A stretch of DNA of 64,000 bases. Source: Oryzisolibacter sp. LB2S. Lineage in GTDB: Bacteria; Pseudomonadota; Gammaproteobacteria; Burkholderiales; Burkholderiaceae_C. This document shows, in pieces, positions 1 through 64,000 of the stretch. The position numbers were made by a program, and so were the translations under genes. Each line of letters starts with the position of its first letter. The first letter of the stretch is position 1. The stretch lies in the NCBI RefSeq assembly GCF_040732315.1, contig NZ_CP160388.1, positions 2,508,494 through 2,572,493 of the forward strand. Direction: 5' to 3'. Below the pieces are notes generated by a model. It did not search any database. It was not told the origin of the DNA and was given only the letters and a program-made list of their open reading frames with translations.

Positions 1-833
1 CGCTCTTGCGCAAGAACATCGAGCGCCTCATCGCGCAACTGGCCGCGCTGCGCGGCGCCGACGGCCAGTCGCTCGAAATCACGCTCACCACCAACGGATC
101 GCTGCTCGCGCGCAAGGCGCAGAGCCTGCGCGACGCCGGCCTCTCGCGCGTGACCGTGAGCCTCGACAGCCTGCAGGACGAGGTCTTTCGCGCCATGAAC
201 GACGTGGACTTCCCGGTCGCCGAGGTGCTGGCCGGCATAGAGGCCGCGCGCGCGGCGGGCTTTGAGCGCACCAAGGTCAACATGGTGGTCAAGCGCGGCA
301 CCAACGACCACGAGATCCTGCCCATGGCGCAGCACTTTCGCGGCACGGGCATCACGCTGCGCTTCATCGAGTTCATGGACGTGGGCGCGACCAACGGCTG
401 GCGCATGGATCAGGTTCTGCCCTCCGACCAGGTCATCGCGCGCCTGCAGAAGCGCTGGCCGCTGGTGCCGCTCGCGGCGAGCAGCCCCGGCGAGACCGCC
501 CAGCGCTGGGGCTGGGCCGGCCCCGACGGCCGCCACGACCCGCGGCTGGGCGAGGTCGGCGCCATCAGCAGCGTGACACATGCCTTCTGCGGCGACTGCA
601 ACCGCGCGCGCCTGTCCACCGAGGGGCGCATGTACCTGTGCCTGTTTGCCACCCAGGGCTGGGACCTGCGCCGGCTGCTGCGCGGCGGCGCCAGCGACGC
701 GCAGATCAGCGCCGCCATCGGCGACATCTGGCACCAGCGCACGGACCGCTACTCCGAGCTGCGCGCGAGCCTGCCGCCCGATCAGGGCACGGGCCGCGGC
801 CGGCGCATAGAGATGAGCTACATCGGCGGCTGA
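1..833 (+). CDS. moaA: GTP 3',8-cyclase MoaA (3' part)
   Basis: Radical SAM enzyme of molybdenum cofactor synthesis that converts GTP to 3',8-cyclo-GTP, the precursor of cPMP. Only the C-terminal ~277 codons are present. The frame is open to the window edge and begins within the 'PLLR' segment that follows the radical SAM core motif, so the N-terminal CxxxCxxC cluster lies outside. The second 4Fe-4S site is visible near the end as [11 protein letters not shown] followed by a third cysteine in MYLCLF. The protein ends in the family's C-terminal double glycine (YIGG), needed for catalysis. mobA and moeA follow directly, consistent with a cofactor operon. Confidence 0.97.
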
Positions 834-871
834 TGTCCCATGGCACAGTTTCGGGACACAGATCGACACGC

Positions 872-1509
872 ATGACGGATCCGCAGGACATCACCGGCCT
901 CATCCTCGCCGGCGGCCGCGGCACGCGCATGGGCGGCGTGGACAAGGGCCTGCAGCAGTTTCGCGGCCAGCCGCTGGCGCTGCACGCGCTCAGGCGGCTC
1001 GCGCCCCAGGTGGGCGCCGTCATGATCAACGCCAACCGCAATCTCGCGGCCTACGCGGCGATGGGCGTGCCCGTCTGGCCCGACGACCTGACCGACTACC
1101 CGGGCCCCCTGGCGGGCTTTCTCGCCGGCCTCGCGCATTGCACGACGGACTGGCTGCTCACCGTGCCCTGCGACACGCCGCTGTTTCCCACCGACCTGGC
1201 CCGGCGCCTGGCCGACGCGGCCGCCGCCGCGGGGGCCGACCTCGCCATGGCCTGCGCGCCCGAGCCGCAGGCCGACGGCGGCACGCGCCTGCGCAATCAG
1301 CCCGTGTTCTGCCTGCTGCGCGCCAGCCTGCGCGAAAGCCTCGAGCGCTTCACCGAGCGGGGCGGGCGCAAGGTCGAGCAATGGGCGCGCGAGCAGCGCT
1401 GCGCCTTCGCCCATTTCGACCGGCCCGGCGACGACCCGCTGGCCTTTCGCAACACCAACACCCTGGCCGAGCTGCACGCGCTCGAGGGCCAGCAACCCAA
1501 GGCCATGCC

Positions 1510-1513
<4 letters not shown>
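872..1513 (+). CDS. mobA: Molybdenum cofactor guanylyltransferase MobA
   Basis: Transfers GMP to molybdopterin to form the guanine dinucleotide cofactor. The N-terminal nucleotide-binding signature [13 protein letters not shown] followed by DKGL is intact. The protein has 213 residues, the usual family length, with conserved WPDD and PCDTPLFP segments of the GT-A-like fold. I chose the ATG at 872 because it places the signature about ten residues in. An in-frame ATG at 833 overlaps the moaA stop and would add 13 residues by coupled translation. The stop overlaps the moeA start (ATGA), so the two are probably translationally coupled. Confidence 0.95.
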
Positions 1514-2856
<1,343 letters not shown>

Positions 2857-2871
2857 GGAGAAACTGAACAA

Positions 2872-3195
2872 ATGCCCTACCACGCACAACACCTGGCCGA
2901 AGCACCCACGCGCGACGCGGTCGATCAGATGCAAGGCGCCACCGTGCTCGAATTTGGCGCGCCCTGGTGCACCCATTGCCAGCGCGCCCAGCCGCTCATC
3001 GAAGAGGCCCTCAAGGACCAGGCCGGGGTGCAGCACCTGAAGGTCGAGGACGGCCCGGGCCGGCCGCTGGGGCGCAGCTACCGCGTCAAGCTCTGGCCCA
3101 CGCTGATCTTTCTGAAGAACGGCCAGGAGGTCGCACGCCTGGTGCGCCCGCAGGCGCAGCAGGAGCTTACCGACGCGATGCGCGCGCTGGCCTGA
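2872..3195 (+). CDS. Thioredoxin family protein
   Basis: Small cytoplasmic thioredoxin-fold protein of 107 residues. The redox motif is WCTHC (usual thioredoxin WCGPC), placed after the beta strand VLEFGAP. The cis-proline segment LWPTLIFLKNG is present, with strands ending in LVRPQ. A good ribosome site (GAGGAG) precedes the ATG by about ten bases. It lies 15 bp after moeA and may be the last gene of the cofactor operon. The CTHC dipeptide suggests a specialised disulfide reductase or resistance-type thioredoxin rather than TrxA. The partner is unknown. Confidence 0.88.
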   Translation: MPYHAQHLAEAPTRDAVDQMQGATVLEFGAPWCTHCQRAQPLIEEALKDQAGVQHLKVEDGPGRPLGRSYRVKLWPTLIFLKNGQEVARLVRPQAQQELTDAMRALA

Positions 3196-3219
3196 TCGGC
3201 TCCAGGGTCAGAGCCAGGG

Positions 3220-3666
3220 TCAGCGCCCGAGTGCCTGCTCCACGCCCTGGTTGGCCAGGGCATCGGCGCGCTCGTTGCCGGGGTCGCCCGCATGGCCCTT
3301 GACCCAATGCCACTCGATGCGGTGGCCCGCCTGGTGCGCCAGCTGGTCCAGGCGCTGCCACAGCTCGACGTTCTTCACGGGCTGGCCGGCCGCCGTGCGC
3401 CAGCCCTTTTTCTTCCAGCCGCCAATCCATTCGGTGATGCCCTTGCGCACATACTGGCTGTCCAGGTAGAGCCGCACCTCGCAGGGTTTCTTCAACGCGG
3501 CCAGGGCCTGGATCACGGCCATGAGCTCCATGCGGTTGTTGGTGGTGCCCAGCTCGCCGCCAAACAGCTCCTTCTCGAGCGCGCCCGAGCGCAGCACCAC
3601 GCCCCAGCCGCCGGGGCCCGGGTTGCCCTTGCAGGCACCATCGGTATAGATCACGACCTGATTCAA
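3220..3666 (-). CDS. rnhA: Ribonuclease HI
   Basis: Endonuclease degrading the RNA strand of RNA-DNA hybrids (primer and R-loop removal). It has 148 residues. The motif [16 protein letters not shown] carries the first catalytic Asp. The Glu of [13 protein letters not shown], the Asp of YLDSQYV and the C-terminal GDPGNERAD carboxylate are all present. I chose the TTG at 3666 because AGGAG stands seven bases upstream and translation then begins at the first beta strand (NQVVIYTDG). Longer in-frame starts would run into the hairpin region upstream. It lies downstream of the methyltransferase gene on the same strand, a pairing common in Burkholderiales. Confidence 0.95.
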
Positions 3667-3680
3667 AAAAAACTCCTGAG

Positions 3681-3709
3681 AAAACCAACCACCCACCGCG
3701 CACGGTGGG
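3681..3709 (-). terminator. Hairpin with T-rich tail between methyltransferase gene and rnhA
   Basis: A perfect 7-bp stem (CCCACCG/CGGTGGG) with a 4-base loop is followed on the minus strand by TGGTTGGTTTT. It lies directly after the methyltransferase stop and just before rnhA, so it may attenuate read-through between the two. Confidence 0.55.
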
Positions 3710-3712
3710 CAC

Positions 3713-4486
3713 TCAATGCCTGCGCGCCACCTGCACCTGGGCGGCAGCGGCCTTGGGCGCCCTGCGCCACGCGGGCTCAAGCAGCCGCATGCCGGGCACG
3801 CGCTTGACGGCGACGATCACATAGGCGGCCCCGAGTATCGGCCACCAGCGCGCGCCCAGACCGTCCATCCAGCCGTAATGCTCGAGCCAGCGCTCGCTGC
3901 CCGAGGCCGGCCGATAGCAGCCAAAGCTCATCGACTCGAGCTCGAGACCCAGCAGGCGCAGCCAGTCGCGCAGCCGCCCGGGCGCAATGAACTCGCCCAC
4001 GTCGGGCAGGTAGAGCTGCCCGCCGCCCCCGCAGCGCTGGTACAGGCGGGCGCGCCACTGGCGCAGGCCCCACAGGCTCCAGGGGTTGAGGCCGCTGATC
4101 ACCACGCGGCCCTCGGGCACGAGCACGCGGTAGACCTCGCGCAGCGCGGCATGCGCATCCTTGCTGAGCTCCAGCGTATGGGGCATGGCGACCAGGTCCA
4201 GACTGGCCTCGGGAAACGGCAGCGCCACGTCCTCGGCCCACAGCGCCAGGGCGGGCGCGTCGTCGCAGGCAGGGGGCTGCACCTCCTGTTCTGCGCCCAG
4301 CGCCAGCCAGCGGTGTGGCATGCGGTTGGCGCGCAGGCCGGCCAGGTCCGGCATGCCCAGCTGCAACGCGTGGTAGCCAAAGATGTCGGCCACCAGCTCG
4401 TCGTAGCGCTCCTGTTCCCAGGCCAGCAGATAGCGCCCCGGGGGGGAGGCAAGCCAGTGGTGTAAACCTATAATTTCGCCGCTCAT
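3713..4486 (-). CDS. SAM-dependent methyltransferase (class I)
   Basis: Class I methyltransferase of the methyltransferase_11 type, 257 residues. The N terminus ([19 protein letters not shown]) is typical of the small proteobacterial family encoded next to rnhA and gloB. The central domain has [20 protein letters not shown] and [21 protein letters not shown], corresponding to motifs II-IV. The substrate is not known. The start is placed at the ATG at 4486, which shares two bases with the divergent gloB ATG. Starting further upstream would run inside gloB. Confidence 0.88.
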
Positions 4487-4487
4487 G
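4470..4487 (+). promoter_or_regulatory. TATAAT box immediately upstream of gloB; overlapping divergent start codons
   Basis: A consensus TATAAT occupies 4470-4475, ten bases before the gloB ATG (4485-4487). Transcription from it would begin almost at the start codon, giving a nearly leaderless mRNA. No good -35 element is evident. The methyltransferase ATG on the other strand occupies 4486-4484, so the two starts overlap within CATG and the promoter lies inside the methyltransferase coding sequence. Confidence 0.55.
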
Positions 4488-5261
4488 AATTTGCTGCCGT
4501 TGCCCGCCTTTGCCGACAACTACATTTGGATGCTGCACGATGCGCGCCATGCGCTCGTGGTCGATCCGGGCGACGCCACGCCGGTGCTGCAGGCGCTGCA
4601 GGACATGGGCTTGTCGCTGCAGGCGATTCTAGTCACGCACCACCACGGTGACCATGTCGGTGGCGTGACAGCGTTGCGCAACGCGACCGGCGCCGTGGTC
4701 TATGGCCCGGCGCGCGAGGACATCCCCGAGCCGCTCACGCGCCTGGCCCAGGGCGACGAGGTGAACGTCCTGGGCCTCAGGTTCACGGTGCTCGACGTGC
4801 CCGGCCACACTGCGGGGCATATCGCCTACTACTGCGCCGACATGAATGGCGCGCCGCTGCTGTTCTGCGGCGACACCCTGTTCTCGGGCGGCTGCGGGCG
4901 CCTGTTCGAGGGCACAGCCGCGCAGATGCAGGCCTCGCTCGACGCGCTGGCCGCCCTCCCCGACCCCACACGCGTGTGCTGCGCGCATGAGTACACGCTG
5001 TCCAACCTGCGGTTCGCGCGCGCCGTCGAGCCCGGCAACGAGGCCCTGCAGGAATACCAGAATCACTGTGAGGCGCTGCGCGAGGCCGGCAGGCCGACAC
5101 TTCCCGCACAGATGGCGACGGAGCGCGCCATCAATCCCTTTCTGCGCACGCGCGAAGCCGCCGTGGCCCTGGCCGCGCATCGCTTCGACACGCATGTCGA
5201 CACACACAACCCCGCCGCGGTGCTGGCTGCACTGCGCCAATGGAAGAACGAATACCGATGA
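4485..5261 (+). CDS. gloB: Hydroxyacylglutathione hydrolase (glyoxalase II)
   Basis: Hydrolyses S-lactoylglutathione to lactate and glutathione in methylglyoxal detoxification. It has 258 residues. The N terminus [17 protein letters not shown] is typical of the family and fixes the start. The metallo-beta-lactamase THHHGDHVGG motif binds the two metals, with further ligands in GHTAGH, FCGDTLFSGGCGRLFEG and CAHEYT. The C-terminal helical domain is complete and ends in WKNEYR. The stop overlaps the start of the downstream lytic transglycosylase (ATGA). Confidence 0.96.
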   Translation: MNLLPLPAFADNYIWMLHDARHALVVDPGDATPVLQALQDMGLSLQAILVTHHHGDHVGGVTALRNATGAVVYGPAREDIPEPLTRLAQGDEVNVLGLRFTVLDVPGHTAGHIAYYCADMNGAPLLFCGDTLFSGGCGRLFEGTAAQMQASLDALAALPDPTRVCCAHEYTLSNLRFARAVEPGNEALQEYQNHCEALREAGRPTLPAQMATERAINPFLRTREAAVALAAHRFDTHVDTHNPAAVLAALRQWKNEYR

Positions 5262-6760
5262 GACTGCTGCACCTTCTGTGGCTCGCCAGCCTGTTGTGGC
5301 TGGCCGGTTGCGCCACCACCACCGGCACCGACAGCAACCAGGCCACGGGAAGCCAGCAGGGCAGCCCCGACGCGGCCGCGGTCTACCCTTCGGGCCCCCT
5401 GTCCCCCATCACCGCGGGAAGCGCACGCGGGCACATGGTGGCCGGCATCCACACGCCGTCCGACCTATGGGATCGCATCCGCCGCGGCTTTGCCATGCCC
5501 GATCTGGAGACCGATCTGGTGCACGACCGCGAGCAGTGGTATGCCACCCGCCCCGACTACATGCAGCGCATGACCGAGCGCTCAAGCAAATACCTGTTCC
5601 ACATTGTCGAGGAGCTGGAAATGCGCGGCATGCCCACCGAGCTGGCCCTGCTGCCCTATATCGAGAGCGCCTTCAACCCCCAGGCCGTCTCCAGCGCCAA
5701 GGCGGCAGGCATGTGGCAATTCATGCCGGCCACGGGCACCTACTTCGACCTCAAGCAGAACGCCTTTCGCGACGACCGGCGCGACGTGCTGGCCTCCACG
5801 CGCGCGGCGCTCGACTACCTGCAGAAGCTGTACGGCATGTTCGGTGACTGGCACCTGGCCCTTGCCGCCTACAACTGGGGCGAGGGCAGCGTGGCCCGCG
5901 CGATTGCACGCAACGAGAAGCAGGGCCTGGGCACGAGCTACACCGAGCTGACCATGCCCGCCGAGACACGCATGTACGTGCCCAAGCTGCAGGCCGTCAA
6001 GAACATCGTGGCCGACCCCGATCGCTTCAACACCGAGTTGCCGCTGATCCACAACCACCCCTATTTCCAGCGCGTGGACATCACGCGCGACATCGACGTG
6101 GCGCTGGTCGCCAACCTGGCCGGCATACGCGTGGAGGACTTTCGCGCGCTCAACCCCTCGCTGCACAAGCCCGTGATCCTGGCCGCGGGCATGCCGCAGA
6201 TCCTGCTGCCCTGGGACAATGCCCAGGTGTTTCGCAAGAACCTCGCGGCCTACGACGAGGGCCAGTACGCCAGCTGGACGGTCTGGACCGTGCCCAGCAC
6301 CATGAGCGTGGCGGCCGCCGCGCAGCGCGCCGGCATGAGTGAAGCCGAGCTGCGCCAGCTCAACGGCATCCCGCCGCGCATGATGATCAAGGCCGGCTCG
6401 GCGCTGATGGTGCCGCGCGCCGCCGGCACGCGCGCCGACGTCTCCGAGCATGTGGCCGACAACGGCCAGATCGCCTTCACGCCCGAAGTCGTCACGCGCC
6501 GCACCAGCGTGCGCGCGGGCAAGCGCGACACGGTCGCCAGCATCGCCAGGCGCTACAAGGTCAAGGCAGAGGATGTGGCCGACTGGAACGACCTCAAGGT
6601 CTCCAGCAGCTTCAAGGCCGGAGCACGGGTCGTGATGTACCTGCCGGTACGCCTCGGTGCTGCAAACGCCGGCGCCAAGTCGTCAGCCGCTCGTTCCGCC
6701 CAGGTCGCCAAGGCGGCACCCAAGCGCAAGGGCGGCACCCCCTCCAGGCGCAAGCGCTGA
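5258..6760 (+). CDS. mltD: Membrane-bound lytic murein transglycosylase D-like lipoprotein
   Basis: Cleaves peptidoglycan glycan strands with formation of 1,6-anhydromuramic acid. It has 500 residues. The N terminus is a lipoprotein signal (MRLLHLLWLASLLWLAGC), so it is anchored to the outer membrane. The SLT domain spans about residues 100-230, with the catalytic Glu in LPYIESAFNPQAVS and the AAGMWQFMPATG and AAYNWGEG motifs. Two LysM-like modules follow at roughly residues 345-395 and 410-465, the second starting RAGKRDTVASIARRY. The tail is basic (KRKGGTPSRRKR). Start overlaps the gloB stop. Confidence 0.93.
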   Translation: MRLLHLLWLASLLWLAGCATTTGTDSNQATGSQQGSPDAAAVYPSGPLSPITAGSARGHMVAGIHTPSDLWDRIRRGFAMPDLETDLVHDREQWYATRPDYMQRMTERSSKYLFHIVEELEMRGMPTELALLPYIESAFNPQAVSSAKAAGMWQFMPATGTYFDLKQNAFRDDRRDVLASTRAALDYLQKLYGMFGDWHLALAAYNWGEGSVARAIARNEKQGLGTSYTELTMPAETRMYVPKLQAVKNIVADPDRFNTELPLIHNHPYFQRVDITRDIDVALVANLAGIRVEDFRALNPSLHKPVILAAGMPQILLPWDNAQVFRKNLAAYDEGQYASWTVWTVPSTMSVAAAAQRAGMSEAELRQLNGIPPRMMIKAGSALMVPRAAGTRADVSEHVADNGQIAFTPEVVTRRTSVRAGKRDTVASIARRYKVKAEDVADWNDLKVSSSFKAGARVVMYLPVRLGAANAGAKSSAARSAQVAKAAPKRKGGTPSRRKR

Positions 6761-6887
6761 AGATCAGGAACGCTCTATTCCGCAGCTTTCGTCCCGCCAA
6801 GTTCCTCGCACCGATCGGGCAGGCGTTCAGAGGCCGCCCGGCTCCAAGCGCTGATCGGCGCCGCCCCGCGTCAGCGGGACGCCAGCG

Positions 6888-7895
6888 TCACTGCTTGGCC
6901 TCGGTGCTCGTCTGGGTTGCGCTGAGCTGCAATGCCTCTGCGGGGCTGTAGGGCATGAGGCCAGCATCGGAGGCCAGCCATCCCGTGCCGTCGGGCTGCA
7001 GCGCAATGTCCATCAGCGTGGCGCGCCCGCTCAGGTGCCGGAGCTTGAAATGCGCACCGCCATCGTCGCTGGTCGCCACCATGCTGCCCTGCCCCACGAG
7101 CAGGATCTGGCCGCCGGGCAGCACGACGCTGCCAAAGAACGAAATGGGCGCCGGAATCGCGGCGCGCTGCCACTGCTCGCCGCCGTGATTGACATAGGCA
7201 TTGCCGCGCATGCCATAGACCAGCCAGCCATCACCGGCCAGCGGCTGGGCGTTGTAGAACGAGCCGTTGTAGAACTCGGGCAACTGAGTCCATGTCTCGC
7301 CCAGATCCTTCGAGCGCAACACCAGTCCGCGCTCGCCCACGATGAGCCAGTCCCGACCATCGGCCGAGCCCACGACCCGGTTCATGTGCTTGTCCTCGAC
7401 CCCTTCGGGCAGCGTCAGCGGCTGCCAGGTCTTGCCGTCGTCCTGCGACTGCAGCGCACGCCCGAACGCCCCTACCGCCAGCCAGCGATCGTCGTGCAGA
7501 TTTGCCGCACTCATGATCGGCTCGCCGTTCTTCTCGTCGAAGGCCACCTCGGTCCAATTCAGCCCCCCATCGGTGGTGCGCAGAATCCAGCCCTCATGCC
7601 CCACGGCCAGGCCACGCAGACCATCGTGGGCAAACACCACCTGGGTGATCAATGCCTGGCGATCCTGCGACAGCTTGGCGGGCGTCCAGTTCTTGCCCTG
7701 GTCGCTCGAGTACAGCAGCTTGCCCAGTTCACCCCCTGCCACCAGGGCGGCCTTGGACTGCACAACCGTATTGAAATGAATCTTCTCCACCGCCAGACGC
7801 GTTGCCGCGAGCGGCTGCGTATGCCGGGGTGAAAACGCTTGCACCGCCGCAACCGCCATTACGGCCGACATGGTCAGGCCAACGAGTATTCGCAC
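6888..7895 (-). CDS. Exported YCF48/BNR-like beta-propeller protein
   Basis: Predicted exported protein of 335 residues with an N-terminal hydrophobic signal (MRILVGLTMSAVMAVAA). The body consists of repeated blades of the Asp-box/BNR type: SSDQGKNWT, TTDGGLNWTEV, SQDDGKTWQPL, SKDLGETWTQL and TSDDGGAHFKL, about every 45 residues, as in the YCF48/HCF136 fold. Such proteins often accompany DUF1302 and DUF1329 proteins and an RND transporter in clusters for hydrophobic substrates. Both DUF partners are present nearby, but no RND gene is in this window. A role in steroid transport or assembly of the uptake apparatus is inference. The start is preceded by AGGAGACAAGC. Confidence 0.82.
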   Translation of the reverse strand: MRILVGLTMSAVMAVAAVQAFSPRHTQPLAATRLAVEKIHFNTVVQSKAALVAGGELGKLLYSSDQGKNWTPAKLSQDRQALITQVVFAHDGLRGLAVGHEGWILRTTDGGLNWTEVAFDEKNGEPIMSAANLHDDRWLAVGAFGRALQSQDDGKTWQPLTLPEGVEDKHMNRVVGSADGRDWLIVGERGLVLRSKDLGETWTQLPEFYNGSFYNAQPLAGDGWLVYGMRGNAYVNHGGEQWQRAAIPAPISFFGSVVLPGGQILLVGQGSMVATSDDGGAHFKLRHLSGRATLMDIALQPDGTGWLASDAGLMPYSPAEALQLSATQTSTEAKQ

Positions 7896-7980
7896 GCTTG
7901 TCTCCTAGTTCGTCGCGCCATGTGGCGCTCTCAACGGGTATGGGCCATTGCACAGCATTCTGACGAATGCGCTGGAGCTT

Positions 7981-8000
7981 TCATCGTCCAAAAGGACGAC
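7981..8000 (-). promoter_or_regulatory. Putative steroid-regulon operator, copy 1
   Basis: TCATCGTCCAAAAGGACGAC contains the perfect palindrome TCGTCC-AAAA-GGACGA. It lies 86 bp upstream of the YCF48-like gene. Related copies with the same TCGTC-N6-GAC spacing occur at 9905, 12942 and 13918. Confidence 0.6.
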
Positions 8001-8020
8001 CACCCCACGGCCGACGCAGC

Positions 8021-8058
8021 AAAAAAAAGGGCACTGGCCGCTTGCGCTGGCCAGTGCC
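8021..8058 (-). terminator. Rho-independent terminator after the DUF1302 gene
   Basis: A perfect 10-bp stem (GGCACTGGCC/GGCCAGTGCC) with a 9-base loop is followed on the minus strand by eight T residues. It lies 54 bp after the DUF1302 stop. Confidence 0.9.
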
Positions 8059-8112
8059 TGACGACCCGGGGTGGCCGCTCTGCCACTGCCACCCAGGAGG
8101 ACCGCATCATCG

Positions 8113-9819
8113 TCAGAAGGTGTACTTCATGGTCAGGGACAGATAGTCGCGGTCGGTCAGCAAGCGGTTGTTCCTCATGTCGAGCGAAGCACTGCCCAGA
8201 TAGCCGAAGTAGCTCAGGCCCAACGCCAGATTGCCCTTGTAGACGAACGAGGCCCCCACGCTGTAACGCCTGTCGCCCTGGCCACCACCGACACCGCCGA
8301 CAAGGCTGCGGCCCCGGAGCTGGTGCTGATAGGCGATGGGCACGTTCAGGTCCCAGCCCTCGAAGATGCCGGGGTAGCCCAGCACCAGGGTGCCGGAGAA
8401 TGCCCAGGCGCTCTTGGAGCGGAACGACAGCTTGTCCGAGGGCACAAAGCCGTATGCCGGCGGGAACGACTCCGAACCCACGGCCGCGCGCTTGTCGACC
8501 TTGCCGATGGCCACGCCCGCCACCTCGGCCAGCAGCTGCACCTGATCGGCAATCGGCGTGCGCCCAATGTTGTAGAAGCCGCCGACGTTCAGCTGGGTGA
8601 TCTTTGCCCGGGTCGCCGTCGCCATGGTCGTGCCCTTGGCCGGATCGATGACGGCATCGACCAGCACCGGCGCGCCATCGCGGTAGGTCAGTTCACCGTA
8701 GGCCGACACCGGCCCAAACGTGGTACTCACCGTGCCGCCGAGCAGCTTGATGTTGTCGAAGTAGCGCACCTGATAGGAGCCGTTGCCGATCTGCTTGAGC
8801 CCGCCCATCGCAGCCTGCAGCGCCGGGGGAATCGGCGAGCCCGGGGTGAATGCGTTGATCTCCGTCAGCGGCGTACGGTCGTGGTAGTTCATGAAGTACA
8901 CGCCGACCTCGGTTTCGTCCGAGACGCGATACCGCGTGCCAATACCCCATTGCCCGGTCTTGCTGGGTTCGATGTCGGAACCGCGCGGCCCGAAGGAGCA
9001 GCCGCTGAAGCCCGCATAACCCACGGCAGGTACCGGAGGAATCGTGGTGTAGGGCCCCAGGCAGCTGCCGCCGGGGCCTACCGCGTCCGAGCTGTTCAGG
9101 AACGAGCCTGGCGCGGGCGCGATCGTGGGATGGAAGCCGAACTGCGCATAGCCCAGCAGGGACCAGCGCGGGTTCATCTCGATGGACATCGAGATCTGGT
9201 CCTCTGGCAACACCGAGTCCTTCACCTCGGTTCCCGGGACACCGACCTTGGTGCCGTCGAACGGACCCTGTGCCTGGGCCATGTTGGGCAGGAAGGTCGC
9301 CTCGCCCCAGTTCACCACATGACGCCCAAGGCGCACCGTCGCGCGGCTGTCACCGAGTCGGAACGAGGTGTAGCCATAGACGTCGAGGAAACGACTGTAG
9401 CCACCGTGGTAGCGCTTGGCCTGGCTCGTGAAATGGTTGAACGGTGGCGGCTTGTTGACGGTCCTGGAATTGGGGTCGTTGTCGTTCGTGCGGTGATAGA
9501 CATCGTCGTAGAACGTGCTGCCCGACAGCACAAAGCCGCTGTCGCCCTTGTACACCTTGCTCTCGAAAAGAGCCGACAGGCGGTTGGCCGTGAGTGCGCC
9601 CTTGCTGAAGTTGTTGTCACCATCATTGCTGCCCGCGGCGCCGGCAAGAATGGGGTCGGCATGCTTCATGCGCTGCGATGCCGTATAGGTGCCGGTCAGC
9701 TTCCAGTCCAGCTTGACATCGTTGCCCAGTTCCACGGTCTCGCCAGCATGGGTGCCCCCTGCCAGGACCGCGGCCAGTGCGGCGGCCGCGATCGGCCTGA
9801 GTTGGGTGCTATGACTCAC
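8113..9819 (-). CDS. DUF1302 family outer-membrane protein
   Basis: Predicted outer-membrane beta-barrel of 568 residues. The signal peptide ends near THAGETVEL. The family is linked to uptake or handling of hydrophobic compounds and often lies with DUF1329 genes, as here (11415-12800). The region GRHVVNWGEATFLPNMAQAQ is a typical conserved DUF1302 segment. The protein ends in aromatic-terminated strands (SLTMKYTF), as expected of a barrel recognised by BAM. The GTG at 9819 was chosen because AAGGAGAC precedes it and it begins the signal peptide. An open frame continues far upstream on this strand but runs antisense to hsdA and is not coding. Upstream is operator copy 2. Confidence 0.9.
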   Translation of the reverse strand: MSHSTQLRPIAAAALAAVLAGGTHAGETVELGNDVKLDWKLTGTYTASQRMKHADPILAGAAGSNDGDNNFSKGALTANRLSALFESKVYKGDSGFVLSGSTFYDDVYHRTNDNDPNSRTVNKPPPFNHFTSQAKRYHGGYSRFLDVYGYTSFRLGDSRATVRLGRHVVNWGEATFLPNMAQAQGPFDGTKVGVPGTEVKDSVLPEDQISMSIEMNPRWSLLGYAQFGFHPTIAPAPGSFLNSSDAVGPGGSCLGPYTTIPPVPAVGYAGFSGCSFGPRGSDIEPSKTGQWGIGTRYRVSDETEVGVYFMNYHDRTPLTEINAFTPGSPIPPALQAAMGGLKQIGNGSYQVRYFDNIKLLGGTVSTTFGPVSAYGELTYRDGAPVLVDAVIDPAKGTTMATATRAKITQLNVGGFYNIGRTPIADQVQLLAEVAGVAIGKVDKRAAVGSESFPPAYGFVPSDKLSFRSKSAWAFSGTLVLGYPGIFEGWDLNVPIAYQHQLRGRSLVGGVGGGQGDRRYSVGASFVYKGNLALGLSYFGYLGSASLDMRNNRLLTDRDYLSLTMKYTF

Positions 9820-9904
9820 AGTGTTGTCTCCTTGTTTGTATTCACGTGGGTGGGACGCGCATGACAGCGACTGGAGCGCATTGTTCTCAGCCCACCTGCA
9901 AACT

Positions 9905-9924
9905 TCATCGTCTATAAAGACTAG
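9905..9924. promoter_or_regulatory. Putative steroid-regulon operator, copy 2
   Basis: TCATCGTCTATAAAGACTAG, with the palindrome GTCT-ATAA-AGAC, lies between the divergent DUF1302 (start 9819) and hsdA (start 10042) genes. Similarity to the copy at 12942 extends beyond it, both having GACTAG followed by a TTTCCC block. It could control both genes. Confidence 0.6.
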
Positions 9925-10041
9925 AGGCTTTCCCGCAGCGGGTTGCACCGACTCCATATCGTCCGTTTGCATGTGGCGCAGGGAGTGCGCATGTTGTGTG
10001 ATGGCACGTTGGCAATCCCTCTCATCACACAAGGAGTACCC

Positions 10042-11209
<1,168 letters not shown>

Positions 11210-11340
11210 CCGGAAAGCAGGCGCCCCTGGAGGGGCCCTGCAATCCCATGCGCGCCTGCCGTTCCAATGGCCGATCTCAAGCGGTCGCCGGCGCCTCGAG
11301 CATCGGACGAGACGCGCATCACGACGGCGAGCCAACCCCA

Positions 11341-11372
11341 GAAAACACAGCGCCCACCGCAAGGGTGGGCGC
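11341..11372 (-). terminator. Hairpin terminator after the DUF1329 gene
   Basis: A 9-bp stem (GCGCCCACC/GGTGGGCGC) at 11350-11372 is followed on the minus strand by TGTGTTTTC. It is 43 bp past the DUF1329 stop and may also stop plus-strand transcripts from ksi. A weaker GGCGCCCC/GGGGCCC hairpin lies near 11220, just after ksi. Confidence 0.65.
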
Positions 11373-11414
11373 ATGGTGGGCCGCCGCGGTGCGTGCGGCG
11401 AGCTCAATGCCTCG

Positions 11415-12800
11415 TCAGGTACCTGCGTTGCGCGCAGCCTCGGGGGTGAACATCGAAGGTGTCAAGTCACCCTTGTTCAGGATCGGGCCGATGGGGCGCT
11501 CCTGGAACAGGTTGTAGGCCGCGTAGCCGCCGGAGTTCAGGTCGTAGTAGAAGCTCGTGCCGGCGTGGAAGGTATTGGCGTCGAATGCGTAGTAGTAGTT
11601 GATCAGCGCATGCTGCCACAGCTGGCCACGTGCGTCGAAATAGTCGCTCACCAGGGCCTGGCCCGTGTCCTCGTCGATGAACAGCACGCGCTTGCCGTAC
11701 ACGTGGCGATAGCCCTCCTTGAGCGTGGCCTCCAGCACCCAGACGCGGCGCAGCTCATAGCGCATGAAGTCAGGGTTGGCGTGGCCGGGCTTGAGCAGGT
11801 CGGCGTACTTGACCGTGTTCGCGTGGATCTTGTACGAATTGGCGGGGACGTAGATTTCCTTCTTGCCCACCATCTTCCAATTGTAGCGCACGGGCGAGCC
11901 ATTGAACAAACGATCCTGGTCGATGGTCATCTTGCCGCCGGTGCCGCCCATGGGCTGGTCAAAGCCGTACTCGGGCACCTGGCGCACGCGGCGCGTGCCG
12001 GGGTCATAGCTCCAGGTCAGGCGCTTGTCCTTGCCGAAGTCGACCGGCTCGGCGTTCACGGACACCGTGCCCTTGTCGCGCTCGGGCAGGATGGTCACGT
12101 TCATGCCCTGCGCCATCAGGCCGACCAGGGGTTTGCCTGCCTCAGAGGGCGCATCGAGCAGATCCAGACTGCGGTTGTACATGCGTCCCCAGGCCACCGT
12201 GCCGTCCGCCAGCACGTTGGCGTTGTCGCGGATGGTGTTCTCATTGAAGGCGCGGAACGGCAGCAGGTTGTTGAACGCGAGCTCCAGGCCCGTCTTCGGG
12301 ATCGGGAAGGGTAGCGCGCCCTTGACGGCGTTTTCCACGCCCATGCCGGATGCAGCCATCACGGCGTTCTGCGCGTTCTTCTTGGCCGATTCGCAGACGA
12401 AGTCCGGGAAGCGGAAGTCACGATGACCCGGATAGACCGGCATGCGGTAGGTCTTGGGGTACTTGGCAAACAAGGCCTTCTGGCCATCGGTCAGGCGCTC
12501 GGCGTACTGCGACAGGTTCTCTGCCGTGATGGTGAACAGGGGCTTCTCGTCCTTGTAGGGATCGACGGGATGCTGGCCCACATGGGGCTTGTAGTCGATG
12601 CCCGGAGGCGTGCCCAGCCACTTGCCCGTGAACTCGGGCACGCCGCTGGCGGTACCGGCCTTTTCACCGCCGGTGCAGGTCAGGGACTTGCCCAGCTTGT
12701 CCACCTCTTCGGGCGAGGCCTTGGCACAGGCTGCGCCACCGGCCATCAGGCCCAGGGCCAGCACGGCCAGCACGCTGGGCTTTACGGTCATCTTCATCAT
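11415..12800 (-). CDS. DUF1329 family (LolB-like) exported protein
   Basis: Predicted periplasmic or outer-membrane-associated protein of 461 residues with a signal peptide (VLAVLALGLMAGGAACA). Family features include KPHVGQHPVDPYKDEKPLFTITAENL near the N terminus and RRVWVLEATLK and YYDLNSGGYAA near the C terminus. DUF1329 proteins resemble lipoprotein-sorting LolA/LolB folds and occur with DUF1302 barrels and RND exporters in clusters for steroids and other hydrophobic compounds. Two adjacent ATGs (12800 and 12797) are possible, with AAGGAG upstream. I used the first. It is transcribed alone, from a promoter region carrying operator copy 3. Confidence 0.9.
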   Translation of the reverse strand: MMKMTVKPSVLAVLALGLMAGGAACAKASPEEVDKLGKSLTCTGGEKAGTASGVPEFTGKWLGTPPGIDYKPHVGQHPVDPYKDEKPLFTITAENLSQYAERLTDGQKALFAKYPKTYRMPVYPGHRDFRFPDFVCESAKKNAQNAVMAASGMGVENAVKGALPFPIPKTGLELAFNNLLPFRAFNENTIRDNANVLADGTVAWGRMYNRSLDLLDAPSEAGKPLVGLMAQGMNVTILPERDKGTVSVNAEPVDFGKDKRLTWSYDPGTRRVRQVPEYGFDQPMGGTGGKMTIDQDRLFNGSPVRYNWKMVGKKEIYVPANSYKIHANTVKYADLLKPGHANPDFMRYELRRVWVLEATLKEGYRHVYGKRVLFIDEDTGQALVSDYFDARGQLWQHALINYYYAFDANTFHAGTSFYYDLNSGGYAAYNLFQERPIGPILNKGDLTPSMFTPEAARNAGT

Positions 12801-12941
12801 CGTCTCCTTGTCGTCAAATTCCTGCGATCGCCGGCACATGTGCCGACCGAGTTCCATGGCCCTTGCGGGGTTGAGCTCATGCACCCCCAGGGCCACTGGC
12901 ATGCATGGTGCGAATGATTGTGGGTTGCTCTGGTTCCACAC

Positions 12942-12961
12942 TCATCGTCAAACAGGACTAG
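12942..12961. promoter_or_regulatory. Putative steroid-regulon operator, copy 3
   Basis: TCATCGTCAAACAGGACTAG, with the same TCATCGTC-N6-GAC frame as the other copies. It is 142 bp upstream of the DUF1329 start and just past the 3' end of the enoyl-CoA hydratase gene, so DUF1329 is the only gene it can serve. Confidence 0.6.
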
Positions 12962-12990
12962 GCGGTTTCCCTAGCCGCACTTGGGGCCCA

Positions 12991-13803
12991 TCACCGCCCC
13001 TCGAAACGCGGCTTGCGCTTCTCTATGAAGGCCTGCATGCCCTCCTTTTGATCCTGCGTGGCAAACAGCAGCTGATTGGCCTTGCGCTCGAGCATCAGCG
13101 CCGCATCCAGCGACGCGTCCATGCCCGCGAGCACCACTTCCTTGATCTGCATGACCGCCAGCGGCGGCATGGCGGCGATCAGCGCGGCAAGCTTGAGTGC
13201 CTCGGGCAGCACCTCGGCGTCGGGCAGCACCTGGCTGACCAGGCCCATGACCTGCGCCTCGGGCGCCGACACGGGCCGTCCCGACAGCAGCATGCGCATG
13301 GCGTTGAACTTGCCCACGGCGCGCACCAGGCGCTGCGTGCCGCCTATGCCGGGCATGATGCCGATGCGGATCTCGGGCTGTGCAAAGCTTGCGCCCTCGC
13401 CCGCGAGGATGATGTCGCAGTGCATGGCCAGCTCGGCGCCGCCGCCGAAGGCGTAGCCGCACACGGCGGCGATGATGGGCTTGGGGCAGCGCTCGATGGG
13501 CGCCCACACGCGCTCGGTGTGACGCCGCATGATCTCTATGGGGCCGCAGCCCTCCATGCTCTTGATGTCGCCGCCCGCGGCAAAGACCTTGTCGCCGCCG
13601 GTCAGCACGATGGCGCGCACGCGCTCGTCCTCGGCCAGCGCCGTGAAGGCGCGCGACAGCGCCGCCTGCAGCGGCAGGCTCAGCGCATTCGTGGCCTCGG
13701 GCCGGTGCAGCGTGACCAGGGCCACGCCGCCGTCGAGCAGCTGCACGCGCAGCTCGGGCGTACACAGATCGGTCACAAGATATTCATCGACAGCAACATG
13801 CAT
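12991..13803 (-). CDS. Enoyl-CoA hydratase/isomerase family protein
   Basis: Crotonase-fold enzyme of 270 residues acting on acyl-CoA thioesters. The oxyanion-hole loop GGDKVFAAGGDIKSM and the core CGYAFGGGAELAMHCDIILA are conserved. Both glutamates expected in hydratases are present (the Glu of GGGAELA and that of FAQPEIRIGIMPGIGGTQRL). The C-terminal helix ends IEKRKPRFEGR, typical of hydratases. The substrate is probably an enoyl-CoA from steroid side-chain or ring breakdown, inferred from context. The ATG at 13803 begins MHVAVDEYLV. It is divergent from the SDR gene with operator copy 4 between them. Confidence 0.9.
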   Translation of the reverse strand: MHVAVDEYLVTDLCTPELRVQLLDGGVALVTLHRPEATNALSLPLQAALSRAFTALAEDERVRAIVLTGGDKVFAAGGDIKSMEGCGPIEIMRRHTERVWAPIERCPKPIIAAVCGYAFGGGAELAMHCDIILAGEGASFAQPEIRIGIMPGIGGTQRLVRAVGKFNAMRMLLSGRPVSAPEAQVMGLVSQVLPDAEVLPEALKLAALIAAMPPLAVMQIKEVVLAGMDASLDAALMLERKANQLLFATQDQKEGMQAFIEKRKPRFEGR

Positions 13804-13917
13804 GGGCGCTTCCTGGCTGGGCGCCAGGCCAGTGATGGGTTGGCAATTTTGATAGCCGCCGGCCACCACAGGTGGTCGACGGGGACGGCGTGATGGTCGT
13901 TTCGCAGGGGTGACGCG

Positions 13918-13937
13918 GCATCGTCCGATTGGACGTA
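13918..13937. promoter_or_regulatory. Putative steroid-regulon operator, copy 4
   Basis: GCATCGTCCGATTGGACGTA contains TCGTCC-GATT-GGACG, matching copy 1 on both palindrome arms. It lies between the divergent enoyl-CoA hydratase (start 13803) and SDR (start 13973) genes, about 36 bp from the SDR start at the head of the side-chain operon. Confidence 0.6.
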
Positions 13938-13972
13938 TCTGGACCGGGGGTGGATTTCTATATTTCTCCTCC

Positions 13973-14764
13973 ATGAACCCGCAACAGGACTATCAACAAC
14001 AGGTCGTGCTCGTCACCGGCGGCACCAAGGGCATAGGCCGGGCCATTGCCGAGGGCTTTCTGGCCGCAGGCGCCACCGTGGTGGTGTGCGCGCGCCAGCA
14101 GCCCGAGCAGCTGCCCAGCCACGGCGCGCGCAGCGCCGAGTTCGAGGCCTGCGACGTGCGCGAGGCCACGGCCCTGCAGGCGCTGGTGCAGACCATCGTG
14201 CAGCGCCATGGGCGACTGGACGTGGTGGTGCACAACGCCGGCGGCAGCCCGGCCGTGGACGCCGCCACCGTCTCGCCGCGCTTTCACGAGGGCGTGATCC
14301 GCCTGAACCTGCTGGCCGCGCTGCACATGGCGCAGGCGGCCAATGCCGTGATGCAGCAGCAGGAGAGCGGCGGCGTGATCGTGCTGATCGGCAGCATCAG
14401 CGCGCTGCGCCCCTCGCCCGGCACGGCGGCCTATGGCGCCGCCAAGGCGGCGGTGCTGAGTCTCACCTCATCGCTGGCCGTGGAGTGGGCGCCCAAGGTG
14501 CGCGTGGTCGCCGTCAGCCCGGGCCTGGTGCGCACCGAACAGTCGCACCTGCACTTCGGCGACGAGCAGGGCATTGCCAACGTCGCCGCCACCATTCCCG
14601 CGGGGCGCCTGGCCGAGCCCGAGGACATCGCCAACGCCTGCCTGTTCGTGGCCTCGCCCCAGGCGTCCTACATGAGCGGCAGCAACCTGCTGCTGCACGG
14701 CGGCGGCGAGCGGCCGGCCTTTCTGGCCGCAGCCCACAACACCACCCCGCATGGTCAGTCCTGA
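13973..14764 (+). CDS. SDR family oxidoreductase
   Basis: NAD(P)-dependent short-chain dehydrogenase of 263 residues. The cofactor motif is TGGTKGIGRA, followed by the NAG segment (VVVHNAGG). The catalytic Ser lies in IGSISA and the Tyr-x3-Lys in AAYGAAKAA. The C terminus YMSGSNLLLHGGGERP is typical. It is the first gene of the long plus-strand operon. A role in oxidising a hydroxyl of a steroid or side-chain intermediate is likely from context, but the substrate cannot be read from sequence. CTCCTCC lies directly upstream of the ATG. Confidence 0.88.
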   Translation: MNPQQDYQQQVVLVTGGTKGIGRAIAEGFLAAGATVVVCARQQPEQLPSHGARSAEFEACDVREATALQALVQTIVQRHGRLDVVVHNAGGSPAVDAATVSPRFHEGVIRLNLLAALHMAQAANAVMQQQESGGVIVLIGSISALRPSPGTAAYGAAKAAVLSLTSSLAVEWAPKVRVVAVSPGLVRTEQSHLHFGDEQGIANVAATIPAGRLAEPEDIANACLFVASPQASYMSGSNLLLHGGGERPAFLAAAHNTTPHGQS

Positions 14765-14799
14765 CCCTGCGACCACACCGAACGACAAAGGAGCTAACA

Positions 14800-15759
14800 G
14801 TGGCTGAACCCGCATGGATGCAAGAAGTCCGCGCCCTGGTGGGCAAGGAATACGGGCGCGTGTACGCCTGGGACCCGGTCAACGCGCCGATGATTCGCCA
14901 GTGGTGCGAGCTCATGGGCACCGAGGTGCCGTACGACGAGGATGGCAATGTGCTCGCCCCGCCGGCGATGCTGCAGGTGTGGTGCATGGAGGGGCCTGTG
15001 GCCAACAACTACCCGCCCGGCTCCACCACCGAGAACCCCTACGAGGCGCTCAAGCTCATCGAGGCCCAGGGCTTCCCCTCGGTCGTCGCCGTGAACTCCG
15101 AACTGACGTTCGAGCGCTATCTGCGCGAGGGCGAGAAGCTCTACTACACCACGCGCCTGGACAGCGTGGGCGAGGAAAAGACCACGGGCCTGGGCACGGG
15201 CTATTTCGTCACGCTCATCATGAGCTACTTCTCGCAGGGCGAGGCCAAAGGCGCCCCGGACGAGAAGGTCGGCGAACTGCTGTTTCGCGTCTTCAAGTTC
15301 CGCCCGGCCAACCCGGTCAAGCCGGCCACGGACGCGCCCGCTGCAAAGCCGAAGGCCATCCCGCGCTCGGCCCCCGGCATCAGCGACGACACGCGCTTCT
15401 TCTGGGACGGCGCGCGCGAGGGCAAGCTCCTCATCCAGCGCTGCAAGGGCTGCAACACCTTGCGCCACCCGCCGGGCCCGGTCTGCCCGCATTGCCACAG
15501 CTTCGAGTGGGACACGGTCGAGGCCAGCGGCAAGGGCACGGTGTACTCCTTCGTCGTCATGCACTACCCCGAGGTGCCGCCGTTCGAATACCCCAACCCC
15601 GTGGGCCTGATCGAGCTCGACGAGGGCACACGCCTGATCGCGCAGATCGTCGGCATCAAGAGCTCCGAGGTGCAGATAGGCCAGCGCGTGCAGGTGGAGT
15701 TCAACGCCTTCAACGACGGCGAGCTCGTGCTGCCGCAGTTCCGCCCCATCGCCGCCTGA
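14800..15759 (+). CDS. MaoC-like/DUF35 fusion protein, ChsH2-like
   Basis: Two-domain protein of 319 residues. Residues ~1-160 form a MaoC-like hot-dog domain. Residues ~190-319 form a DUF35 domain with a rubredoxin-like zinc site (CKGCNTLRHPPGPVCPHC) and an OB fold. This is the architecture of mycobacterial ChsH2, whose hot-dog half pairs with ChsH1 to hydrate the steroid C3 side-chain enoyl-CoA and whose DUF35 half binds the aldolase Ltp2. Here the ChsH1-like and Ltp2-like genes lie two and three genes downstream. The start is GTG at 14800 with AAGGAG eight bases upstream. Function is inferred by architecture and synteny. Confidence 0.88.
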   Translation: MAEPAWMQEVRALVGKEYGRVYAWDPVNAPMIRQWCELMGTEVPYDEDGNVLAPPAMLQVWCMEGPVANNYPPGSTTENPYEALKLIEAQGFPSVVAVNSELTFERYLREGEKLYYTTRLDSVGEEKTTGLGTGYFVTLIMSYFSQGEAKGAPDEKVGELLFRVFKFRPANPVKPATDAPAAKPKAIPRSAPGISDDTRFFWDGAREGKLLIQRCKGCNTLRHPPGPVCPHCHSFEWDTVEASGKGTVYSFVVMHYPEVPPFEYPNPVGLIELDEGTRLIAQIVGIKSSEVQIGQRVQVEFNAFNDGELVLPQFRPIAA

Positions 15760-15769
15760 GGCCAGCGCC

Positions 15770-16897
15770 ATGGACTTTCAACTCACCGAAGACCAGCGCG
15801 CCTTCGCCGACATGGCGCAGAGCCTGTTCGCCGACTACTGCAGCGACGACCAGCTGCGCGCGCACGACACCTCGGGCGCGCCCTACCAGCAGGCGCTGTG
15901 GCAGCAATGCGTGGCCGCGGGCCTGCACGGCATCACCGTGCCCGAGGAGCATGGCGGCCTGGGCCTGGGAATGACCGAGCTCATGGCCGTGCTCGAACAA
16001 CAGGGCCGCGCCCTGGCCCTGGTGCCGCTGTGGGAGCAGCAGCTCGCCGCTGCCACGCTGGCGCGCTTTGGCGGCGCCGCCCTGCAGCCGGCCCTGGCCG
16101 CCCTGATGGCGGGCGAGATCGCCGCCGTCTCGCTCGCGGGCCTGGCGCAGTCGCGTGGCTGCACGCTGCGCCTGGCGCGCCGGGTGGACGGCTGGATCCT
16201 GCAGGGAAGCAGCCCCGCCGTGCCGCTGGCGGCTGCTGCCCGCCACGCACTGCTCGTCGCCCAGGCCGAGGACGGCCCGCGCCTGGTCTGGCTCGCGCTC
16301 GATGCCGCGGGCATCACACGCACGCCGGGCCAGAGCCAGCACCACCAGGAGATTGCCGACCTGCAGTTTGATGGCGTGGCGCTCGCGGACGACGCCGTGC
16401 TGCCGCCCGCGGCCATCGCCTGGCTTGAGCCGCGCGCCATCGCCGCGCTGGCATCCATTCAGCTGGGCGTGACGGCCGAGCAGCTGCGCCGCACCGTGGA
16501 ATACGTGAGCGAGCGCAAGCAGTTCGACCGCCCCATTGGCAGCTTTCAGCTCGTCGCCGGGCAGATGGCCGACGGCCACATCGCGCTCGAGGCCCTGCGC
16601 AGCAGCCTCTGGCAGCTCGTCTACCGCCTGGATGCGGGCCTGGGCGCCAAGCCCCAGGCCCACGCCGTGCGCGCCCTGGCCAACGACACGGGCCTGAACG
16701 TGGGGCGCGTCGCGCAGCACGTGCATGGCGGCATGGGGGTCGATGTGACCTACCCGATCCACCGCTTCCTTTACTGGAGCCGCGCGCTGGCCGTCGCGCT
16801 GGGCGGCTCCGAGCACCACCTGGCCGCCCTGGGCGACTGGCTGGCCGACAACGACAACCTGGGATGGAAATATGACCTCGCCGAAGATGAACTCTGA
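15770..16897 (+). CDS. Acyl-CoA dehydrogenase, steroid side-chain type (FadE29-like)
   Basis: Flavin-dependent acyl-CoA dehydrogenase subunit of 375 residues, starting MDFQLTEDQRAFADMAQSLF. The C-terminal domain has SERKQFDRPIGSFQLVAGQMAD and QHVHGGMGVDVTYPIHRF. The central FAD-contact loop lacks the usual SEP..GSD motif, as in one subunit of the heterotetrameric steroid dehydrogenases (ChsE1-ChsE2 type) in which FAD sites are shared between unlike subunits. The position between the ChsH2- and ChsH1-like genes supports dehydrogenation of the 3-carbon side-chain acyl-CoA. The likely partner is the protein at 18678. Confidence 0.88.
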   Translation: MDFQLTEDQRAFADMAQSLFADYCSDDQLRAHDTSGAPYQQALWQQCVAAGLHGITVPEEHGGLGLGMTELMAVLEQQGRALALVPLWEQQLAAATLARFGGAALQPALAALMAGEIAAVSLAGLAQSRGCTLRLARRVDGWILQGSSPAVPLAAAARHALLVAQAEDGPRLVWLALDAAGITRTPGQSQHHQEIADLQFDGVALADDAVLPPAAIAWLEPRAIAALASIQLGVTAEQLRRTVEYVSERKQFDRPIGSFQLVAGQMADGHIALEALRSSLWQLVYRLDAGLGAKPQAHAVRALANDTGLNVGRVAQHVHGGMGVDVTYPIHRFLYWSRALAVALGGSEHHLAALGDWLADNDNLGWKYDLAEDEL

Positions 16898-17306
16898 GCA
16901 ACGCCGCTTCAATGACGTGCTGCTGGGCGACGAACTGCCCACTCTGGCCGTGCCGATCACGGTGCAGCTGATCGCCGGCGGCGCCATCGCCACGCGCGAC
17001 TACTTCCCCGGCCACATGGACAAGGACGCCGCCCAGGCCCTGGGCTCGCCCCATGTATTCATGAACATCCTGACCACCAACGGTCTGGTGCAGCGCTTCG
17101 TCGAGTCCTGGGCCGGCGGCGCCGGTGCTCCCCTGCGCGACCTCAAGATCAAGCTGGGCGCGCCCAACTACCCCGGCGACACCATGACCTTCAGTGGCAG
17201 CGTGACCGACAAGCGCGAGAGCGACCGCACGGTCGAGGTCACGCTCAAGGGCAAGAACCAGTACGGCAACCACGTCACCGGCACGGTGCGCGTGGGCCTG
17301 GCCTGA
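16872..17306 (+). CDS. MaoC-like hydratase subunit, ChsH1-like
   Basis: Single hot-dog-fold protein of 144 residues. The catalytic Asp-x4-His pair of MaoC hydratases is visible as Asp43-His48 in RDYFPGHMDKDAAQ, followed by the conserved VFMNILTTNGLVQRFV helix seen in ChsH1. It would supply the active site and pair with the inactive-type hot-dog domain of the protein at 14800. The ATG at 16872 overlaps the preceding dehydrogenase gene by 26 bp. An ATG at 16887 is a less likely start. Confidence 0.87.
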   Translation: MTSPKMNSEQRRFNDVLLGDELPTLAVPITVQLIAGGAIATRDYFPGHMDKDAAQALGSPHVFMNILTTNGLVQRFVESWAGGAGAPLRDLKIKLGAPNYPGDTMTFSGSVTDKRESDRTVEVTLKGKNQYGNHVTGTVRVGLA

Positions 17307-17339
17307 CCGACCACAGCGACAGCGCAGGAGAGACAAGCA

Positions 17340-18518
17340 ATGAGTGAACCGAACATTTCCGGCCGCGCCGCCATCGTCGGTCTGGGCGCCACCGAGTTTT
17401 CCAAGAATTCCGGCCGCACCGAGCTGCGCCTGGCCATGGAGGCCACGCTGGCCGCGCTGGCCGACGCCGGCATAGACCCGAGCGAGGTCGAGGGCTTCAG
17501 CTCCTACAGCGTGGACAAGGTGCCCGAGTACGAGATCGCGCGCCTGCTGGGCGCCAAGAGCGTCAAGTTCTTCTCGCAGATCCCGCATGGCGGCGGCGCG
17601 GCCTGCGCGCCGGTGCTGCACGCCGCCATGGCCGTGGCCACGGGCCTGGCCAAGACCGTCGTGGTCTACCGCGCCATGAACGAGCGCAGCTGGTACCGCT
17701 TCGGCACCGGCAGCTACGGCTTCGGCAGCACGCCCATCTTCGACAACGTGAACTACGGCTGGTACATGCCGCACGGCTTTCACACGCCGGCGGCCTGGGT
17801 GGGCATGTTTGCGCGCCGCTACATGCACCGCTATGGCGCGACCAGCGAGGACTTTGGCCGCGTGGCCGTGGCCGTGCGCGACTTTGCCGCCACCAACCCT
17901 GCCGCGTTCTTCTACCAAAAGCCCATCACGCTGGCCGAGCACCAGGCATCGAAGTGGATCGCCGAGCCCCTGCACCTGCTCGACTGCTGCCAGGAAAGCG
18001 ACGGCGCCGTGGCCATGGTGATCACCAGCAGCGAGCGCGCACGCGACATGAAGAACAGGCCCGTGGTCATCAAGGCCGCCTCGCAGGGCATCACCGAGGG
18101 CCAGCAGAGCATGACCTCGTTCTTCCGCGAGGACATCACCGGCCTGCCCGAGATGGGCGTGGTCGCCCGCGAGCTGTATGCGCAGTCGGGCCTCGGCCCG
18201 CAGGACTTCCAGACCGCGGTGATCTACGACCACTTCACGCCCTTTGTGCTCGCGCAGCTCGAGGAATTCGGCTTCTGCCCGCGCGGCGAGGCCAAGGAAT
18301 TCGTGCGCGCCGGCCACCACGCACGCGGCGGCAAGCTGCCCATCAACACCCATGGCGGGCAGCTCGGCGAGGCCTACATCCACGGCTTCAACGGCGTGGC
18401 CGAAGCCGTGCGCCAGGTGCGCGGCACGGCCGTGAACCAGGTGGCCGACGTACGCAATGTGCTGGTCACGGCCGGCACCGGCGTGCCCACCAGCGGTTTG
18501 ATTCTGGGCGCGGCCTGA
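17340..18518 (+). CDS. Thiolase-like steroid side-chain aldolase, Ltp2-like
   Basis: Thiolase-superfamily lipid-transfer protein of 392 residues. It lacks a thiolase nucleophilic Cys at the usual place and instead has the segment YDHFTPFVL (Tyr296) and GEAYIHGFNG (Tyr346). These correspond, with an offset of two, to the two tyrosines I recall as catalytic in Ltp2 (294 and 344). Ltp2 performs retro-aldol cleavage releasing propionyl-CoA from the 22-hydroxy-acyl-CoA and leaving a 17-keto steroid. It works in complex with the DUF35 domain of ChsH2, encoded here at 14800. The GHHARGGKLPINTHGG loop is typical of the family. Confidence 0.9.
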   Translation: MSEPNISGRAAIVGLGATEFSKNSGRTELRLAMEATLAALADAGIDPSEVEGFSSYSVDKVPEYEIARLLGAKSVKFFSQIPHGGGAACAPVLHAAMAVATGLAKTVVVYRAMNERSWYRFGTGSYGFGSTPIFDNVNYGWYMPHGFHTPAAWVGMFARRYMHRYGATSEDFGRVAVAVRDFAATNPAAFFYQKPITLAEHQASKWIAEPLHLLDCCQESDGAVAMVITSSERARDMKNRPVVIKAASQGITEGQQSMTSFFREDITGLPEMGVVARELYAQSGLGPQDFQTAVIYDHFTPFVLAQLEEFGFCPRGEAKEFVRAGHHARGGKLPINTHGGQLGEAYIHGFNGVAEAVRQVRGTAVNQVADVRNVLVTAGTGVPTSGLILGAA

Positions 18519-18563
18519 TGCGCCACCCGCCCCTCGCGGGGGGCGGGCAGCCAAGGCCGGCTT

Positions 18564-18624
18564 ATTTAGTCAAATCAGGCTCCAACCCATACCAGATAAG
18601 CGCAAGCAGCTATCAACAACGTAG
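18564..18624 (+). repeat. Dispersed short repeat, intergenic copy
   Basis: Contains GGCTCCAACCC, then ATAAGCGCAAGCAGCTATCA, the same layout as the copy in moeA. It fills most of the 159-bp gap between the Ltp2-like and dehydrogenase genes. In the frame used by the genic copies it also reads open (GSNPYQISASSYQQ). Confidence 0.75.
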
Positions 18625-18677
18625 TAATCACGACTACCCCTGCCTGCCCCCATTGCACAAGAAAGCGGCCCCAGCCC

Positions 18678-19859
18678 ATGTTTGTCGATCTCACCCCCGA
18701 GCAGCACCGCCTGCGCCTGCGCGTGCGTGACTATTTCAACGCCCTGATGACGCCCGAGCTGCGCGTGCGCATGCGCGGCGCCGAGGGCGGCGAGGAGTAC
18801 CGCCAGATCGTGCGCCAGATGGGCCGCGACGGCTGGCTGGCCGTGGGCTGGCCCAAGGAGTACGGCGGCCAGGGCCTGTCGGCCACCGAGCAGCTGATCT
18901 TCTTCGAGGAGGCCAACATCGCCGGTGCCCCCCTGCCCTTCGTGACCATCAGCACCGTGGGCCCGGCGCTCATGGCCCATGGCTCGGCGAAGCAGAAGGC
19001 CGAGTTCCTGCCCGGCATCGCGGCCGGCGAGACGCTGTTCGCCATCGGCTACTCCGAGCCCCAGGCGGGCTCGGACCTGGCCACGCTCAAGACCCAGGCG
19101 CGCCTGGAGGGCGACCTGCAGACGGGCCATTTCGTCGTCAACGGCAGCAAGCTGTGGACCTCGAGCATCGAGTCGGCCGACCACATCTGGCTGGCCGTGC
19201 GCACCAGTGCGGACCTGCCGCGCCACAAGGGCATCTCCATCATGATTGCCGACACCAGCGCGGCCGGCTTCTCGCACACGCTGATCGAGACCGTGGGCAA
19301 CTACACGGCCGCCACCTACTACGACAACGTGCAGGTGCCCGCCGAGCGCCTCGTGGGCGAGCTGCACGGCGGCTGGAAGCTCATCACCGCGCAGCTCAAC
19401 CATGAGCGCCTGGGCCTGGGCTCATGGTCCGACAAGGTCTTCGGCCCGTTTGCCAAGGTGCTGGCCTGGGCCAAGGCGCGCGACGAGCAGGGCCAGCGCG
19501 CCATCGACCAGCCCTGGGTGCGCCGCTCGCTGGCCGAGTGCTACACGCGCCTGGAGGCCATGCGCATCACCAACTTCCGCATCGCGGCCGACCTGGAGGC
19601 CGGCGGCATGGACGTGGCCCTGGCCTCGACCACCAAGGTCTATGGCACCGAGAGCGTGCTCGAGATCCTGCGCCGCCTGATGGACATCGTGGGCTCAAGC
19701 GCCCTGGTGCGCGCGGGCAGCAGCGCCTCCTACCTGCTCGGCGAGCTCGAGTACGAGATCCGCGCCAACACCATCAACACCTTTGGCGGCGGCGTCAACG
19801 AAATCCAGCGCGAGCTGATCGCCCAGTTCGGCCTGGGCATGCCGCGCCCGGTGCGCTGA
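18678..19859 (+). CDS. Acyl-CoA dehydrogenase, steroid side-chain type (FadE28-like)
   Basis: Flavin-dependent dehydrogenase of 393 residues starting MFVDLTPEQHRLRLRVRDYF. It has the FAD loop GYSEPQAGSDLATLKTQA and the binding segment VVNGSKLWTSSIESADHIWL, followed by NHERLGLG and the C-terminal NTFGGGVNEIQRELIAQFGLG. It probably forms the FAD-binding half of an alpha2beta2 complex with the protein at 15770, as ChsE1-ChsE2 do. The gap before the gene holds a dispersed repeat, which may partly separate this gene from the upstream block. Confidence 0.88.
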   Translation: MFVDLTPEQHRLRLRVRDYFNALMTPELRVRMRGAEGGEEYRQIVRQMGRDGWLAVGWPKEYGGQGLSATEQLIFFEEANIAGAPLPFVTISTVGPALMAHGSAKQKAEFLPGIAAGETLFAIGYSEPQAGSDLATLKTQARLEGDLQTGHFVVNGSKLWTSSIESADHIWLAVRTSADLPRHKGISIMIADTSAAGFSHTLIETVGNYTAATYYDNVQVPAERLVGELHGGWKLITAQLNHERLGLGSWSDKVFGPFAKVLAWAKARDEQGQRAIDQPWVRRSLAECYTRLEAMRITNFRIAADLEAGGMDVALASTTKVYGTESVLEILRRLMDIVGSSALVRAGSSASYLLGELEYEIRANTINTFGGGVNEIQRELIAQFGLGMPRPVR

Positions 19860-19894
19860 CGCCTCTGCCCCCTACGACAAGCCAGGGAGACAGC

Positions 19895-21712
19895 ATGAAC
19901 CACACAGCCCAACCCGTACCCCGCGAGGTCACGCAGGCCAAGCTGGACCTGCGCAGCCAGGCCAGCGCGCGCTACCGCGCCTCCCTGCCCTACACCATCG
20001 CCGACCGGCTGCAGGAGCAGGCCGAGCAGTTCGCCGACCTGCCCTTTCTGCAGGAGGGCGACGCGAGCTACAGCTACGCCGAGACCAACCGCCGCATCAA
20101 CCAGGTGGCGCACGCCGCGCGCGCCCTGGGCGTGAAGAAGGGCGACGTGGTGGCCCTGGCCATGGAAAACCGCGTGGCCTTCTTCTTCGTCTGGTGGGGG
20201 CTGACCAAGATCGGCGCCAAGGTGGCGTTCTTGAACACCTATGTGAGCGGCAAGCCACTGGCCCACGCGCTGCAGGTCACGGGCGCCACGCATGTGGTGG
20301 TGGGCGAGGAATGCCTGAAGAACTTTGCCCAGACCGTGCAGGACCTGCCCGCGGGCCTTGACTACTGGCTCTGGCCCGACGCGGCCCAGCCCGCCAGTGG
20401 TGACCTGCGCGCGCTGTGCAGCCAGAACCTCGAGCGGCTCGCGGACCAGGCCGACGCCCACAACCCGCCCGCGCAGTGGCGCGAGGGCATCACGGCCGGC
20501 GACACGGCGCTGTACATCTTCACCTCGGGCACCACGGGCCTGCCGAAGGCCGCGCATGTCAGCCACGGCCGCTGGCTCATGGCGGGCGACGTGATGCGCA
20601 TCAGTCTGGAGATCACGCCCGCGGACTGCTTCTATTGCTTTCTGCCGCTCTACCACGGCGCGGCGTCCATGTCGGCCGGCTCCACGGCGCTGGCCGGCGG
20701 CGCGCGCGTGGTGGTGCGGCGCAAGTTCAGCCGCAGCGCGTTCTGGGCCGATGTGCGCCGCCACCAGATCACCGTGGCGCAGTACGTGGGCGAGATCTGC
20801 CGCTTTCTGCTCAGCGCCCCGCCCAGCCCCGACGACAAGAACCACAGCCTGCGCAAGCTCTCGGGCACGGGCATGGCGCCCGAGGTCTGGCAGCAGTGGA
20901 CCGAGCGCTTTGGTGACCAGTTCCAGATCATCGAGAGCTGGGGCGCGACCGAGTCGAACACCAACACGCTGAACCTGGACAACTGGCCCGGCTCGTGCGG
21001 CCGCGTGCCGTTCTGGGAAAAGACCAATCTGCGCCTGGTGCGCTACGACGTGGAGACCGACAGCCACCCGCGTGACGAAAACGGCTTTCTGCAGCTCGCC
21101 AGCGTGAACGAGCCCGGTGAGGCCATCGGCATGATCGTGCAGCATCCCGAGGCCATAGGCGGGCGCTTCGAGGGCTATACCTCGCACGAGGCGACCGAGA
21201 AGAAGATCCTGCGCGACGTGTTCCAGAAGGGCGACGCCTGGTGGTCCTCGGGCGACCTGCTGCGCTGCGACGAGCATGGCTACTGCTGGTTCGTGGACCG
21301 CATCGGCGACACCTTCCGCTGGAAGAGCGAGAACGTCTCCACCACCGAGGTGGCCGACGTGCTTGGCGACTACCCCGGCCTGGAGGCGCTGACCATCTAC
21401 GGTGTGAAGGTACCCGACAACGACGGCCGCGCCGGCATGGCCGCCGTGGTGCTGCTGCCCGGCAGCGAGTTCGACCCCGCGGCCTTCTGGAAGCTCGCCA
21501 TGGAGCGCCTGCCGCGCTACGCCGCGCCGCTGTTCGTGCGCCTGCCGGCCGCGGCCGACATGACTGGCAACTACAAGCTGCGCAAGGTCGACCTGCAGCG
21601 CGAGGGCTTCGACACCGCCATCGTCAAGGACCCGCTGTTCGTGCGCGACGACGCGTCCCAGACCTACGTGCCGCTGACGGCCGAGGCCGTGGCCCGGGCG
21701 CTGCGGGGCTGA
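19895..21712 (+). CDS. Acyl-CoA synthetase, steroid-CoA ligase type (FATP/FadD family)
   Basis: ATP-dependent adenylate-forming ligase of 605 residues. It is most similar in layout to long-chain and very-long-chain synthetases (FATP/FadD17 type). The P-loop is IFTSGTTGLPKAAHVSHG and the A5 motif is ESWGATESN. A DRIGDTFRWKSENVSTTEV segment, typical of FATP-like enzymes, follows. Within a steroid cluster it most likely activates a steroid carboxylic side chain as its CoA thioester, the first step of side-chain beta-oxidation. AGGGAGAC precedes the ATG. Confidence 0.9.
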   Translation: MNHTAQPVPREVTQAKLDLRSQASARYRASLPYTIADRLQEQAEQFADLPFLQEGDASYSYAETNRRINQVAHAARALGVKKGDVVALAMENRVAFFFVWWGLTKIGAKVAFLNTYVSGKPLAHALQVTGATHVVVGEECLKNFAQTVQDLPAGLDYWLWPDAAQPASGDLRALCSQNLERLADQADAHNPPAQWREGITAGDTALYIFTSGTTGLPKAAHVSHGRWLMAGDVMRISLEITPADCFYCFLPLYHGAASMSAGSTALAGGARVVVRRKFSRSAFWADVRRHQITVAQYVGEICRFLLSAPPSPDDKNHSLRKLSGTGMAPEVWQQWTERFGDQFQIIESWGATESNTNTLNLDNWPGSCGRVPFWEKTNLRLVRYDVETDSHPRDENGFLQLASVNEPGEAIGMIVQHPEAIGGRFEGYTSHEATEKKILRDVFQKGDAWWSSGDLLRCDEHGYCWFVDRIGDTFRWKSENVSTTEVADVLGDYPGLEALTIYGVKVPDNDGRAGMAAVVLLPGSEFDPAAFWKLAMERLPRYAAPLFVRLPAAADMTGNYKLRKVDLQREGFDTAIVKDPLFVRDDASQTYVPLTAEAVARALRG

Positions 21713-21719
21713 GGCGGCA

Positions 21720-22844
21720 ATGACGGCCGCCCCCGCACCCATCCGCCGCATCGAGCGCCAGCGCGCCAGCGCGGCGCTGGACTACCCCTTCAACGCGCCC
21801 GCGCCCGACGGTTCGGTGGTCGAGGTGGCGCCCGGCATCCTCTGGGCGCGCATGCCCATGCCCATGGCGCTGGACCACATCAACGTCTACCTGCTGCGCG
21901 ACGGCGATGGCTGGACGGTGGTGGACACCGGCCTGAACCTGCCCGACGGCCGCGCGCTGTGGGAGCAGATCGCCGCCACACGCCTCGATGGCCTGCCGAT
22001 CCGCCGCCTGGTGTGCACGCACAGCCACCACGACCACGCGGGCCTGGCCGCCTGGATCATGGAGCGCTTCGACGCCGAGCTGTACATGAGCCACGGCGAA
22101 TATTTCATGCTGCGCCACTACGCCGCGCCGCCACCCGACCCGCTGCCGCCGCTGCACCAGGGCTTTTATCTGCGCGCGGGCCTGAGCGCCGAGCAGATCG
22201 AGCACATGTTCGGCGGCCTGCGGCGCAACTCCTTCGCGCCGCCCGTGCCGCAGTGCTACCGGCGCCTGCGCGACGGCGACCGGCTCACGATTGGCACCCG
22301 CGAATGGCAGGTCGTCGTGGGCGAGGGCCATTCGCCCGAGCATGTGTGCCTGTACAACGCGAGCGAGCGCATCCTGCTCGCTGGCGACCAGCTGCTGCCG
22401 CGCATCACATCCAACGTGCTCGTCACGCCCTTCGAGCCCGAAGCCAACCCGCTCGGCCTGTGGCTGGCCTCGCTCGACCGCCTCAAGCAGCTGGCCGAGG
22501 ACACGCTGATCCTGCCCTCGCACCAGGGCGTGTTTCGCGGCCTGCACGCACGTGTGCAGGAGCTGCACGCCCACCACGGCCAGCAGTTCGACCTGCTGCT
22601 GCGCAGCCTGCAGGAGCGCGGCCCCGCCACGGCCTGGGAGCTGATGCAGGTGCAGTTCCCCAAGCGGCGCGGCGCCATGGACGACCTCATGGCCATGGGC
22701 GAGTCCATTGCCCACCTGAACTGGCTGCGCCAGCAGGGGCTGATACGCCGTTGGCTGCATGACGACGGTTGCCATCGTTTCGAGCGCATGCCGGTGGTGG
22801 AGGGCATGCCGCAGGCCTACGATTTTTCGGAGACACACGAGTGA
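21720..22844 (+). CDS. MBL-fold metallo-hydrolase
   Basis: Metallo-beta-lactamase-fold hydrolase of 374 residues. The zinc site is THSHHDHAGLAAW, with further ligands in GEGHSPEHVCLY and LAGDQLLP, and a helical C-terminal extension ending in a winged-helix-like region (LIRRWLHDDGCHRF). Family members in beta-oxidation and steroid clusters may act as acyl-CoA thioesterases or as lactone or ester hydrolases. The actual substrate is unknown. The gene starts 7 bp after the CoA ligase and its stop overlaps the GTG of the next gene. Confidence 0.85.
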   Translation: MTAAPAPIRRIERQRASAALDYPFNAPAPDGSVVEVAPGILWARMPMPMALDHINVYLLRDGDGWTVVDTGLNLPDGRALWEQIAATRLDGLPIRRLVCTHSHHDHAGLAAWIMERFDAELYMSHGEYFMLRHYAAPPPDPLPPLHQGFYLRAGLSAEQIEHMFGGLRRNSFAPPVPQCYRRLRDGDRLTIGTREWQVVVGEGHSPEHVCLYNASERILLAGDQLLPRITSNVLVTPFEPEANPLGLWLASLDRLKQLAEDTLILPSHQGVFRGLHARVQELHAHHGQQFDLLLRSLQERGPATAWELMQVQFPKRRGAMDDLMAMGESIAHLNWLRQQGLIRRWLHDDGCHRFERMPVVEGMPQAYDFSETHE

Positions 22845-24034
22845 GTGACAACAACAGCTTCCGCGCCGAAGTCGCGGCCTGGCTCGAGGCCAACTGCCCG
22901 GCCAGCATGCGCCGGCCCATCGTGGCCGAGGAAATGGTCTGGGGCGGCTCGCGCCTGCAGTTCCAGAACGAGGACCAGCGCCTGTGGTTCGAGCGCTGCC
23001 GCGAGCGCGGCTGGTTCGCCCCCGGCTGGCCCAGGGAGTATGGCGGCGGCGGCCTCACACCCAAACAGGCGCGCATCGTCGAGGAGGAAATGGCGCGCCT
23101 GTCCTGCCGCCAGCCCCAGTACAACCTGGGCGTGTGGATGCTGGGCCCGGTGCTGCTCGAAGTGGGCACCGAGGAGCAAAAGCGCGAGCACCTCATCCCG
23201 ATGATGCGTGGCGAGCGCCGCTGGTGCCAGGGCTTCTCCGAGCCCAACGCGGGCTCGGACCTGGCCAGCCTCAAGACCTCGGCCAGGCGCGTGCAGGACG
23301 CCGATGGCGAGGCCTATATCGTCAACGGCTCCAAGATCTGGACGTCCTATGGCGACCAGGCCGACTGGATGTACGCCCTGGTGCGCACCGACGCCAGCGC
23401 ACGCAAGCAGCAGGGCATCAGCTTTGTGCTCATCGACATGCACGCGCCCGGCGTGAGCGTCAAGCCCATCGAGCTCATCAGCGGCAAGTCGAGTTTTTGC
23501 GAGGTGTTCTTCGACAACGTGCGCGTGCCCGTGCGCCAGCTCGTCGGCCCCGAGGGCGAGGGCTGGGCCGTGGCCAAGAAGCTCTTGCAGCACGAGCGCG
23601 CCGCCATGTCCAAGTTTGCCGAGGGCGGCGCGCCCTCGCACGACGCGCTGGCCGTGGCCCGGCCTTACCTGCAGGAGGCCGCGCCGGCCCAGGCCGCCGT
23701 GTGGCGCGACCGCCTGGCCGCGCAGCTCATGGACGCCCATGCCTTTGCGCTCACGCACCAGCGCGTCACGGCCCAGGCCATGGCGCGCCAGGACGTGAGC
23801 GGCCCGGCCGCCATCATGAAGCTGGTGCAGACCGAGCAGGAGGTGGCCAAGTACGAGCTGCTGGTGCAGGTCATGGGCCTGAACGGCCTGTCCTGGGAGG
23901 GCGAAGACTTCACGGCCCTCGAGCACGACATCTGCCGCCAGTGGCTGCTGACCAAGACCTACACCATAGGCGGCGGCACCAGCGAGGTGCAGCTCAACAT
24001 CATCGCCAAGCGCGTGCTCGGCCTGCCCGCCTGA
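22841..24034 (+). CDS. Acyl-CoA dehydrogenase (second pair, FAD-loop subunit)
   Basis: Flavin-dependent dehydrogenase of 397 residues. It has the loop GFSEPNAGSDLASLKTSA, the segment IVNGSKIWTSYGDQADWMYALVRT and the C-terminal YTIGGGTSEVQLNIIAKRVLGLP. With the next gene it probably forms a second heteromeric dehydrogenase, perhaps for the longer (five-carbon) bile-acid side chain as ChsE4-ChsE5 do, but substrate length is inference. GTG at 22841 overlaps the stop of the hydrolase gene by four bases (GTGA) and begins VSDNNSFRAEVAAWL. Confidence 0.88.
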   Translation: MSDNNSFRAEVAAWLEANCPASMRRPIVAEEMVWGGSRLQFQNEDQRLWFERCRERGWFAPGWPREYGGGGLTPKQARIVEEEMARLSCRQPQYNLGVWMLGPVLLEVGTEEQKREHLIPMMRGERRWCQGFSEPNAGSDLASLKTSARRVQDADGEAYIVNGSKIWTSYGDQADWMYALVRTDASARKQQGISFVLIDMHAPGVSVKPIELISGKSSFCEVFFDNVRVPVRQLVGPEGEGWAVAKKLLQHERAAMSKFAEGGAPSHDALAVARPYLQEAAPAQAAVWRDRLAAQLMDAHAFALTHQRVTAQAMARQDVSGPAAIMKLVQTEQEVAKYELLVQVMGLNGLSWEGEDFTALEHDICRQWLLTKTYTIGGGTSEVQLNIIAKRVLGLPA

Positions 24035-24052
24035 GCCTGCCGGAGAACTGAC

Positions 24053-25171
24053 ATGGGCTTTTTGCTGACCGAAGAACAGACCATGCTGCGCGAGAGCGCG
24101 CTGGCCTTCATCGCCGAACAATCCCCCGTGGCGCGCCAGCGCGCCCTGCGCGACGACGCAGCCCCCCTGGGCTACGACGCCGCGCTGTGGCAGCAGGCCG
24201 TGGAGCTGGGCTGGCCCATCGCCGCCCTGCCCGAGTCCGCCGGCGGCCTGGCCATGGGCCATGCGGGCCTGGGCGCCATCTTTGAGCTCATGGGCCGCCA
24301 CCTCGCGGCCCTGCCCCTGCTCTCGCACAGCGTGCTGGCGGCCGAGCTGCTGCTGCAGTTGCAGGACGGCGCGCAGCAGCAGCGCTGGTGGCCGCTGCTG
24401 GCCGCGGGCGACGGGCGCCTGGCGCTCGCGATCGACGAGTCGCAGCGGCACCTGCCGCAGGGCTTCAAGACCACGGCCCAAGCCAGCGGCGACGGCTGGC
24501 GGCTCGATGGCGAGAAATGGTTCGTCATCGACGGCGTGGGCGCGCGCTGGCTGCTCGTGGCCGCGCAGGTCGCGGGCGAGGCCGCGCTGTTCATCGTCGA
24601 TGCCGCCGCGGCCGGCGTCACCGTCACGCCGCTGCACATGGCCGACAGCCACAACCATGCGCGCGTGCGCCTCGACGCCGTGCAGCTGCCCGCCGACGCG
24701 CGCCTAGAGCTGCACGATGCCGCAACCGCGCTCGAGCGTGCCCTGGACTGCGCGCGCATCTGCCTTGCGGCCGAGGCCCATGGCATTGCGCGTGAGGTGC
24801 TCGAACGCACCGTGGCCTACCTCAAGGAGCGCGTGCAGTTCGACGTGCCGATTGGCTCGTTCCAGGCGCTGCAGCACCGCGTGGCGCGCCTGTACTGCGA
24901 GGTGGAGCTGCTCGACAGCTGCGTGCGCGCCGCGCTCTCGGCCATCGACGAGGACAGCAGCGAGCTGCCCCTGCTCGCCAGCCTGGCCAAGGTGCGCGCC
25001 AACGACCTGTGCGAGCGCCTGCTCAACGAGGCCGTGCAGCTGCATGGCGGCATTGGCGTGACCGACGAGTTCGACCTGGGCCTGTTTCTGAAGCGCGCCC
25101 GCGTCATCGGCCAGACGCTGGGCGACACCCTGTACCACCGCGACCGCTACGCCCGCCTGAAAGGATTTTGA
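24053..25171 (+). CDS. Acyl-CoA dehydrogenase (second pair, partner subunit)
   Basis: Acyl-CoA dehydrogenase-like protein of 372 residues starting MGFLLTEEQTMLRESALAFI. It has the C-terminal dehydrogenase features KERVQFDVPIGSFQALQHRVA and QLHGGIGVTDEFDLGLFLKR. Like the protein at 15770 it lacks the SEP..GSD flavin loop, so it is likely the non-FAD-loop subunit paired with the protein at 22841. It follows that gene by 18 bp. Confidence 0.87.
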   Translation: MGFLLTEEQTMLRESALAFIAEQSPVARQRALRDDAAPLGYDAALWQQAVELGWPIAALPESAGGLAMGHAGLGAIFELMGRHLAALPLLSHSVLAAELLLQLQDGAQQQRWWPLLAAGDGRLALAIDESQRHLPQGFKTTAQASGDGWRLDGEKWFVIDGVGARWLLVAAQVAGEAALFIVDAAAAGVTVTPLHMADSHNHARVRLDAVQLPADARLELHDAATALERALDCARICLAAEAHGIAREVLERTVAYLKERVQFDVPIGSFQALQHRVARLYCEVELLDSCVRAALSAIDEDSSELPLLASLAKVRANDLCERLLNEAVQLHGGIGVTDEFDLGLFLKRARVIGQTLGDTLYHRDRYARLKGF

Positions 25172-25176
25172 CCGTC

Positions 25177-26868
25177 ATGAATGCATCGGAACTGGTAGAG
25201 CGCGCACACCAGGCGCGCGCGCAACTCGTGGCCCCCGGGGCCCCGTTTGAACTCGAACAGGTGGAGCACCTGGGCCACCCGGCCAAGGCCTACAAGAACG
25301 CCTTTCGCACCCTGCCCGATCTCATCAACGCCGGCCGCGCCCATGGCGCGCGCGAGTTCATGGTCTATGGCGAGGACCGCTGGACCTTCGACCGCTTCTT
25401 CGCCGCCGTCGATGCCCTGGCCGGACGCTGGCAGCAGGAGCATGGCATGAAGCCCGGCGACATCGTGGCCATTGCGCTGCGCAACCGCCCCGAATGGGCC
25501 GTGGCCTTTGTCGCCGCCGCGCTGGTGGGCGCCGTGCCCGCGCCGCTCAACAGCTTTGGCCTGGGCGAGGAACTGAGCACCAGCCTGCGCGACCTCAATC
25601 CGCGCTGGCTGGTCTGCGACCAGGACCGCCTGGACCGTCTGGCCCAGCACCCGCTGCCCGAGGGCTGCCAGAGCACCGTGGTCGACAGCGACCAGGGCAG
25701 CGTGCGCTGGGCCGACCTGGTCGCGCCCGGCGGCCCGGCTCTCAAGCCGCCGACACTCGCCGCCACCGACCCGGCGCTGATCCTGTTCACCTCTGGCGCA
25801 TCAGCCCAGGCCAAGGGCGTGCAATCGAACCAGCGCGCCGTGTGCCAGGCGCTGTTCAACATCGACTACATCGGTGCGCTCGCCGGCATGACGTCGCCCC
25901 AGGCGGTGCAGAAGTTCATGGCCGCTGGCCTCACGCCCACCACGCTGACCGTGGTGCCGCTGTTTCACATCAGTGGCCTGCACGCGCAGCTGCTGGCCGC
26001 GCTGCGCCACGGCCGGCGCCTGGTGCTCATGTACCGCTGGGATCCGGCGCTGGCCATGGAGCTGATCCAGCGCGAGAAGGTCACGCAGTTCAACGGCGCG
26101 CCCTCCATGGTGCAGCAGCTGCTCAACCAGCCCGCCTTCCACGACCCGGCCGTCAGCGGCTCGCTCATGGGCCTGGGCTTTGGCGGCGCGGGCCTGTCGC
26201 AACGCCTGATCGAGGCCACGCTGGCCGCGCGCCCGGATTCGCTCTCCGGCATAGGCTTTGGCCTGACCGAGACCAACGGCGTGGGCGCTGGCGCCTCGGG
26301 CACGCTGTTTGCGCTGCGCCCCGAATGCGCGGGCACGGTCTCGCCCCTGATGGAGCTGCGCATCGCCGATGTGTTCGGCGAGCCCCAGCCCGCAGGGCAG
26401 GATGGCGAGATCTGGCTGCGCGGCGTGACCGTGATGAACGGCTACTGGAACCAGCCGCGCGCCACCCAGGCGGCGATGAGCGACGGCTGGTTTCGCACCG
26501 GCGATGTCGGCCACATCGACGCCGACGGTTTCCTGCGCATCGTCGACCGCATCAAGGATGTGATCAACCGCAGCGGCGAGAAGATCGCCGCGGCCGAGGT
26601 CGAGTCCTGCCTGCTGCAGCACGCGGCCGTCGAGGATGCCGTGGTCTTTGCCCAGCCCGACGAGCAGACGGGAGAGGCCGTGGTCGCCGTGGTGCACCTG
26701 CGCGCCGGCGCCCAGGCAAGCAGCGAGGAGCTGCGCCAGCATGTGGCCGCGCGCCTGGCGGCCTACAAGGTGCCGCAGGTCGTGCACCTGCGCGACACCG
26801 CGCTGCCGCGCAACCCGGCGGGCAAGCTGCTCAAGAACGCCGTCAAGCGCGAGTACCAACCGAAGTGA
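25177..26868 (+). CDS. AMP-dependent CoA ligase (unusual P-loop)
   Basis: Adenylate-forming ligase of 563 residues. The A3 P-loop is degenerate: LFTSGASAQAKGVQSN in place of the usual TSGTTGxPKG. The rest of the ligase is conserved: FGLTETNG (A5), GWFRTGDVGHIDADG (A7), VDRIKDVINRSGEKI (A8) and the C-terminal lysine in NPAGKLLKN (A10). It may activate a second steroid or side-chain acid, or have altered nucleotide kinetics. It starts five bases after the dehydrogenase stop and its own stop overlaps a possible GTG for the transporter gene. Confidence 0.87.
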   Translation: MNASELVERAHQARAQLVAPGAPFELEQVEHLGHPAKAYKNAFRTLPDLINAGRAHGAREFMVYGEDRWTFDRFFAAVDALAGRWQQEHGMKPGDIVAIALRNRPEWAVAFVAAALVGAVPAPLNSFGLGEELSTSLRDLNPRWLVCDQDRLDRLAQHPLPEGCQSTVVDSDQGSVRWADLVAPGGPALKPPTLAATDPALILFTSGASAQAKGVQSNQRAVCQALFNIDYIGALAGMTSPQAVQKFMAAGLTPTTLTVVPLFHISGLHAQLLAALRHGRRLVLMYRWDPALAMELIQREKVTQFNGAPSMVQQLLNQPAFHDPAVSGSLMGLGFGGAGLSQRLIEATLAARPDSLSGIGFGLTETNGVGAGASGTLFALRPECAGTVSPLMELRIADVFGEPQPAGQDGEIWLRGVTVMNGYWNQPRATQAAMSDGWFRTGDVGHIDADGFLRIVDRIKDVINRSGEKIAAAEVESCLLQHAAVEDAVVFAQPDEQTGEAVVAVVHLRAGAQASSEELRQHVAARLAAYKVPQVVHLRDTALPRNPAGKLLKNAVKREYQPK

Positions 26869-26870
26869 GC

Positions 26871-28178
26871 ATGCCCCCCGAGGCCGCCGCCCGCCGGCGC
26901 AGCTACACCCTGATGCTGCTGACGCTGCTGTCGGCCCTGGCCTTCATGGATCGGCAGATCCTGGCCGTGCTGCTGCAGCCGGTCAAGGCCGAGTTCGGCC
27001 TCACGGACCTGCAGATCGGCCTGGTCACGGGCCTGGGCTTCTCGCTCAGCTTCGTGCTGCTGGGCATTCCGCTGGGCAAGCTGGCCGACCGGGGCGAGCG
27101 CCGCCGCGTGCTCACCTGGAGCCGCGGCGCGGGCGCACTGCTCGGGGCCGCCGGCGCCTGGGCCACGGGCTTCTGGACCCTGCTGGTCTCGCGCGCCGGT
27201 GGCGCCGTGAGCGACGCGGGGGGCGCGCCCGCCTCCATCTCCATGCTCAGCGACCTGTACCCGCCCGAGAAGCGCTCGCGCGTCATCAGCCTGTTTGGCA
27301 CGGGCGCCAGCCTGGGCTCGCTGCTGGCACTGGTGCTCGGGTCGTGGCTGGCGCAGCGCTATGGCTGGCGCATGACCATGGGCGTCATCGGTCTCGCGGC
27401 CCTGCTGGCCACGCTGCTGCTGCGCTGGACGGTGCAGGAGCCGCCGCGCCACCCACTGCCCGCCGGCGCCGCCGCGCCCGATCGCCACGGCGCGCTGGCC
27501 CTGCTGTGGCATGCGCCAGTGACGCGCTGGCTCATCGTCGGCGCGGGCTTTGCGCTGCTGGCCGGCTATGGCTTCGGCTCGTGGAACAACGCGCTGTTGA
27601 TCCGCCGCCATGGGCTGTCGCTGCAGGAGTCGGGGCTGATCTCGGGTGCGGCCGCGCTGGCCTCCATCATCGGCGCGCTGGTGTCGGGCACGCTCGCCGA
27701 CCGCCTTGCGCGCCGCGACGGCCGCTGGCAGCTGGGCGTGCCCGTGCTGGGCCTGGGCCTGGCCCTGCCCTGCGGCCTGGTGTATCTGCTCATGCCCGCG
27801 GGAGCGGTGGGGCCGGCGGCGGCGCTGATGGTGGCCTACGCCTTCTTCGTCGTCTGGTGGGCCGCACCCTGCTATGCCGCGCTGAGCTTTGTCGTGCCGC
27901 CCCGGCGCCGCGCCACGGCCCATGCCACCATCATGCTGGTGGGATCGCTGGTCGGCAACGGCCTGGGCCCCATCTTCACGGGCTGGCTCTCCGATGTGAT
28001 TGAGCGCATGCTGCCCGGCGATGGCCTGCGCATTGCGCTCATGCTCATCGTGTCCATGCTGCTGCCCGGGCTGCTGGCCCTGGCGCGGGCGTTGCCGCTG
28101 TTTCCGGCCGCACGCGCGGCCAATGACGCCGCGCAGGTGCCGGCCGCCCATGCCCATCCACGTGAATCCCATGCCTGA
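26871..28178 (+). CDS. MFS transporter, spinster-like
   Basis: Inner-membrane major facilitator of 435 residues with about 12 predicted helices. The first helix and loop (SALAFMDRQILAVLLQPVKAEFGLTDLQIGL) and the motif-A loop GKLADRGERRRVL are typical of spinster-type MFS proteins in aromatic and steroid catabolic operons. Steroid or bile-acid uptake is the natural suggestion but the substrate is not shown. The ATG at 26871 is used. A GTG at 26865 overlapping the ligase stop would add two residues. Confidence 0.87.
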   Translation: MPPEAAARRRSYTLMLLTLLSALAFMDRQILAVLLQPVKAEFGLTDLQIGLVTGLGFSLSFVLLGIPLGKLADRGERRRVLTWSRGAGALLGAAGAWATGFWTLLVSRAGGAVSDAGGAPASISMLSDLYPPEKRSRVISLFGTGASLGSLLALVLGSWLAQRYGWRMTMGVIGLAALLATLLLRWTVQEPPRHPLPAGAAAPDRHGALALLWHAPVTRWLIVGAGFALLAGYGFGSWNNALLIRRHGLSLQESGLISGAAALASIIGALVSGTLADRLARRDGRWQLGVPVLGLGLALPCGLVYLLMPAGAVGPAAALMVAYAFFVVWWAAPCYAALSFVVPPRRRATAHATIMLVGSLVGNGLGPIFTGWLSDVIERMLPGDGLRIALMLIVSMLLPGLLALARALPLFPAARAANDAAQVPAAHAHPRESHA

Positions 28179-28857
28179 GCACGCCGACAGCTGGAAGATG
28201 ATTTACTTGGCGCGGCGCAACCCGCGCCTGGCGGCAGAGGACTTCGCCCAGGCCTGGCGCGAGCATTCGGCCCTCGGGCGGCAATGCCGCAATGTGCAGG
28301 ACCGTGTGCGCAGCGTGACGCAATGCGTGCGCCTGCTCGATGCGCACTGGCCCAGCGACGCAGACGCCCGCTACGACGGCGTCAACCTGCTGCGCCTGCG
28401 TGACCGCGAGAGCGCCGACGCCATCTGGAGCGACCCCGAGACCCTGGCCATCATGCGCCCCGACGAGCCGCGCGTGTTCGACCGCTACGTGCGCGACTGC
28501 GCCCTGGTGGCGCGGGAGCAGACCGTGCACGCCGGAGCCGCGGGCGACGCGGTGCTGGTGGCGTTTCTCAAGCGCCGCCCGGCCGTGGCCGACGCCGACT
28601 TCGCGCAGGCGCTGCGCCTGTGCGCCCCCGGCTGGGCCGGCAGCGGCAGGGCCGTGCTCAACCTCGTCGAGCCCCAGCGCCCCGCGGGCTACGACTACGA
28701 CGCCGTCGTCGAATGGTGGTTTCGCGATGCGGCGCAGATGGGTGCATTGCTGGCGGGTCGGCCCGTGTCGGCCGCCCTGCCCGTGCTCTGCCAGACGGTG
28801 TGCGACTACCGCGCCTCGGTGTTCATGCCCACGCGGGTAAGCCACCGTCGGCCCTGA
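28171..28857 (+). CDS. EthD-domain-like protein
   Basis: Protein of 228 residues with two dimeric alpha/beta-barrel (EthD-like) halves: WKMIYLARRNPRLAAEDFAQAWREHS near the N terminus and VLVAFLKRRPAVADADFAQALRL in the second half. Such proteins are common in catabolic operons but their biochemical role is mostly unknown. The ATG at 28171 overlaps the transporter gene end by 8 bp, so it is co-translated as the last gene of the steroid operon. A strong hairpin follows. Confidence 0.78.
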   Translation: MPEHADSWKMIYLARRNPRLAAEDFAQAWREHSALGRQCRNVQDRVRSVTQCVRLLDAHWPSDADARYDGVNLLRLRDRESADAIWSDPETLAIMRPDEPRVFDRYVRDCALVAREQTVHAGAAGDAVLVAFLKRRPAVADADFAQALRLCAPGWAGSGRAVLNLVEPQRPAGYDYDAVVEWWFRDAAQMGALLAGRPVSAALPVLCQTVCDYRASVFMPTRVSHRRP

Positions 28858-28880
28858 GAGGCTGACTCATTCCGAAACGG

Positions 28881-28926
28881 CAACGGCCCCTGCGGCAACC
28901 CCCAATGGGTGCCGCCGGGGCCGTTG
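28881..28926. terminator. Long hairpin at the end of the steroid operon
   Basis: CAACGGCCCC pairs with GGGGCCGTTG, and an inner TGCGGCA/TGCCGC pair extends the stem, 23 bp after the EthD-like stop. There is no long U-run, but position suggests operon termination. A second hairpin (CCCTGCCC/GGGCAGGG) is at 28934-28953. Confidence 0.6.
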
Positions 28927-28981
28927 GCCTCATCCCTGCCCACAAGGGCAGGGCGGGGTTCGGGCGGGTGACGCTGCGTGT

Positions 28982-29572
28982 TTAGAAGCGGTAGCCCACG
29001 CCAAGGCCGACGAGCACGGGGTCGACCTTGAACTTGCCGACGCCGCCGCTGACGGTGGTGTCGATGTAGACCTTCTTCACGTCGAAGTTGATGGACCAGT
29101 TCTTGTCCAGCGCGTAGTCAAAGCCGACCTGCAGCGCGCCGCCCCAGCTGCTCTTCTTGACCGTGAGGGCACCGCCGGCGATGTGAGCGCTCGAGAAGCG
29201 CGTGTAGTTGATGCCGGCGCCGACATAGGGCTTGAACGCGCCCATGCCCGTGAAGTGGTACTGCGCCAGCAGCGTGGGCGGCAGGTGCTTGACGGTGCCG
29301 ATCTTGGCGCCGGACAGGCGCACGTCGTGCTTCTGCGGATAGGTCAGGATCAGCTCGGCCGCGAGGTTGGGCGTGAAGAAGTACGACACGTCGACTTCGG
29401 GGATCCACTTGTCGTTGATGCTCACGCCGGCCGCGCCCGCTGCGCCACCGTTGCTGCTGTCCAGATGCACGGCACGTGCGCGCACCAGCCACTGGCCATC
29501 CTGTTGCTGTGCGTAGGCCGCACCGGAAGTCATTGCGCAGAGAACGGCCAGTGCCAGGAGATTCTTTTTCAT
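28982..29572 (-). CDS. ompW: Outer-membrane protein OmpW
   Basis: Eight-stranded outer-membrane beta-barrel of 196 residues, a narrow channel for hydrophobic molecules. The signal peptide is MKKNLLALAVLCAMTSGAAYA. Family features include WIPEVDVSYFFTPNLAAELI, TLLAQYHF, KPYVGAGINYTRFSS and the terminal PVLVGLGVGYRF. The ATG at 29572 begins the signal peptide, whereas longer frames start in leader DNA. A candidate FNR/ANR box lies 74-87 bp upstream. Its position beside a steroid operon may be relevant to hydrophobic substrate entry. Confidence 0.94.
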   Translation of the reverse strand: MKKNLLALAVLCAMTSGAAYAQQQDGQWLVRARAVHLDSSNGGAAGAAGVSINDKWIPEVDVSYFFTPNLAAELILTYPQKHDVRLSGAKIGTVKHLPPTLLAQYHFTGMGAFKPYVGAGINYTRFSSAHIAGGALTVKKSSWGGALQVGFDYALDKNWSINFDVKKVYIDTTVSGGVGKFKVDPVLVGLGVGYRF

Positions 29573-29645
29573 GGGTCTTGCTACCTTGGTTGAACGGGGA
29601 CGCCCCCCGTGCAATCCATTAGGCCCATGAGCAAAATGGTCAATT

Positions 29646-29659
29646 TTGCTTCAGATCAA
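29646..29659 (-). promoter_or_regulatory. Candidate FNR/ANR box upstream of ompW
   Basis: On the minus strand the site reads TTGATCTGAAGCAA, matching TTGAT-N4-ATCAA at nine of ten positions. ompW is oxygen-regulated through FNR in enteric bacteria, so the site is plausible here. Confidence 0.5.
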
Positions 29660-29763
29660 TATTCAAATGTCTTTGTCCATAGGCATTTGTGCGAGCGTGT
29701 CGAAATGCCCACACCATGCACGCGCCCAGCACCGAGCGGGGACGGGAGCAGACAAGTGCCTTG

Positions 29764-29808
29764 GAATAAAAAAAGCTTCCAGCCCTTTGTGTACAAGCGC
29801 TGGAAGCT
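29764..29808 (-). terminator. Terminator after purL
   Basis: A 10-bp stem (AGCTTCCAGC/GCTGGAAGCT) with a 15-base loop is followed on the minus strand by a run of seven T residues. It is 21 bp beyond the purL stop. The AAGCGCTGGAAGCTA arm resembles part of the dispersed repeat, so this may be a diverged copy used as terminator. Confidence 0.85.
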
Positions 29809-29828
29809 ATTGTTTCAGTAGTAAAAAA

Positions 29829-32800
29829 TCAGCCCACCCAGCGGCGCGCATTGCGCCAGATGCGCATCCAGGGGCTCAGGGCCTCCAGCCCGCCGGTGGC
29901 GGCCAGGTCCGTCCAGCTCATCTGGATGTTGCGGAAGGCCCGCTCGGGGTGGGGCATCATGGCCGTGAAGCGCCCGTCCTTGGTCGTCACGGCGGTGAGG
30001 CCGCCGGGGCTGCCGTTGGGGTTGAACGGGTACTGCTCGGTCGCGCGGCCATGGTTGTCCACATAGCGCATGGCCGGCACCACGGCGGCCGCGTTGCCGC
30101 GGCGCGCGAAGTTGGCATAGCCCTCGCCATGCGAGACCACGATGGGCAGGCGGCTGCCCGCCATGCCGGCCAGGAAGATGCTGGGCGAATCGAGCACCTC
30201 GACCATGGACAGGCGCGCCTCGAAGCGGTGGCTCTGGTTGGTGGTAAAGCGCGGCCAGGCCTCGGCGCCGGGGATGATGTCGGCGAGCTCGGCAAACATC
30301 TGGCAGCCGTTGCACACGCCCAGGGCAAAGGTGTCGGCGCGGCCGAAGAAGCGCTGGAACTCCTCGGACAGGCGCTCGTTGAAGGTGATGGAGCGCGCCC
30401 AGCCTATGCCCGCGCCCAGCGTGTCGCCGTAGCTGAAGCCCCCGCAGGCGACGACGCCGGCAAAGTCGGCCAGATGTGCGCGGCCGGCCTGCAGGTCGGT
30501 CATGTGCACGTCGTAGGCCTCGAAGCCCGCCTCGGTGAAGGCATAGGCCATTTCCACATGCGAGTTCACGCCCTGCTCGCGCAGCACGGCGACCTTGGGG
30601 CGCGCGAGGTTCAGGAAGGGCGCGGCCACGTTCTCGAGCGGGTCGAAGGCCAGGCTCACATGCAGGCCGGGATTGGCCGGGTCGCCCATGGCGGCATGCT
30701 CGCTGTCGGCACAGACGGGGTTGTCGCGCTGCTGGCAGATCTTCCAGCTCACGGAGTCCCAGACCTGGTGCAGGTCGAACAGGCTGGCGCCAAAGATCTT
30801 CTTGGCGTCGCGCCAGATCTGCAGCTCGCCCTTGCCGGCGTCGATGGCCGAGGCCGCGGGGCGCGTCTTGCCAATGGTGTGGCTGCACTGGATGAGGCCA
30901 TGGTCGCGCAGCGTCTGCATGACGGCGGCGCGGTCTGCCGTGCGGATCTGCAGCACCACGCCCAGTTCCTCGTTGAACAGCGCGGCCAGGGTCTGGGCGT
31001 CGCGCCGGCCGCTGACCTGGGCGCCCCAGTTCTTGCCCTCACCGCTGTCCATGCGGCTGTCGGCAATGCCGTCGCCCTCGGTGACGAGCATGTCCACGTT
31101 GAGCGCCACGCCCACCTGGCCGGCAAAGGCCATCTCGGCCACGGTGGCCAGCAGGCCCCCGTCGCCCTTGTCGTGGTAGGCCAGGATCAGCCCTTGTGCG
31201 CGCAGTGCGTTCACGGCATTGACGAGGGCGATGAGGTCCTTGGCGTCGTCGAGGTCGGGCGTCTCGTTGCCGCTCTGGCCCAGCACCTGGCCCAGGATGG
31301 AGCCGCCCATGCGCGCCTTGCCGCGGCCCAGGTCGATCAGCACCAGGGTGCTGTCCTCTTGCGTAGCGTCGAGCTGCGGCGTGAGCGTGCCGCGCACGTC
31401 CTGCAGCGTGGCAAAGGCGGTGACGATCAGGCTCACGGGCGAGGTGACCTTCTTGAGCGCCCCGCCCTCGCTCCACTGCGTGCGCATGGACAGGCTGTCC
31501 TTGCCCACGGGAATGGAAATGCCCAGGGCCGGGCACAGCTCCATGCCCACGGCCTTGACGGTGTCGTAGAGAGCGGCGTCCTCGCCGGGCTCGCCGCAGG
31601 CGGCCATCCAGTTGGCCGAGAGCTTCACGCGCGGCAGGTCGATGGGCGCGGCCAGCAGGTTGGTGATGGCCTCGGCCACGGCCATGCGGCCCGAGGCGGG
31701 CGCGTTGATGGCGGCCAGCGGCGTGCGCTCGCCCATGGCCATGGCCTCGCCTGCAAAGCCGCGGTAGTCGGCCAGGGTCACGGCCACGTCGGCCACGGGC
31801 ACCTGCCAGGGGCCGACCATCTGGTCACGGTGCGTGAGGCCGCCCACCGCGCGGTCGCCGATGTTGATGAGAAAGCGCTTGGAGGCCACCGTGGGGTGGG
31901 CCAGCACATCGATCACGGCCTGCTGCAGCGCCACGCCGTCGAGCTGCATGGGCGCGAGCTCGCGGCCTACGCGCGTCACGTCGCGCTGCATCTTGGGCGG
32001 CTTGCCGAGCAGCACGTCCATGGGCATGTCCACGGGGTATTTCTGGTCGCCCGCGGCCACGGCCGTGTCCTCGAGCACCAGCCGGCGCTCCTCGGTGGCG
32101 ATGCCGATCACGGCGAACGGGCAGCGCTCGCGCTCGCAGAAGGCCTTGAACTGCTCCAGCGAATCCGGCGCGATGGCCAGCACATAGCGCTCCTGGCTCT
32201 CGTTGGACCAGATCTCCTTGGGCGCCAGGCCCGATTCCTCGAGCTGCACGGCGCGCAGGTCAAAGCGCGCGCCGCGGCCCGCGTCGTTGGTCAGCTCGGG
32301 AAAGGCGTTGGACAGGCCGCCCGCGCCCACGTCGTGGATGGCGAGGATGGGGTTGTCCGCTCCTTGAGCCCAGCAATGGTTGATGACCTCCTGCGCGCGG
32401 CGCTCGATCTCGGGGTTGCCGCGCTGCACGGAGTCGAAGTCCAGCTCGGCCGCGTTCGTGCCCGTGGCCATGGAGCTGGCCGCGCCCCCGCCCATGCCGA
32501 TGCGCATGCCCGGGCCACCGAGCTGGATCAGCAGCGTGCCCGCGGGGAACTCGATCTTCCTGGTGTGGCGGGCATCGATGGTGCCCAGGCCGCCCGCGAT
32601 CATGATGGGCTTGTGGTAGCCGCGGGTGACGTCCCCCACCTGCTGCTCGTACTCGCGGAAATAGCCGCAGAGGTTGGGGCGGCCGAACTCGTTGTTGAAC
32701 GCGGCGCCGCCCAGCGGCCCCTCGGTCATGATCTGCAGGGGGCTGGCGATGTGCTCGGGCCGGCCGACCTCGCTGCCCCAGAGTTTGGAGACGGTGAAGC

Positions 32801-33848
32801 CCGTCAGCCCGGCCTTGGGCTCGGAGCCGCGGCCCGTCGCGCCCTCGTCGCGGATCTCGCCGCCCGCGCCGGTGGCCGCGCCGGGGAAGGGTGAGATGGC
32901 CGTGGGGTGGTTGTGCGTCTCCACCTTCATCAGCACATGGTGGGTTCCACTTCGCTTTTGATAGCTGGGTGCGCTTACACCGCCTGCGCTGGAGTCGAAT
33001 TTGGCATAAAACTGCTCGACGGCGCTGCCCTCCATGATGGAGGCGTTGTCGGCATAGGCGACGATGGTGTGCTGGGGCGAGCAGGCCTCGGTGTTGCGGA
33101 TCATGCCGAACAGGCTCTTGTCCTGCGCCACGCCGTCGATGGTGAACTGGGCGTTGAAGATCTTGTGCCGGCAATGCTCGCTGTTGGCCTGGGCGAACAT
33201 CATCAGCTCCACGTCCGTGGGGTTGCGCTTGAGGCCCGTGAAGGCGCTCACCAGATAGTCGATCTCGTCATCGGCCAGCGCCAGCCCCCAGGCCTTGTTG
33301 GCGGCCTCGAGCGCCGCGCGGCCACCGGCCAGCACATCGACGAAGGCCATGGGCTCGGCCTCAAGCTCGGTGAACAGGCGCTCGGCCTCGGCGCGCGTGG
33401 CGACCACCGATTCGGTCATGCGGTCGTGCAGCAGCGCCGCGATCTGCTGCAGCTGCTCGGCCGACAGCTCGGGCTTGCCGCCCAGCAGCCCGCCCTTGAC
33501 GGCGACGCGGTATTCGGTGATGCGCTCGACGCGGCGCAGCGCCAGGCCGCAGTTGTGGGCAATGTCCGTGGCCTTGGAGGCCCAGGGCGAGACCGTGCCC
33601 AGGCGCGGCGTGACCAGCAGCGCCACGCCGTCATGGGGCCCCTCGTACGGGTCGCCATAGGAGAGCAGCGCGGCCAGGCGCTCGAGCGCGGCGGGCGTGG
33701 GCGCGTCATCCTGCGCCACCAGGTGCACATGGCGCGCGGCCAGGCCTTCGATCTTCGGGTGGATGGCCTGCAGCTGCGGCAGGAGTTGCTGGGCGCGGAA
33801 GTTGCTGAGGGCATTGCCGCCCTCCAGCTGGGTGATGTGCAAGGTCAC
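29829..33848 (-). CDS. purL: Phosphoribosylformylglycinamidine synthase PurL
   Basis: Large single-chain enzyme of purine synthesis that converts FGAR and glutamine to FGAM. It has 1339 residues. The synthetase half has [29 protein letters not shown] and [15 protein letters not shown]. The C-terminal glutamine amidotransferase has its nucleophile in [10 protein letters not shown] and the catalytic His/Glu in [13 protein letters not shown] at 33848 was chosen because it gives the family N terminus [24 protein letters not shown]. Residues ~280-300 ([15 protein letters not shown]) just before the [12 protein letters not shown] motif are encoded by an in-frame dispersed repeat. All motifs on both sides stay in frame. 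Confidence 0.96.
32956..33010 (-). repeat. Dispersed short repeat inserted in frame in purL
   Basis: On the minus strand it reads TCCAGCGCAGGCGGTGTAAG followed by CGCACCCAGCTATCAAAA, a clear relative of the moeA copy. It is read in the same frame as in moeA (pattern x-x-S-S-A-x3-S-A-x-S-Y-Q). Confidence 0.8.
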
Positions 33849-34030
33849 GGTATGGCGGCCTGGAATGATGGGAGGAATGGGCTTGGCTGCCGCTGCGCGC
33901 GCATGGCCGCTGAATGGGGCCGCCGCACGCAAGGGCGCGTATGCGTGGTAACCCGGCATTTTAACGGCGCCCACCTTGACACGCCTGGCGACGCCTGCAA
34001 GGAACAGATGCGAATGGGATAATTTACGCC

Positions 34031-34849
34031 ATGAGCAGTTTCACCATCAAAGACGCACAAGGCATTGCCGGCATGCGCGAGGCCTGCCGTCTGGCCTCCG
34101 AAGTGCTGGACTACATCACCCCCCACATCAAGCCCGGCATCACCACCCTCGAGATCGACCGCTTGGGCGCCGAGTGCATGGCCAGCCAAGGCACCGTTTC
34201 CGCCACCGTCGGCTACCAGCCCCCGGGCTACCCGCCCTACCCTGGCCACCTGTGCACCTCGGTCAACCATGTGGTGTGCCACGGCATTCCGAACGAAAAG
34301 CCGCTCAAGAAGGGCGACATCGTGAACGTGGACGTCACCGTCATCACCAAGGACGGCTGGTACGGCGACAACAGCCGCATGTATTTGATTGGTGAATGCT
34401 CGATCGCCGCCAAGCGCCTGTCGGCCCTGACCTACGACGCCATGTGGCTGGGCATTTTGCAGGTCAAGCCCGGCGCGCGCCTGGGCGACATCGGCCACGC
34501 CATACAGAAGTTTGCCGAGGGCCATGGCCTGTCGGTGGTGCGCGAGTTCTGCGGCCACGGCATAGGCCAGAAGTTCCATGAAGACCCGCAGGTGCTGCAC
34601 TACGGCCGCCCCGGCACGGGCCAGGAACTGGTGCCCGGCATGACCTTCACCATCGAGCCCATGCTCAACCTGGGCAAGCGCGACATCAAGGAGTTGGGCA
34701 ACGACGGCTGGACCATCATCACCAAGGACCGCAGCCTGTCCGCGCAGTGGGAGCACACGGTGCTGGTCACGGAGACGGGCTACGACGTGCTCACGCTGTC
34801 CGCGGGCTCGCCCGCCCTGCCCTCGTTCGTGAGCGCCACGACGACCTGA
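34031..34849 (+). CDS. map: Methionine aminopeptidase, type I
   Basis: Removes the N-terminal methionine from nascent proteins in the cytoplasm. It has 272 residues. The metal ligands are in place: Asp in VNVDVTV, Asp in GDNSRMYL, His in [12 protein letters not shown], Glu in FTIEPML and Glu in QWEHTVLVT. The [10 protein letters not shown]-type loop ([14 protein letters not shown]) is intact. A short C-terminal tail ([16 protein letters not shown]) is slightly longer than in E. coli. glnD follows. Confidence 0.96.
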
Positions 34850-34894
34850 GCCCGCACTCACGCCGATGCGCATGGTTCTTGCTTGATCGGCTCC

Positions 34895-37522
34895 ATGTCT
34901 TCACATCCCTCGACGCCCATCGCCACCGACGCCGCACCCCTGTCCGCATTGCGCGACGGCTATCAGCAGGACAAAGCCGCCCTGCTCGCCCGGCTGCAGG
35001 TCGGCGGTGCCTCCACGCGCGGCATACGCAGCCTGCTGCGCCGACTCTCCACGCTGACCGACCAGGTGCTGTGCCGGCTCTGGCGCCAGACCGGCCTGCA
35101 CCAGAACTGTGCACTGGTCGCGGTGGGCGGCTATGGCCGGGCCGAGCTGTTCCCGCATTCGGACGTCGACGTGCTGCTGCTGCTGCCCGACGGCACGCTT
35201 GCCACGGAAGAGGCGACGCGCCAGCCGATCGAGGCCTTCATCGGCAGCTGCTGGGATGCGGGGCTGAGCATTGGCTCGAGCGTGCGCACCGTGAGCGAAT
35301 GCCTGAGCGAGTCGGCCGCCGACGTGACCGTGCAGACGGCCCTGCTGGAGTCGCGCCTGCTGTGCGGCAACGCGGCGCTGTTCGACGCGTTTCGCCAGCG
35401 CTACGACGCGCAGATGGACGCACGCGCCTTCCTCGTCGCCAAGACGCTGGAGATGCGCCAGCGCCACACCAAGTACGAGGACACGCCCTACGCGCTGGAG
35501 CCCAACTGCAAGGAATCGCCCGGCGGCCTGCGCGACCTGCAGCTCATCCTGTGGGTGGCACGCGCCGCGGGCCTGGGGCGCAGCTGGCGCGAGCTGGCCG
35601 CCAGCGGCCTGGCCACGCCGTTCGAGGTGCAGCAGATCGAGCGCAACGAGGCATTGCTCTACCTGATACGCGCCCGCCTGCACCTGCTGGCCGGGCGGCG
35701 CGAGGACCGGCTGGTGTTCGACCTGCAGACCGCCGTGGCCGAAAGCTTTGGCTACCGCTCCACGCCGCCCGAGGGCCAGGGCCTGCCCATGCGCGCGAGC
35801 GAGACCTTGATGCGCCGCTACTACTGGGCGGCCAAGGCCGTGTCGCAGCTCAGCCAGATCCTGCTGCTGGGCCTGGAGGAGCGGCTCAACCCCAGCACGC
35901 AGGAGCTGCGCCCCATCAACGAGCGCTTCTACGACAAGGCCGGTCTCGTGGAAGTGGCCAGCGACGACCTGTACGAGCGCCACCCACACGCCATTCTGGA
36001 GACCTTTCTGCTCTACCAGAGCTCGCCTGCGCTCAAGAGCCTGTCGGCGCGCACGCTGCGCGCGCTGTACAACGCACGCGCGGTGATGGACGCGGGCTTT
36101 CGGCGCGACCCGGTCAACCGCGCGCTGTTCATGCAGATCCTGCGCCAGCCCTCGGGCATCACGCATGCCATGCGGCTCATGAACCAGACCTCGGTGCTGG
36201 GGCGCTATCTCTGGCCCTTCAGGCGCATCGTCGGACAGATGCAGCATGACCTGTTCCACGTCTACACCGTGGACCAGCACATCCTCATGGTGCTGCGCAA
36301 CGTGCGGCGCTTCTTCCTGGCCGAACACGCCCATGAGTACCCGTTCTGCTCGCAGCTGGCCGCGGGCTGGGACAAGCCCTGGATCCTGTACCTGGCGGCG
36401 CTGTTCCATGACATAGGCAAGGGCCGCGGCGGCAACCATTCCGAGATCGGCGCCCAGGAGGTGCGGCGCTTTTGCCGCCAGCATGGCGTCAACGGCGACG
36501 ACGCGCGCCTGGCCGAATTCCTGGTGCGCGAGCACCTGGCCATGAGCCAGGTGGCGCAGAAGCAGGACCTGTCCGACCCCGACGTCATCGCGGCCTTTGC
36601 GCGCCGCGTGGGCAATGAGCGCAACCTCACCGCGCTGTACCTGCTCACCGTGGCCGACATCCGCGGCACCTCGCCCAAGGTCTGGAACGCCTGGAAGGGC
36701 AAACTGCTCGAGGACCTGTACCGCGCCACGCTGCGCGTGCTGGGCGGCCGCGCGCCCGACCCCGCCGCCGAGATCGAGGCGCGCAAGCGCGAGGCGCTGA
36801 TCCTGCTGGCCCTGAGCGCCCTGCCCCACGAGGCGCACAAGCGCCTGTGGGACACGCTGGACGTAAGCTACTTCATGCGCCACGAGGCGCCCGACATCGC
36901 CTGGCACACGCGCCACCTCTCGCGCCATGTGGGCAGCACCCGCGCCATCGTGCGCGCGCGCCTGTCGCTGGCCGGCGAGGGGCTGGAGGTGCTGGTCTAC
37001 GCGCCCGACCGGGCCGACCTGTTCGCGCGCATCTGCGGCTACTTCGACCGCGCGGGCTTCTCCATCCTGGACGCGCGCGTGCACACGGCGCACAACGGCC
37101 ATGCGCTGGACACCTTCCAGGTCGTGGCGACCAGCCAGCCCGGCGCCTACCGCGAGCTCATCCACCTGGTCGAAAACGACCTGCAGCAGGCCATCGAGGC
37201 CGAGGGACCGCTGCCCGAGCCCACACGCCGACGCGTCTCCCGACGCGTGAAAAGCTTCCCCATCGCACCGCGCATCACGCTGCGCCCTGACGAGAAGGCA
37301 CAGCGCTGGCTCATCAGCATCTCGGCCAGCGACCGCGCCGGCCTGCTGTACATGGTGGCGCGCGTGCTCTCGCGCCACGGCCTGAGCGTGCAGCTGGCCA
37401 AGGTCAGCACCCTGGGCGAGCGCGTGGAGGACACCTTTCTGGTGCAGGGCCCCGAGCTGCAGAGCAATGTGCAGCAGATACGCATAGAGACCGAACTGCT
37501 CGAGGCCCTGGCCGATCAATAG
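34895..37522 (+). CDS. glnD: Bifunctional uridylyltransferase/uridylyl-removing enzyme GlnD
   Basis: Nitrogen sensor that adds UMP to PII proteins when glutamine is low and removes it when glutamine is high. It has 875 residues. The nucleotidyltransferase motif is [20 protein letters not shown] (about residue 75). The HD hydrolase motif is [16 protein letters not shown] (about residue 510). Two ACT domains for glutamine sensing are at the C terminus ([19 protein letters not shown] and [20 protein letters not shown]). The ATG at 34895 is used. A TTG at 34883 would add four residues. It follows map by 45 bp. Confidence 0.96.
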
Positions 37523-37548
37523 TCCATCCACAAGTGCCCGGCAAGAAA

Positions 37549-37603
37549 CAATCAAAAATCATAGCTGCTCGCGCTTTTCCAGAGGGCGCTGGAGGCATAT
37601 TTC
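37549..37603 (-). repeat. Dispersed short repeat between glnD and def
   Basis: On the minus strand it reads GCCTCCAGCGCCCTCTGG followed by AAAAGCGCGAGCAGCTATGA. It sits between the convergent ends of glnD and def. The frame equivalent to that in moeA is open here as well (ASSALWKSASSYDF). Confidence 0.75.
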
Positions 37604-37606
37604 GCC

Positions 37607-38146
37607 TCAGGAATCCTCGGTTGCATCGAGGTTGGGGAACAGCACCTCGGTGAAGCCGAACCGCGTGAAGTCGCGCATGCGCATGGGATAGAGCATGCCC
37701 CACAGATGGTCGCATTCGTGCTGCACCACGCGCGCATGAAAGCCGCTCACGGTACGGTCAATGGGGGCACCACGCATGTCGAACCCGGTGTAGCGCACCG
37801 TCTGCCAGCGCGGCACCATGCCGCGCATGCCGGGCACGGACAGGCAGCCCTCCCAGTCGAGCTGCTCCTCCTCGCCCATGGGCGTGACCATCGGATTGAT
37901 GAGCACCGTGCGCGGCACGATGGGCGCATCGGGGTAGCGCGGGTTGGGCGCATCGGAGCCAAACACCACCACCTGCAGATCCACGCCGATCTGCGGCGCC
38001 GCCAGACCCGCGCCGTTGGCGGCCTGCATGGTGTCGAGCAGGTCGGCCAGCAGGGCGCGCAGCTCGTCGGTATCGAATTCGGTCACGGGGCGGGCCACGC
38101 GCAGCAGGCGCGGGTCACCCATCTTCAAGATGGTGCGCTGGGTCAT
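37607..38146 (-). CDS. def: Peptide deformylase
   Basis: Metalloenzyme that removes the formyl group from nascent N-terminal formylmethionine. It has 179 residues. The three motifs are [22 protein letters not shown] (metal Cys) and [11 protein letters not shown] (HExxH-type with metal His residues). The ATG at 38146 gives [15 protein letters not shown], the usual family start. It is convergent with glnD, and a short repeat lies in the gap. Confidence 0.95.
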
Positions 38147-38240
38147 GTCGGTAAACGCTGGCGGCAATGGTGCGCCAAAGAGCTTGATGGCATCCGGGCC
38201 ATGGAGCATACCCCCGCGCAAGACCGGCACAATAGCCAGC

Positions 38241-38660
38241 ATGGCGCAGCCTCCCGAGCCCGTCCCACCCGTCCCCGAGCAGCCCCCGCTGCCCGCCGTG
38301 GCGCGCTGGCTGCTGCTGCTGTTCGCCGGCCTGTGCCTGGCCCTGGGGGTGATAGGCGTCATCGTGCCCGGCCTGCCCAGCACGGTGTTCGTCCTCATGG
38401 CCGGCTGGGCCGCGGCACGCAGCTCGCCGCGCCTGTACCGCTGGCTCTGGCACCACCGGCTCTTTGGCTCCATGCTGCGCAACTGGCACAACGGCGGCAG
38501 GGTCAGCCGCCACGCCAAGTGGAGCGCTTCGGGCCTGATGGCGCTGTGTGCCATCGTGCTGCTGCTGATCGACATCCCGCTCTGGGCCGCAGTCAGTGGC
38601 TGCGTGAGCATGGCCTGCGTGCTCACCTGGCTGTGGCTGCGCCCCGAACCCGAGCGATGA
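38241..38660 (+). CDS. DUF454 (YbaN-type) inner-membrane protein
   Basis: Small membrane protein of 139 residues with four hydrophobic segments. DUF454 features are [40 protein letters not shown] and the [15 protein letters not shown] loop. Function is unknown. It is divergent from def with about 94 bp between the starts. Confidence 0.88.
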
Positions 38661-38731
38661 AGACTTGCAACGTCTGCGCGCCGCAAGATTTCCGGCCGCC
38701 CCAGGTTTTATGTATATAATCTAAGGCTTGT

Positions 38732-38807
38732 TCCCCGATAGCTCAGTCGGTAGAGCGACGGACTGTTAATCCGCAGGTCCCTGGTTCGAGCCCAGGTCGG
38801 GGAGCCA
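38732..38807 (+). tRNA. tRNA-Asn (GTT), copy 1
   Basis: A 76-nt cloverleaf with CCA encoded. The acceptor stem TCCCCGA pairs with TCGGGGA, the D-loop has AGCTCAGTCGGTAGAGC, the anticodon is GTT in ACTGTTAAT, and the T-arm is CTGGTTCGAGCCCAG. A TATAAT box is at 38715-38720, 11 bp upstream. Confidence 0.97.
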
Positions 38808-38856
38808 CCGTACAGCCCTTGCAATTGCACAAGGGAACGTCAAGAAAACCGAACAT

Positions 38857-38932
38857 TCCTCAATAGCTCAGTCGGTAGAGCGCCGGACTGTTAATCCGTA
38901 GGTCCCTGGTTCGAGCCCAGGTTGAGGAGCCA
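38857..38932 (+). tRNA. tRNA-Asn (GTT), copy 2
   Basis: A 76-nt tandem paralogue of the previous gene, 49 bp downstream. Acceptor stem is TCCTCAA/TTGAGGA, differing from copy 1 by paired compensatory changes. Anticodon arm and T-arm are nearly identical and CCA is encoded. It is probably co-transcribed with copy 1. Confidence 0.97.
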
Positions 38933-38937
38933 CTCAA

Positions 38938-38969
38938 GGCCATCGCGATGCATGTCGCGATGGCCTTTT
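38938..38969 (+). terminator. Rho-independent terminator after the tRNA-Asn pair
   Basis: A perfect 11-bp stem (GGCCATCGCGA/TCGCGATGGCC) with a 6-base loop is followed by TTTTCCTTTT, five bases after the second tRNA. Confidence 0.92.
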
Positions 38970-39019
38970 CCTTTTGGCCGTCGGCCCTTCTGTGTACGAC
39001 GGCCCCAAACCCAGGTCGG

Positions 39020-40087
39020 TCAGCGCCGGATCTCCATGACCAGGTTGAACTGCGTCTCTGCGGCGCGCCGGAATCGGCTGAGGCCGGCCTTGCGAAACAC
39101 CTCGGCCAGTCGCTCCGGCCCCGCCTGGGCCCCGAGGACGAGGCGCCCGCCCTCGGAGATCGCATGCGCGCAGCAGATCATTGTCGACGCGCCGTAGTAC
39201 AGCCTGCCGACGGTCGTCAGGTTGTCTTCGACATGATCGCCGGCGTATGGCTCGACGAGCATCACCGAACCGTCGGGAGCAAGCATGTCTGCCGCGTGCT
39301 GCGCCGCGCCGACAGGGTCACCGAGGTCGTGCAGCGTGTCGAAAAAGCAGATCAAGCCGTAGCCATGGCCGGGATAGTCATTGGCACGCGCCACCTCAAA
39401 GTGCACTCGCCCGTCAAGACCCGCGGCGCGTGCGTGTTCGCGCGCTGCGGCGATGGAGGCCGCATGCGTGTCGAAGCCGTAGAAGCGCGAATTCGGGTAG
39501 GCCTCCGCCATCAGCAGGGTGGAATGGCCATGACCGCAGCCGATGTCGGCGACGGCGATACCGGCTTCGAGCCTTTCCACGGCGCCCTCGAGCGCGGGCA
39601 GCCAGTGCGGCACCAGGCTGGCCTTGTAGCCGTTGCGAAAGAACGCTGCGACGCCACATGCCATACGCTCGTCATGTTCTCCCCAGGCGACGCCGCGCCC
39701 GGTTCGGAATGCCTCCAGCGCCTTCTCCTCATCGGCCCACATCGACGCCGGCAACTCCCACGCATAGGGGATGTAGGCGGGACTTTCCTCGTCAGCAAGC
39801 ACAAGCGCATGCTCGGGAGACAGCTCGTAGGCCTCGCCGCTCGCGTGGTAGTCGATGTAACCGCTCGCGGCCTGGGCATTGAGCCATTCACGCACGTAGC
39901 GCTCGGCGCAACCGCTACGGCGAGCAAGCTCCCGCGAAGTCATCGGTCCGGCGCCGGCAAGCGTGCGGTACAGCCCCAGCTTGCTGCCGAGGCCAACCAT
40001 GACCCCCGTGTACGCCGAGGCGATGTCGCCGATCGCGCGCGCGGCAAAGTTTTCAAGTTTCGCAGTGTTGATGGTTTCGGTACTCAT
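39020..40087 (-). CDS. Class I SAM-dependent methyltransferase with N-terminal winged helix
   Basis: Predicted small-molecule methyltransferase of 355 residues. Residues ~25-90 form a winged-helix dimerisation domain (GLYRTLAGAGPMTSRELARR). The SAM site is VADIGCGHGHSTLLMAEAYP (about residue 176), then FYGFDTHAASIAAARE. Motif III-IV region is YGLICFFDTLHDLGDP and MLAPDGSVMLVEP. The layout is that of O-/C-methyltransferases but the substrate is unknown. It is divergent from a GlxA-type regulator, which may control it. Confidence 0.85.
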   Translation of the reverse strand: MSTETINTAKLENFAARAIGDIASAYTGVMVGLGSKLGLYRTLAGAGPMTSRELARRSGCAERYVREWLNAQAASGYIDYHASGEAYELSPEHALVLADEESPAYIPYAWELPASMWADEEKALEAFRTGRGVAWGEHDERMACGVAAFFRNGYKASLVPHWLPALEGAVERLEAGIAVADIGCGHGHSTLLMAEAYPNSRFYGFDTHAASIAAAREHARAAGLDGRVHFEVARANDYPGHGYGLICFFDTLHDLGDPVGAAQHAADMLAPDGSVMLVEPYAGDHVEDNLTTVGRLYYGASTMICCAHAISEGGRLVLGAQAGPERLAEVFRKAGLSRFRRAAETQFNLVMEIRR

Positions 40088-40150
40088 GGTGCTACTCTCA
40101 AGGTTGGTTTGGAGTAGCCCTATCGTCGTGAATCACGGCGCATTGGAGCA

Positions 40151-41248
40151 GTGGCGAAATGGCCCGAAATCGGTTCGTTCGTGCCAGCAGTGGATGCCTG
40201 GATCATGCCCTCACCCGACTCTTCACCCGCCCATGGCTCGGGCCCGACACCCCGACATGTCTCGCTCGTCGCATTGCCCGAAGCTGCGGTATCGACACTG
40301 GCCGGGCTGTTCGACGTGCTGCGCGCACCGGCCCTGCTGCGTCCACCCGACCCTTCCCTCGGAGACGGACTCTGTGTGCAGGTGGTCGGCCAAGCTGCCG
40401 GGCGGCTGACGCTGACCAGCGGCGTGCCGGTGGAAGTACAGCGCGCAATCGACACGATTGAAAAAACGGACATCGTCATCGTGCCGTCACTGTGGGTGCT
40501 TGAATCCGGCTGGACCCAGGGGCGCTACGCGCCCATCGTCGAATGGGTACGGCGCATGCATGCGCATGGTGCGCTGCTGTGCTCGGCCTGCACGGGCATC
40601 TTCCTGCTCGCCGAGACCGGACTCTTCGACAACAGGGATGCGACCGTGCATTTCGACTACGCGCGCCAGTTCCGCGCTTCGTTTCCCGCGGTGCGAACGC
40701 ATCCGGAGCTGGTGCTCGTGGTTGCCGGTGATCACGAGGAGCTGATCAGCTCTGGCGCATCCAATACATGGCACGACCTTGCGCTGTATCTGATCGCGCG
40801 CTTCGTCGGAGCCGCCGACGCACAGGAGCTCGCACGCCGCTTTGCGCTTCAATGGCATCAGGACGGTCTGACACCCTTCATGATCTTCGAGGGAAAGCTC
40901 GACCATGGCGACGCCGAGATCGCGACAGCTCAGCGCTGGCTCGCGAATCACTTTGCCATCGCCAACGCCGTGGATGAAATGGTCCGCCAGTCCAGGCTCG
41001 CCGAGCGCACCTTCAAGCGCCGCTTTGTCATCGCGACGGGGCTGACGCCGATCGACTACGTGCAACGGCTGCGCGTGGAAGACGCAAAGCGCCGGCTCGA
41101 GCGCACCGACGCACCGGTGGACGAGATCAGCTGGCGCGTGGGCTACGAAGACGCCGCATTCTTCCGACGCTTGTTCAAGCGCACGACCGGCATGGCGCCC
41201 GGTGCATACCGCAAACGCTTTCGCATCCCCGACTTCGCCAGGCCGTAG
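40151..41248 (+). CDS. GlxA-family transcriptional regulator (DJ-1/PfpI + AraC HTH)
   Basis: Regulator of up to 365 residues. The N-terminal DJ-1/PfpI-like domain starts RHVSLVALPEAAVSTLAGLFDVL and contains the nucleophile-elbow-like CSACTGIFLLAETGLF. The C-terminal AraC-type double helix-turn-helix includes RLAERTFKRRFVIATGLTPIDYVQRLRVEDAKRRL and the final VDEISWRVGYEDAAFFRRLFKRTTG. Divergent from the adjacent methyltransferase gene, its likely target. The start is uncertain: GTG at 40151 has GGAG close upstream, while ATG at 40205 would give 347 residues. Confidence 0.9.
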   Translation: MAKWPEIGSFVPAVDAWIMPSPDSSPAHGSGPTPRHVSLVALPEAAVSTLAGLFDVLRAPALLRPPDPSLGDGLCVQVVGQAAGRLTLTSGVPVEVQRAIDTIEKTDIVIVPSLWVLESGWTQGRYAPIVEWVRRMHAHGALLCSACTGIFLLAETGLFDNRDATVHFDYARQFRASFPAVRTHPELVLVVAGDHEELISSGASNTWHDLALYLIARFVGAADAQELARRFALQWHQDGLTPFMIFEGKLDHGDAEIATAQRWLANHFAIANAVDEMVRQSRLAERTFKRRFVIATGLTPIDYVQRLRVEDAKRRLERTDAPVDEISWRVGYEDAAFFRRLFKRTTGMAPGAYRKRFRIPDFARP

Positions 41249-41420
41249 TCCGTGGATTGCAGGTCGACAGGGAGCCTGCCGTCGCTCTATTCCGCCAAGG
41301 GCCAATGACAAGCGGCAACGTCCGGCACGCAAACCGCATTTACCCCTCGGTGCCGCGGCCCCGGTCGGGCTGACGACCCCTGTCCCCGTACACACTTGGC
41401 ACACGAATACGGGAGCCAAT

Positions 41421-41526
41421 GAAAAAGGCCGCCAAGGGGTTGCCCTTGGCGGCCTTCATCTTCACGTCTGGTGGTGTAGTTCCCCGTTACAGGAAACCGC
41501 CCTGCCTTGCGAGCAAGGTCACCGTG
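41421..41526 (-). ncRNA. Candidate small RNA in the 41.25-41.79 kb gap
   Basis: The 544-bp gap between the GlxA-type and WYL genes has no convincing ORF. On the minus strand a TATAAT box (41538-41533), 17 bp from a weak -35 (TTACCG), is followed after about 70 bases by a 12-bp GC-rich stem (41427-41454) and TTTTTC. The implied transcript is about 106 nt. It also has a 5' hairpin (CCTTGCTCGCAAGG). I do not recognise an RNA family. A promoter plus terminator with no ORF between them is the only evidence. A leader of a deleted gene is the main alternative. Confidence 0.5.
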
Positions 41527-41532
41527 GGCCGG

Positions 41533-41561
41533 ATTATATACGATGGGCGAGCTTGCGGTAA
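41533..41561 (-). promoter_or_regulatory. Promoter of the candidate small RNA
   Basis: Minus-strand TATAAT at 41538-41533 matches consensus exactly. TTACCG, 17 bp upstream, is a weak -35. Predicted start of transcription is near 41526. Confidence 0.5.
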
Positions 41562-41698
41562 GAATAAGTGCCCCCGCGCATTTACTTACTGTCATTAGCC
41601 GCAAATCGTCTGCAGTTCAATCCTCAAACACGGAATCGAACTAGCCTCCTGAGGCGTGACTACGTTTGTGTTGTTGCAATCCAAGTTGTGGCGCATAA

Positions 41699-41717
41699 TG
41701 TCATCAGTTTGATGACA
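41699..41717. promoter_or_regulatory. Palindromic operator upstream of the WYL regulator
   Basis: TGTCATCAgttTGATGACA is a perfect 8-bp inverted repeat with a 3-base spacer. It overlaps the 3' base of a CATAAT -10-like element (41694-41699), whose -35-like TTGTTG is 17 bp upstream. It lies 76 bp before the WYL gene start, as expected for an autoregulatory operator. Confidence 0.6.
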
Positions 41718-41792
41718 TGAACCTCCTAGCAATGGACAAACATAACACCAATCGCAGTCTTTTGGTCGTCCGCCTTGGATGAGGAGCCTTCG

Positions 41793-42695
41793 GTGACTCA
41801 ACCCCAGCGCGTCGAGAGCTTGAGCCACGCCCAGCGCGAGCGGCTGGCCTACATCGACTTCCGGCTCTACTTCTTCGGTGAGATCGGTCGCCCGGACCTG
41901 ATTGAGCGCTTCGGCGTGGCTCCGGCAGGCGCGACACGCGACTTGGCGCTGTACCGGGAAATCGCGCCACAGAACATCACCTTTGACGGTAGCAACAAGA
42001 TCTACCGGATCGGGCAGGCGTTCTCCCCGCTGTTCGACCACGCATCGCAGCGCGTGCTGTCGGCCCTAGCTCTGGGCTTCGGCGATGGTGCGAACGGCGC
42101 AACGCAACCGCTGCTGCCGTGCGAGTCGCCCACCGCACTGAGCACCCCCAGGATGGATGTGCTGGCCCCGGTCTGCCGAGCCATCCACGCCAAGCGGCCA
42201 GTGGCCATTCGCTACCACTCGATGAGCAGCGGAGAGTCCGAGCGGGTCATCGTGCCCTTTGCGCTGGTGGATACCGGCCTGCGCTGGCACGTCCGGGCCT
42301 TTGATCGCAAGAGCGGAGAGTTTCGGGATTTCGTCGTCACCCGCATCGAAGCGCCAACGCTGCTCGACGAGGAGCCACAGGTCAACGAACGGCCGGACAA
42401 CGACATCCAGTGGACGCGCATCGTCGAGATGGACTTCGTGCCGCACCCGCGCCTTGAACGCCCCGAGATCATCAAGATGGACTATGGGATGACCGACGGC
42501 TCGATCCGGATGCGCGTTCGTGCCGCCGTTGCGGGGTACATGCTGCTGCGCTGGAGCGTGGACTGCTCGCCCGACCACCGTCTCAAGGAAGAACAGTACC
42601 GCCTGTGGCTCAGCGATCCGCTGGCGCTGTACGGCGTCGAGAACGCCAAGCTGGCCCCAGGCTACCAAGCCCCGAGCGGCCCAAAGAAACGATAG
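41793..42695 (+). CDS. WYL-domain transcriptional regulator (BrxR/CapW-like)
   Basis: Regulator of 300 residues with an N-terminal winged helix-turn-helix (residues ~10-70, IDFRLYFFGEIGRPDLIERF), a central WYL domain (residues ~120-190, AIRYHSMSSGESERVIVPFALVDTGLRWHVRAFD) and a C-terminal dimerisation region. This three-part layout is that of BrxR/CapW-type repressors found at the front of many phage-defence operons. The two genes that follow encode defence-type proteins. GTG at 41793 is chosen because AGGAG precedes it by seven bases. A TTG at 41775 is in frame. A perfect palindrome upstream suggests autoregulation. Confidence 0.88.
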   Translation: MTQPQRVESLSHAQRERLAYIDFRLYFFGEIGRPDLIERFGVAPAGATRDLALYREIAPQNITFDGSNKIYRIGQAFSPLFDHASQRVLSALALGFGDGANGATQPLLPCESPTALSTPRMDVLAPVCRAIHAKRPVAIRYHSMSSGESERVIVPFALVDTGLRWHVRAFDRKSGEFRDFVVTRIEAPTLLDEEPQVNERPDNDIQWTRIVEMDFVPHPRLERPEIIKMDYGMTDGSIRMRVRAAVAGYMLLRWSVDCSPDHRLKEEQYRLWLSDPLALYGVENAKLAPGYQAPSGPKKR

Positions 42696-42710
42696 GAAAG
42701 AAGAATACCA

Positions 42711-44462
42711 ATGGCCAAGACACTTGAAGCCCACGACAAACTGATCCGGGAGATCTTCGAAGGCAGCTACCAGTTCGAGATTCCGGACTACCAGCGCCCC
42801 TACGCCTGGACAACCGAGCAGGCCACAGAGCTGTTCGATGATCTGTACTCGGCGATGCAGGACGCGCGTGTCTCGGGGGCCAGCAGCCAATACTTCCTGG
42901 GCAGCATCGTTCTGATCAAGAACGACCGGGACCCGAAGTCATCGGTGGTCGACGGCCAGCAACGCCTGTCCACGCTCACGATGCTATTCGCCGTGTTGCG
43001 CACCGTGATGCCGGATGCTGCAGACGACATCACCGACTTCCTCTACAAAAAGGGCAAGGTCAGTCTTGGCGAGAAGAACGAGTACCGCCTGACAGCTCGC
43101 GAGGAGGATGCCGACTTCTTCCGCACCAACATTCAGGAACCGGGTGGCATCGCACAGTTGGTCGCCAGTACGGACAAGCTGAAAGACAGCCGTCTACGTT
43201 ACCGTGAAAACGCCACGCTGCTGCTCGAAAAGGCCAAGGCGCTTCCGCCTGCCGACCTCATTGCGCTGTGGCAGTTCCTCGCCAACGACTGTTCGCTGGT
43301 TGTCATCTCCACGCCCGACCTCGAAGCCGCATACCGCATCTTCTCCGTACTCAACAATCGGGGGCTCGACCTCGCGCCTATCGACATCATCAAGGCGCAG
43401 GTGCTTGGCCTGATCCGTACCACGGCAGGCGAAGTCAAAAGCCGCGCATACGCGAAAGAGTGGAGCCGGATCGAAAGCTCACTGGGTCGTGACGCCTTCG
43501 GTGACCTGTTTGGCCACATTCGCAGCATCTATGCCAAGAAGAAGCAGAAGTACATCCTGGTCAAGGAGTTCCAGGAGCACGTCACCGAGTACAAGGCCCC
43601 TATCGACCTCGTCGACAAGGTCATCAAACCCTATGCCGAAGTGTGGGACTTCGTGCGCGATGCCGACTTCGAGGCCACCGAGCACGCTGAAACCATCAAC
43701 GAGCACTTGTCGTGGCTCAATCGTGTGGACTTCAAGGACTGGGTGCCCCCAGCACTTGTTTATTTCAAGCGCTTCCGGCAGCAGCCCAAACTGCTTGCCG
43801 AATTTTTCCAGTCACTGGAACGCCTGACCTACTTCCTGCTGGTCACCAAGGTCGGCATCAACGAGCGCATCGAAACCTACGCTGCGCTCACCAAGGAAAT
43901 CGAACCGGAGACCTTCAAGGGAAATCTGGTTGCGCTCACCACGCTGGCACTGACAGACGCGCAAAAGCGCAAGTTCGTCGCGGCACTCGATGGAGACGTG
44001 TACGACGATCTGCCCAAGGCACGGATGGCGCTCGTCTTGCGTCTTGAGTCCTTGGTGCGCGCGCCCGGCGTGCAGCTTCAAGATGCCGTGTCGCTGGAGC
44101 ACGTCCTGCCGCAAACACCGCCCGACAGTTCGGACTGGATCAAGTGGTTCCCGGATGAAGACGAGCGCGATGGCTGGACGCACCGTTTGGCCAATCTGGT
44201 TCCGCTGGATAGGAACAAGAACTCGTCTGCCAGCAATTACGACTTTGCCAAGAAGAAAGATGCCTACTTCAGAGGCAAGGGCACCGCTTCACCCTTCGTG
44301 CTGACGCAGGAAGTCAGATCGGAAAGCGAGTGGACGCCCACGCTGCTGACTGCACGGCAAAAGCGCCTTGTAAACGTATTGAGCACGCATTGGAATCTTG
44401 AGATTGCAGCTGACAACAGCCTTCCTGCTGCTGCGGTAACGGCGGGAGGTTTGACATCGTGA
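42711..44462 (+). CDS. DUF262/DUF1524 protein (GmrSD-like type IV restriction)
   Basis: Protein of 583 residues. The N-terminal DUF262 domain has [20 protein letters not shown] and the catalytic [16 protein letters not shown] motif (DGQQR, ParB/Srx-like). The C-terminal DUF1524 domain carries the HNH-type nuclease pattern [10 protein letters not shown] then [17 protein letters not shown]. This single-chain fusion resembles GmrSD and BrxU enzymes that cut modified phage DNA. It follows the WYL gene by 15 bp and overlaps the hsdM start, so it is part of one defence operon. Confidence 0.88.
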
Positions 44463-45883
44463 GCAACAACAAAGAACTCGAACGTGCCGAGCTGCACAAA
44501 ACCATCTGGCGCATCGCCAATGACCTGCGTGGCAGCGTCGATGGATGGGACTTCAAGACCTACGTGCTCGGGATGCTGTTCTACCGCTTCATCTCGGAGA
44601 ACCTGACCAGCTACCTCAATGAGCAGGAGCGCCGCGCGGGCACCCCGGACTTCGACTACGCAAAACTCTCAGATAACGATGCCGAATTCGGTCGCGCCGA
44701 GACGGTGAAGGAAAAAGGCTTTTACATCCTTCCGTCCGAACTGTTTGCCAACGTGCGCGCCCGCGCCCGGCATGACGCCAACCTCAACGAAACACTCTCC
44801 CGCATCTTTGCCGACATCGAGGGCTCGGCTACGGGCAGCGATTCCGAGGACGACATCAAGGGCCTGTTCGATGACCTCGATGTCAACAGCAGCAAGCTCG
44901 GCCCCACCGTGGCCAAGCGCAACGAAAAACTGGTCAAGTTGCTCGACGCCATCGGCGACCTGCCGTTGGCCAGCAACGATGGCGGGTTTACGGAAAACAC
45001 CATCGACCTGTTCGGCGACGCCTACGAATATCTGATGCAGATGTACGCCTCCACCGCTGGCAAGTCGGGCGGTGAGTTCTACACGCCGCAGGAGGTCTCC
45101 GAACTGCTGGCCCGCATCACCGTGGTCGGCAAAAGCGAGGTCAACAAGGTCTACGACCCCGCCTGCGGCTCCGGCTCGTTGCTGCTCAATTTCGTGAAGG
45201 TCTTGGGTCATGACGCGGTGCGCCAGGGCTTCTACGGGCAGGAGATCAACCTGACCACCTACAACCTGTGCCGGATCAACATGTTCCTGCACGATGTGAA
45301 CTACGAAAAGTTCCACATCGCCCATGGCGACACGCTTACCGATCCAGCGCACTGGGATGACGAGCCGTTTGAAGCCATCGTCTCCAATCCGCCGTACTCG
45401 ATCAAATGGGATGGCGATGCCAACCCGCTTCTCATCAACGATCCGCGCTTTGCCCCTGCGGGTGTGCTCGCCCCCAAGAGCAAGGCCGACCTCGCCTTCA
45501 CCCTGCACATCCTGAGTTGGCTGGCGGTCAACGGCACGGCGGCGATTGTCGAGTTTCCCGGCGTGCTCTATCGCGGCGGTGCGGAGCAAAAAATCCGCCA
45601 GTACCTCATCGACAACAACTATGTCGATGCCGTGATCCAGCTGCCGCCCGACCTGTTCTTCGGCACCACGATTGCCACCTGCATCATCGTCCTGAAGAAA
45701 TCCAAGCACGATAACGCTACGCTGTTTATCGATGCCAGTGCCGAGTTCGTACGCAGCGGCAACAAGAACAAGCTACTGCCCGAACACCAGCAAAAAATCC
45801 TCGATGCCTTCATCGGCCGCCAGAGCATTGAGCACTTCGCACGGCTGGTCGAGAACGGCGAGGCTCTGTTGCAAAAATCGTGA
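44459..45883 (+). pseudogene. hsdM: Type I restriction-modification methyltransferase HsdM, 3' truncated by IS6100
   Basis: N6-adenine methyltransferase subunit of a type I system. The N-terminal helical domain begins [25 protein letters not shown] motif I is [14 protein letters not shown] and the catalytic motif is IVSNPPYS, both intact. Native sequence stops near residue 467, where IS6100 begins at 45862. The last residues (ALLQKS) are encoded by the IS end. The usual length is about 490-520, so only the C-terminal tail is lost. hsdS and hsdR are missing from the window, so no working system can be assembled here. GTG start overlaps the previous stop (GTGA). Confidence 0.9.
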
Positions 45884-46741
45884 AGCTTGAGCATGCTTGG
45901 CGGAGATTGGACGGACGGAACGATGACGGATTTCAAGTGGCGCCATTTCCAGGGTGATGTGATCCTGTGGGCGGTGCGCTGGTATTGTCGCTATCCGATC
46001 AGCTATCGCGACCTTGAGGAAATGCTGGCGGAACGCGGCATTTCGGTCGACCATACGACGATCTATCGCTGGGTCCAGTGCTACGCCCCGGAGATGGAGA
46101 AGCGGCTGCGCTGGTTCTGGCGGCGTGGCTTTGATCCGAGCTGGCGCCTGGATGAAACCTACGTCAAGGTGCGGGGCAAGTGGACCTACCTGTACCGGGC
46201 AGTCGACAAGCGGGGCGACACGATCGATTTCTACCTGTCGCCGACCCGCAGCGCCAAGGCAGCGAAGCGGTTCCTGGGCAAGGCCCTGCGAGGCCTGAAG
46301 CACTGGGAAAAGCCTGCCACGCTCAATACCGACAAAGCGCCGAGCTATGGTGCAGCGATCACCGAATTGAAGCGCGAAGGAAAGCTGGACCGGGAGACGG
46401 CCCACCGGCAGGTGAAGTATCTCAATAACGTGATCGAGGCCGATCACGGAAAGCTCAAGATACTGATCAAGCCGGTGCGCGGTTTCAAATCGATCCCCAC
46501 GGCCTATGCCACGATCAAGGGATTCGAAGTCATGCGAGCCCTGCGCAAAGGACAGGCTCGCCCCTGGTGCCTGCAGCCCGGCATCAGGGGCGAGGTGCGC
46601 CTTGTGGAGAGAGCTTTTGGCATTGGGCCCTCGGCGCTGACGGAGGCCATGGGCATGCTCAACCACCATTTCGCAGCAGCCGCCTGATCGGCGCAGAGCG
46701 ACAGCCTACCTCTGACTGCCGCCAATCTTTGCAACAGAGCC
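45862..46741 (+). mobile_element. IS6100, copy 1
   Basis: 880-bp IS6-family element with 14-bp perfect terminal inverted repeats GGCTCTGTTGCAAA (45862-45875) and TTTGCAACAGAGCC (46728-46741). It truncates hsdM on its left. Confidence 0.97.
45923..46687 (+). CDS. tnpA: IS6100 transposase
   Basis: DDE transposase of the IS6 family, 254 residues, the length expected for IS6100. A helix-turn-helix region (ISYRDLEEMLAERGISVDHT) is followed by the catalytic triad: Asp in WRLDETYVKVRG, Asp in LNTDKAPSY and Glu in NVIEADHGKLK. It acts by replicative transposition with cointegrate formation. The ATG at 45923 (MTDFKWRHFQ) matches the known start. An upstream in-frame start at 45887 lies between the IR and the gene. 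Confidence 0.96.
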   Translation: MTDFKWRHFQGDVILWAVRWYCRYPISYRDLEEMLAERGISVDHTTIYRWVQCYAPEMEKRLRWFWRRGFDPSWRLDETYVKVRGKWTYLYRAVDKRGDTIDFYLSPTRSAKAAKRFLGKALRGLKHWEKPATLNTDKAPSYGAAITELKREGKLDRETAHRQVKYLNNVIEADHGKLKILIKPVRGFKSIPTAYATIKGFEVMRALRKGQARPWCLQPGIRGEVRLVERAFGIGPSALTEAMGMLNHHFAAAA

Positions 46742-46945
46742 CTTGAGTCCACGCTAGATCTATCTCATCTGCGCAAGGCAGAACGTGAAGACGGCCGCCC
46801 TGGACCTCGCCCGCGAGCGCCAGGCGCACGAGGCCGGCGCGCGGACCCGCGCCACGGCCCACGAGCGGACGCCGCAGCAGGAGCGCCAGAAGGCCGCCAG
46901 AGAGGCCGAGCGCGGCCGTGAGGCTTGGACGCTAGGGCAGGGCAT
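46742..46945 (+). pseudogene. Relaxase-like remnant of the Tn1721-type tet region
   Basis: A short open stretch from GTG 46785 encodes charged, helical sequence (DLARERQAHEAGARTRATA, then HERTPQQERQKAAREAERGR). It resembles relaxase C-terminal tails that are annotated beside tetR(A) in Tn1721-derived segments, as I recall. The frame closes with TAG upstream toward the IS junction and runs on into the terminator downstream. It is a fragment without expected function. Confidence 0.45.
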
Positions 46946-46974
46946 GAAAAAGCCCGTAGCGGGCTGCTACGGGC
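46946..46974 (-). terminator. Rho-independent terminator downstream of tetR(A)
   Basis: A 9-bp stem (GCCCGTAGC/GCTACGGGC) with a 5-base loop is followed on the minus strand by TTTTTC. It is 85 bp past the tetR stop. The rest of the 317-bp gap (46742-47058) holds only the remnant listed above. Confidence 0.85.
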
Positions 46975-47058
46975 GTCTGACGCGGTGGAAAGGGGGAGGG
47001 GATGTTGTCTACATGGCTCTGCTGTAGTGAGTGGGTTGCGCTCCGGCAGCGGTCCTGA

Positions 47059-47709
47059 TCAATCGTCACCCTTTCTCGGTCCTTCAACGTTCCTGACAAC
47101 GAGCCTCCTTTTCGCCAATCCATCGACAATCACCGCGAGTCCCTGCTCGAACGCTGCGTCCGGACCGGCTTCGTCGAAGGCGTCTATCGCGGCCCGCAAC
47201 AGCGGCGAGAGCGGAGCCTGTTCAACGGTGCCGCCGCGCTCGCCGGCATCGCTGTCGCCGGCCTGCTCCTCAAGCACGGCCCCAACAGTGAAGTAGCTGA
47301 TTGTCATCAGCGCATTGACGGCGTCCCCGGCCGAAAAACCCGCCTCGCAGAGGAAGCGAAGCTGCGCGTCGGCCGTTTCCATCTGCGGTGCGCCCGGTCG
47401 CGTGCCGGCATGGATGCGCGCGCCATCGCGGTAGGCGAGCAGCGCCTGCCTGAAGCTGCGGGCATTCCCGATCAGAAATGAGCGCCAGTCGTCGTCGGCT
47501 CTCGGCACCGAATGCGTATGATTCTCCGCCAGCATGGCTTCGGCCAGTGCGTCGAGCAGCGCCCGCTTGTTCCTGAAGTGCCAGTAAAGCGCCGGCTGCT
47601 GAACCCCCAACCGTTCCGCCAGTTTGCGTGTCGTCAGACCGTCTACGCCGACCTCGTTCAACAGGTCCAGGGCGGCACGGATCACTGTATTCGGCTGCAA
47701 CTTTGTCAT
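47059..47709 (-). CDS. tetR(A): Tetracycline repressor TetR, class A
   Basis: Tetracycline-responsive repressor of tet(A), 216 residues, the class A length. The N-terminal helix-turn-helix is GLTTRKLAERLGVQQPALYWHFRNK. The C-terminal drug-binding domain is of the TetR_C type. It is divergent from tet(A), and both tet operators lie in the intergenic region. The ATG at 47709 gives MTKLQPNTVIRAALDL, as in known TetR(A). The coding sequence appears complete. Confidence 0.96.
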   Translation of the reverse strand: MTKLQPNTVIRAALDLLNEVGVDGLTTRKLAERLGVQQPALYWHFRNKRALLDALAEAMLAENHTHSVPRADDDWRSFLIGNARSFRQALLAYRDGARIHAGTRPGAPQMETADAQLRFLCEAGFSAGDAVNALMTISYFTVGAVLEEQAGDSDAGERGGTVEQAPLSPLLRAAIDAFDEAGPDAAFEQGLAVIVDGLAKRRLVVRNVEGPRKGDD

Positions 47710-47715
47710 GCTTGA

Positions 47716-47767
47716 CACTTTATCGCTGATAAACATAATATGTCCACCAACTTATCAGTGATAAAGA
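47716..47767. promoter_or_regulatory. tet operators and divergent tetR/tetA promoter region
   Basis: Two TetR sites: CTTTATCGCTGATAAA at 47718-47733 and CTTATCAGTGATAAAG at 47751-47766. For tet(A), TTGACA (47712-47717) and TAATAT (47736-47741) form a promoter with 18-bp spacing that spans the first operator. Confidence 0.9.
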
Positions 47768-47814
47768 ATCCGCGCGTTCAATCGGACCAGCGGAGGCTGG
47801 TCCGGAGGCCAGAC

Positions 47815-49014
47815 GTGAAACCCAACAGACCCCTGATCGTAATTCTGAGCACTGTCGCGCTCGACGCTGTCGGCATCGGCCTGATTATGCCGGTGCTGCC
47901 GGGCCTCCTGCGCGATCTGGTTCACTCGAACGACGTCACCGCCCACTATGGCATTCTGCTGGCGCTGTATGCGTTGATGCAATTTGCCTGCGCACCTGTG
48001 CTGGGCGCGCTGTCGGATCGTTTCGGGCGGCGGCCGGTCTTGCTCGTCTCGCTGGCCGGCGCTGCTGTCGACTACGCCATCATGGCGACGGCGCCTTTCC
48101 TTTGGGTTCTCTATATCGGGCGGATCGTGGCCGGCATCACCGGGGCGACTGGGGCGGTAGCCGGCGCTTATATTGCCGATATCACTGATGGCGATGAGCG
48201 CGCGCGGCACTTCGGCTTCATGAGCGCCTGTTTCGGGTTCGGGATGGTCGCGGGACCTGTGCTCGGTGGGCTGATGGGCGGTTTCTCCCCCCACGCTCCG
48301 TTCTTCGCCGCGGCAGCCTTGAACGGCCTCAATTTCCTGACGGGCTGTTTCCTTTTGCCGGAGTCGCACAAAGGCGAACGCCGGCCGTTACGCCGGGAGG
48401 CTCTCAACCCGCTCGCTTCGTTCCGGTGGGCCCGGGGCATGACCGTCGTCGCCGCCCTGATGGCGGTCTTCTTCATCATGCAACTTGTCGGACAGGTGCC
48501 GGCCGCGCTTTGGGTCATTTTCGGCGAGGATCGCTTTCACTGGGACGCGACCACGATCGGCATTTCGCTTGCCGCATTTGGCATTCTGCATTCACTCGCC
48601 CAGGCAATGATCACCGGCCCTGTAGCCGCCCGGCTCGGCGAAAGGCGGGCACTCATGCTCGGAATGATTGCCGACGGCACAGGCTACATCCTGCTTGCCT
48701 TCGCGACACGGGGATGGATGGCGTTCCCGATCATGGTCCTGCTTGCTTCGGGTGGCATCGGAATGCCGGCGCTGCAAGCAATGTTGTCCAGGCAGGTGGA
48801 TGAGGAACGTCAGGGGCAGCTGCAAGGCTCACTGGCGGCGCTCACCAGCCTGACCTCGATCGTCGGACCCCTCCTCTTCACGGCGATCTATGCGGCTTCT
48901 ATAACAACGTGGAACGGGTGGGCATGGATTGCAGGCGCTGCCCTCTACTTGCTCTGCCTGCCGGCGCTGCGTCGCGGGCTTTGGAGCGGCGCAGGGCAAC
49001 GAGCCGATCGCTGA
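47815..49014 (+). CDS. tet(A): Tetracycline efflux MFS transporter Tet(A)
   Basis: Inner-membrane proton/tetracycline-Mg antiporter with about 12 helices. At 399 residues from the GTG at 47815 (VKPNRPLIVILSTVALDAVG) it matches class A. Motif A is GALSDRFGRRPVLL. Long stretches are as in Tn1721/RP4 Tet(A) from memory, including DGDERARHFGFMSACFGFG and the terminal SGAGQRADR. Regulated by divergent tetR. The 67 bp between its stop and the second IS6100 (49015-49081) contain no gene. Confidence 0.97.
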   Translation: MKPNRPLIVILSTVALDAVGIGLIMPVLPGLLRDLVHSNDVTAHYGILLALYALMQFACAPVLGALSDRFGRRPVLLVSLAGAAVDYAIMATAPFLWVLYIGRIVAGITGATGAVAGAYIADITDGDERARHFGFMSACFGFGMVAGPVLGGLMGGFSPHAPFFAAAALNGLNFLTGCFLLPESHKGERRPLRREALNPLASFRWARGMTVVAALMAVFFIMQLVGQVPAALWVIFGEDRFHWDATTIGISLAAFGILHSLAQAMITGPVAARLGERRALMLGMIADGTGYILLAFATRGWMAFPIMVLLASGGIGMPALQAMLSRQVDEERQGQLQGSLAALTSLTSIVGPLLFTAIYAASITTWNGWAWIAGAALYLLCLPALRRGLWSGAGQRADR

Positions 49015-49081
49015 TAGAGGTTTATAGCGGCTTCGTTCCCTTCCGCAACCGTCAGCATGATCTGCTCCACATGCTCGCGGC

Positions 49082-49961
49082 GGCTCTGTTGCAAAAATCG
49101 TGAAGCTTGAGCATGCTTGGCGGAGATTGGACGGACGGAACGATGACGGATTTCAAGTGGCGCCATTTCCAGGGTGATGTGATCCTGTGGGCGGTGCGCT
49201 GGTATTGTCGCTATCCGATCAGCTATCGCGACCTTGAGGAAATGCTGGCGGAACGCGGCATTTCGGTCGACCATACGACGATCTATCGCTGGGTCCAGTG
49301 CTACGCCCCGGAGATGGAGAAGCGGCTGCGCTGGTTCTGGCGGCGTGGCTTTGATCCGAGCTGGCGCCTGGATGAAACCTACGTCAAGGTGCGGGGCAAG
49401 TGGACCTACCTGTACCGGGCAGTCGACAAGCGGGGCGACACGATCGATTTCTACCTGTCGCCGACCCGCAGCGCCAAGGCAGCGAAGCGGTTCCTGGGCA
49501 AGGCCCTGCGAGGCCTGAAGCACTGGGAAAAGCCTGCCACGCTCAATACCGACAAAGCGCCGAGCTATGGTGCAGCGATCACCGAATTGAAGCGCGAAGG
49601 AAAGCTGGACCGGGAGACGGCCCACCGGCAGGTGAAGTATCTCAATAACGTGATCGAGGCCGATCACGGAAAGCTCAAGATACTGATCAAGCCGGTGCGC
49701 GGTTTCAAATCGATCCCCACGGCCTATGCCACGATCAAGGGATTCGAAGTCATGCGAGCCCTGCGCAAAGGACAGGCTCGCCCCTGGTGCCTGCAGCCCG
49801 GCATCAGGGGCGAGGTGCGCCTTGTGGAGAGAGCTTTTGGCATTGGGCCCTCGGCGCTGACGGAGGCCATGGGCATGCTCAACCACCATTTCGCAGCAGC
49901 CGCCTGATCGGCGCAGAGCGACAGCCTACCTCTGACTGCCGCCAATCTTTGCAACAGAGCC
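49082..49961 (+). mobile_element. IS6100, copy 2
   Basis: 880 bp with the same 14-bp terminal repeats (49082-49095 and 49948-49961). It has the same orientation as copy 1 and, as far as I can read, is identical to it. It truncates the 5' end of the gene that follows. Confidence 0.97.
49143..49907 (+). CDS. tnpA: IS6100 transposase
   Basis: Identical in amino-acid sequence to the transposase of copy 1 (254 residues, DDE catalytic residues intact). Having two identical direct copies permits homologous excision of the tet segment and further IS6100-mediated deletions of adjacent DNA. Confidence 0.96.
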   Translation: MTDFKWRHFQGDVILWAVRWYCRYPISYRDLEEMLAERGISVDHTTIYRWVQCYAPEMEKRLRWFWRRGFDPSWRLDETYVKVRGKWTYLYRAVDKRGDTIDFYLSPTRSAKAAKRFLGKALRGLKHWEKPATLNTDKAPSYGAAITELKREGKLDRETAHRQVKYLNNVIEADHGKLKILIKPVRGFKSIPTAYATIKGFEVMRALRKGQARPWCLQPGIRGEVRLVERAFGIGPSALTEAMGMLNHHFAAAA

Positions 49962-52055
49962 CGTTTCCTTAATGCCGAGCCGCTGCCACGAAGCGTGGCG
50001 GCCGTGTTCGCTCAAGCCGACCCGGCCAAAATCACGGGCGAGGGTTACTCCATCGTCGTCGTTGATTCCATTGGCGGTAAGACAACCGCCACCAAGGTCG
50101 TCGCCAAGTTCGACAAAGACCTCGCGAAACGCCTTCCTATCACCAAGGGCTTTTATTGGGAGCGCTGCCCGCCGGTCGTCATCCCAGGCGGGGAAACAGA
50201 AATACCGACAGGCAGCGGCTACGATATCGCCACGCTGGATGCCAAAGAGCAGTGGCGCGATGCGACTCGCCCGACAAGACCTCCATTCATCGAAGCGGCA
50301 CACCTGAAGCGTGTTCCGGATATCGGGAATTTCGCGTTCTGTATCAATTTGACGGAAAGCCCCGTTGTTGGTGGCATCCGTCTTCATGCCTTGCAACAAC
50401 AGGTGGCCGACATTCCGTTGTGGCGCGACCAAATTCCTGAGCTTTCAATCAAGGTGATGAAGAATGGCCGTCAGCAACGCTTCCAACTAGTCTCGCGCGG
50501 CACGACTGTCAAACCCTCTCGCGGCAAACCCGTCAGCATCCCTGTTGAAGAAGCCTTTACGCTGCCAGACGGTCGGCTGCATTACTCGTTTCCTCTCTAC
50601 ATTGGCGACGACGCCAACGATCTTGGCTTCTCCGCACGCCTCGATTCACCCGCCTTCCCATTGAAAAATAAGGCCGAGTGCGAGTTGAACCTGACCTTTG
50701 AATACGGCGCTGATGACCCCTATAAGCTCGTATTCACACCGCGCGACAACTCTTTTCCGCCCGTCCGCGCTACTTGGCGGCGCACGGAAGAAATCATCAT
50801 CACCGATGCCCCCGCGCCGGAATACCCTCATCCGATGACTTGGGCAGAGTTGCGACTTGTCCCAAAACCCGGCAGCAATGAAGCCTCCGACTTGCTGGAA
50901 TGGGTGCAGAACGCGATTGCGCAGCTTGACCGAGATTTTTATGTCCGCCCAAAACCAAGAACTACTGGCCTGATAGCCCAAAAGTGGCTGACCGACAAAA
51001 AAGGGGGGCACTTCACCTTTGCCACCTGCAACGCCACCAATGAATCGGTCTTCATCCATCAGAATAGTTTTTCTCGTGAAGCCAACTACTCTGACTTCTC
51101 AGAGGGCCAAAGCATTTCATTCGAGCTTCAAGAGCGGGATGGGAAATACTCTGGCTGGAAAGTGGCTGGGCCGAGATACAAAGATGAAGTACGTCTGAAA
51201 AACTTTGACGAAGAATCAGAAAGAAATCTGATTGCTAGCATACGCAAGAGGCTTTACTTTCCCGTGATTCAAGTTTGGAGGGATGGTCGCTCTATTGGCG
51301 ACCCAGAATGCCCAAAAGATTTTTCTGCAGCGATGAGGGTCAATAGTGAGTACCTCGTTGCTCTATTGAGAGAGCACGACATTCCTGAAGCAGTGAAAAA
51401 TGAGATTCGATTTCTGTTGGCCTGTATGCACAAAGACGCGCCGGACGAGTGCGCTCAGTGGATAGTCGGACAGGTTGAGAGTCAGAAAGTCCGTAATACG
51501 CAAGCAGTCGGCTTCGCGCTTGGCAATCTCTCTGAGCAATGGCAAAAAGTCCTGTTATCCAAGCTTGTGGCGAATCCGACGAACGATTCGCTTAGTGTTT
51601 TCGCCTATGCCATATGGCGCGAACGCAGTGTTGTTGAGCGATTTTCGTTGTCGGATTTGGCTGATATTTTGAGGGGCTTGACTGAACGCTTTGAAAAAAT
51701 CAATTCCGCACCAATAGCTCAGGTGCGGGGGAAGGAGTGGTCACGCGTCACCACCGGGACATTGGAACTTCTACTCGGCCTGCTTCGCACCCGTGCGTCC
51801 TCCAATCCCGAAATCAAGAAGCTTCTTCAGCCGCATCAAAAAATCACCAAGCAACTGGCCAGGCAAGTCGAGCGCGTCACAGAAATCGTCGCGCAGTCCA
51901 ACATCAGCCTCTTTTCCCGCGTGCAAATCACCATCGAGAAGCCAGAAGGCGACCGTACCCACGACCTGCTCTACGCGCTGCGCTTATATCTTACTGGCGA
52001 CGATGGCGCGAACGCGATCCACATTTCCAGCGTCTCCGATAGTGATCACGACTGA
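49962..52055 (+). pseudogene. 5'-truncated large protein with cold-shock-like domain, function unknown
   Basis: An open frame of 697 codons runs from the IS6100 right end (RFLNAEPLPRSVAAVFAQ) to 52055. Its N-terminal part was replaced by IS6100. GTG at 49995 could give an N-truncated product. I do not recognise the family. Near the middle (50970-51170) is a region resembling a cold-shock/OB domain: GLIAQKWLTDKKGGHFTFA followed by ESVFIHQNSF, like RNP1 and RNP2. The C-terminal ~250 residues look alpha-helical. GC is clearly lower than in neighbours, indicating separate acquisition. Position suggests a member of the interrupted defence locus. Confidence 0.7.
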
Positions 52056-52526
52056 GCGAGAATGAAAGATTGATTTCAGCAACGCGCACTCCGCCTCGCG
52101 CCGAGTGACGAGTCCCGGCAGCACTCTCCCGCCGCCAAAGACCCATCGGCGCAGCTCTGTCGCGGCGGCAGCCCAGTCCCGCTGGTTGATGCGCCGTCGC
52201 AGCGTCGAGGTCTGCAGCCGCCCAGCGCCAAGGTTGAAGGTGAAATCCACGATGGCGGCGAGCCGCCCTTCGGACTCGGTGGCCAGCACCGGGCAGTAGC
52301 GCAGCGTGGCGGCGAGTGCCGATTGGAGGTCGCGCGCCAGATAGACCTCTGCTTCGGCCTCAGTGATCGGCGGGTGCTTCGGATCACAGAGATGGCCGTA
52401 GCCAATCGTCCAGAAGCCTGCGGGGCAGATGTAGGGGACGGCGGTGATCTCGATGCCACGCCTGACTTTGCGCTCGAAACCCTCGAAGCGTTTGGCCAGT
52501 TCGACAGCGGCCTGCGGCACGGTCAT
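51984..52526 (-). CDS. Phage lysozyme (GH24 endolysin) with altered C terminus
   Basis: Muramidase that degrades peptidoglycan at phage lysis. From the ATG at 52526 (MTVPQAAVELAKRFEGFERK) it has 180 residues. The catalytic Glu is in the RFEGFE motif, followed by PAGFWTIGYGHLC and VDFTFNLGAGRLQTSTLRR, typical of RrrD-like endolysins. These normally end soon after GLVTRREAECALL. Here that point (~52078) is followed by about 30 foreign residues antisense to the neighbouring gene, so the true 3' end has been replaced. The start overlaps the holin gene stop (ATGA). Confidence 0.85.
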   Translation of the reverse strand: MTVPQAAVELAKRFEGFERKVRRGIEITAVPYICPAGFWTIGYGHLCDPKHPPITEAEAEVYLARDLQSALAATLRYCPVLATESEGRLAAIVDFTFNLGAGRLQTSTLRRRINQRDWAAAATELRRWVFGGGRVLPGLVTRREAECALLKSIFHSRSVVITIGDAGNVDRVRAIVASKI

Positions 52527-52999
52527 GACCGCACCCGGTCGAACACGCGCCCGAGGAACCAGAAGTTCAGCACCCCAGCCCAGAGCGCCTGATCGGCCTC
52601 CGTCCATGCATACAGGATGGCAACTCCCCAGCCAGCCCCACCTGTCACGGCGGCTGCGACTGTTGCCGTCTTGGTCGCACAGTACAGCGCCATGAACCAG
52701 TAGGTGATGATGGGGCGGACGCTGGAACTCAGTGCATCGGCCCAGCGCACGCCGGTTTTCTCGCCCTGGGAGCGAACGGCTTCGCGTAGGGTTTCAATGG
52801 CTCCGACATTCCACGCTGCGTCGGCACCCGCGCCGATTTCCGACATTCGCTGCGCGCCGCGAATTTTCTCGAACTCCAGCGCCTTGTCCTGCATCGCCAA
52901 TTCGTGGCCGCGCTCGCCTTTGCGGTCGAGCCATTTGAGAATTTCAGGCGCGAGACGGAAGGCCCCGCCGAGCAGGCCACCAAGCAGTGTCTCGATCAT
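52523..52999 (-). CDS. Putative 3TM holin (GTA_holin_3TM-like)
   Basis: Protein of 158 residues with an N-terminal hydrophobic or amphipathic segment (MIETLLGGLLGGAFRLAPEIL), a charged helical middle and two hydrophobic segments near the end (IITYWFMALYCATKTATVAA and WAGVLNFWFLGRVFD). This is the layout of the three-helix holin family of gene-transfer agents and related phages. It directly precedes and overlaps the lysozyme gene, supporting a role in inner-membrane permeabilisation. The start overlaps the DUF6127 stop. Confidence 0.8.
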   Translation of the reverse strand: MIETLLGGLLGGAFRLAPEILKWLDRKGERGHELAMQDKALEFEKIRGAQRMSEIGAGADAAWNVGAIETLREAVRSQGEKTGVRWADALSSSVRPIITYWFMALYCATKTATVAAAVTGGAGWGVAILYAWTEADQALWAGVLNFWFLGRVFDRVRS

Positions 53000-53301
53000 T
53001 GCGGGCCTCCCATCAGTTTCAACTTGATGGCGGCCCCCACCAGAAGCGCGGCCAGGATGCCGGTGGTGATGACCTTGACGGTGGTCTGCCACGCGGTACG
53101 GCGGGCATCGCGCCAGGCTTCGAGCAGGTCGCGTAGTTCGCGGATGTCGCGTGCGGCGTGGCCGTTTTCCAGGCCAAGGTGGGTCAGGACACGCTCGGCT
53201 CCGCGTTCAGCGGCGCGGTCCAGCAGTTCGTCGAAGTCCTCGCGGCGCAAGAGCAGCATGTTCTCTACGTGCGCAGGCTGTTGTTGTTCGGGTTCGGTCA
53301 T
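52996..53301 (-). CDS. DUF6127-like phage membrane protein
   Basis: Protein of 101 residues. An N-terminal charged helix (LRREDFDELLDRAAERGAER) is followed by DIRELRDLLEAWRDARRTAW and one C-terminal membrane helix (VITTGILAALLVGAAIKLKL). The layout matches the DUF6127 family found between tail and lysis genes. It may assist holin function, which is inferred only from position. It overlaps the holin start by four bases. Confidence 0.75.
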   Translation of the reverse strand: MTEPEQQQPAHVENMLLLRREDFDELLDRAAERGAERVLTHLGLENGHAARDIRELRDLLEAWRDARRTAWQTTVKVITTGILAALLVGAAIKLKLMGGPQ

Positions 53302-53313
53302 TGGCGTTCTCCA

Positions 53314-53349
53314 GAAATGCGAAACCCGCTTCGGGGGCGGGTTTCTGGT
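53314..53349 (-). terminator. Hairpin between the DUF2793 gene and the lysis genes
   Basis: A 9-bp stem (GAAACCCGC/GCGGGTTTC) at 53321-53345, flanked by CCAGAAA and TTTCTGG, lies in the gap between DUF2793 and DUF6127. It probably reduces tail-operon read-through into lysis genes. Confidence 0.6.
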
Positions 53350-53368
53350 GGGGGCGAAGGAAGGGAAA

Positions 53369-53719
53369 TCAGATGGCGAGGCCTGCGCTCCAGCCGGTGG
53401 ACTTGTAGGCTGAGAGCTTGACCTCGTCCTCGATGTAGCAAAGCCAGCCTATCTTGGGCGTGTGGTACTCCCAGGCATCGGCGATGCGCACGGCGATCTG
53501 GTTGGTCTTGCCTGCCCACACGCCGGTGGCAGCGGCAGGGATGATGTAGCGGTCGCCATTGGCGGGACTGGCCGGTGGCGTGGTCAGGTCGCGGTCTTTC
53601 ACGGACAGGCCGACCACCGCGCCGAGGCGCTTGAGGTTGGCGTCCATGCCGGTGTCCCAGCCGCTTTCGCCGAGCGTCCAGCCGTAGTTGAGTCCCAGGT
53701 TCGGGTCGGTTGATGACAT
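53369..53719 (-). CDS. DUF2793 phage tail-associated protein
   Basis: Protein of 116 residues with the DUF2793 pattern LGLNYGWTLGESGWDTGMDANLKRL, then SPANGDRYIIPAAATGVWAGKTNQIAV and a terminal WLCYIEDEVKLSAYKSTGW. These proteins resemble short tail fibre or tail-tip accessory modules in siphophages and gene-transfer agents. The exact role is unknown. It lies three bases after the glycosyltransferase gene. Confidence 0.83.
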   Translation of the reverse strand: MSSTDPNLGLNYGWTLGESGWDTGMDANLKRLGAVVGLSVKDRDLTTPPASPANGDRYIIPAAATGVWAGKTNQIAVRIADAWEYHTPKIGWLCYIEDEVKLSAYKSTGWSAGLAI

Positions 53720-53722
53720 GGT

Positions 53723-54331
53723 TTATCTCCAGAGATTCGATGTGTGGCGAATGCGCCGGACAGCTTCGGGATCGCCGGTGCGATGGCTTTGCTGCGGGTG
53801 CTGTCGCCAGTGACGCCCAACGATGGGCAGGTACAGCACGCCGCCGCGCTTGGCCACCAGCAGGGTCAGCAACCAGTCGGCGAAGTTGTTGAGGTCGGTG
53901 GTTTCCTTGAGTACGGCCTCGACGGCAGATCGGCGCATCACGATCAGGCCGTGCACGTGGCTGGCGCTGTTAGCGTGTTGCCAACGGCTGTAGGCCAGAC
54001 GCCGCACCGCAATGTCCTGGCCGTTTTCGTCGGTCAGCGCCTCGTCGGTGTAGGCCATCACGGCCTGCGGGCAGGCATCCAGTGCATCGGCCAGTTGCGT
54101 GAAGGCGCTGGCCTCGTACAGATCATCGGGATCGACGAAGGACACCAGCGGCAAGGTGCCTTGTGCATAGCCAGCGGCGCGTGCCTCACCGATGCGACCC
54201 GGAATGCCCGGCAAAACGTGCAACTGGATCGGTGCGCCGTCGAGACTGGCAATACAGGCCTCACGCCATTCGGCAGGTTCGTTCAGGGTGAGCAGATGAA
54301 CATCGATGCGTGGTTCCATTGGCGCTTCCAT
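53723..54331 (-). CDS. Phage-encoded glycosyltransferase family 2-like protein
   Basis: GT-A-fold protein of 202 residues. The nucleotide-sugar metal-binding DxD-type motif is VSFVDPDDLY (about residue 66) after GEARAAGYAQGTLP. The later segments include AVMAYTDEALTDENG and HVHGLIVMRRSAVEAVL. Located inside the tail operon, it may glycosylate a tail or fibre protein, or the host surface, but the acceptor is unknown. The ATG at 54331 overlaps the tail-tip gene stop (TGATG) with GGAGGT upstream, so it is coupled to it. Confidence 0.83.
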   Translation of the reverse strand: MEAPMEPRIDVHLLTLNEPAEWREACIASLDGAPIQLHVLPGIPGRIGEARAAGYAQGTLPLVSFVDPDDLYEASAFTQLADALDACPQAVMAYTDEALTDENGQDIAVRRLAYSRWQHANSASHVHGLIVMRRSAVEAVLKETTDLNNFADWLLTLLVAKRGGVLYLPIVGRHWRQHPQQSHRTGDPEAVRRIRHTSNLWR

Positions 54332-56604
54332 CACACACCTCCCCAATACTGTCCCCAGCGCAGGCCGTAGCCCGCGCGATCCATGACCCGCACCTGCGGC
54401 TGCCAGCTACTCAAACCATCGCGCTCGGCACTGATCTCCACCGTGATGCGGTCGCCCAGCGCACCGGCATCCAGCGCGGCCACTGCTGCCGTCCAGATGT
54501 AGGCGGTGCCGAGCAGACCCGTTTCGGTGTGAGCCAGTGCGCCGTTGCGATTGCGGATGCGCAGCGTGTAGGTCACGCCCGGTTCCGGCCCGATATCACC
54601 CTCGTCCTGCTGCACGAGGTAGGCGGTCTGCTGCGTGCGGTCGCGATGGGCCCACGCGACGGTGAGGTCACCAGCCACCACGACAGGCTCGGTCTGGCCA
54701 TTGAGGCGGATGCGACCGGGTGGATATGGCAAAGCCTGCCGACCGGCCAGCACCATCGGCTGACCATTGGCAGCCAACACAGGATCGCCCTGATCGGTCG
54801 ACGTGCGAGGAATCGCGCCCACGAACACCGATTCGCCCGGGGCGCGCTCCGCACCTTCGGATGCCAGCCATTCGCCGACACCGATCAACCGAGTCCCCGA
54901 GGCATGTGCTTGGGGTGTGGTGTCGAGCACGCCACGTGCGAGATCGATGGTCGCGTTGGCAGCATCGAAGGCCAGGACGGCAACGGCCTCTGCAATCGCC
55001 CCACTGGCATCCACCAGATAGGCGTAGTCGCCCTCGGCCAGTCTCTCCGGCTGGCTGATGGCCGTCACCGGCACGCCGATGGCATCGACCTCGCTGGCAG
55101 GCAAAGCTGCATCGAGCGTCAGCAGTGGCGCATAGTCCTCGCCCACCAAGGCAGAGAGGTCGCCGCCTGAAGCGCCGGTAGCCAGTTGCCAATTCAACTG
55201 CCCGCTGCCACCGGCGGCGGCCAGCGCACCGAGATAGGTGTCCGTATCGGTCAGGTAGGCCAGATCTGCACGCGACAAACGCCGGGCCAGTTCCCAATAC
55301 GGCACCTCGACGGCCAGCACCACGGTGGGCGGCAAAGGTTCGATGGTCGGCTCCTCGACGTGCGGTGGCGGTGGCGACAGCACGGTGTTGCTCATCCCGA
55401 ACACATCTTCCATGGCTTCGATGCGCCACTCGGCCGCACCCAAGGTGCCGGTGTCGATGCCGGTGACGCGCACCACCATCTGATCCACACCCAAGCGCGG
55501 CCAGTTCAGCAGGAATACATCGCCCGGCAGCGGCGCACGCTCCAGCGTGTCGCGTGCCACCGTCAGACTCATTCGGGCCAGGGGCGACCCCAAGGCGCGC
55601 AGATCCCGCAAGGCCAGCCGGGCAGCGAGTGGCCCGTAGTTGACGCCCGGGTAGTCGCGGCGTTGATTGATCACGCCGCCCTGCAACTGGATGGCGGCCA
55701 GGTTCTCGACCGTGACGGCAGCATCACCGCCGGTCTGCCAGTCGGTGTAGACCACGGTCAGTTCATTGGGCAGTTCGCCCCACTGGGCACGTTCGAAGCG
55801 TTCCAGCCGCACAATTTCGTCCGGCCCCAACTGTGGCAGGCTGTCGATCCAGTAGTCGTCGCGCAGCAGCTTCAGCTCAAACGTGCCTTGCTCCGGGTCG
55901 GTGTAGAGGATGCCGCCAATGTGGTCGATGACCTGGCCGATGAAGCTCTCGATGGGCTGCTGCCGTGTCCAGATCAGATTGAGGCCGAAGCCCTCACTCG
56001 ACAGGGCCCACGCTGCGTTCCAGAAACTCCAGCCGATGGTGCTCTGCGGATAGCCCATGCCCCAGTGCGGATCGGTGAGGCACTGCACCAGGATGTGTGC
56101 CGGGTTCATTCCGACGCTGATTTCCTGGCCTTCTTCTTCATCCCAGGTGCGGACTTCGGCATTCCATTCCATCCACGGCGCATCGAACCAACCTGCCGTG
56201 AAGCGCCGGACGCGCACTGCCCACGGTTTGATGTAGGGGTTGTTGGCCGCGAACAGGATCTTGCGTGCCACCAAGGACAGCACGCCCCGAAATGCCGGAA
56301 TGGAACTGCCGAGGCGACTCATCAGATAGTCGTTACGTCCTTGCCCGGCATGACCAGAAAGCACATCGATGGTGCCGACCACGCCGCCTTCGCGCTCGTC
56401 GCCGCCAAACAGGGTTGGCTTGTTGATGCTCAGGCTGGTCAGCCCGTGGCCGGTGGACAGCGGCGCGCGGTCGGCATCACCCCACGCGGTACGGTCACCC
56501 ATCTGGATTTCCTGCACGGCATCGACGGGCCCCTGGCACAAGGCCAGATGCAGCCCCATCCGGTAGCGGTAGCCAACGGTTTGCGATTTGCTGCTGCCAC
56601 CCAT
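54331..56604 (-). CDS. Phage tail tip/host-specificity protein (Phage-tail_3-like)
   Basis: Large tail protein of 757 residues. The N-terminal region has GLHLALCQGPVDAVQEIQMGD, and the central part (ANNPYIKPWAVRVRRFTAGW, NPAHILVQCLTDPHWGMGYP) matches tail-tip proteins of the Phage-tail_3 type related to lambda J. The C-terminal third is beta-rich and probably fibronectin-like. It likely sits at the distal tail and contacts the receptor. ATG at 56604 overlaps the preceding small gene's end. Confidence 0.86.
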   Translation of the reverse strand: MGGSSKSQTVGYRYRMGLHLALCQGPVDAVQEIQMGDRTAWGDADRAPLSTGHGLTSLSINKPTLFGGDEREGGVVGTIDVLSGHAGQGRNDYLMSRLGSSIPAFRGVLSLVARKILFAANNPYIKPWAVRVRRFTAGWFDAPWMEWNAEVRTWDEEEGQEISVGMNPAHILVQCLTDPHWGMGYPQSTIGWSFWNAAWALSSEGFGLNLIWTRQQPIESFIGQVIDHIGGILYTDPEQGTFELKLLRDDYWIDSLPQLGPDEIVRLERFERAQWGELPNELTVVYTDWQTGGDAAVTVENLAAIQLQGGVINQRRDYPGVNYGPLAARLALRDLRALGSPLARMSLTVARDTLERAPLPGDVFLLNWPRLGVDQMVVRVTGIDTGTLGAAEWRIEAMEDVFGMSNTVLSPPPPHVEEPTIEPLPPTVVLAVEVPYWELARRLSRADLAYLTDTDTYLGALAAAGGSGQLNWQLATGASGGDLSALVGEDYAPLLTLDAALPASEVDAIGVPVTAISQPERLAEGDYAYLVDASGAIAEAVAVLAFDAANATIDLARGVLDTTPQAHASGTRLIGVGEWLASEGAERAPGESVFVGAIPRTSTDQGDPVLAANGQPMVLAGRQALPYPPGRIRLNGQTEPVVVAGDLTVAWAHRDRTQQTAYLVQQDEGDIGPEPGVTYTLRIRNRNGALAHTETGLLGTAYIWTAAVAALDAGALGDRITVEISAERDGLSSWQPQVRVMDRAGYGLRWGQYWGGV

Positions 56605-56819
56605 CAGCCTTGCTCCCGCTGGCTGGATTGATTGCGGGCGTGCTCGACCACACGTTGGGCCATTGCATCGCCGGTGGCCAGCAAGGTTTCGGCGTCACAG
56701 CCTTCACGCAGGAAAGCGCGGAAATCCAGGTCGTGACGCGCAAACCACGTACGCGTGCCGTTCACGCACAGGCCCACGGCGCGCACGTGATCGATGGTGA
56801 TAACGGTCTGAGTGGTCAT
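56604..56819 (-). CDS. Small phage tail-operon protein, unrecognised
   Basis: 71-residue protein beginning MTTQTVITIDHVRAVGLCVN, followed by GTRTWFARHDLDFRAFLREG. I do not recognise the family. It overlaps both neighbours (the start overlaps the end of 56816-57043, and its last bases reach the tail-tip start), so it is a translated member of the tail operon, perhaps a tail-tip assembly factor. Confidence 0.7.
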   Translation of the reverse strand: MTTQTVITIDHVRAVGLCVNGTRTWFARHDLDFRAFLREGCDAETLLATGDAMAQRVVEHARNQSSQREQG

Positions 56820-57043
56820 TTCTTGCCACCTTTCTTCTTGATCGGATCGGCTTCGAGATCGCCATACCAGACGACGTTGGAGCCGCGCAACAGCACGGTG
56901 CCGAACACGACCGGGATCGGTCGGCCTTCTTCTGCGGTGGGGGCATCGACGTCAGACAGGGACGCCGGTTTGGGTTCGGGCGGTTTCGGCGCGAGCGCGA
57001 CCGAAACCAGCGCCGCCACCACGATGACGACGAGGTACCACAT
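56816..57043 (-). CDS. Small phage tail protein with N-terminal membrane helix
   Basis: 75 residues. A hydrophobic N terminus (MWYLVVIVVAALVSVALAP) is followed by a proline-rich linker and the segment RPIPVVFGTVLLRGSNVVWYGD, a motif I have seen at the N terminus of larger phage tail-tip proteins. It may be a split-off N-terminal module of the tail tip. It overlaps the next gene by four bases. Confidence 0.72.
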   Translation of the reverse strand: MWYLVVIVVAALVSVALAPKPPEPKPASLSDVDAPTAEEGRPIPVVFGTVLLRGSNVVWYGDLEADPIKKKGGKK

Positions 57044-57061
57044 GGCGATTTCTCCAGGGAT

Positions 57062-57850
57062 TCAGAACACGCCCGTCGAGAACGGGTTTTTGCTCGGGAT
57101 GGCGGAAAAGCCGCCGTAGTTGTCGAGGTTGCCGAAGCGCGACTCGCACGTGGCCGTGCTGTGATCGCAGCCGACCGTCAGCAGCACCTCGGTGCCGACT
57201 TCAATGGCCACCGGATAGAGCAACTCGACGCCACCACCGTAGTCATTGACGATCATGTGGCGCGCACCTTCCGGGGTTTGCAGCCAGCCACCGGCCAAGC
57301 CACCACTGACGCTGCCGGGCGTGCCACCGTCGAGATCGACGTTACGGCCATTGCTGTTGCTCACCAAGGCGCTGGCAGAAATCGGTGAGGCACCACAGGC
57401 AGCCGAATACAGCACGTGGGAACACTTGCGGCTGTAGAGCCGCCGCAACCCGATACGCTTGAGACTGACTTGCGCGGATTCGCAGCGAACACGAGCCACA
57501 TCGTCGGCGACTTCGACGCCCAGCACCCGGCCCATCCAGCGCGTGCCGGAGATCCACCAGTAGTCGCCCCAGGTATCGCGCCGTCCGATGCGCAGGGTGA
57601 TCGAGGTAGTGTCGCCGGTCAGCGAGTTGGCGAGCAGGTGGCGCACCAAATCACAGTTCGGCGGCAATTTCAGATCCAAGCCAGCCTTCGCAGCTTCAGC
57701 ACCCAGCGCCAGTTCGTTGCGTTCCAAGGCCAGGCTCTTGTAGAGGTTGCCATCCAGATCAACATCGAATTCGTGCGGCGTCAGATAGAACTGCGCGCTG
57801 TTGCTGGCGAAGGCGTATAGCTCGACTTCCAGCAATGGGTTCTGGCTCAT
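57062..57850 (-). CDS. Phage BR0599/DUF2163-like tail protein
   Basis: Protein of 262 residues starting MSQNPLLEVELYAFASNSAQ. A two-part layout with the Cys-containing RKCSHVLYSAACGAS in the second half and the terminal CDHSTATCESRFGNLDNYGGF is typical of the BR0599 (PF09356) family, which forms baseplate-like tail hubs in siphophages and gene-transfer agents. The cysteines may hold an Fe-S or metal site as in some GTA hub proteins (inference). It is 5 bp after the preceding gene. Confidence 0.83.
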   Translation of the reverse strand: MSQNPLLEVELYAFASNSAQFYLTPHEFDVDLDGNLYKSLALERNELALGAEAAKAGLDLKLPPNCDLVRHLLANSLTGDTTSITLRIGRRDTWGDYWWISGTRWMGRVLGVEVADDVARVRCESAQVSLKRIGLRRLYSRKCSHVLYSAACGASPISASALVSNSNGRNVDLDGGTPGSVSGGLAGGWLQTPEGARHMIVNDYGGGVELLYPVAIEVGTEVLLTVGCDHSTATCESRFGNLDNYGGFSAIPSKNPFSTGVF

Positions 57851-57855
57851 CGTGC

Positions 57856-59439
57856 TTACTCTCCCTCGTAGGTTTGACGGTCATTGCCGCGCGGTTCGGG
57901 CAACTGACGTGCTGTCAGGGTGATCTCCAGCAGCGTCGGGCTGTGCCAGTACAGATCGATGGCATCGTGGTCGAGGCGGCAGCGTACGAGGCGAATGACG
58001 CGGCTGCCTGCGGGCACCCAGTCGTCAAGGCCCGAGCGCAGCACCAGCACACCGCCTTGATCCAGATGGCAGGTCGCTGTCAGGGCGTACTGCCGATAGC
58101 CGTCTGGGTGCACGATCAAGCAAGCGGCGGGGCGATGCCAAAAATCCGAGATTCGCGCGGAGATGTCTTTGCCATCCACGCGCAGGAAGCCATCCTCGGG
58201 ATCGGCTTCGACGTTCACCCACAGGATCGGGGCCAAGCCATCGGGCAGCCAGAAGGCTTCCAGACGGCCTTGGGTGCGCCACAACCGCGCCCGCCAGATC
58301 TCGATTTCATCGAGTGAGCTGGCCAGATAGCGCCGTTGCAAAGTCGTCGTCGCCCACGGATCGTCCCGGCGCACCCACGGATCTGCAGGCGAGAAGTCTT
58401 GGCGGGTGATAGTGGTTTGCGCTGCGGCCGTTGGATCGTCACGCCAGTTGCCATCTGGCCAGACCGGGATCTCGTCGAGCCATGGGTCATCGAGAACATC
58501 CTGCTCGGGCAGTGGCGCAGGCTGGATCTGTGTGGGAATGTTGCCGCCGACCATGCCGGGTACCCACTGCGTGAGATCCGCCGGATCGATGGCTTTGCCC
58601 CACACCAAGGGCATGATGGTGCTACCCACGGCTGCGGCGCGTGCCAACGGTTCCATCAGCCACAGCAGAGCGCTTTCCACATCGCTGAGTTGGGCGATCT
58701 GCCAGCCATCGGCGGCGATGATCAAAATCCAGCGGCCATTGTTCTCAGTTTCCTGCCAGCCCTGCACCCCGTCGTAGGTCAGATGCACATTGGCCGAGAG
58801 TGGCCCGAACTGTCGCCCATCTGCCTCCATCACATTGAGTGCCAGTGCGCCACGTTCGCAGGACTGGGTCAGGTGCACCGCGTACTGCGGCAGCGGCCAC
58901 AGCGCCATTTGACCGAGATGATCGGCCATCCAGTCGGCCACCAGGGCATCGGTCTGCCGGGCGTTGCCCACCTTGTAGGTGAGCCAGCGCCGAGGAACGC
59001 GTCGGCGTGCCTGCCGGGATTCGTTGCCACTGGCCAGCCGCGTGACGCTGGTCTGCCACTCCAGCCGTTCGACGAGGGGCTCCATCCAATCATGACGGAA
59101 GGCAAACACGCCGCGTTGCGCATCCGGCCAAGGCTGGTCGCCAAAGGCATCCATACCGGTGGCGACGATGGCGCTTGAGGCCGTGTCCCGGCGCAACACT
59201 TCGACCAGAAAGATCGGCGCATCGATGGGTGGCCAGGGGCCCGCCAAGGATTCCGCCAGCAGGCTGGCCGTCAGATTGGGCGGCAGCGGAGCGACAGCTG
59301 TTTCCGTCGTGAAGCTGGCTCCGCTCGCACCGAAGGTGGCGCGCGAGAGCACTTCACCCTGGAAGGCGGGCAGTTCGTTCCCCGGCGTCGGCTTGCTAGA
59401 AACCTCCGCAATGTCTTGAACGACGACACGCTCCGTCAT
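57856..59439 (-). CDS. Phage tail-associated protein, 527 residues
   Basis: Large protein in the same operon. Segments such as RVEWQTSV-like RLEWQTSVTRLASGNESRQA and RRRVPRRWLTYKVGNARQT suggest a tail or baseplate structural role (distal tail-like N-terminal domain). Near the C terminus are EIEIWRARLWRTQGRLEAFW and LEITLTARQLPEPRGN. I cannot name the family with certainty. Its start overlaps the end of the LamG-like gene (ATGA). Confidence 0.75.
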   Translation of the reverse strand: MTERVVVQDIAEVSSKPTPGNELPAFQGEVLSRATFGASGASFTTETAVAPLPPNLTASLLAESLAGPWPPIDAPIFLVEVLRRDTASSAIVATGMDAFGDQPWPDAQRGVFAFRHDWMEPLVERLEWQTSVTRLASGNESRQARRRVPRRWLTYKVGNARQTDALVADWMADHLGQMALWPLPQYAVHLTQSCERGALALNVMEADGRQFGPLSANVHLTYDGVQGWQETENNGRWILIIAADGWQIAQLSDVESALLWLMEPLARAAAVGSTIMPLVWGKAIDPADLTQWVPGMVGGNIPTQIQPAPLPEQDVLDDPWLDEIPVWPDGNWRDDPTAAAQTTITRQDFSPADPWVRRDDPWATTTLQRRYLASSLDEIEIWRARLWRTQGRLEAFWLPDGLAPILWVNVEADPEDGFLRVDGKDISARISDFWHRPAACLIVHPDGYRQYALTATCHLDQGGVLVLRSGLDDWVPAGSRVIRLVRCRLDHDAIDLYWHSPTLLEITLTARQLPEPRGNDRQTYEGE

Positions 59440-60494
59440 GCCGACTCCAGGCCGAACTCAGCGGCATTGAAGGCGGCCTCCGTCCACTGCACGTTGCCGT
59501 TCGGATTGCGCTCGAACAGCGTGCTCTGCCACGCCAGTTGCTCCTGCAGGACGATGTCGGTGCTGACGGCGCTCTGCGCACCACTGACCACGAGTCCTTT
59601 GACCTTGCCCAGCCCCGCGTCGGTCTTGCGCGCCAGCATGGTCAGTTGCACACCGTAGATGGCGGGCGTGGCCATTACCGGCAGCGGCTCGACATCGAAG
59701 GATTGGCGCAGCCCAGCACTGAGCGCACTGATCGCCGTTGCTTCATCTTCATCGCTCACTGCTTCCCACGCGGTGGTACCGACTGGGCTGGCAGTCCACT
59801 GGTTCAGGCTGCCATCGGCCTGCGCCTGCAAAGCATCGACGCGCACGTCGCCAAGGAAGGTGTTGTTGATGGTGCCGGTGGTGTCGGCGATGTAGAAGTC
59901 GTCGACGTCGATGGTCAGCGGGCAGCTCTGGCCGGGCACCGCACCCACGAATGCCGTGAGCAGTTGGCCACCCCCTTGGATGGTGTTCTGCGCCGTCATC
60001 TGGATGGCCAGGATGCCGTTGATGCGCACTGACAGGACACCGTTGCTGGTGCCTTGCGTGACCTGCAGTTCGATGTAGTGCCAACCGCGTGCGGGAGCAC
60101 TTGCCACCGACACAGAGATCAGCTGGTCGTAGCCGTACTGCCAGCGGTAGAGCTTGAGCCGACCGTCCTCGCCGATTTTCACGAGATGCGCGACCTGCGA
60201 GTTGGCATCGCGCACGCCCAGCAGCAGTGGCTCGGTGTAGGTGTTTTGGTACGGCACCACACGAATGGCTGCCCCGACGATCAGGCTGGTCTTGGTGGCG
60301 TCGAGGTTCTTGACGTAACCGCCGCCCGAACCTTCTGGCAATCGAAGGGCATAGGAGGACGGACGACGGCCATTGATCCGGGTGGCCTGGGGCGAGAGAT
60401 ACGCTGCCTTGCCGCGCGCCAGCCACGGATCGCCAAAGCTGTCCACGGCCTGCGGGTCGTAGTGATCGAAACCGTCGATGAACAGAAGTGCCAT
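59436..60494 (-). CDS. Phage protein with concanavalin/LamG-like lectin fold
   Basis: 352-residue protein starting MALLFIDGFDHYDPQAVDSF, the beginning characteristic of phage laminin-G/lectin-like proteins. A beta-sandwich pattern follows (SYALRLPEGSGGGYVKN, GWHYIELQVTQGTSNGVLSVRINGILA, CPLTIDVDDFYIADT). The fold suggests carbohydrate binding or a structural role at the tail. GGGGAA precedes the ATG at 60494. Its last bases overlap the next gene (ATGA). Confidence 0.82.
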   Translation of the reverse strand: MALLFIDGFDHYDPQAVDSFGDPWLARGKAAYLSPQATRINGRRPSSYALRLPEGSGGGYVKNLDATKTSLIVGAAIRVVPYQNTYTEPLLLGVRDANSQVAHLVKIGEDGRLKLYRWQYGYDQLISVSVASAPARGWHYIELQVTQGTSNGVLSVRINGILAIQMTAQNTIQGGGQLLTAFVGAVPGQSCPLTIDVDDFYIADTTGTINNTFLGDVRVDALQAQADGSLNQWTASPVGTTAWEAVSDEDEATAISALSAGLRQSFDVEPLPVMATPAIYGVQLTMLARKTDAGLGKVKGLVVSGAQSAVSTDIVLQEQLAWQSTLFERNPNGNVQWTEAAFNAAEFGLESA

Positions 60495-60513
60495 TGGACG
60501 TTCCCCTGAAAAT

Positions 60514-63219
60514 TCAGCCTTGCAGCGCCGCACGGATGGCCCGTGCATTGCGCCCGATGATGTTGACGATGACTTTCTCTCCGGCAGGCGACTGCAGGTG
60601 GTCGTGGGTCACGCCCGGATCGACCGCGTTGACGATGCGCACCGCCTGATTCATCTGCGGCTGCGCGGGCGGCACTTTCACCTCCGGTACCAGCCCGCCC
60701 GCTGCGAAGGCCAGTTCGCCACCCTTGAAACGTGGGCCGGCCGACAAGCCGTTGAGCGAGTCGAGGAAGGCCACGCCGACTTGGCGCACGGCGGCCGCCC
60801 GCACCACGTACTCGCCTGCGGACAGACGCGCCGGGATCGAATCCGAGGTGGCGCTGCCCGGCCCGGAGACCAGGCCACCTCCCGCGAACTTCTTGATGCC
60901 ACCCAAGAGCGCCATTACTGCGGCGACCATGGCTACCATCGCGGCCACCGCGAGTGCCGGGCCAACGTAGGGAATGGAAGCCTGCGACGCTGCAGCCCCG
61001 GCTCCCGCCTTGGCCGCATCCATCGACACCACGGCGGTGGTTTCGGTGGTCTTTTGCGCGACCTTGGCGGCGCTGGCCGCCGCATCGACGGTCTGTTCCT
61101 GCTGGATGAAGCCGAGCTTGAGCGCCAGCATCCGCGCCTGCATGGCGATCCACTGCTGGAAGGGTTGGATCACGATCTGCTGTAGGAAAGCATCGGCTAC
61201 CTGCTGGAAGATGCTCGCCAAGGCACTGCGCCAGGTCTGCGCGCCGGTGATCATCCCGTTGAGCGCGCCACCAAAGCTCTCGCCGATGCGATTCCACAGC
61301 GGGGCCATTTCATCGACGGTGAGCTTGGTGCGATCCAGCTCGTTGCGCCACGCCTGCACGCGAATCACCGCATCCGGCCCGATGGCCTGCGCAGCTTGCT
61401 GCATGGTCGGCAACAGGCGCTCCATCTCGGTGGCTGATTGCTGTTGCAAGGCCACGATCTGCTGACGCGCCTGTGCTTCGGTTAGCAGCCCAGCCTGCTG
61501 CTGGGTCTGAATGGCCTCCTGCGCATTACGCAGACGCTCAGTGACTTGCCGCCACTGAGCTTCAAGCGCAGCCAGATTGGCCTGTGCAGCCTTCACATTG
61601 ATCAGCCGATCAACGAGCGACACGCCGTCGGCATCGCTTTCTGCCGCCAGTCGCGCCCGTAGATCGCGGTAGCTGCGCTCAATGGCTGCTTGCCGGTCGG
61701 CATCCGTCGCCGTGCCGGTGATCTGTGCCAGTTCCTCACGCGCCTGTGCCAAGGCATCGGCCAGCTCACGCTCGGCTTGTGCCGCCTTGCGCGCATTGGC
61801 CTGCTCGATGTCCGTGCGCCGGTTGTTGAGCGTGATGAGGTCGGCTTCCGCCTTCGCGACCTCGGCCTTGGCTTTCAAGCGGTCGTTTTCCAATTTGCCC
61901 GTGGCGGCAACTTGCTGACTGCGGGCCAACTCCTGCTGCTTGCGGGCAATCTCGGCATCGACCTCTCGCTGTTCGAGAGCCGTTTTCTGCGTGTAGTAGT
62001 CGCGCACCGAGACCAGACGGTCTTCGAGTGCAGCATCCAGCGCAGTTTGTTGCCGGTTCAGACCGTCCTTGAGCAGCGCGAACTCGGCGTCCAGCTGCGC
62101 TTTCATCAGCGTTGTCTGCGCGCCGGTCGTGTCCTGCGCTGGCTTGACGGCTTTGGGCTTGGTCAGGCGCTGAAGCAGTTCCGGATCGGCCTGGATCTTG
62201 GGTGCCTTGACCTCGATGGGCTTGGAGTCGAACAGGCTGTCACGAAAGGACGCCAGTTCATCCAGCCGTTTGACCAGATTGCCCTTGAGGTCGGCAATGA
62301 TGGCCTTGGCCCCATCGGTGTTGCCCTTGAGCGCCTCGACCGCCGCCGCCACACCGGCACCAATGGCCTCGCCCAAGGCGACGAAGGCCTTGCCAACGGT
62401 GGCGGCACCCAGTGCCAGGGTCTTTAGCACCAGCACCACGCCATCCAGGATCGCGCGCAGTGTGCCGCCTTGCTTGGCCGACTCGACCATGCCACCGGCC
62501 ATATCGTTCAGGGCGGGCAGCAAGGACGCGATGATCTGGTTGCCGATGCTGGTGGTGGCCAGTTTCAGCTTGTCGAGGGCATCGTTGAAGTTGCCCGCCT
62601 GCGCCGCCGTTTCGCTGCTCATCTGCACGCCGAGCGCCTGCATCTCAGCGGCGAGCTCATTGATGCCGTCGCGCCCCTGATTCAGGAACGGGATCAGCTC
62701 GGCTCCCGACTTGCCGAACAGTTGCACGGCCAGCGCGGTTTTCTCCGCGCCATCGGGCATGGCCTTGAAGCGCTCGGCCAGATCGAGTAGCACCTGATCG
62801 GTGGCGCGCAGGGTGCCGTCCTGGTTCTTGAACTCGATACCTACGGCGGAGAATCCGCGAGCGGCATCTTCCGATCCGGTCGCGGCTTCCAGCATCGTGG
62901 TGGACAGCTTGCGCAGCCCCTTCTCGAACGATTCGCCAGACACACCGGACTGCTCGGCTGCCGGTTTCCATACCGACAGAGTCTCGACGCTGACACCGAC
63001 ACGTTGCGACATCTCGTCCAGCGCGTCGCCAGTGTCGATGGCCGATTTCACCATCGCGATCAGACCGGCCACGGAGACAGCCACCCCGAGGTTGGCCAGC
63101 ACGCCGTTGACGCTCTTGGCGGTGTCGGTGAGGCCACCCAGGCCCCGCTTGATCGAGTCGAAAGCGGTCTTGGTCTGGTCGACGGCACTGATCAGGATTT
63201 GGGCACGATTGCTTGCCAT
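60514..63219 (-). CDS. Tail tape measure protein
   Basis: Long helical protein of 901 residues that sets tail length. It begins MASNRAQILISAVDQTKTAF and has a hydrophobic stretch near residue 45. A central coiled-coil region is rich in Gln, Glu, Arg and Ala. Near the C terminus are a hydrophobic block (VGPALAVAAMVAMVAAVMALL) and the typical GGGLVSGPGSATSDSIPARL and SAGEYVVRAAAV motifs. At about 1.5 angstrom per residue the tail would be near 135 nm (rule-of-thumb inference). It overlaps the DUF6441 gene stop by one base. Confidence 0.92.
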   Translation of the reverse strand: MASNRAQILISAVDQTKTAFDSIKRGLGGLTDTAKSVNGVLANLGVAVSVAGLIAMVKSAIDTGDALDEMSQRVGVSVETLSVWKPAAEQSGVSGESFEKGLRKLSTTMLEAATGSEDAARGFSAVGIEFKNQDGTLRATDQVLLDLAERFKAMPDGAEKTALAVQLFGKSGAELIPFLNQGRDGINELAAEMQALGVQMSSETAAQAGNFNDALDKLKLATTSIGNQIIASLLPALNDMAGGMVESAKQGGTLRAILDGVVLVLKTLALGAATVGKAFVALGEAIGAGVAAAVEALKGNTDGAKAIIADLKGNLVKRLDELASFRDSLFDSKPIEVKAPKIQADPELLQRLTKPKAVKPAQDTTGAQTTLMKAQLDAEFALLKDGLNRQQTALDAALEDRLVSVRDYYTQKTALEQREVDAEIARKQQELARSQQVAATGKLENDRLKAKAEVAKAEADLITLNNRRTDIEQANARKAAQAERELADALAQAREELAQITGTATDADRQAAIERSYRDLRARLAAESDADGVSLVDRLINVKAAQANLAALEAQWRQVTERLRNAQEAIQTQQQAGLLTEAQARQQIVALQQQSATEMERLLPTMQQAAQAIGPDAVIRVQAWRNELDRTKLTVDEMAPLWNRIGESFGGALNGMITGAQTWRSALASIFQQVADAFLQQIVIQPFQQWIAMQARMLALKLGFIQQEQTVDAAASAAKVAQKTTETTAVVSMDAAKAGAGAAASQASIPYVGPALAVAAMVAMVAAVMALLGGIKKFAGGGLVSGPGSATSDSIPARLSAGEYVVRAAAVRQVGVAFLDSLNGLSAGPRFKGGELAFAAGGLVPEVKVPPAQPQMNQAVRIVNAVDPGVTHDHLQSPAGEKVIVNIIGRNARAIRAALQG

Positions 63220-63860
63220 CAGACTTTGTCCAGTTCTTGTTGAATCGCCCGCACCAAGGCAGGTAGTGCGCGTTGCACGCCACCCGCCAGATTCAGTCGT
63301 CGTTTGAGATCGACGCGCTTGACCAGCACGGCGATGGGAATCTCCTGGCCACGCTTGATCTGCTTGGCCCCGGTACGACCACGCTCGGCACGCTTGAAGC
63401 GGCCCAGCTGCCCGGCGTTCTCTTTGATGTTCTCGGCCATCAGCAGCACGCGACCGTTCTTCTCGATGAAGAAGGCATTGCCCGCGCGCATCAGGCCGTC
63501 AATAACCGCCTTGAAGCGCTTGGGGCCGATGCGCCCGGGCAGCAGCGGGATCAGCAAATTGCCGCTCACCGTGCCGCCTTTTTCGTGCAGGCCGAGCCAA
63601 GGAATCTTGCTGCCGACCAGCAAGGCAGGAAGTTGCTCCGGCTTCTTGTCGAACACCTTCACGCCCATCGAGGAGATGAAGCTGTTGCGCTTGACGGTGA
63701 AGGCACTGCGCATCTCAGATCGCGCCGCATCACGCACTTCACGCCCGCCCGATTGCATGCCCTTGGCGACGGCAGTGTGGATGGCGCGACGCCGCTCGGC
63801 GCTCCAAGCCGCCAACTGGCGTGGATCGAGCAGGCCGGTGGTGGTCAGTGACAGGCGCAC
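63219..63860 (-). CDS. DUF6441-like phage tail protein
   Basis: 213 residues. The sequence MRLSLTTTGLLDPRQLAAWSAERRRAIHTAV with a later LLVGSKIPWLGLHEKGGTVSG is characteristic of the DUF6441 family, located just upstream of tape measure genes and probably a tail completion or assembly protein. It begins with GTG at 63860, five bases after the previous gene. Confidence 0.8.
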   Translation of the reverse strand: MRLSLTTTGLLDPRQLAAWSAERRRAIHTAVAKGMQSGGREVRDAARSEMRSAFTVKRNSFISSMGVKVFDKKPEQLPALLVGSKIPWLGLHEKGGTVSGNLLIPLLPGRIGPKRFKAVIDGLMRAGNAFFIEKNGRVLLMAENIKENAGQLGRFKRAERGRTGAKQIKRGQEIPIAVLVKRVDLKRRLNLAGGVQRALPALVRAIQQELDKV

Positions 63861-63865
63861 GTTTT

Positions 63866-64000
63866 TCAGTCCTTGAGCAGATCGCGTTGCAGTTGTTCGA
63901 TGCCACGCTTCTCGCCCTGGGCCGCCACGGCATGAATGCCGAGCAGCTGGGCAAGCTGCTGCCGCTCGATCTGTCCGTCGACATCCAGAAAGGCTTGCGC
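63866..64000 (-). CDS. Phage protein, C-terminal fragment at window edge
   Basis: The last 44 codons of a minus-strand gene (AQAFLDVDGQIERQQLAQLL to the stop at 63866) run off the window. The fragment is helical and charged. I cannot assign it. By position it is a tail assembly or completion gene upstream of DUF6441. Confidence 0.6.
   Translation of the reverse strand, partial: AQAFLDVDGQIERQQLAQLLGIHAVAAQGEKRGIEQLQRDLLKD

Follow-up and report, generated by a model that had tools for sequence, protein, structure and literature searches.

The intergenic repeat near 18.6 kb raises the question of whether its family carries a reading frame kept free of stops, as the initial annotation proposed, and of what holds such a family in the genome. 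The family is real. It consists of an imperfect palindromic DNA repeat of ~57 bp with the consensus GTCAAATYGGCCTCCAGCGCTTGTCCRGCAAGCGCNRGCAGCTATCAATTYARTAGT, present in about 300 copies in the genome, five of which lie in the window (the 64-kb stretch of DNA analysed here). Its 16-base core, AAGCGCNNGCAGCTAT, has 303 matches with at most one mismatch in the 3.84-Mb chromosome, compared with 4 for the reversed pattern that served as a control. These matches divide into 150 on the forward strand and 153 on the reverse strand, and an apparent chromosome-wide strand bias was discarded as a listing artefact. A collection of 186 distinct copies was made from 625 kb of chromosome sequence, the genome's own copies being gathered largely via the core. 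The 186 copies score 31–79 bits, where random sequence reaches a maximum of −6. No Rfam family fits the repeat.

Run over the window, a profile trained on 34 copies gives exactly five strong matches (E = 2e-16 to 3e-13, scores that are somewhat flattered because all five were in the training set), and the next match has E = 0.06. It is in effect a sequence profile, RNAalifold having retained only three base pairs, and each of 150 candidates scored with it has E < 1e-9. The same profile matches intergenic and genic copies; both belong to one dispersed family, as had been supposed, and the two intergenic copies originally named (18564–18624 and 37549–37603) are confirmed. The first occupies 18569..18626 on the plus strand (profile match 18565–18635, 58.5 bits, E = 4.6e-16) and is flanked by a lipid-transfer/thiolase-like gene (17340–18518) and an acyl-CoA dehydrogenase-like gene (18678–19859); it is found in the sister genome G304 and is missing from G302. 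The second, at 37548..37605 on the minus strand (37539–37609, 59.5 bits, E = 2.2e-16), lies between the convergent genes for glnD (34895–37522) and peptide deformylase (37607–38209, minus strand). The AGCAGCTATCA end occurs three times in the window with at most one mismatch, against 0.53 expected.

The 39–64 kb part of the window, which contains insertion-sequence and phage-like genes, holds none of the five copies. Two identical IS6-family copies there flank tetR and the tetracycline efflux gene tet(A) (892 bits, above the NCBIfam cut-off of 840), forming a composite transposon at 45887–49907. The left IS6-family copy lies next to hsdM, a type I restriction gene that is apparently shortened at its 3′ end. 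Beside hsdM, a WYL-domain regulator is followed by a GmrSD-type restriction endonuclease (41775–44462), a probable defence cluster. Tandem tRNA-Asn(GTT) genes (38732–38932) directly precede a stretch in which codon-usage scores are low, and 54–63 kb holds phage-tail-like genes; the tRNA pair, the low-scoring stretch and the tail-like genes suggest an integrated element. A TPP riboswitch, above the gathering score, was also observed at positions 35–135 of locus L052, ~1.4 kb from one repeat copy.

The element has a GC content of 50% in a 69% GC genome and is conserved unevenly along its length. Conservation peaks in the right half, at AAGCGC and AGCTAT (91–100%), and column frequencies show the left arm, GGCCTCCAGCGC, to be weaker. 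The core is asymmetric, AAGCGC-NN-GCAGCTAT, with AAA, GCC and TAG satellites, and a T-rich, TTTGA-like stretch usually lies upstream of the element. Several blocks are exchanged for their own reverse complement among copies: CCA/TGG in the loop and AAA/TTT and CA/TG at the sides, at profile columns 8–10, 29–31 and 50–54. We infer that this alternation is the trace expected of loop inversion in a hairpin. The strongest couplings between columns involve adjacent bases, TT or CC at columns 25–26. The CC variant, which makes for a weaker hairpin, is commoner in genic copies (14:7, CC to TT) than in intergenic ones (42:87).

The frame in which the moeA and purL copies are read (the SASSY frame, offset 0) had been described as conserved and stop-free between genes as well. 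The counts do not sustain this. Scored over 58 bases, 83 of 143 intergenic copies (58%) leave it open and the other 60 (42%) carry a stop, and two rival frames do as well: offset 1 is open in 82 copies (57%), offset 2 in 51, and the three reverse frames in 70, 85 and 5, the best of these reaching 59%. Averaged over all six frames, openness is 44%; base composition alone predicts 40%. In 64 intergenic copies from two sister species, the forward frames are open in 33, 32 and 17 (52%, 50% and 27%). Five of six frames, on both strands, exceed column-shuffled controls; since neighbouring columns are coupled, shuffles alone are misleading as a test of a frame. For the two named copies the earlier reading was half right, as the element at 18569–18626 is open throughout in the SASSY frame and that at 37548–37605 meets a TGA directly after KSASSYDF and is thus not stop-free to its end.

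Copies within genes do not favour the SASSY frame either. Among 19 same-strand genic copies with a reliable host gene, 14 are read at offset 1 and three in the SASSY frame, a distribution that departs from openness alone in favour of offset 1 (Monte Carlo p = 0.017). The proposal that a non-autonomous element keeps its own frame open for insertion into genes could draw on several frames being stop-free in the majority of copies and on the existence of in-frame genic copies. Set against the stops in 42% of copies, the equal openness of rival frames, a six-frame mean near the expectation from composition and the use of another frame by most genic copies, it appears very unlikely. On the six-frame stop counts, compared with column shuffles and composition, we reject a conserved stop-free frame. 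In our preferred reading, set out below, the open frames are a by-product of the element's sequence together with a filter on copies that landed in genes, which have to be free of stops in the frame concerned.

Some copies are nevertheless read in frame within proteins, as first proposed for moeA and purL. The moeA copy (gene 1510–2856) lies at 2440..2497 on the plus strand (profile match 2436–2506, 58.2 bits, E = 5.6e-16) and is translated as a 16-letter peptide stretch. The purL copy (gene 29829–33848, minus strand) lies at 32948..33005 on the minus strand (32939–33009, 49.3 bits, E = 2.7e-13) and yields a 17-letter stretch. MoeA orthologues were taken from titled genome records of Acidovorax, Diaphorobacter, Rhodoferax, Polaromonas, Ottowia and others; one loop contains the element in 36 of 79, and 43 lack it. 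The site comprises 29 residues here and four in Escherichia coli MoeA (~25 extra), and the predicted structure has a low-confidence loop between two strands at the element. For PurL, 16 of 30 orthologues carry the element, always in the same frame. Because the element is found in many MoeA and PurL orthologues across genera, the two SASSY-frame genes represent two ancient, inherited insertions.

The offset-1 copies encode a peptide that recurs in DapE, TruB, WaaA and other proteins, for example PASQAQAAIKNEV; those in dapE, truB and waaA lie at chromosome positions (G000:C1) 1759565, 1176177 and 1905234, respectively. As a result, unrelated core enzymes share peptides of ~20 residues of the type KQKMxPAPASQAQAAIKNEV. 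In ThiL the copy is on the opposite strand.

Most copies are found between genes, close to 3′ ends. Of the 186, 143 are intergenic and 29 genic (16%), the remaining 14 overlapping the end of a gene; a simple codon-usage gene finder written for the analysis puts the coding share of the sequence at 90%. In 88 of 141 intergenic copies, no more than 25 nt separate the core from the stop codon of a gene oriented towards it. Convergent gene pairs are over-represented and divergent pairs under-represented at the copies (29:9, against 44:52), and this skew is repeated in the 64 intergenic copies of the two sister species (20:4, against 43:96).

Positions behind stop codons and in convergent intergenic regions are what would be expected if the family consisted of transcription terminators, or of stabilizers of mRNA 3′ ends, retained for that role. 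The copy directly downstream of purL (29766..29823, plus strand; profile match 29762–29832) supports this locally. Its sequence on the purL strand is AGCTTCCAGC...GCTGGAAGCT with T7 after it; the 10-bp stem and T7 give it the shape of an intrinsic terminator, and judging from these letters it likely serves transcription termination. The initial annotation was correct in assigning the purL terminator to a copy of the repeat; its suggestion that this copy is diverged is not upheld, as it is a full-length, ordinary member of the family (57.1 bits, E = 1.2e-15). Compared with shuffled sequence, copies also show greater folding stability (mean z = −2.5). Across the family, however, T-tracts after the stem show no excess on the side receiving transcription (p = 0.15 and 0.25), about one-third of copies lose two pairs through CC instead of TT at columns 25–26, and genic copies keep the core too. 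The stem pairs show no covariation beyond expectation, so that no RNA or DNA structure emerges as selected, and with three pairs kept by RNAalifold we also set aside a model of RNA secondary structure. Termination as a general role of the family was rejected for lack of a link between T-tracts and orientation, although the purL copy has the expected features, and we consider it improbable that the family as a whole is held for termination or message stabilization.

Comparison with relatives indicates that the copies are old. The flanks of 19 of the genome's own copies were mappable in two sister species, and at 18 of these loci the element occupies the same site. No clean empty site was found among the 19 mapped loci, and we therefore rejected recent transposition; an apparent empty site in genome G300 proved to be an eroded remnant of the element. 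In a comparison with MITEs, which have terminal inverted repeats and, at clean empty sites, a target-site duplication, the family presents an imperfect palindrome, and at moeA and purL the edges of the element are blurred by age. Copies have been lost in some relatives, so single copies are dispensable.

The bases of the element have not diverged equally at these orthologous sites. Between orthologous copies, differences affect 13.6% of comparisons at columns carrying more than 1 bit of family information and 45.7% at those below 0.4 bit (rho = −0.77). Because the genome's own copies were gathered largely via the core, the comparison was repeated on two sister species with whole-element scores, free of core ascertainment; the values are 16.4% for the core and 35.7% for variable columns (rho = −0.58), with a few loci counted from both sides and some low-scoring pairs that may be false copies. 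Core bases thus change two to three times less than variable bases. The same holds for synonymous choice within moeA, where the inserts encode Tyr by TAT in 26 of 28 cases, compared with 46 of 245 (19%) elsewhere in the same genes (p = 4e-15), and Ser by AGC in 27 of 28, compared with 45% (p = 3e-8), p-values that overstate independence because the orthologues are related. Synonymous conservation of this kind goes beyond selection on the protein and therefore needs either selection at the nucleotide level or continual replacement by copies. Continual replacement of old copies by others, through conversion, could mimic constraint.

A rival reading is that of a REP-like selfish element mobilized by the RAYT-like Y1 transposase, its uniformity being due to copying and to replacement at old sites and not to a host function. 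The genome contains one Y1_Tnp (RAYT-like) gene, whose stop codon is immediately followed by a single diverged copy of the repeat; several relatives have a copy in the same place. RAYT genes are described as flanked by two inverted REPs, and a REP often stands immediately after the rayt stop (PMC2817692), as the copy does here; the palindrome and the 3′-adjacent placement of the family are likewise REP-like. Populations of REP-type repeats can last for millions of years (PMC8049555). Several features speak against such an origin of the uniformity. The flanks of the RAYT-like gene carry one copy, downstream only, here and in most relatives with a match (upstream only in one relative), so that no inverted copy is found across the gene. 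The gene scores 72.2, below the NCBIfam cut-off of 80, and column frequencies contain no GT(A/G)G head before the hairpin, RTAG being found at the opposite (3′) end.

The distribution of the gene points the same way. Relatives with 0–3 core matches carry the same Y1 gene, whose presence does not track repeat number, and simple co-occurrence is uninformative as nearly all family members have the gene. Gene-adjacent copies are orthologous and may represent a single event. An autonomous transposase sharing the ends of the repeat, which the initial annotation had raised, is accordingly not borne out: the sole Y1 gene is accompanied by a single diverged copy, on one flank, and the same gene occurs in relatives with almost no repeats. 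We regard a selfish element still maintained by copying as an unlikely explanation, albeit one to be taken seriously.

The repeat is centred on the Comamonadaceae. Of 151 genomes sampled from this family, 23 reach 20 or more core matches and most stay at background level, and outside the family the sample contains only single exact core matches. The nearest named MoeA relatives are from Diaphorobacter and Acidovorax. A core that is conserved across species and present in many copies, in both orientations, within and between genes, might be a DNA uptake sequence for natural transformation. Known DNA uptake sequences are ~10 bp long. All 30 exact core matches that we inspected sit in longer copies of the element, none standing alone, and a literature search found no paper tying uptake sequences to Comamonadaceae; a function in uptake is therefore extremely unlikely. 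The search, with most subscription journals outside its reach, also found no prior description of the repeat. The ‘palindromic repeats’ of Rhodoferax papers are CRISPR and not the present repeat.

Our preferred reading, to which we give about even chances, is that of an old, Comamonadaceae-centred REP/MITE-like repeat that is now held as a sequence-specific site. It builds on the observed copy number, placement and retention at orthologous sites and on the slower change of the core, synonymous sites of moeA included. The repeat would have spread long ago, mainly to positions just after stop codons and rarely into permissive protein loops, and its copies would have been inherited vertically since. 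The asymmetric core and its satellites may be recognized by a putative DNA- or RNA-binding factor, and selection for this recognition would retain the copies, the one downstream of purL probably working as a terminator in addition. More tentatively, and with the balance somewhat against it, the family could constitute a genome-wide site for a putative host factor in many Comamonadaceae, with nucleotide selection holding loci between species even in the loops of core enzymes.

Short palindromic repeats are commonly regarded as selfish or neutral. The hundreds of copies described here keep their loci between species, the variable bases diverging heavily and the core not, and MoeA keeps DNA letters beyond what its amino acids alone require. 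The purpose of REP-like repeats thereby becomes a testable question in free-living bacteria, and the family adds a case outside the Rickettsiales of a palindromic repeat that has become part of core enzymes.

Three known systems resemble the repeat in part. Rickettsia palindromic elements (RPEs) are 105–150 bp long and lie between genes and in frame inside protein genes, nearly half of them being genic (PMC10969869, PMC2229807). The present family shares with them a palindromic repeat found between genes and in frame within conserved protein genes. It differs in its length (~57 bp), copy number (~300), host (Comamonadaceae) and genic share (16%), in having no single peptide frame, as genic copies are spread over no fewer than five of the six frame/strand classes with a preference for offset 1, and in its nucleotide-level conservation at orthologous sites. 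The beta-proteobacterial repeat element (BRE) is 75–91 bp long, 69% GC and tandem-prone, with 1–29 copies per genome (PMC3110155). Like BRE, the present element is a short, mostly intergenic repeat with some genic copies in overlapping host families, and it is set apart from BRE by description, being ~57 bp long, 50% GC and dispersed in ~300 copies. REP/RAYT systems share with it a short imperfect hairpin in hundreds of copies, mostly intergenic near 3′ ends, and a RAYT-like gene with a copy directly after the stop. The present family differs from them in lacking a GT(A/G)G head before the hairpin and a pair of inverted copies around the gene, in a gene score below the curated cut-off and in repeat numbers that do not follow the presence of the gene.
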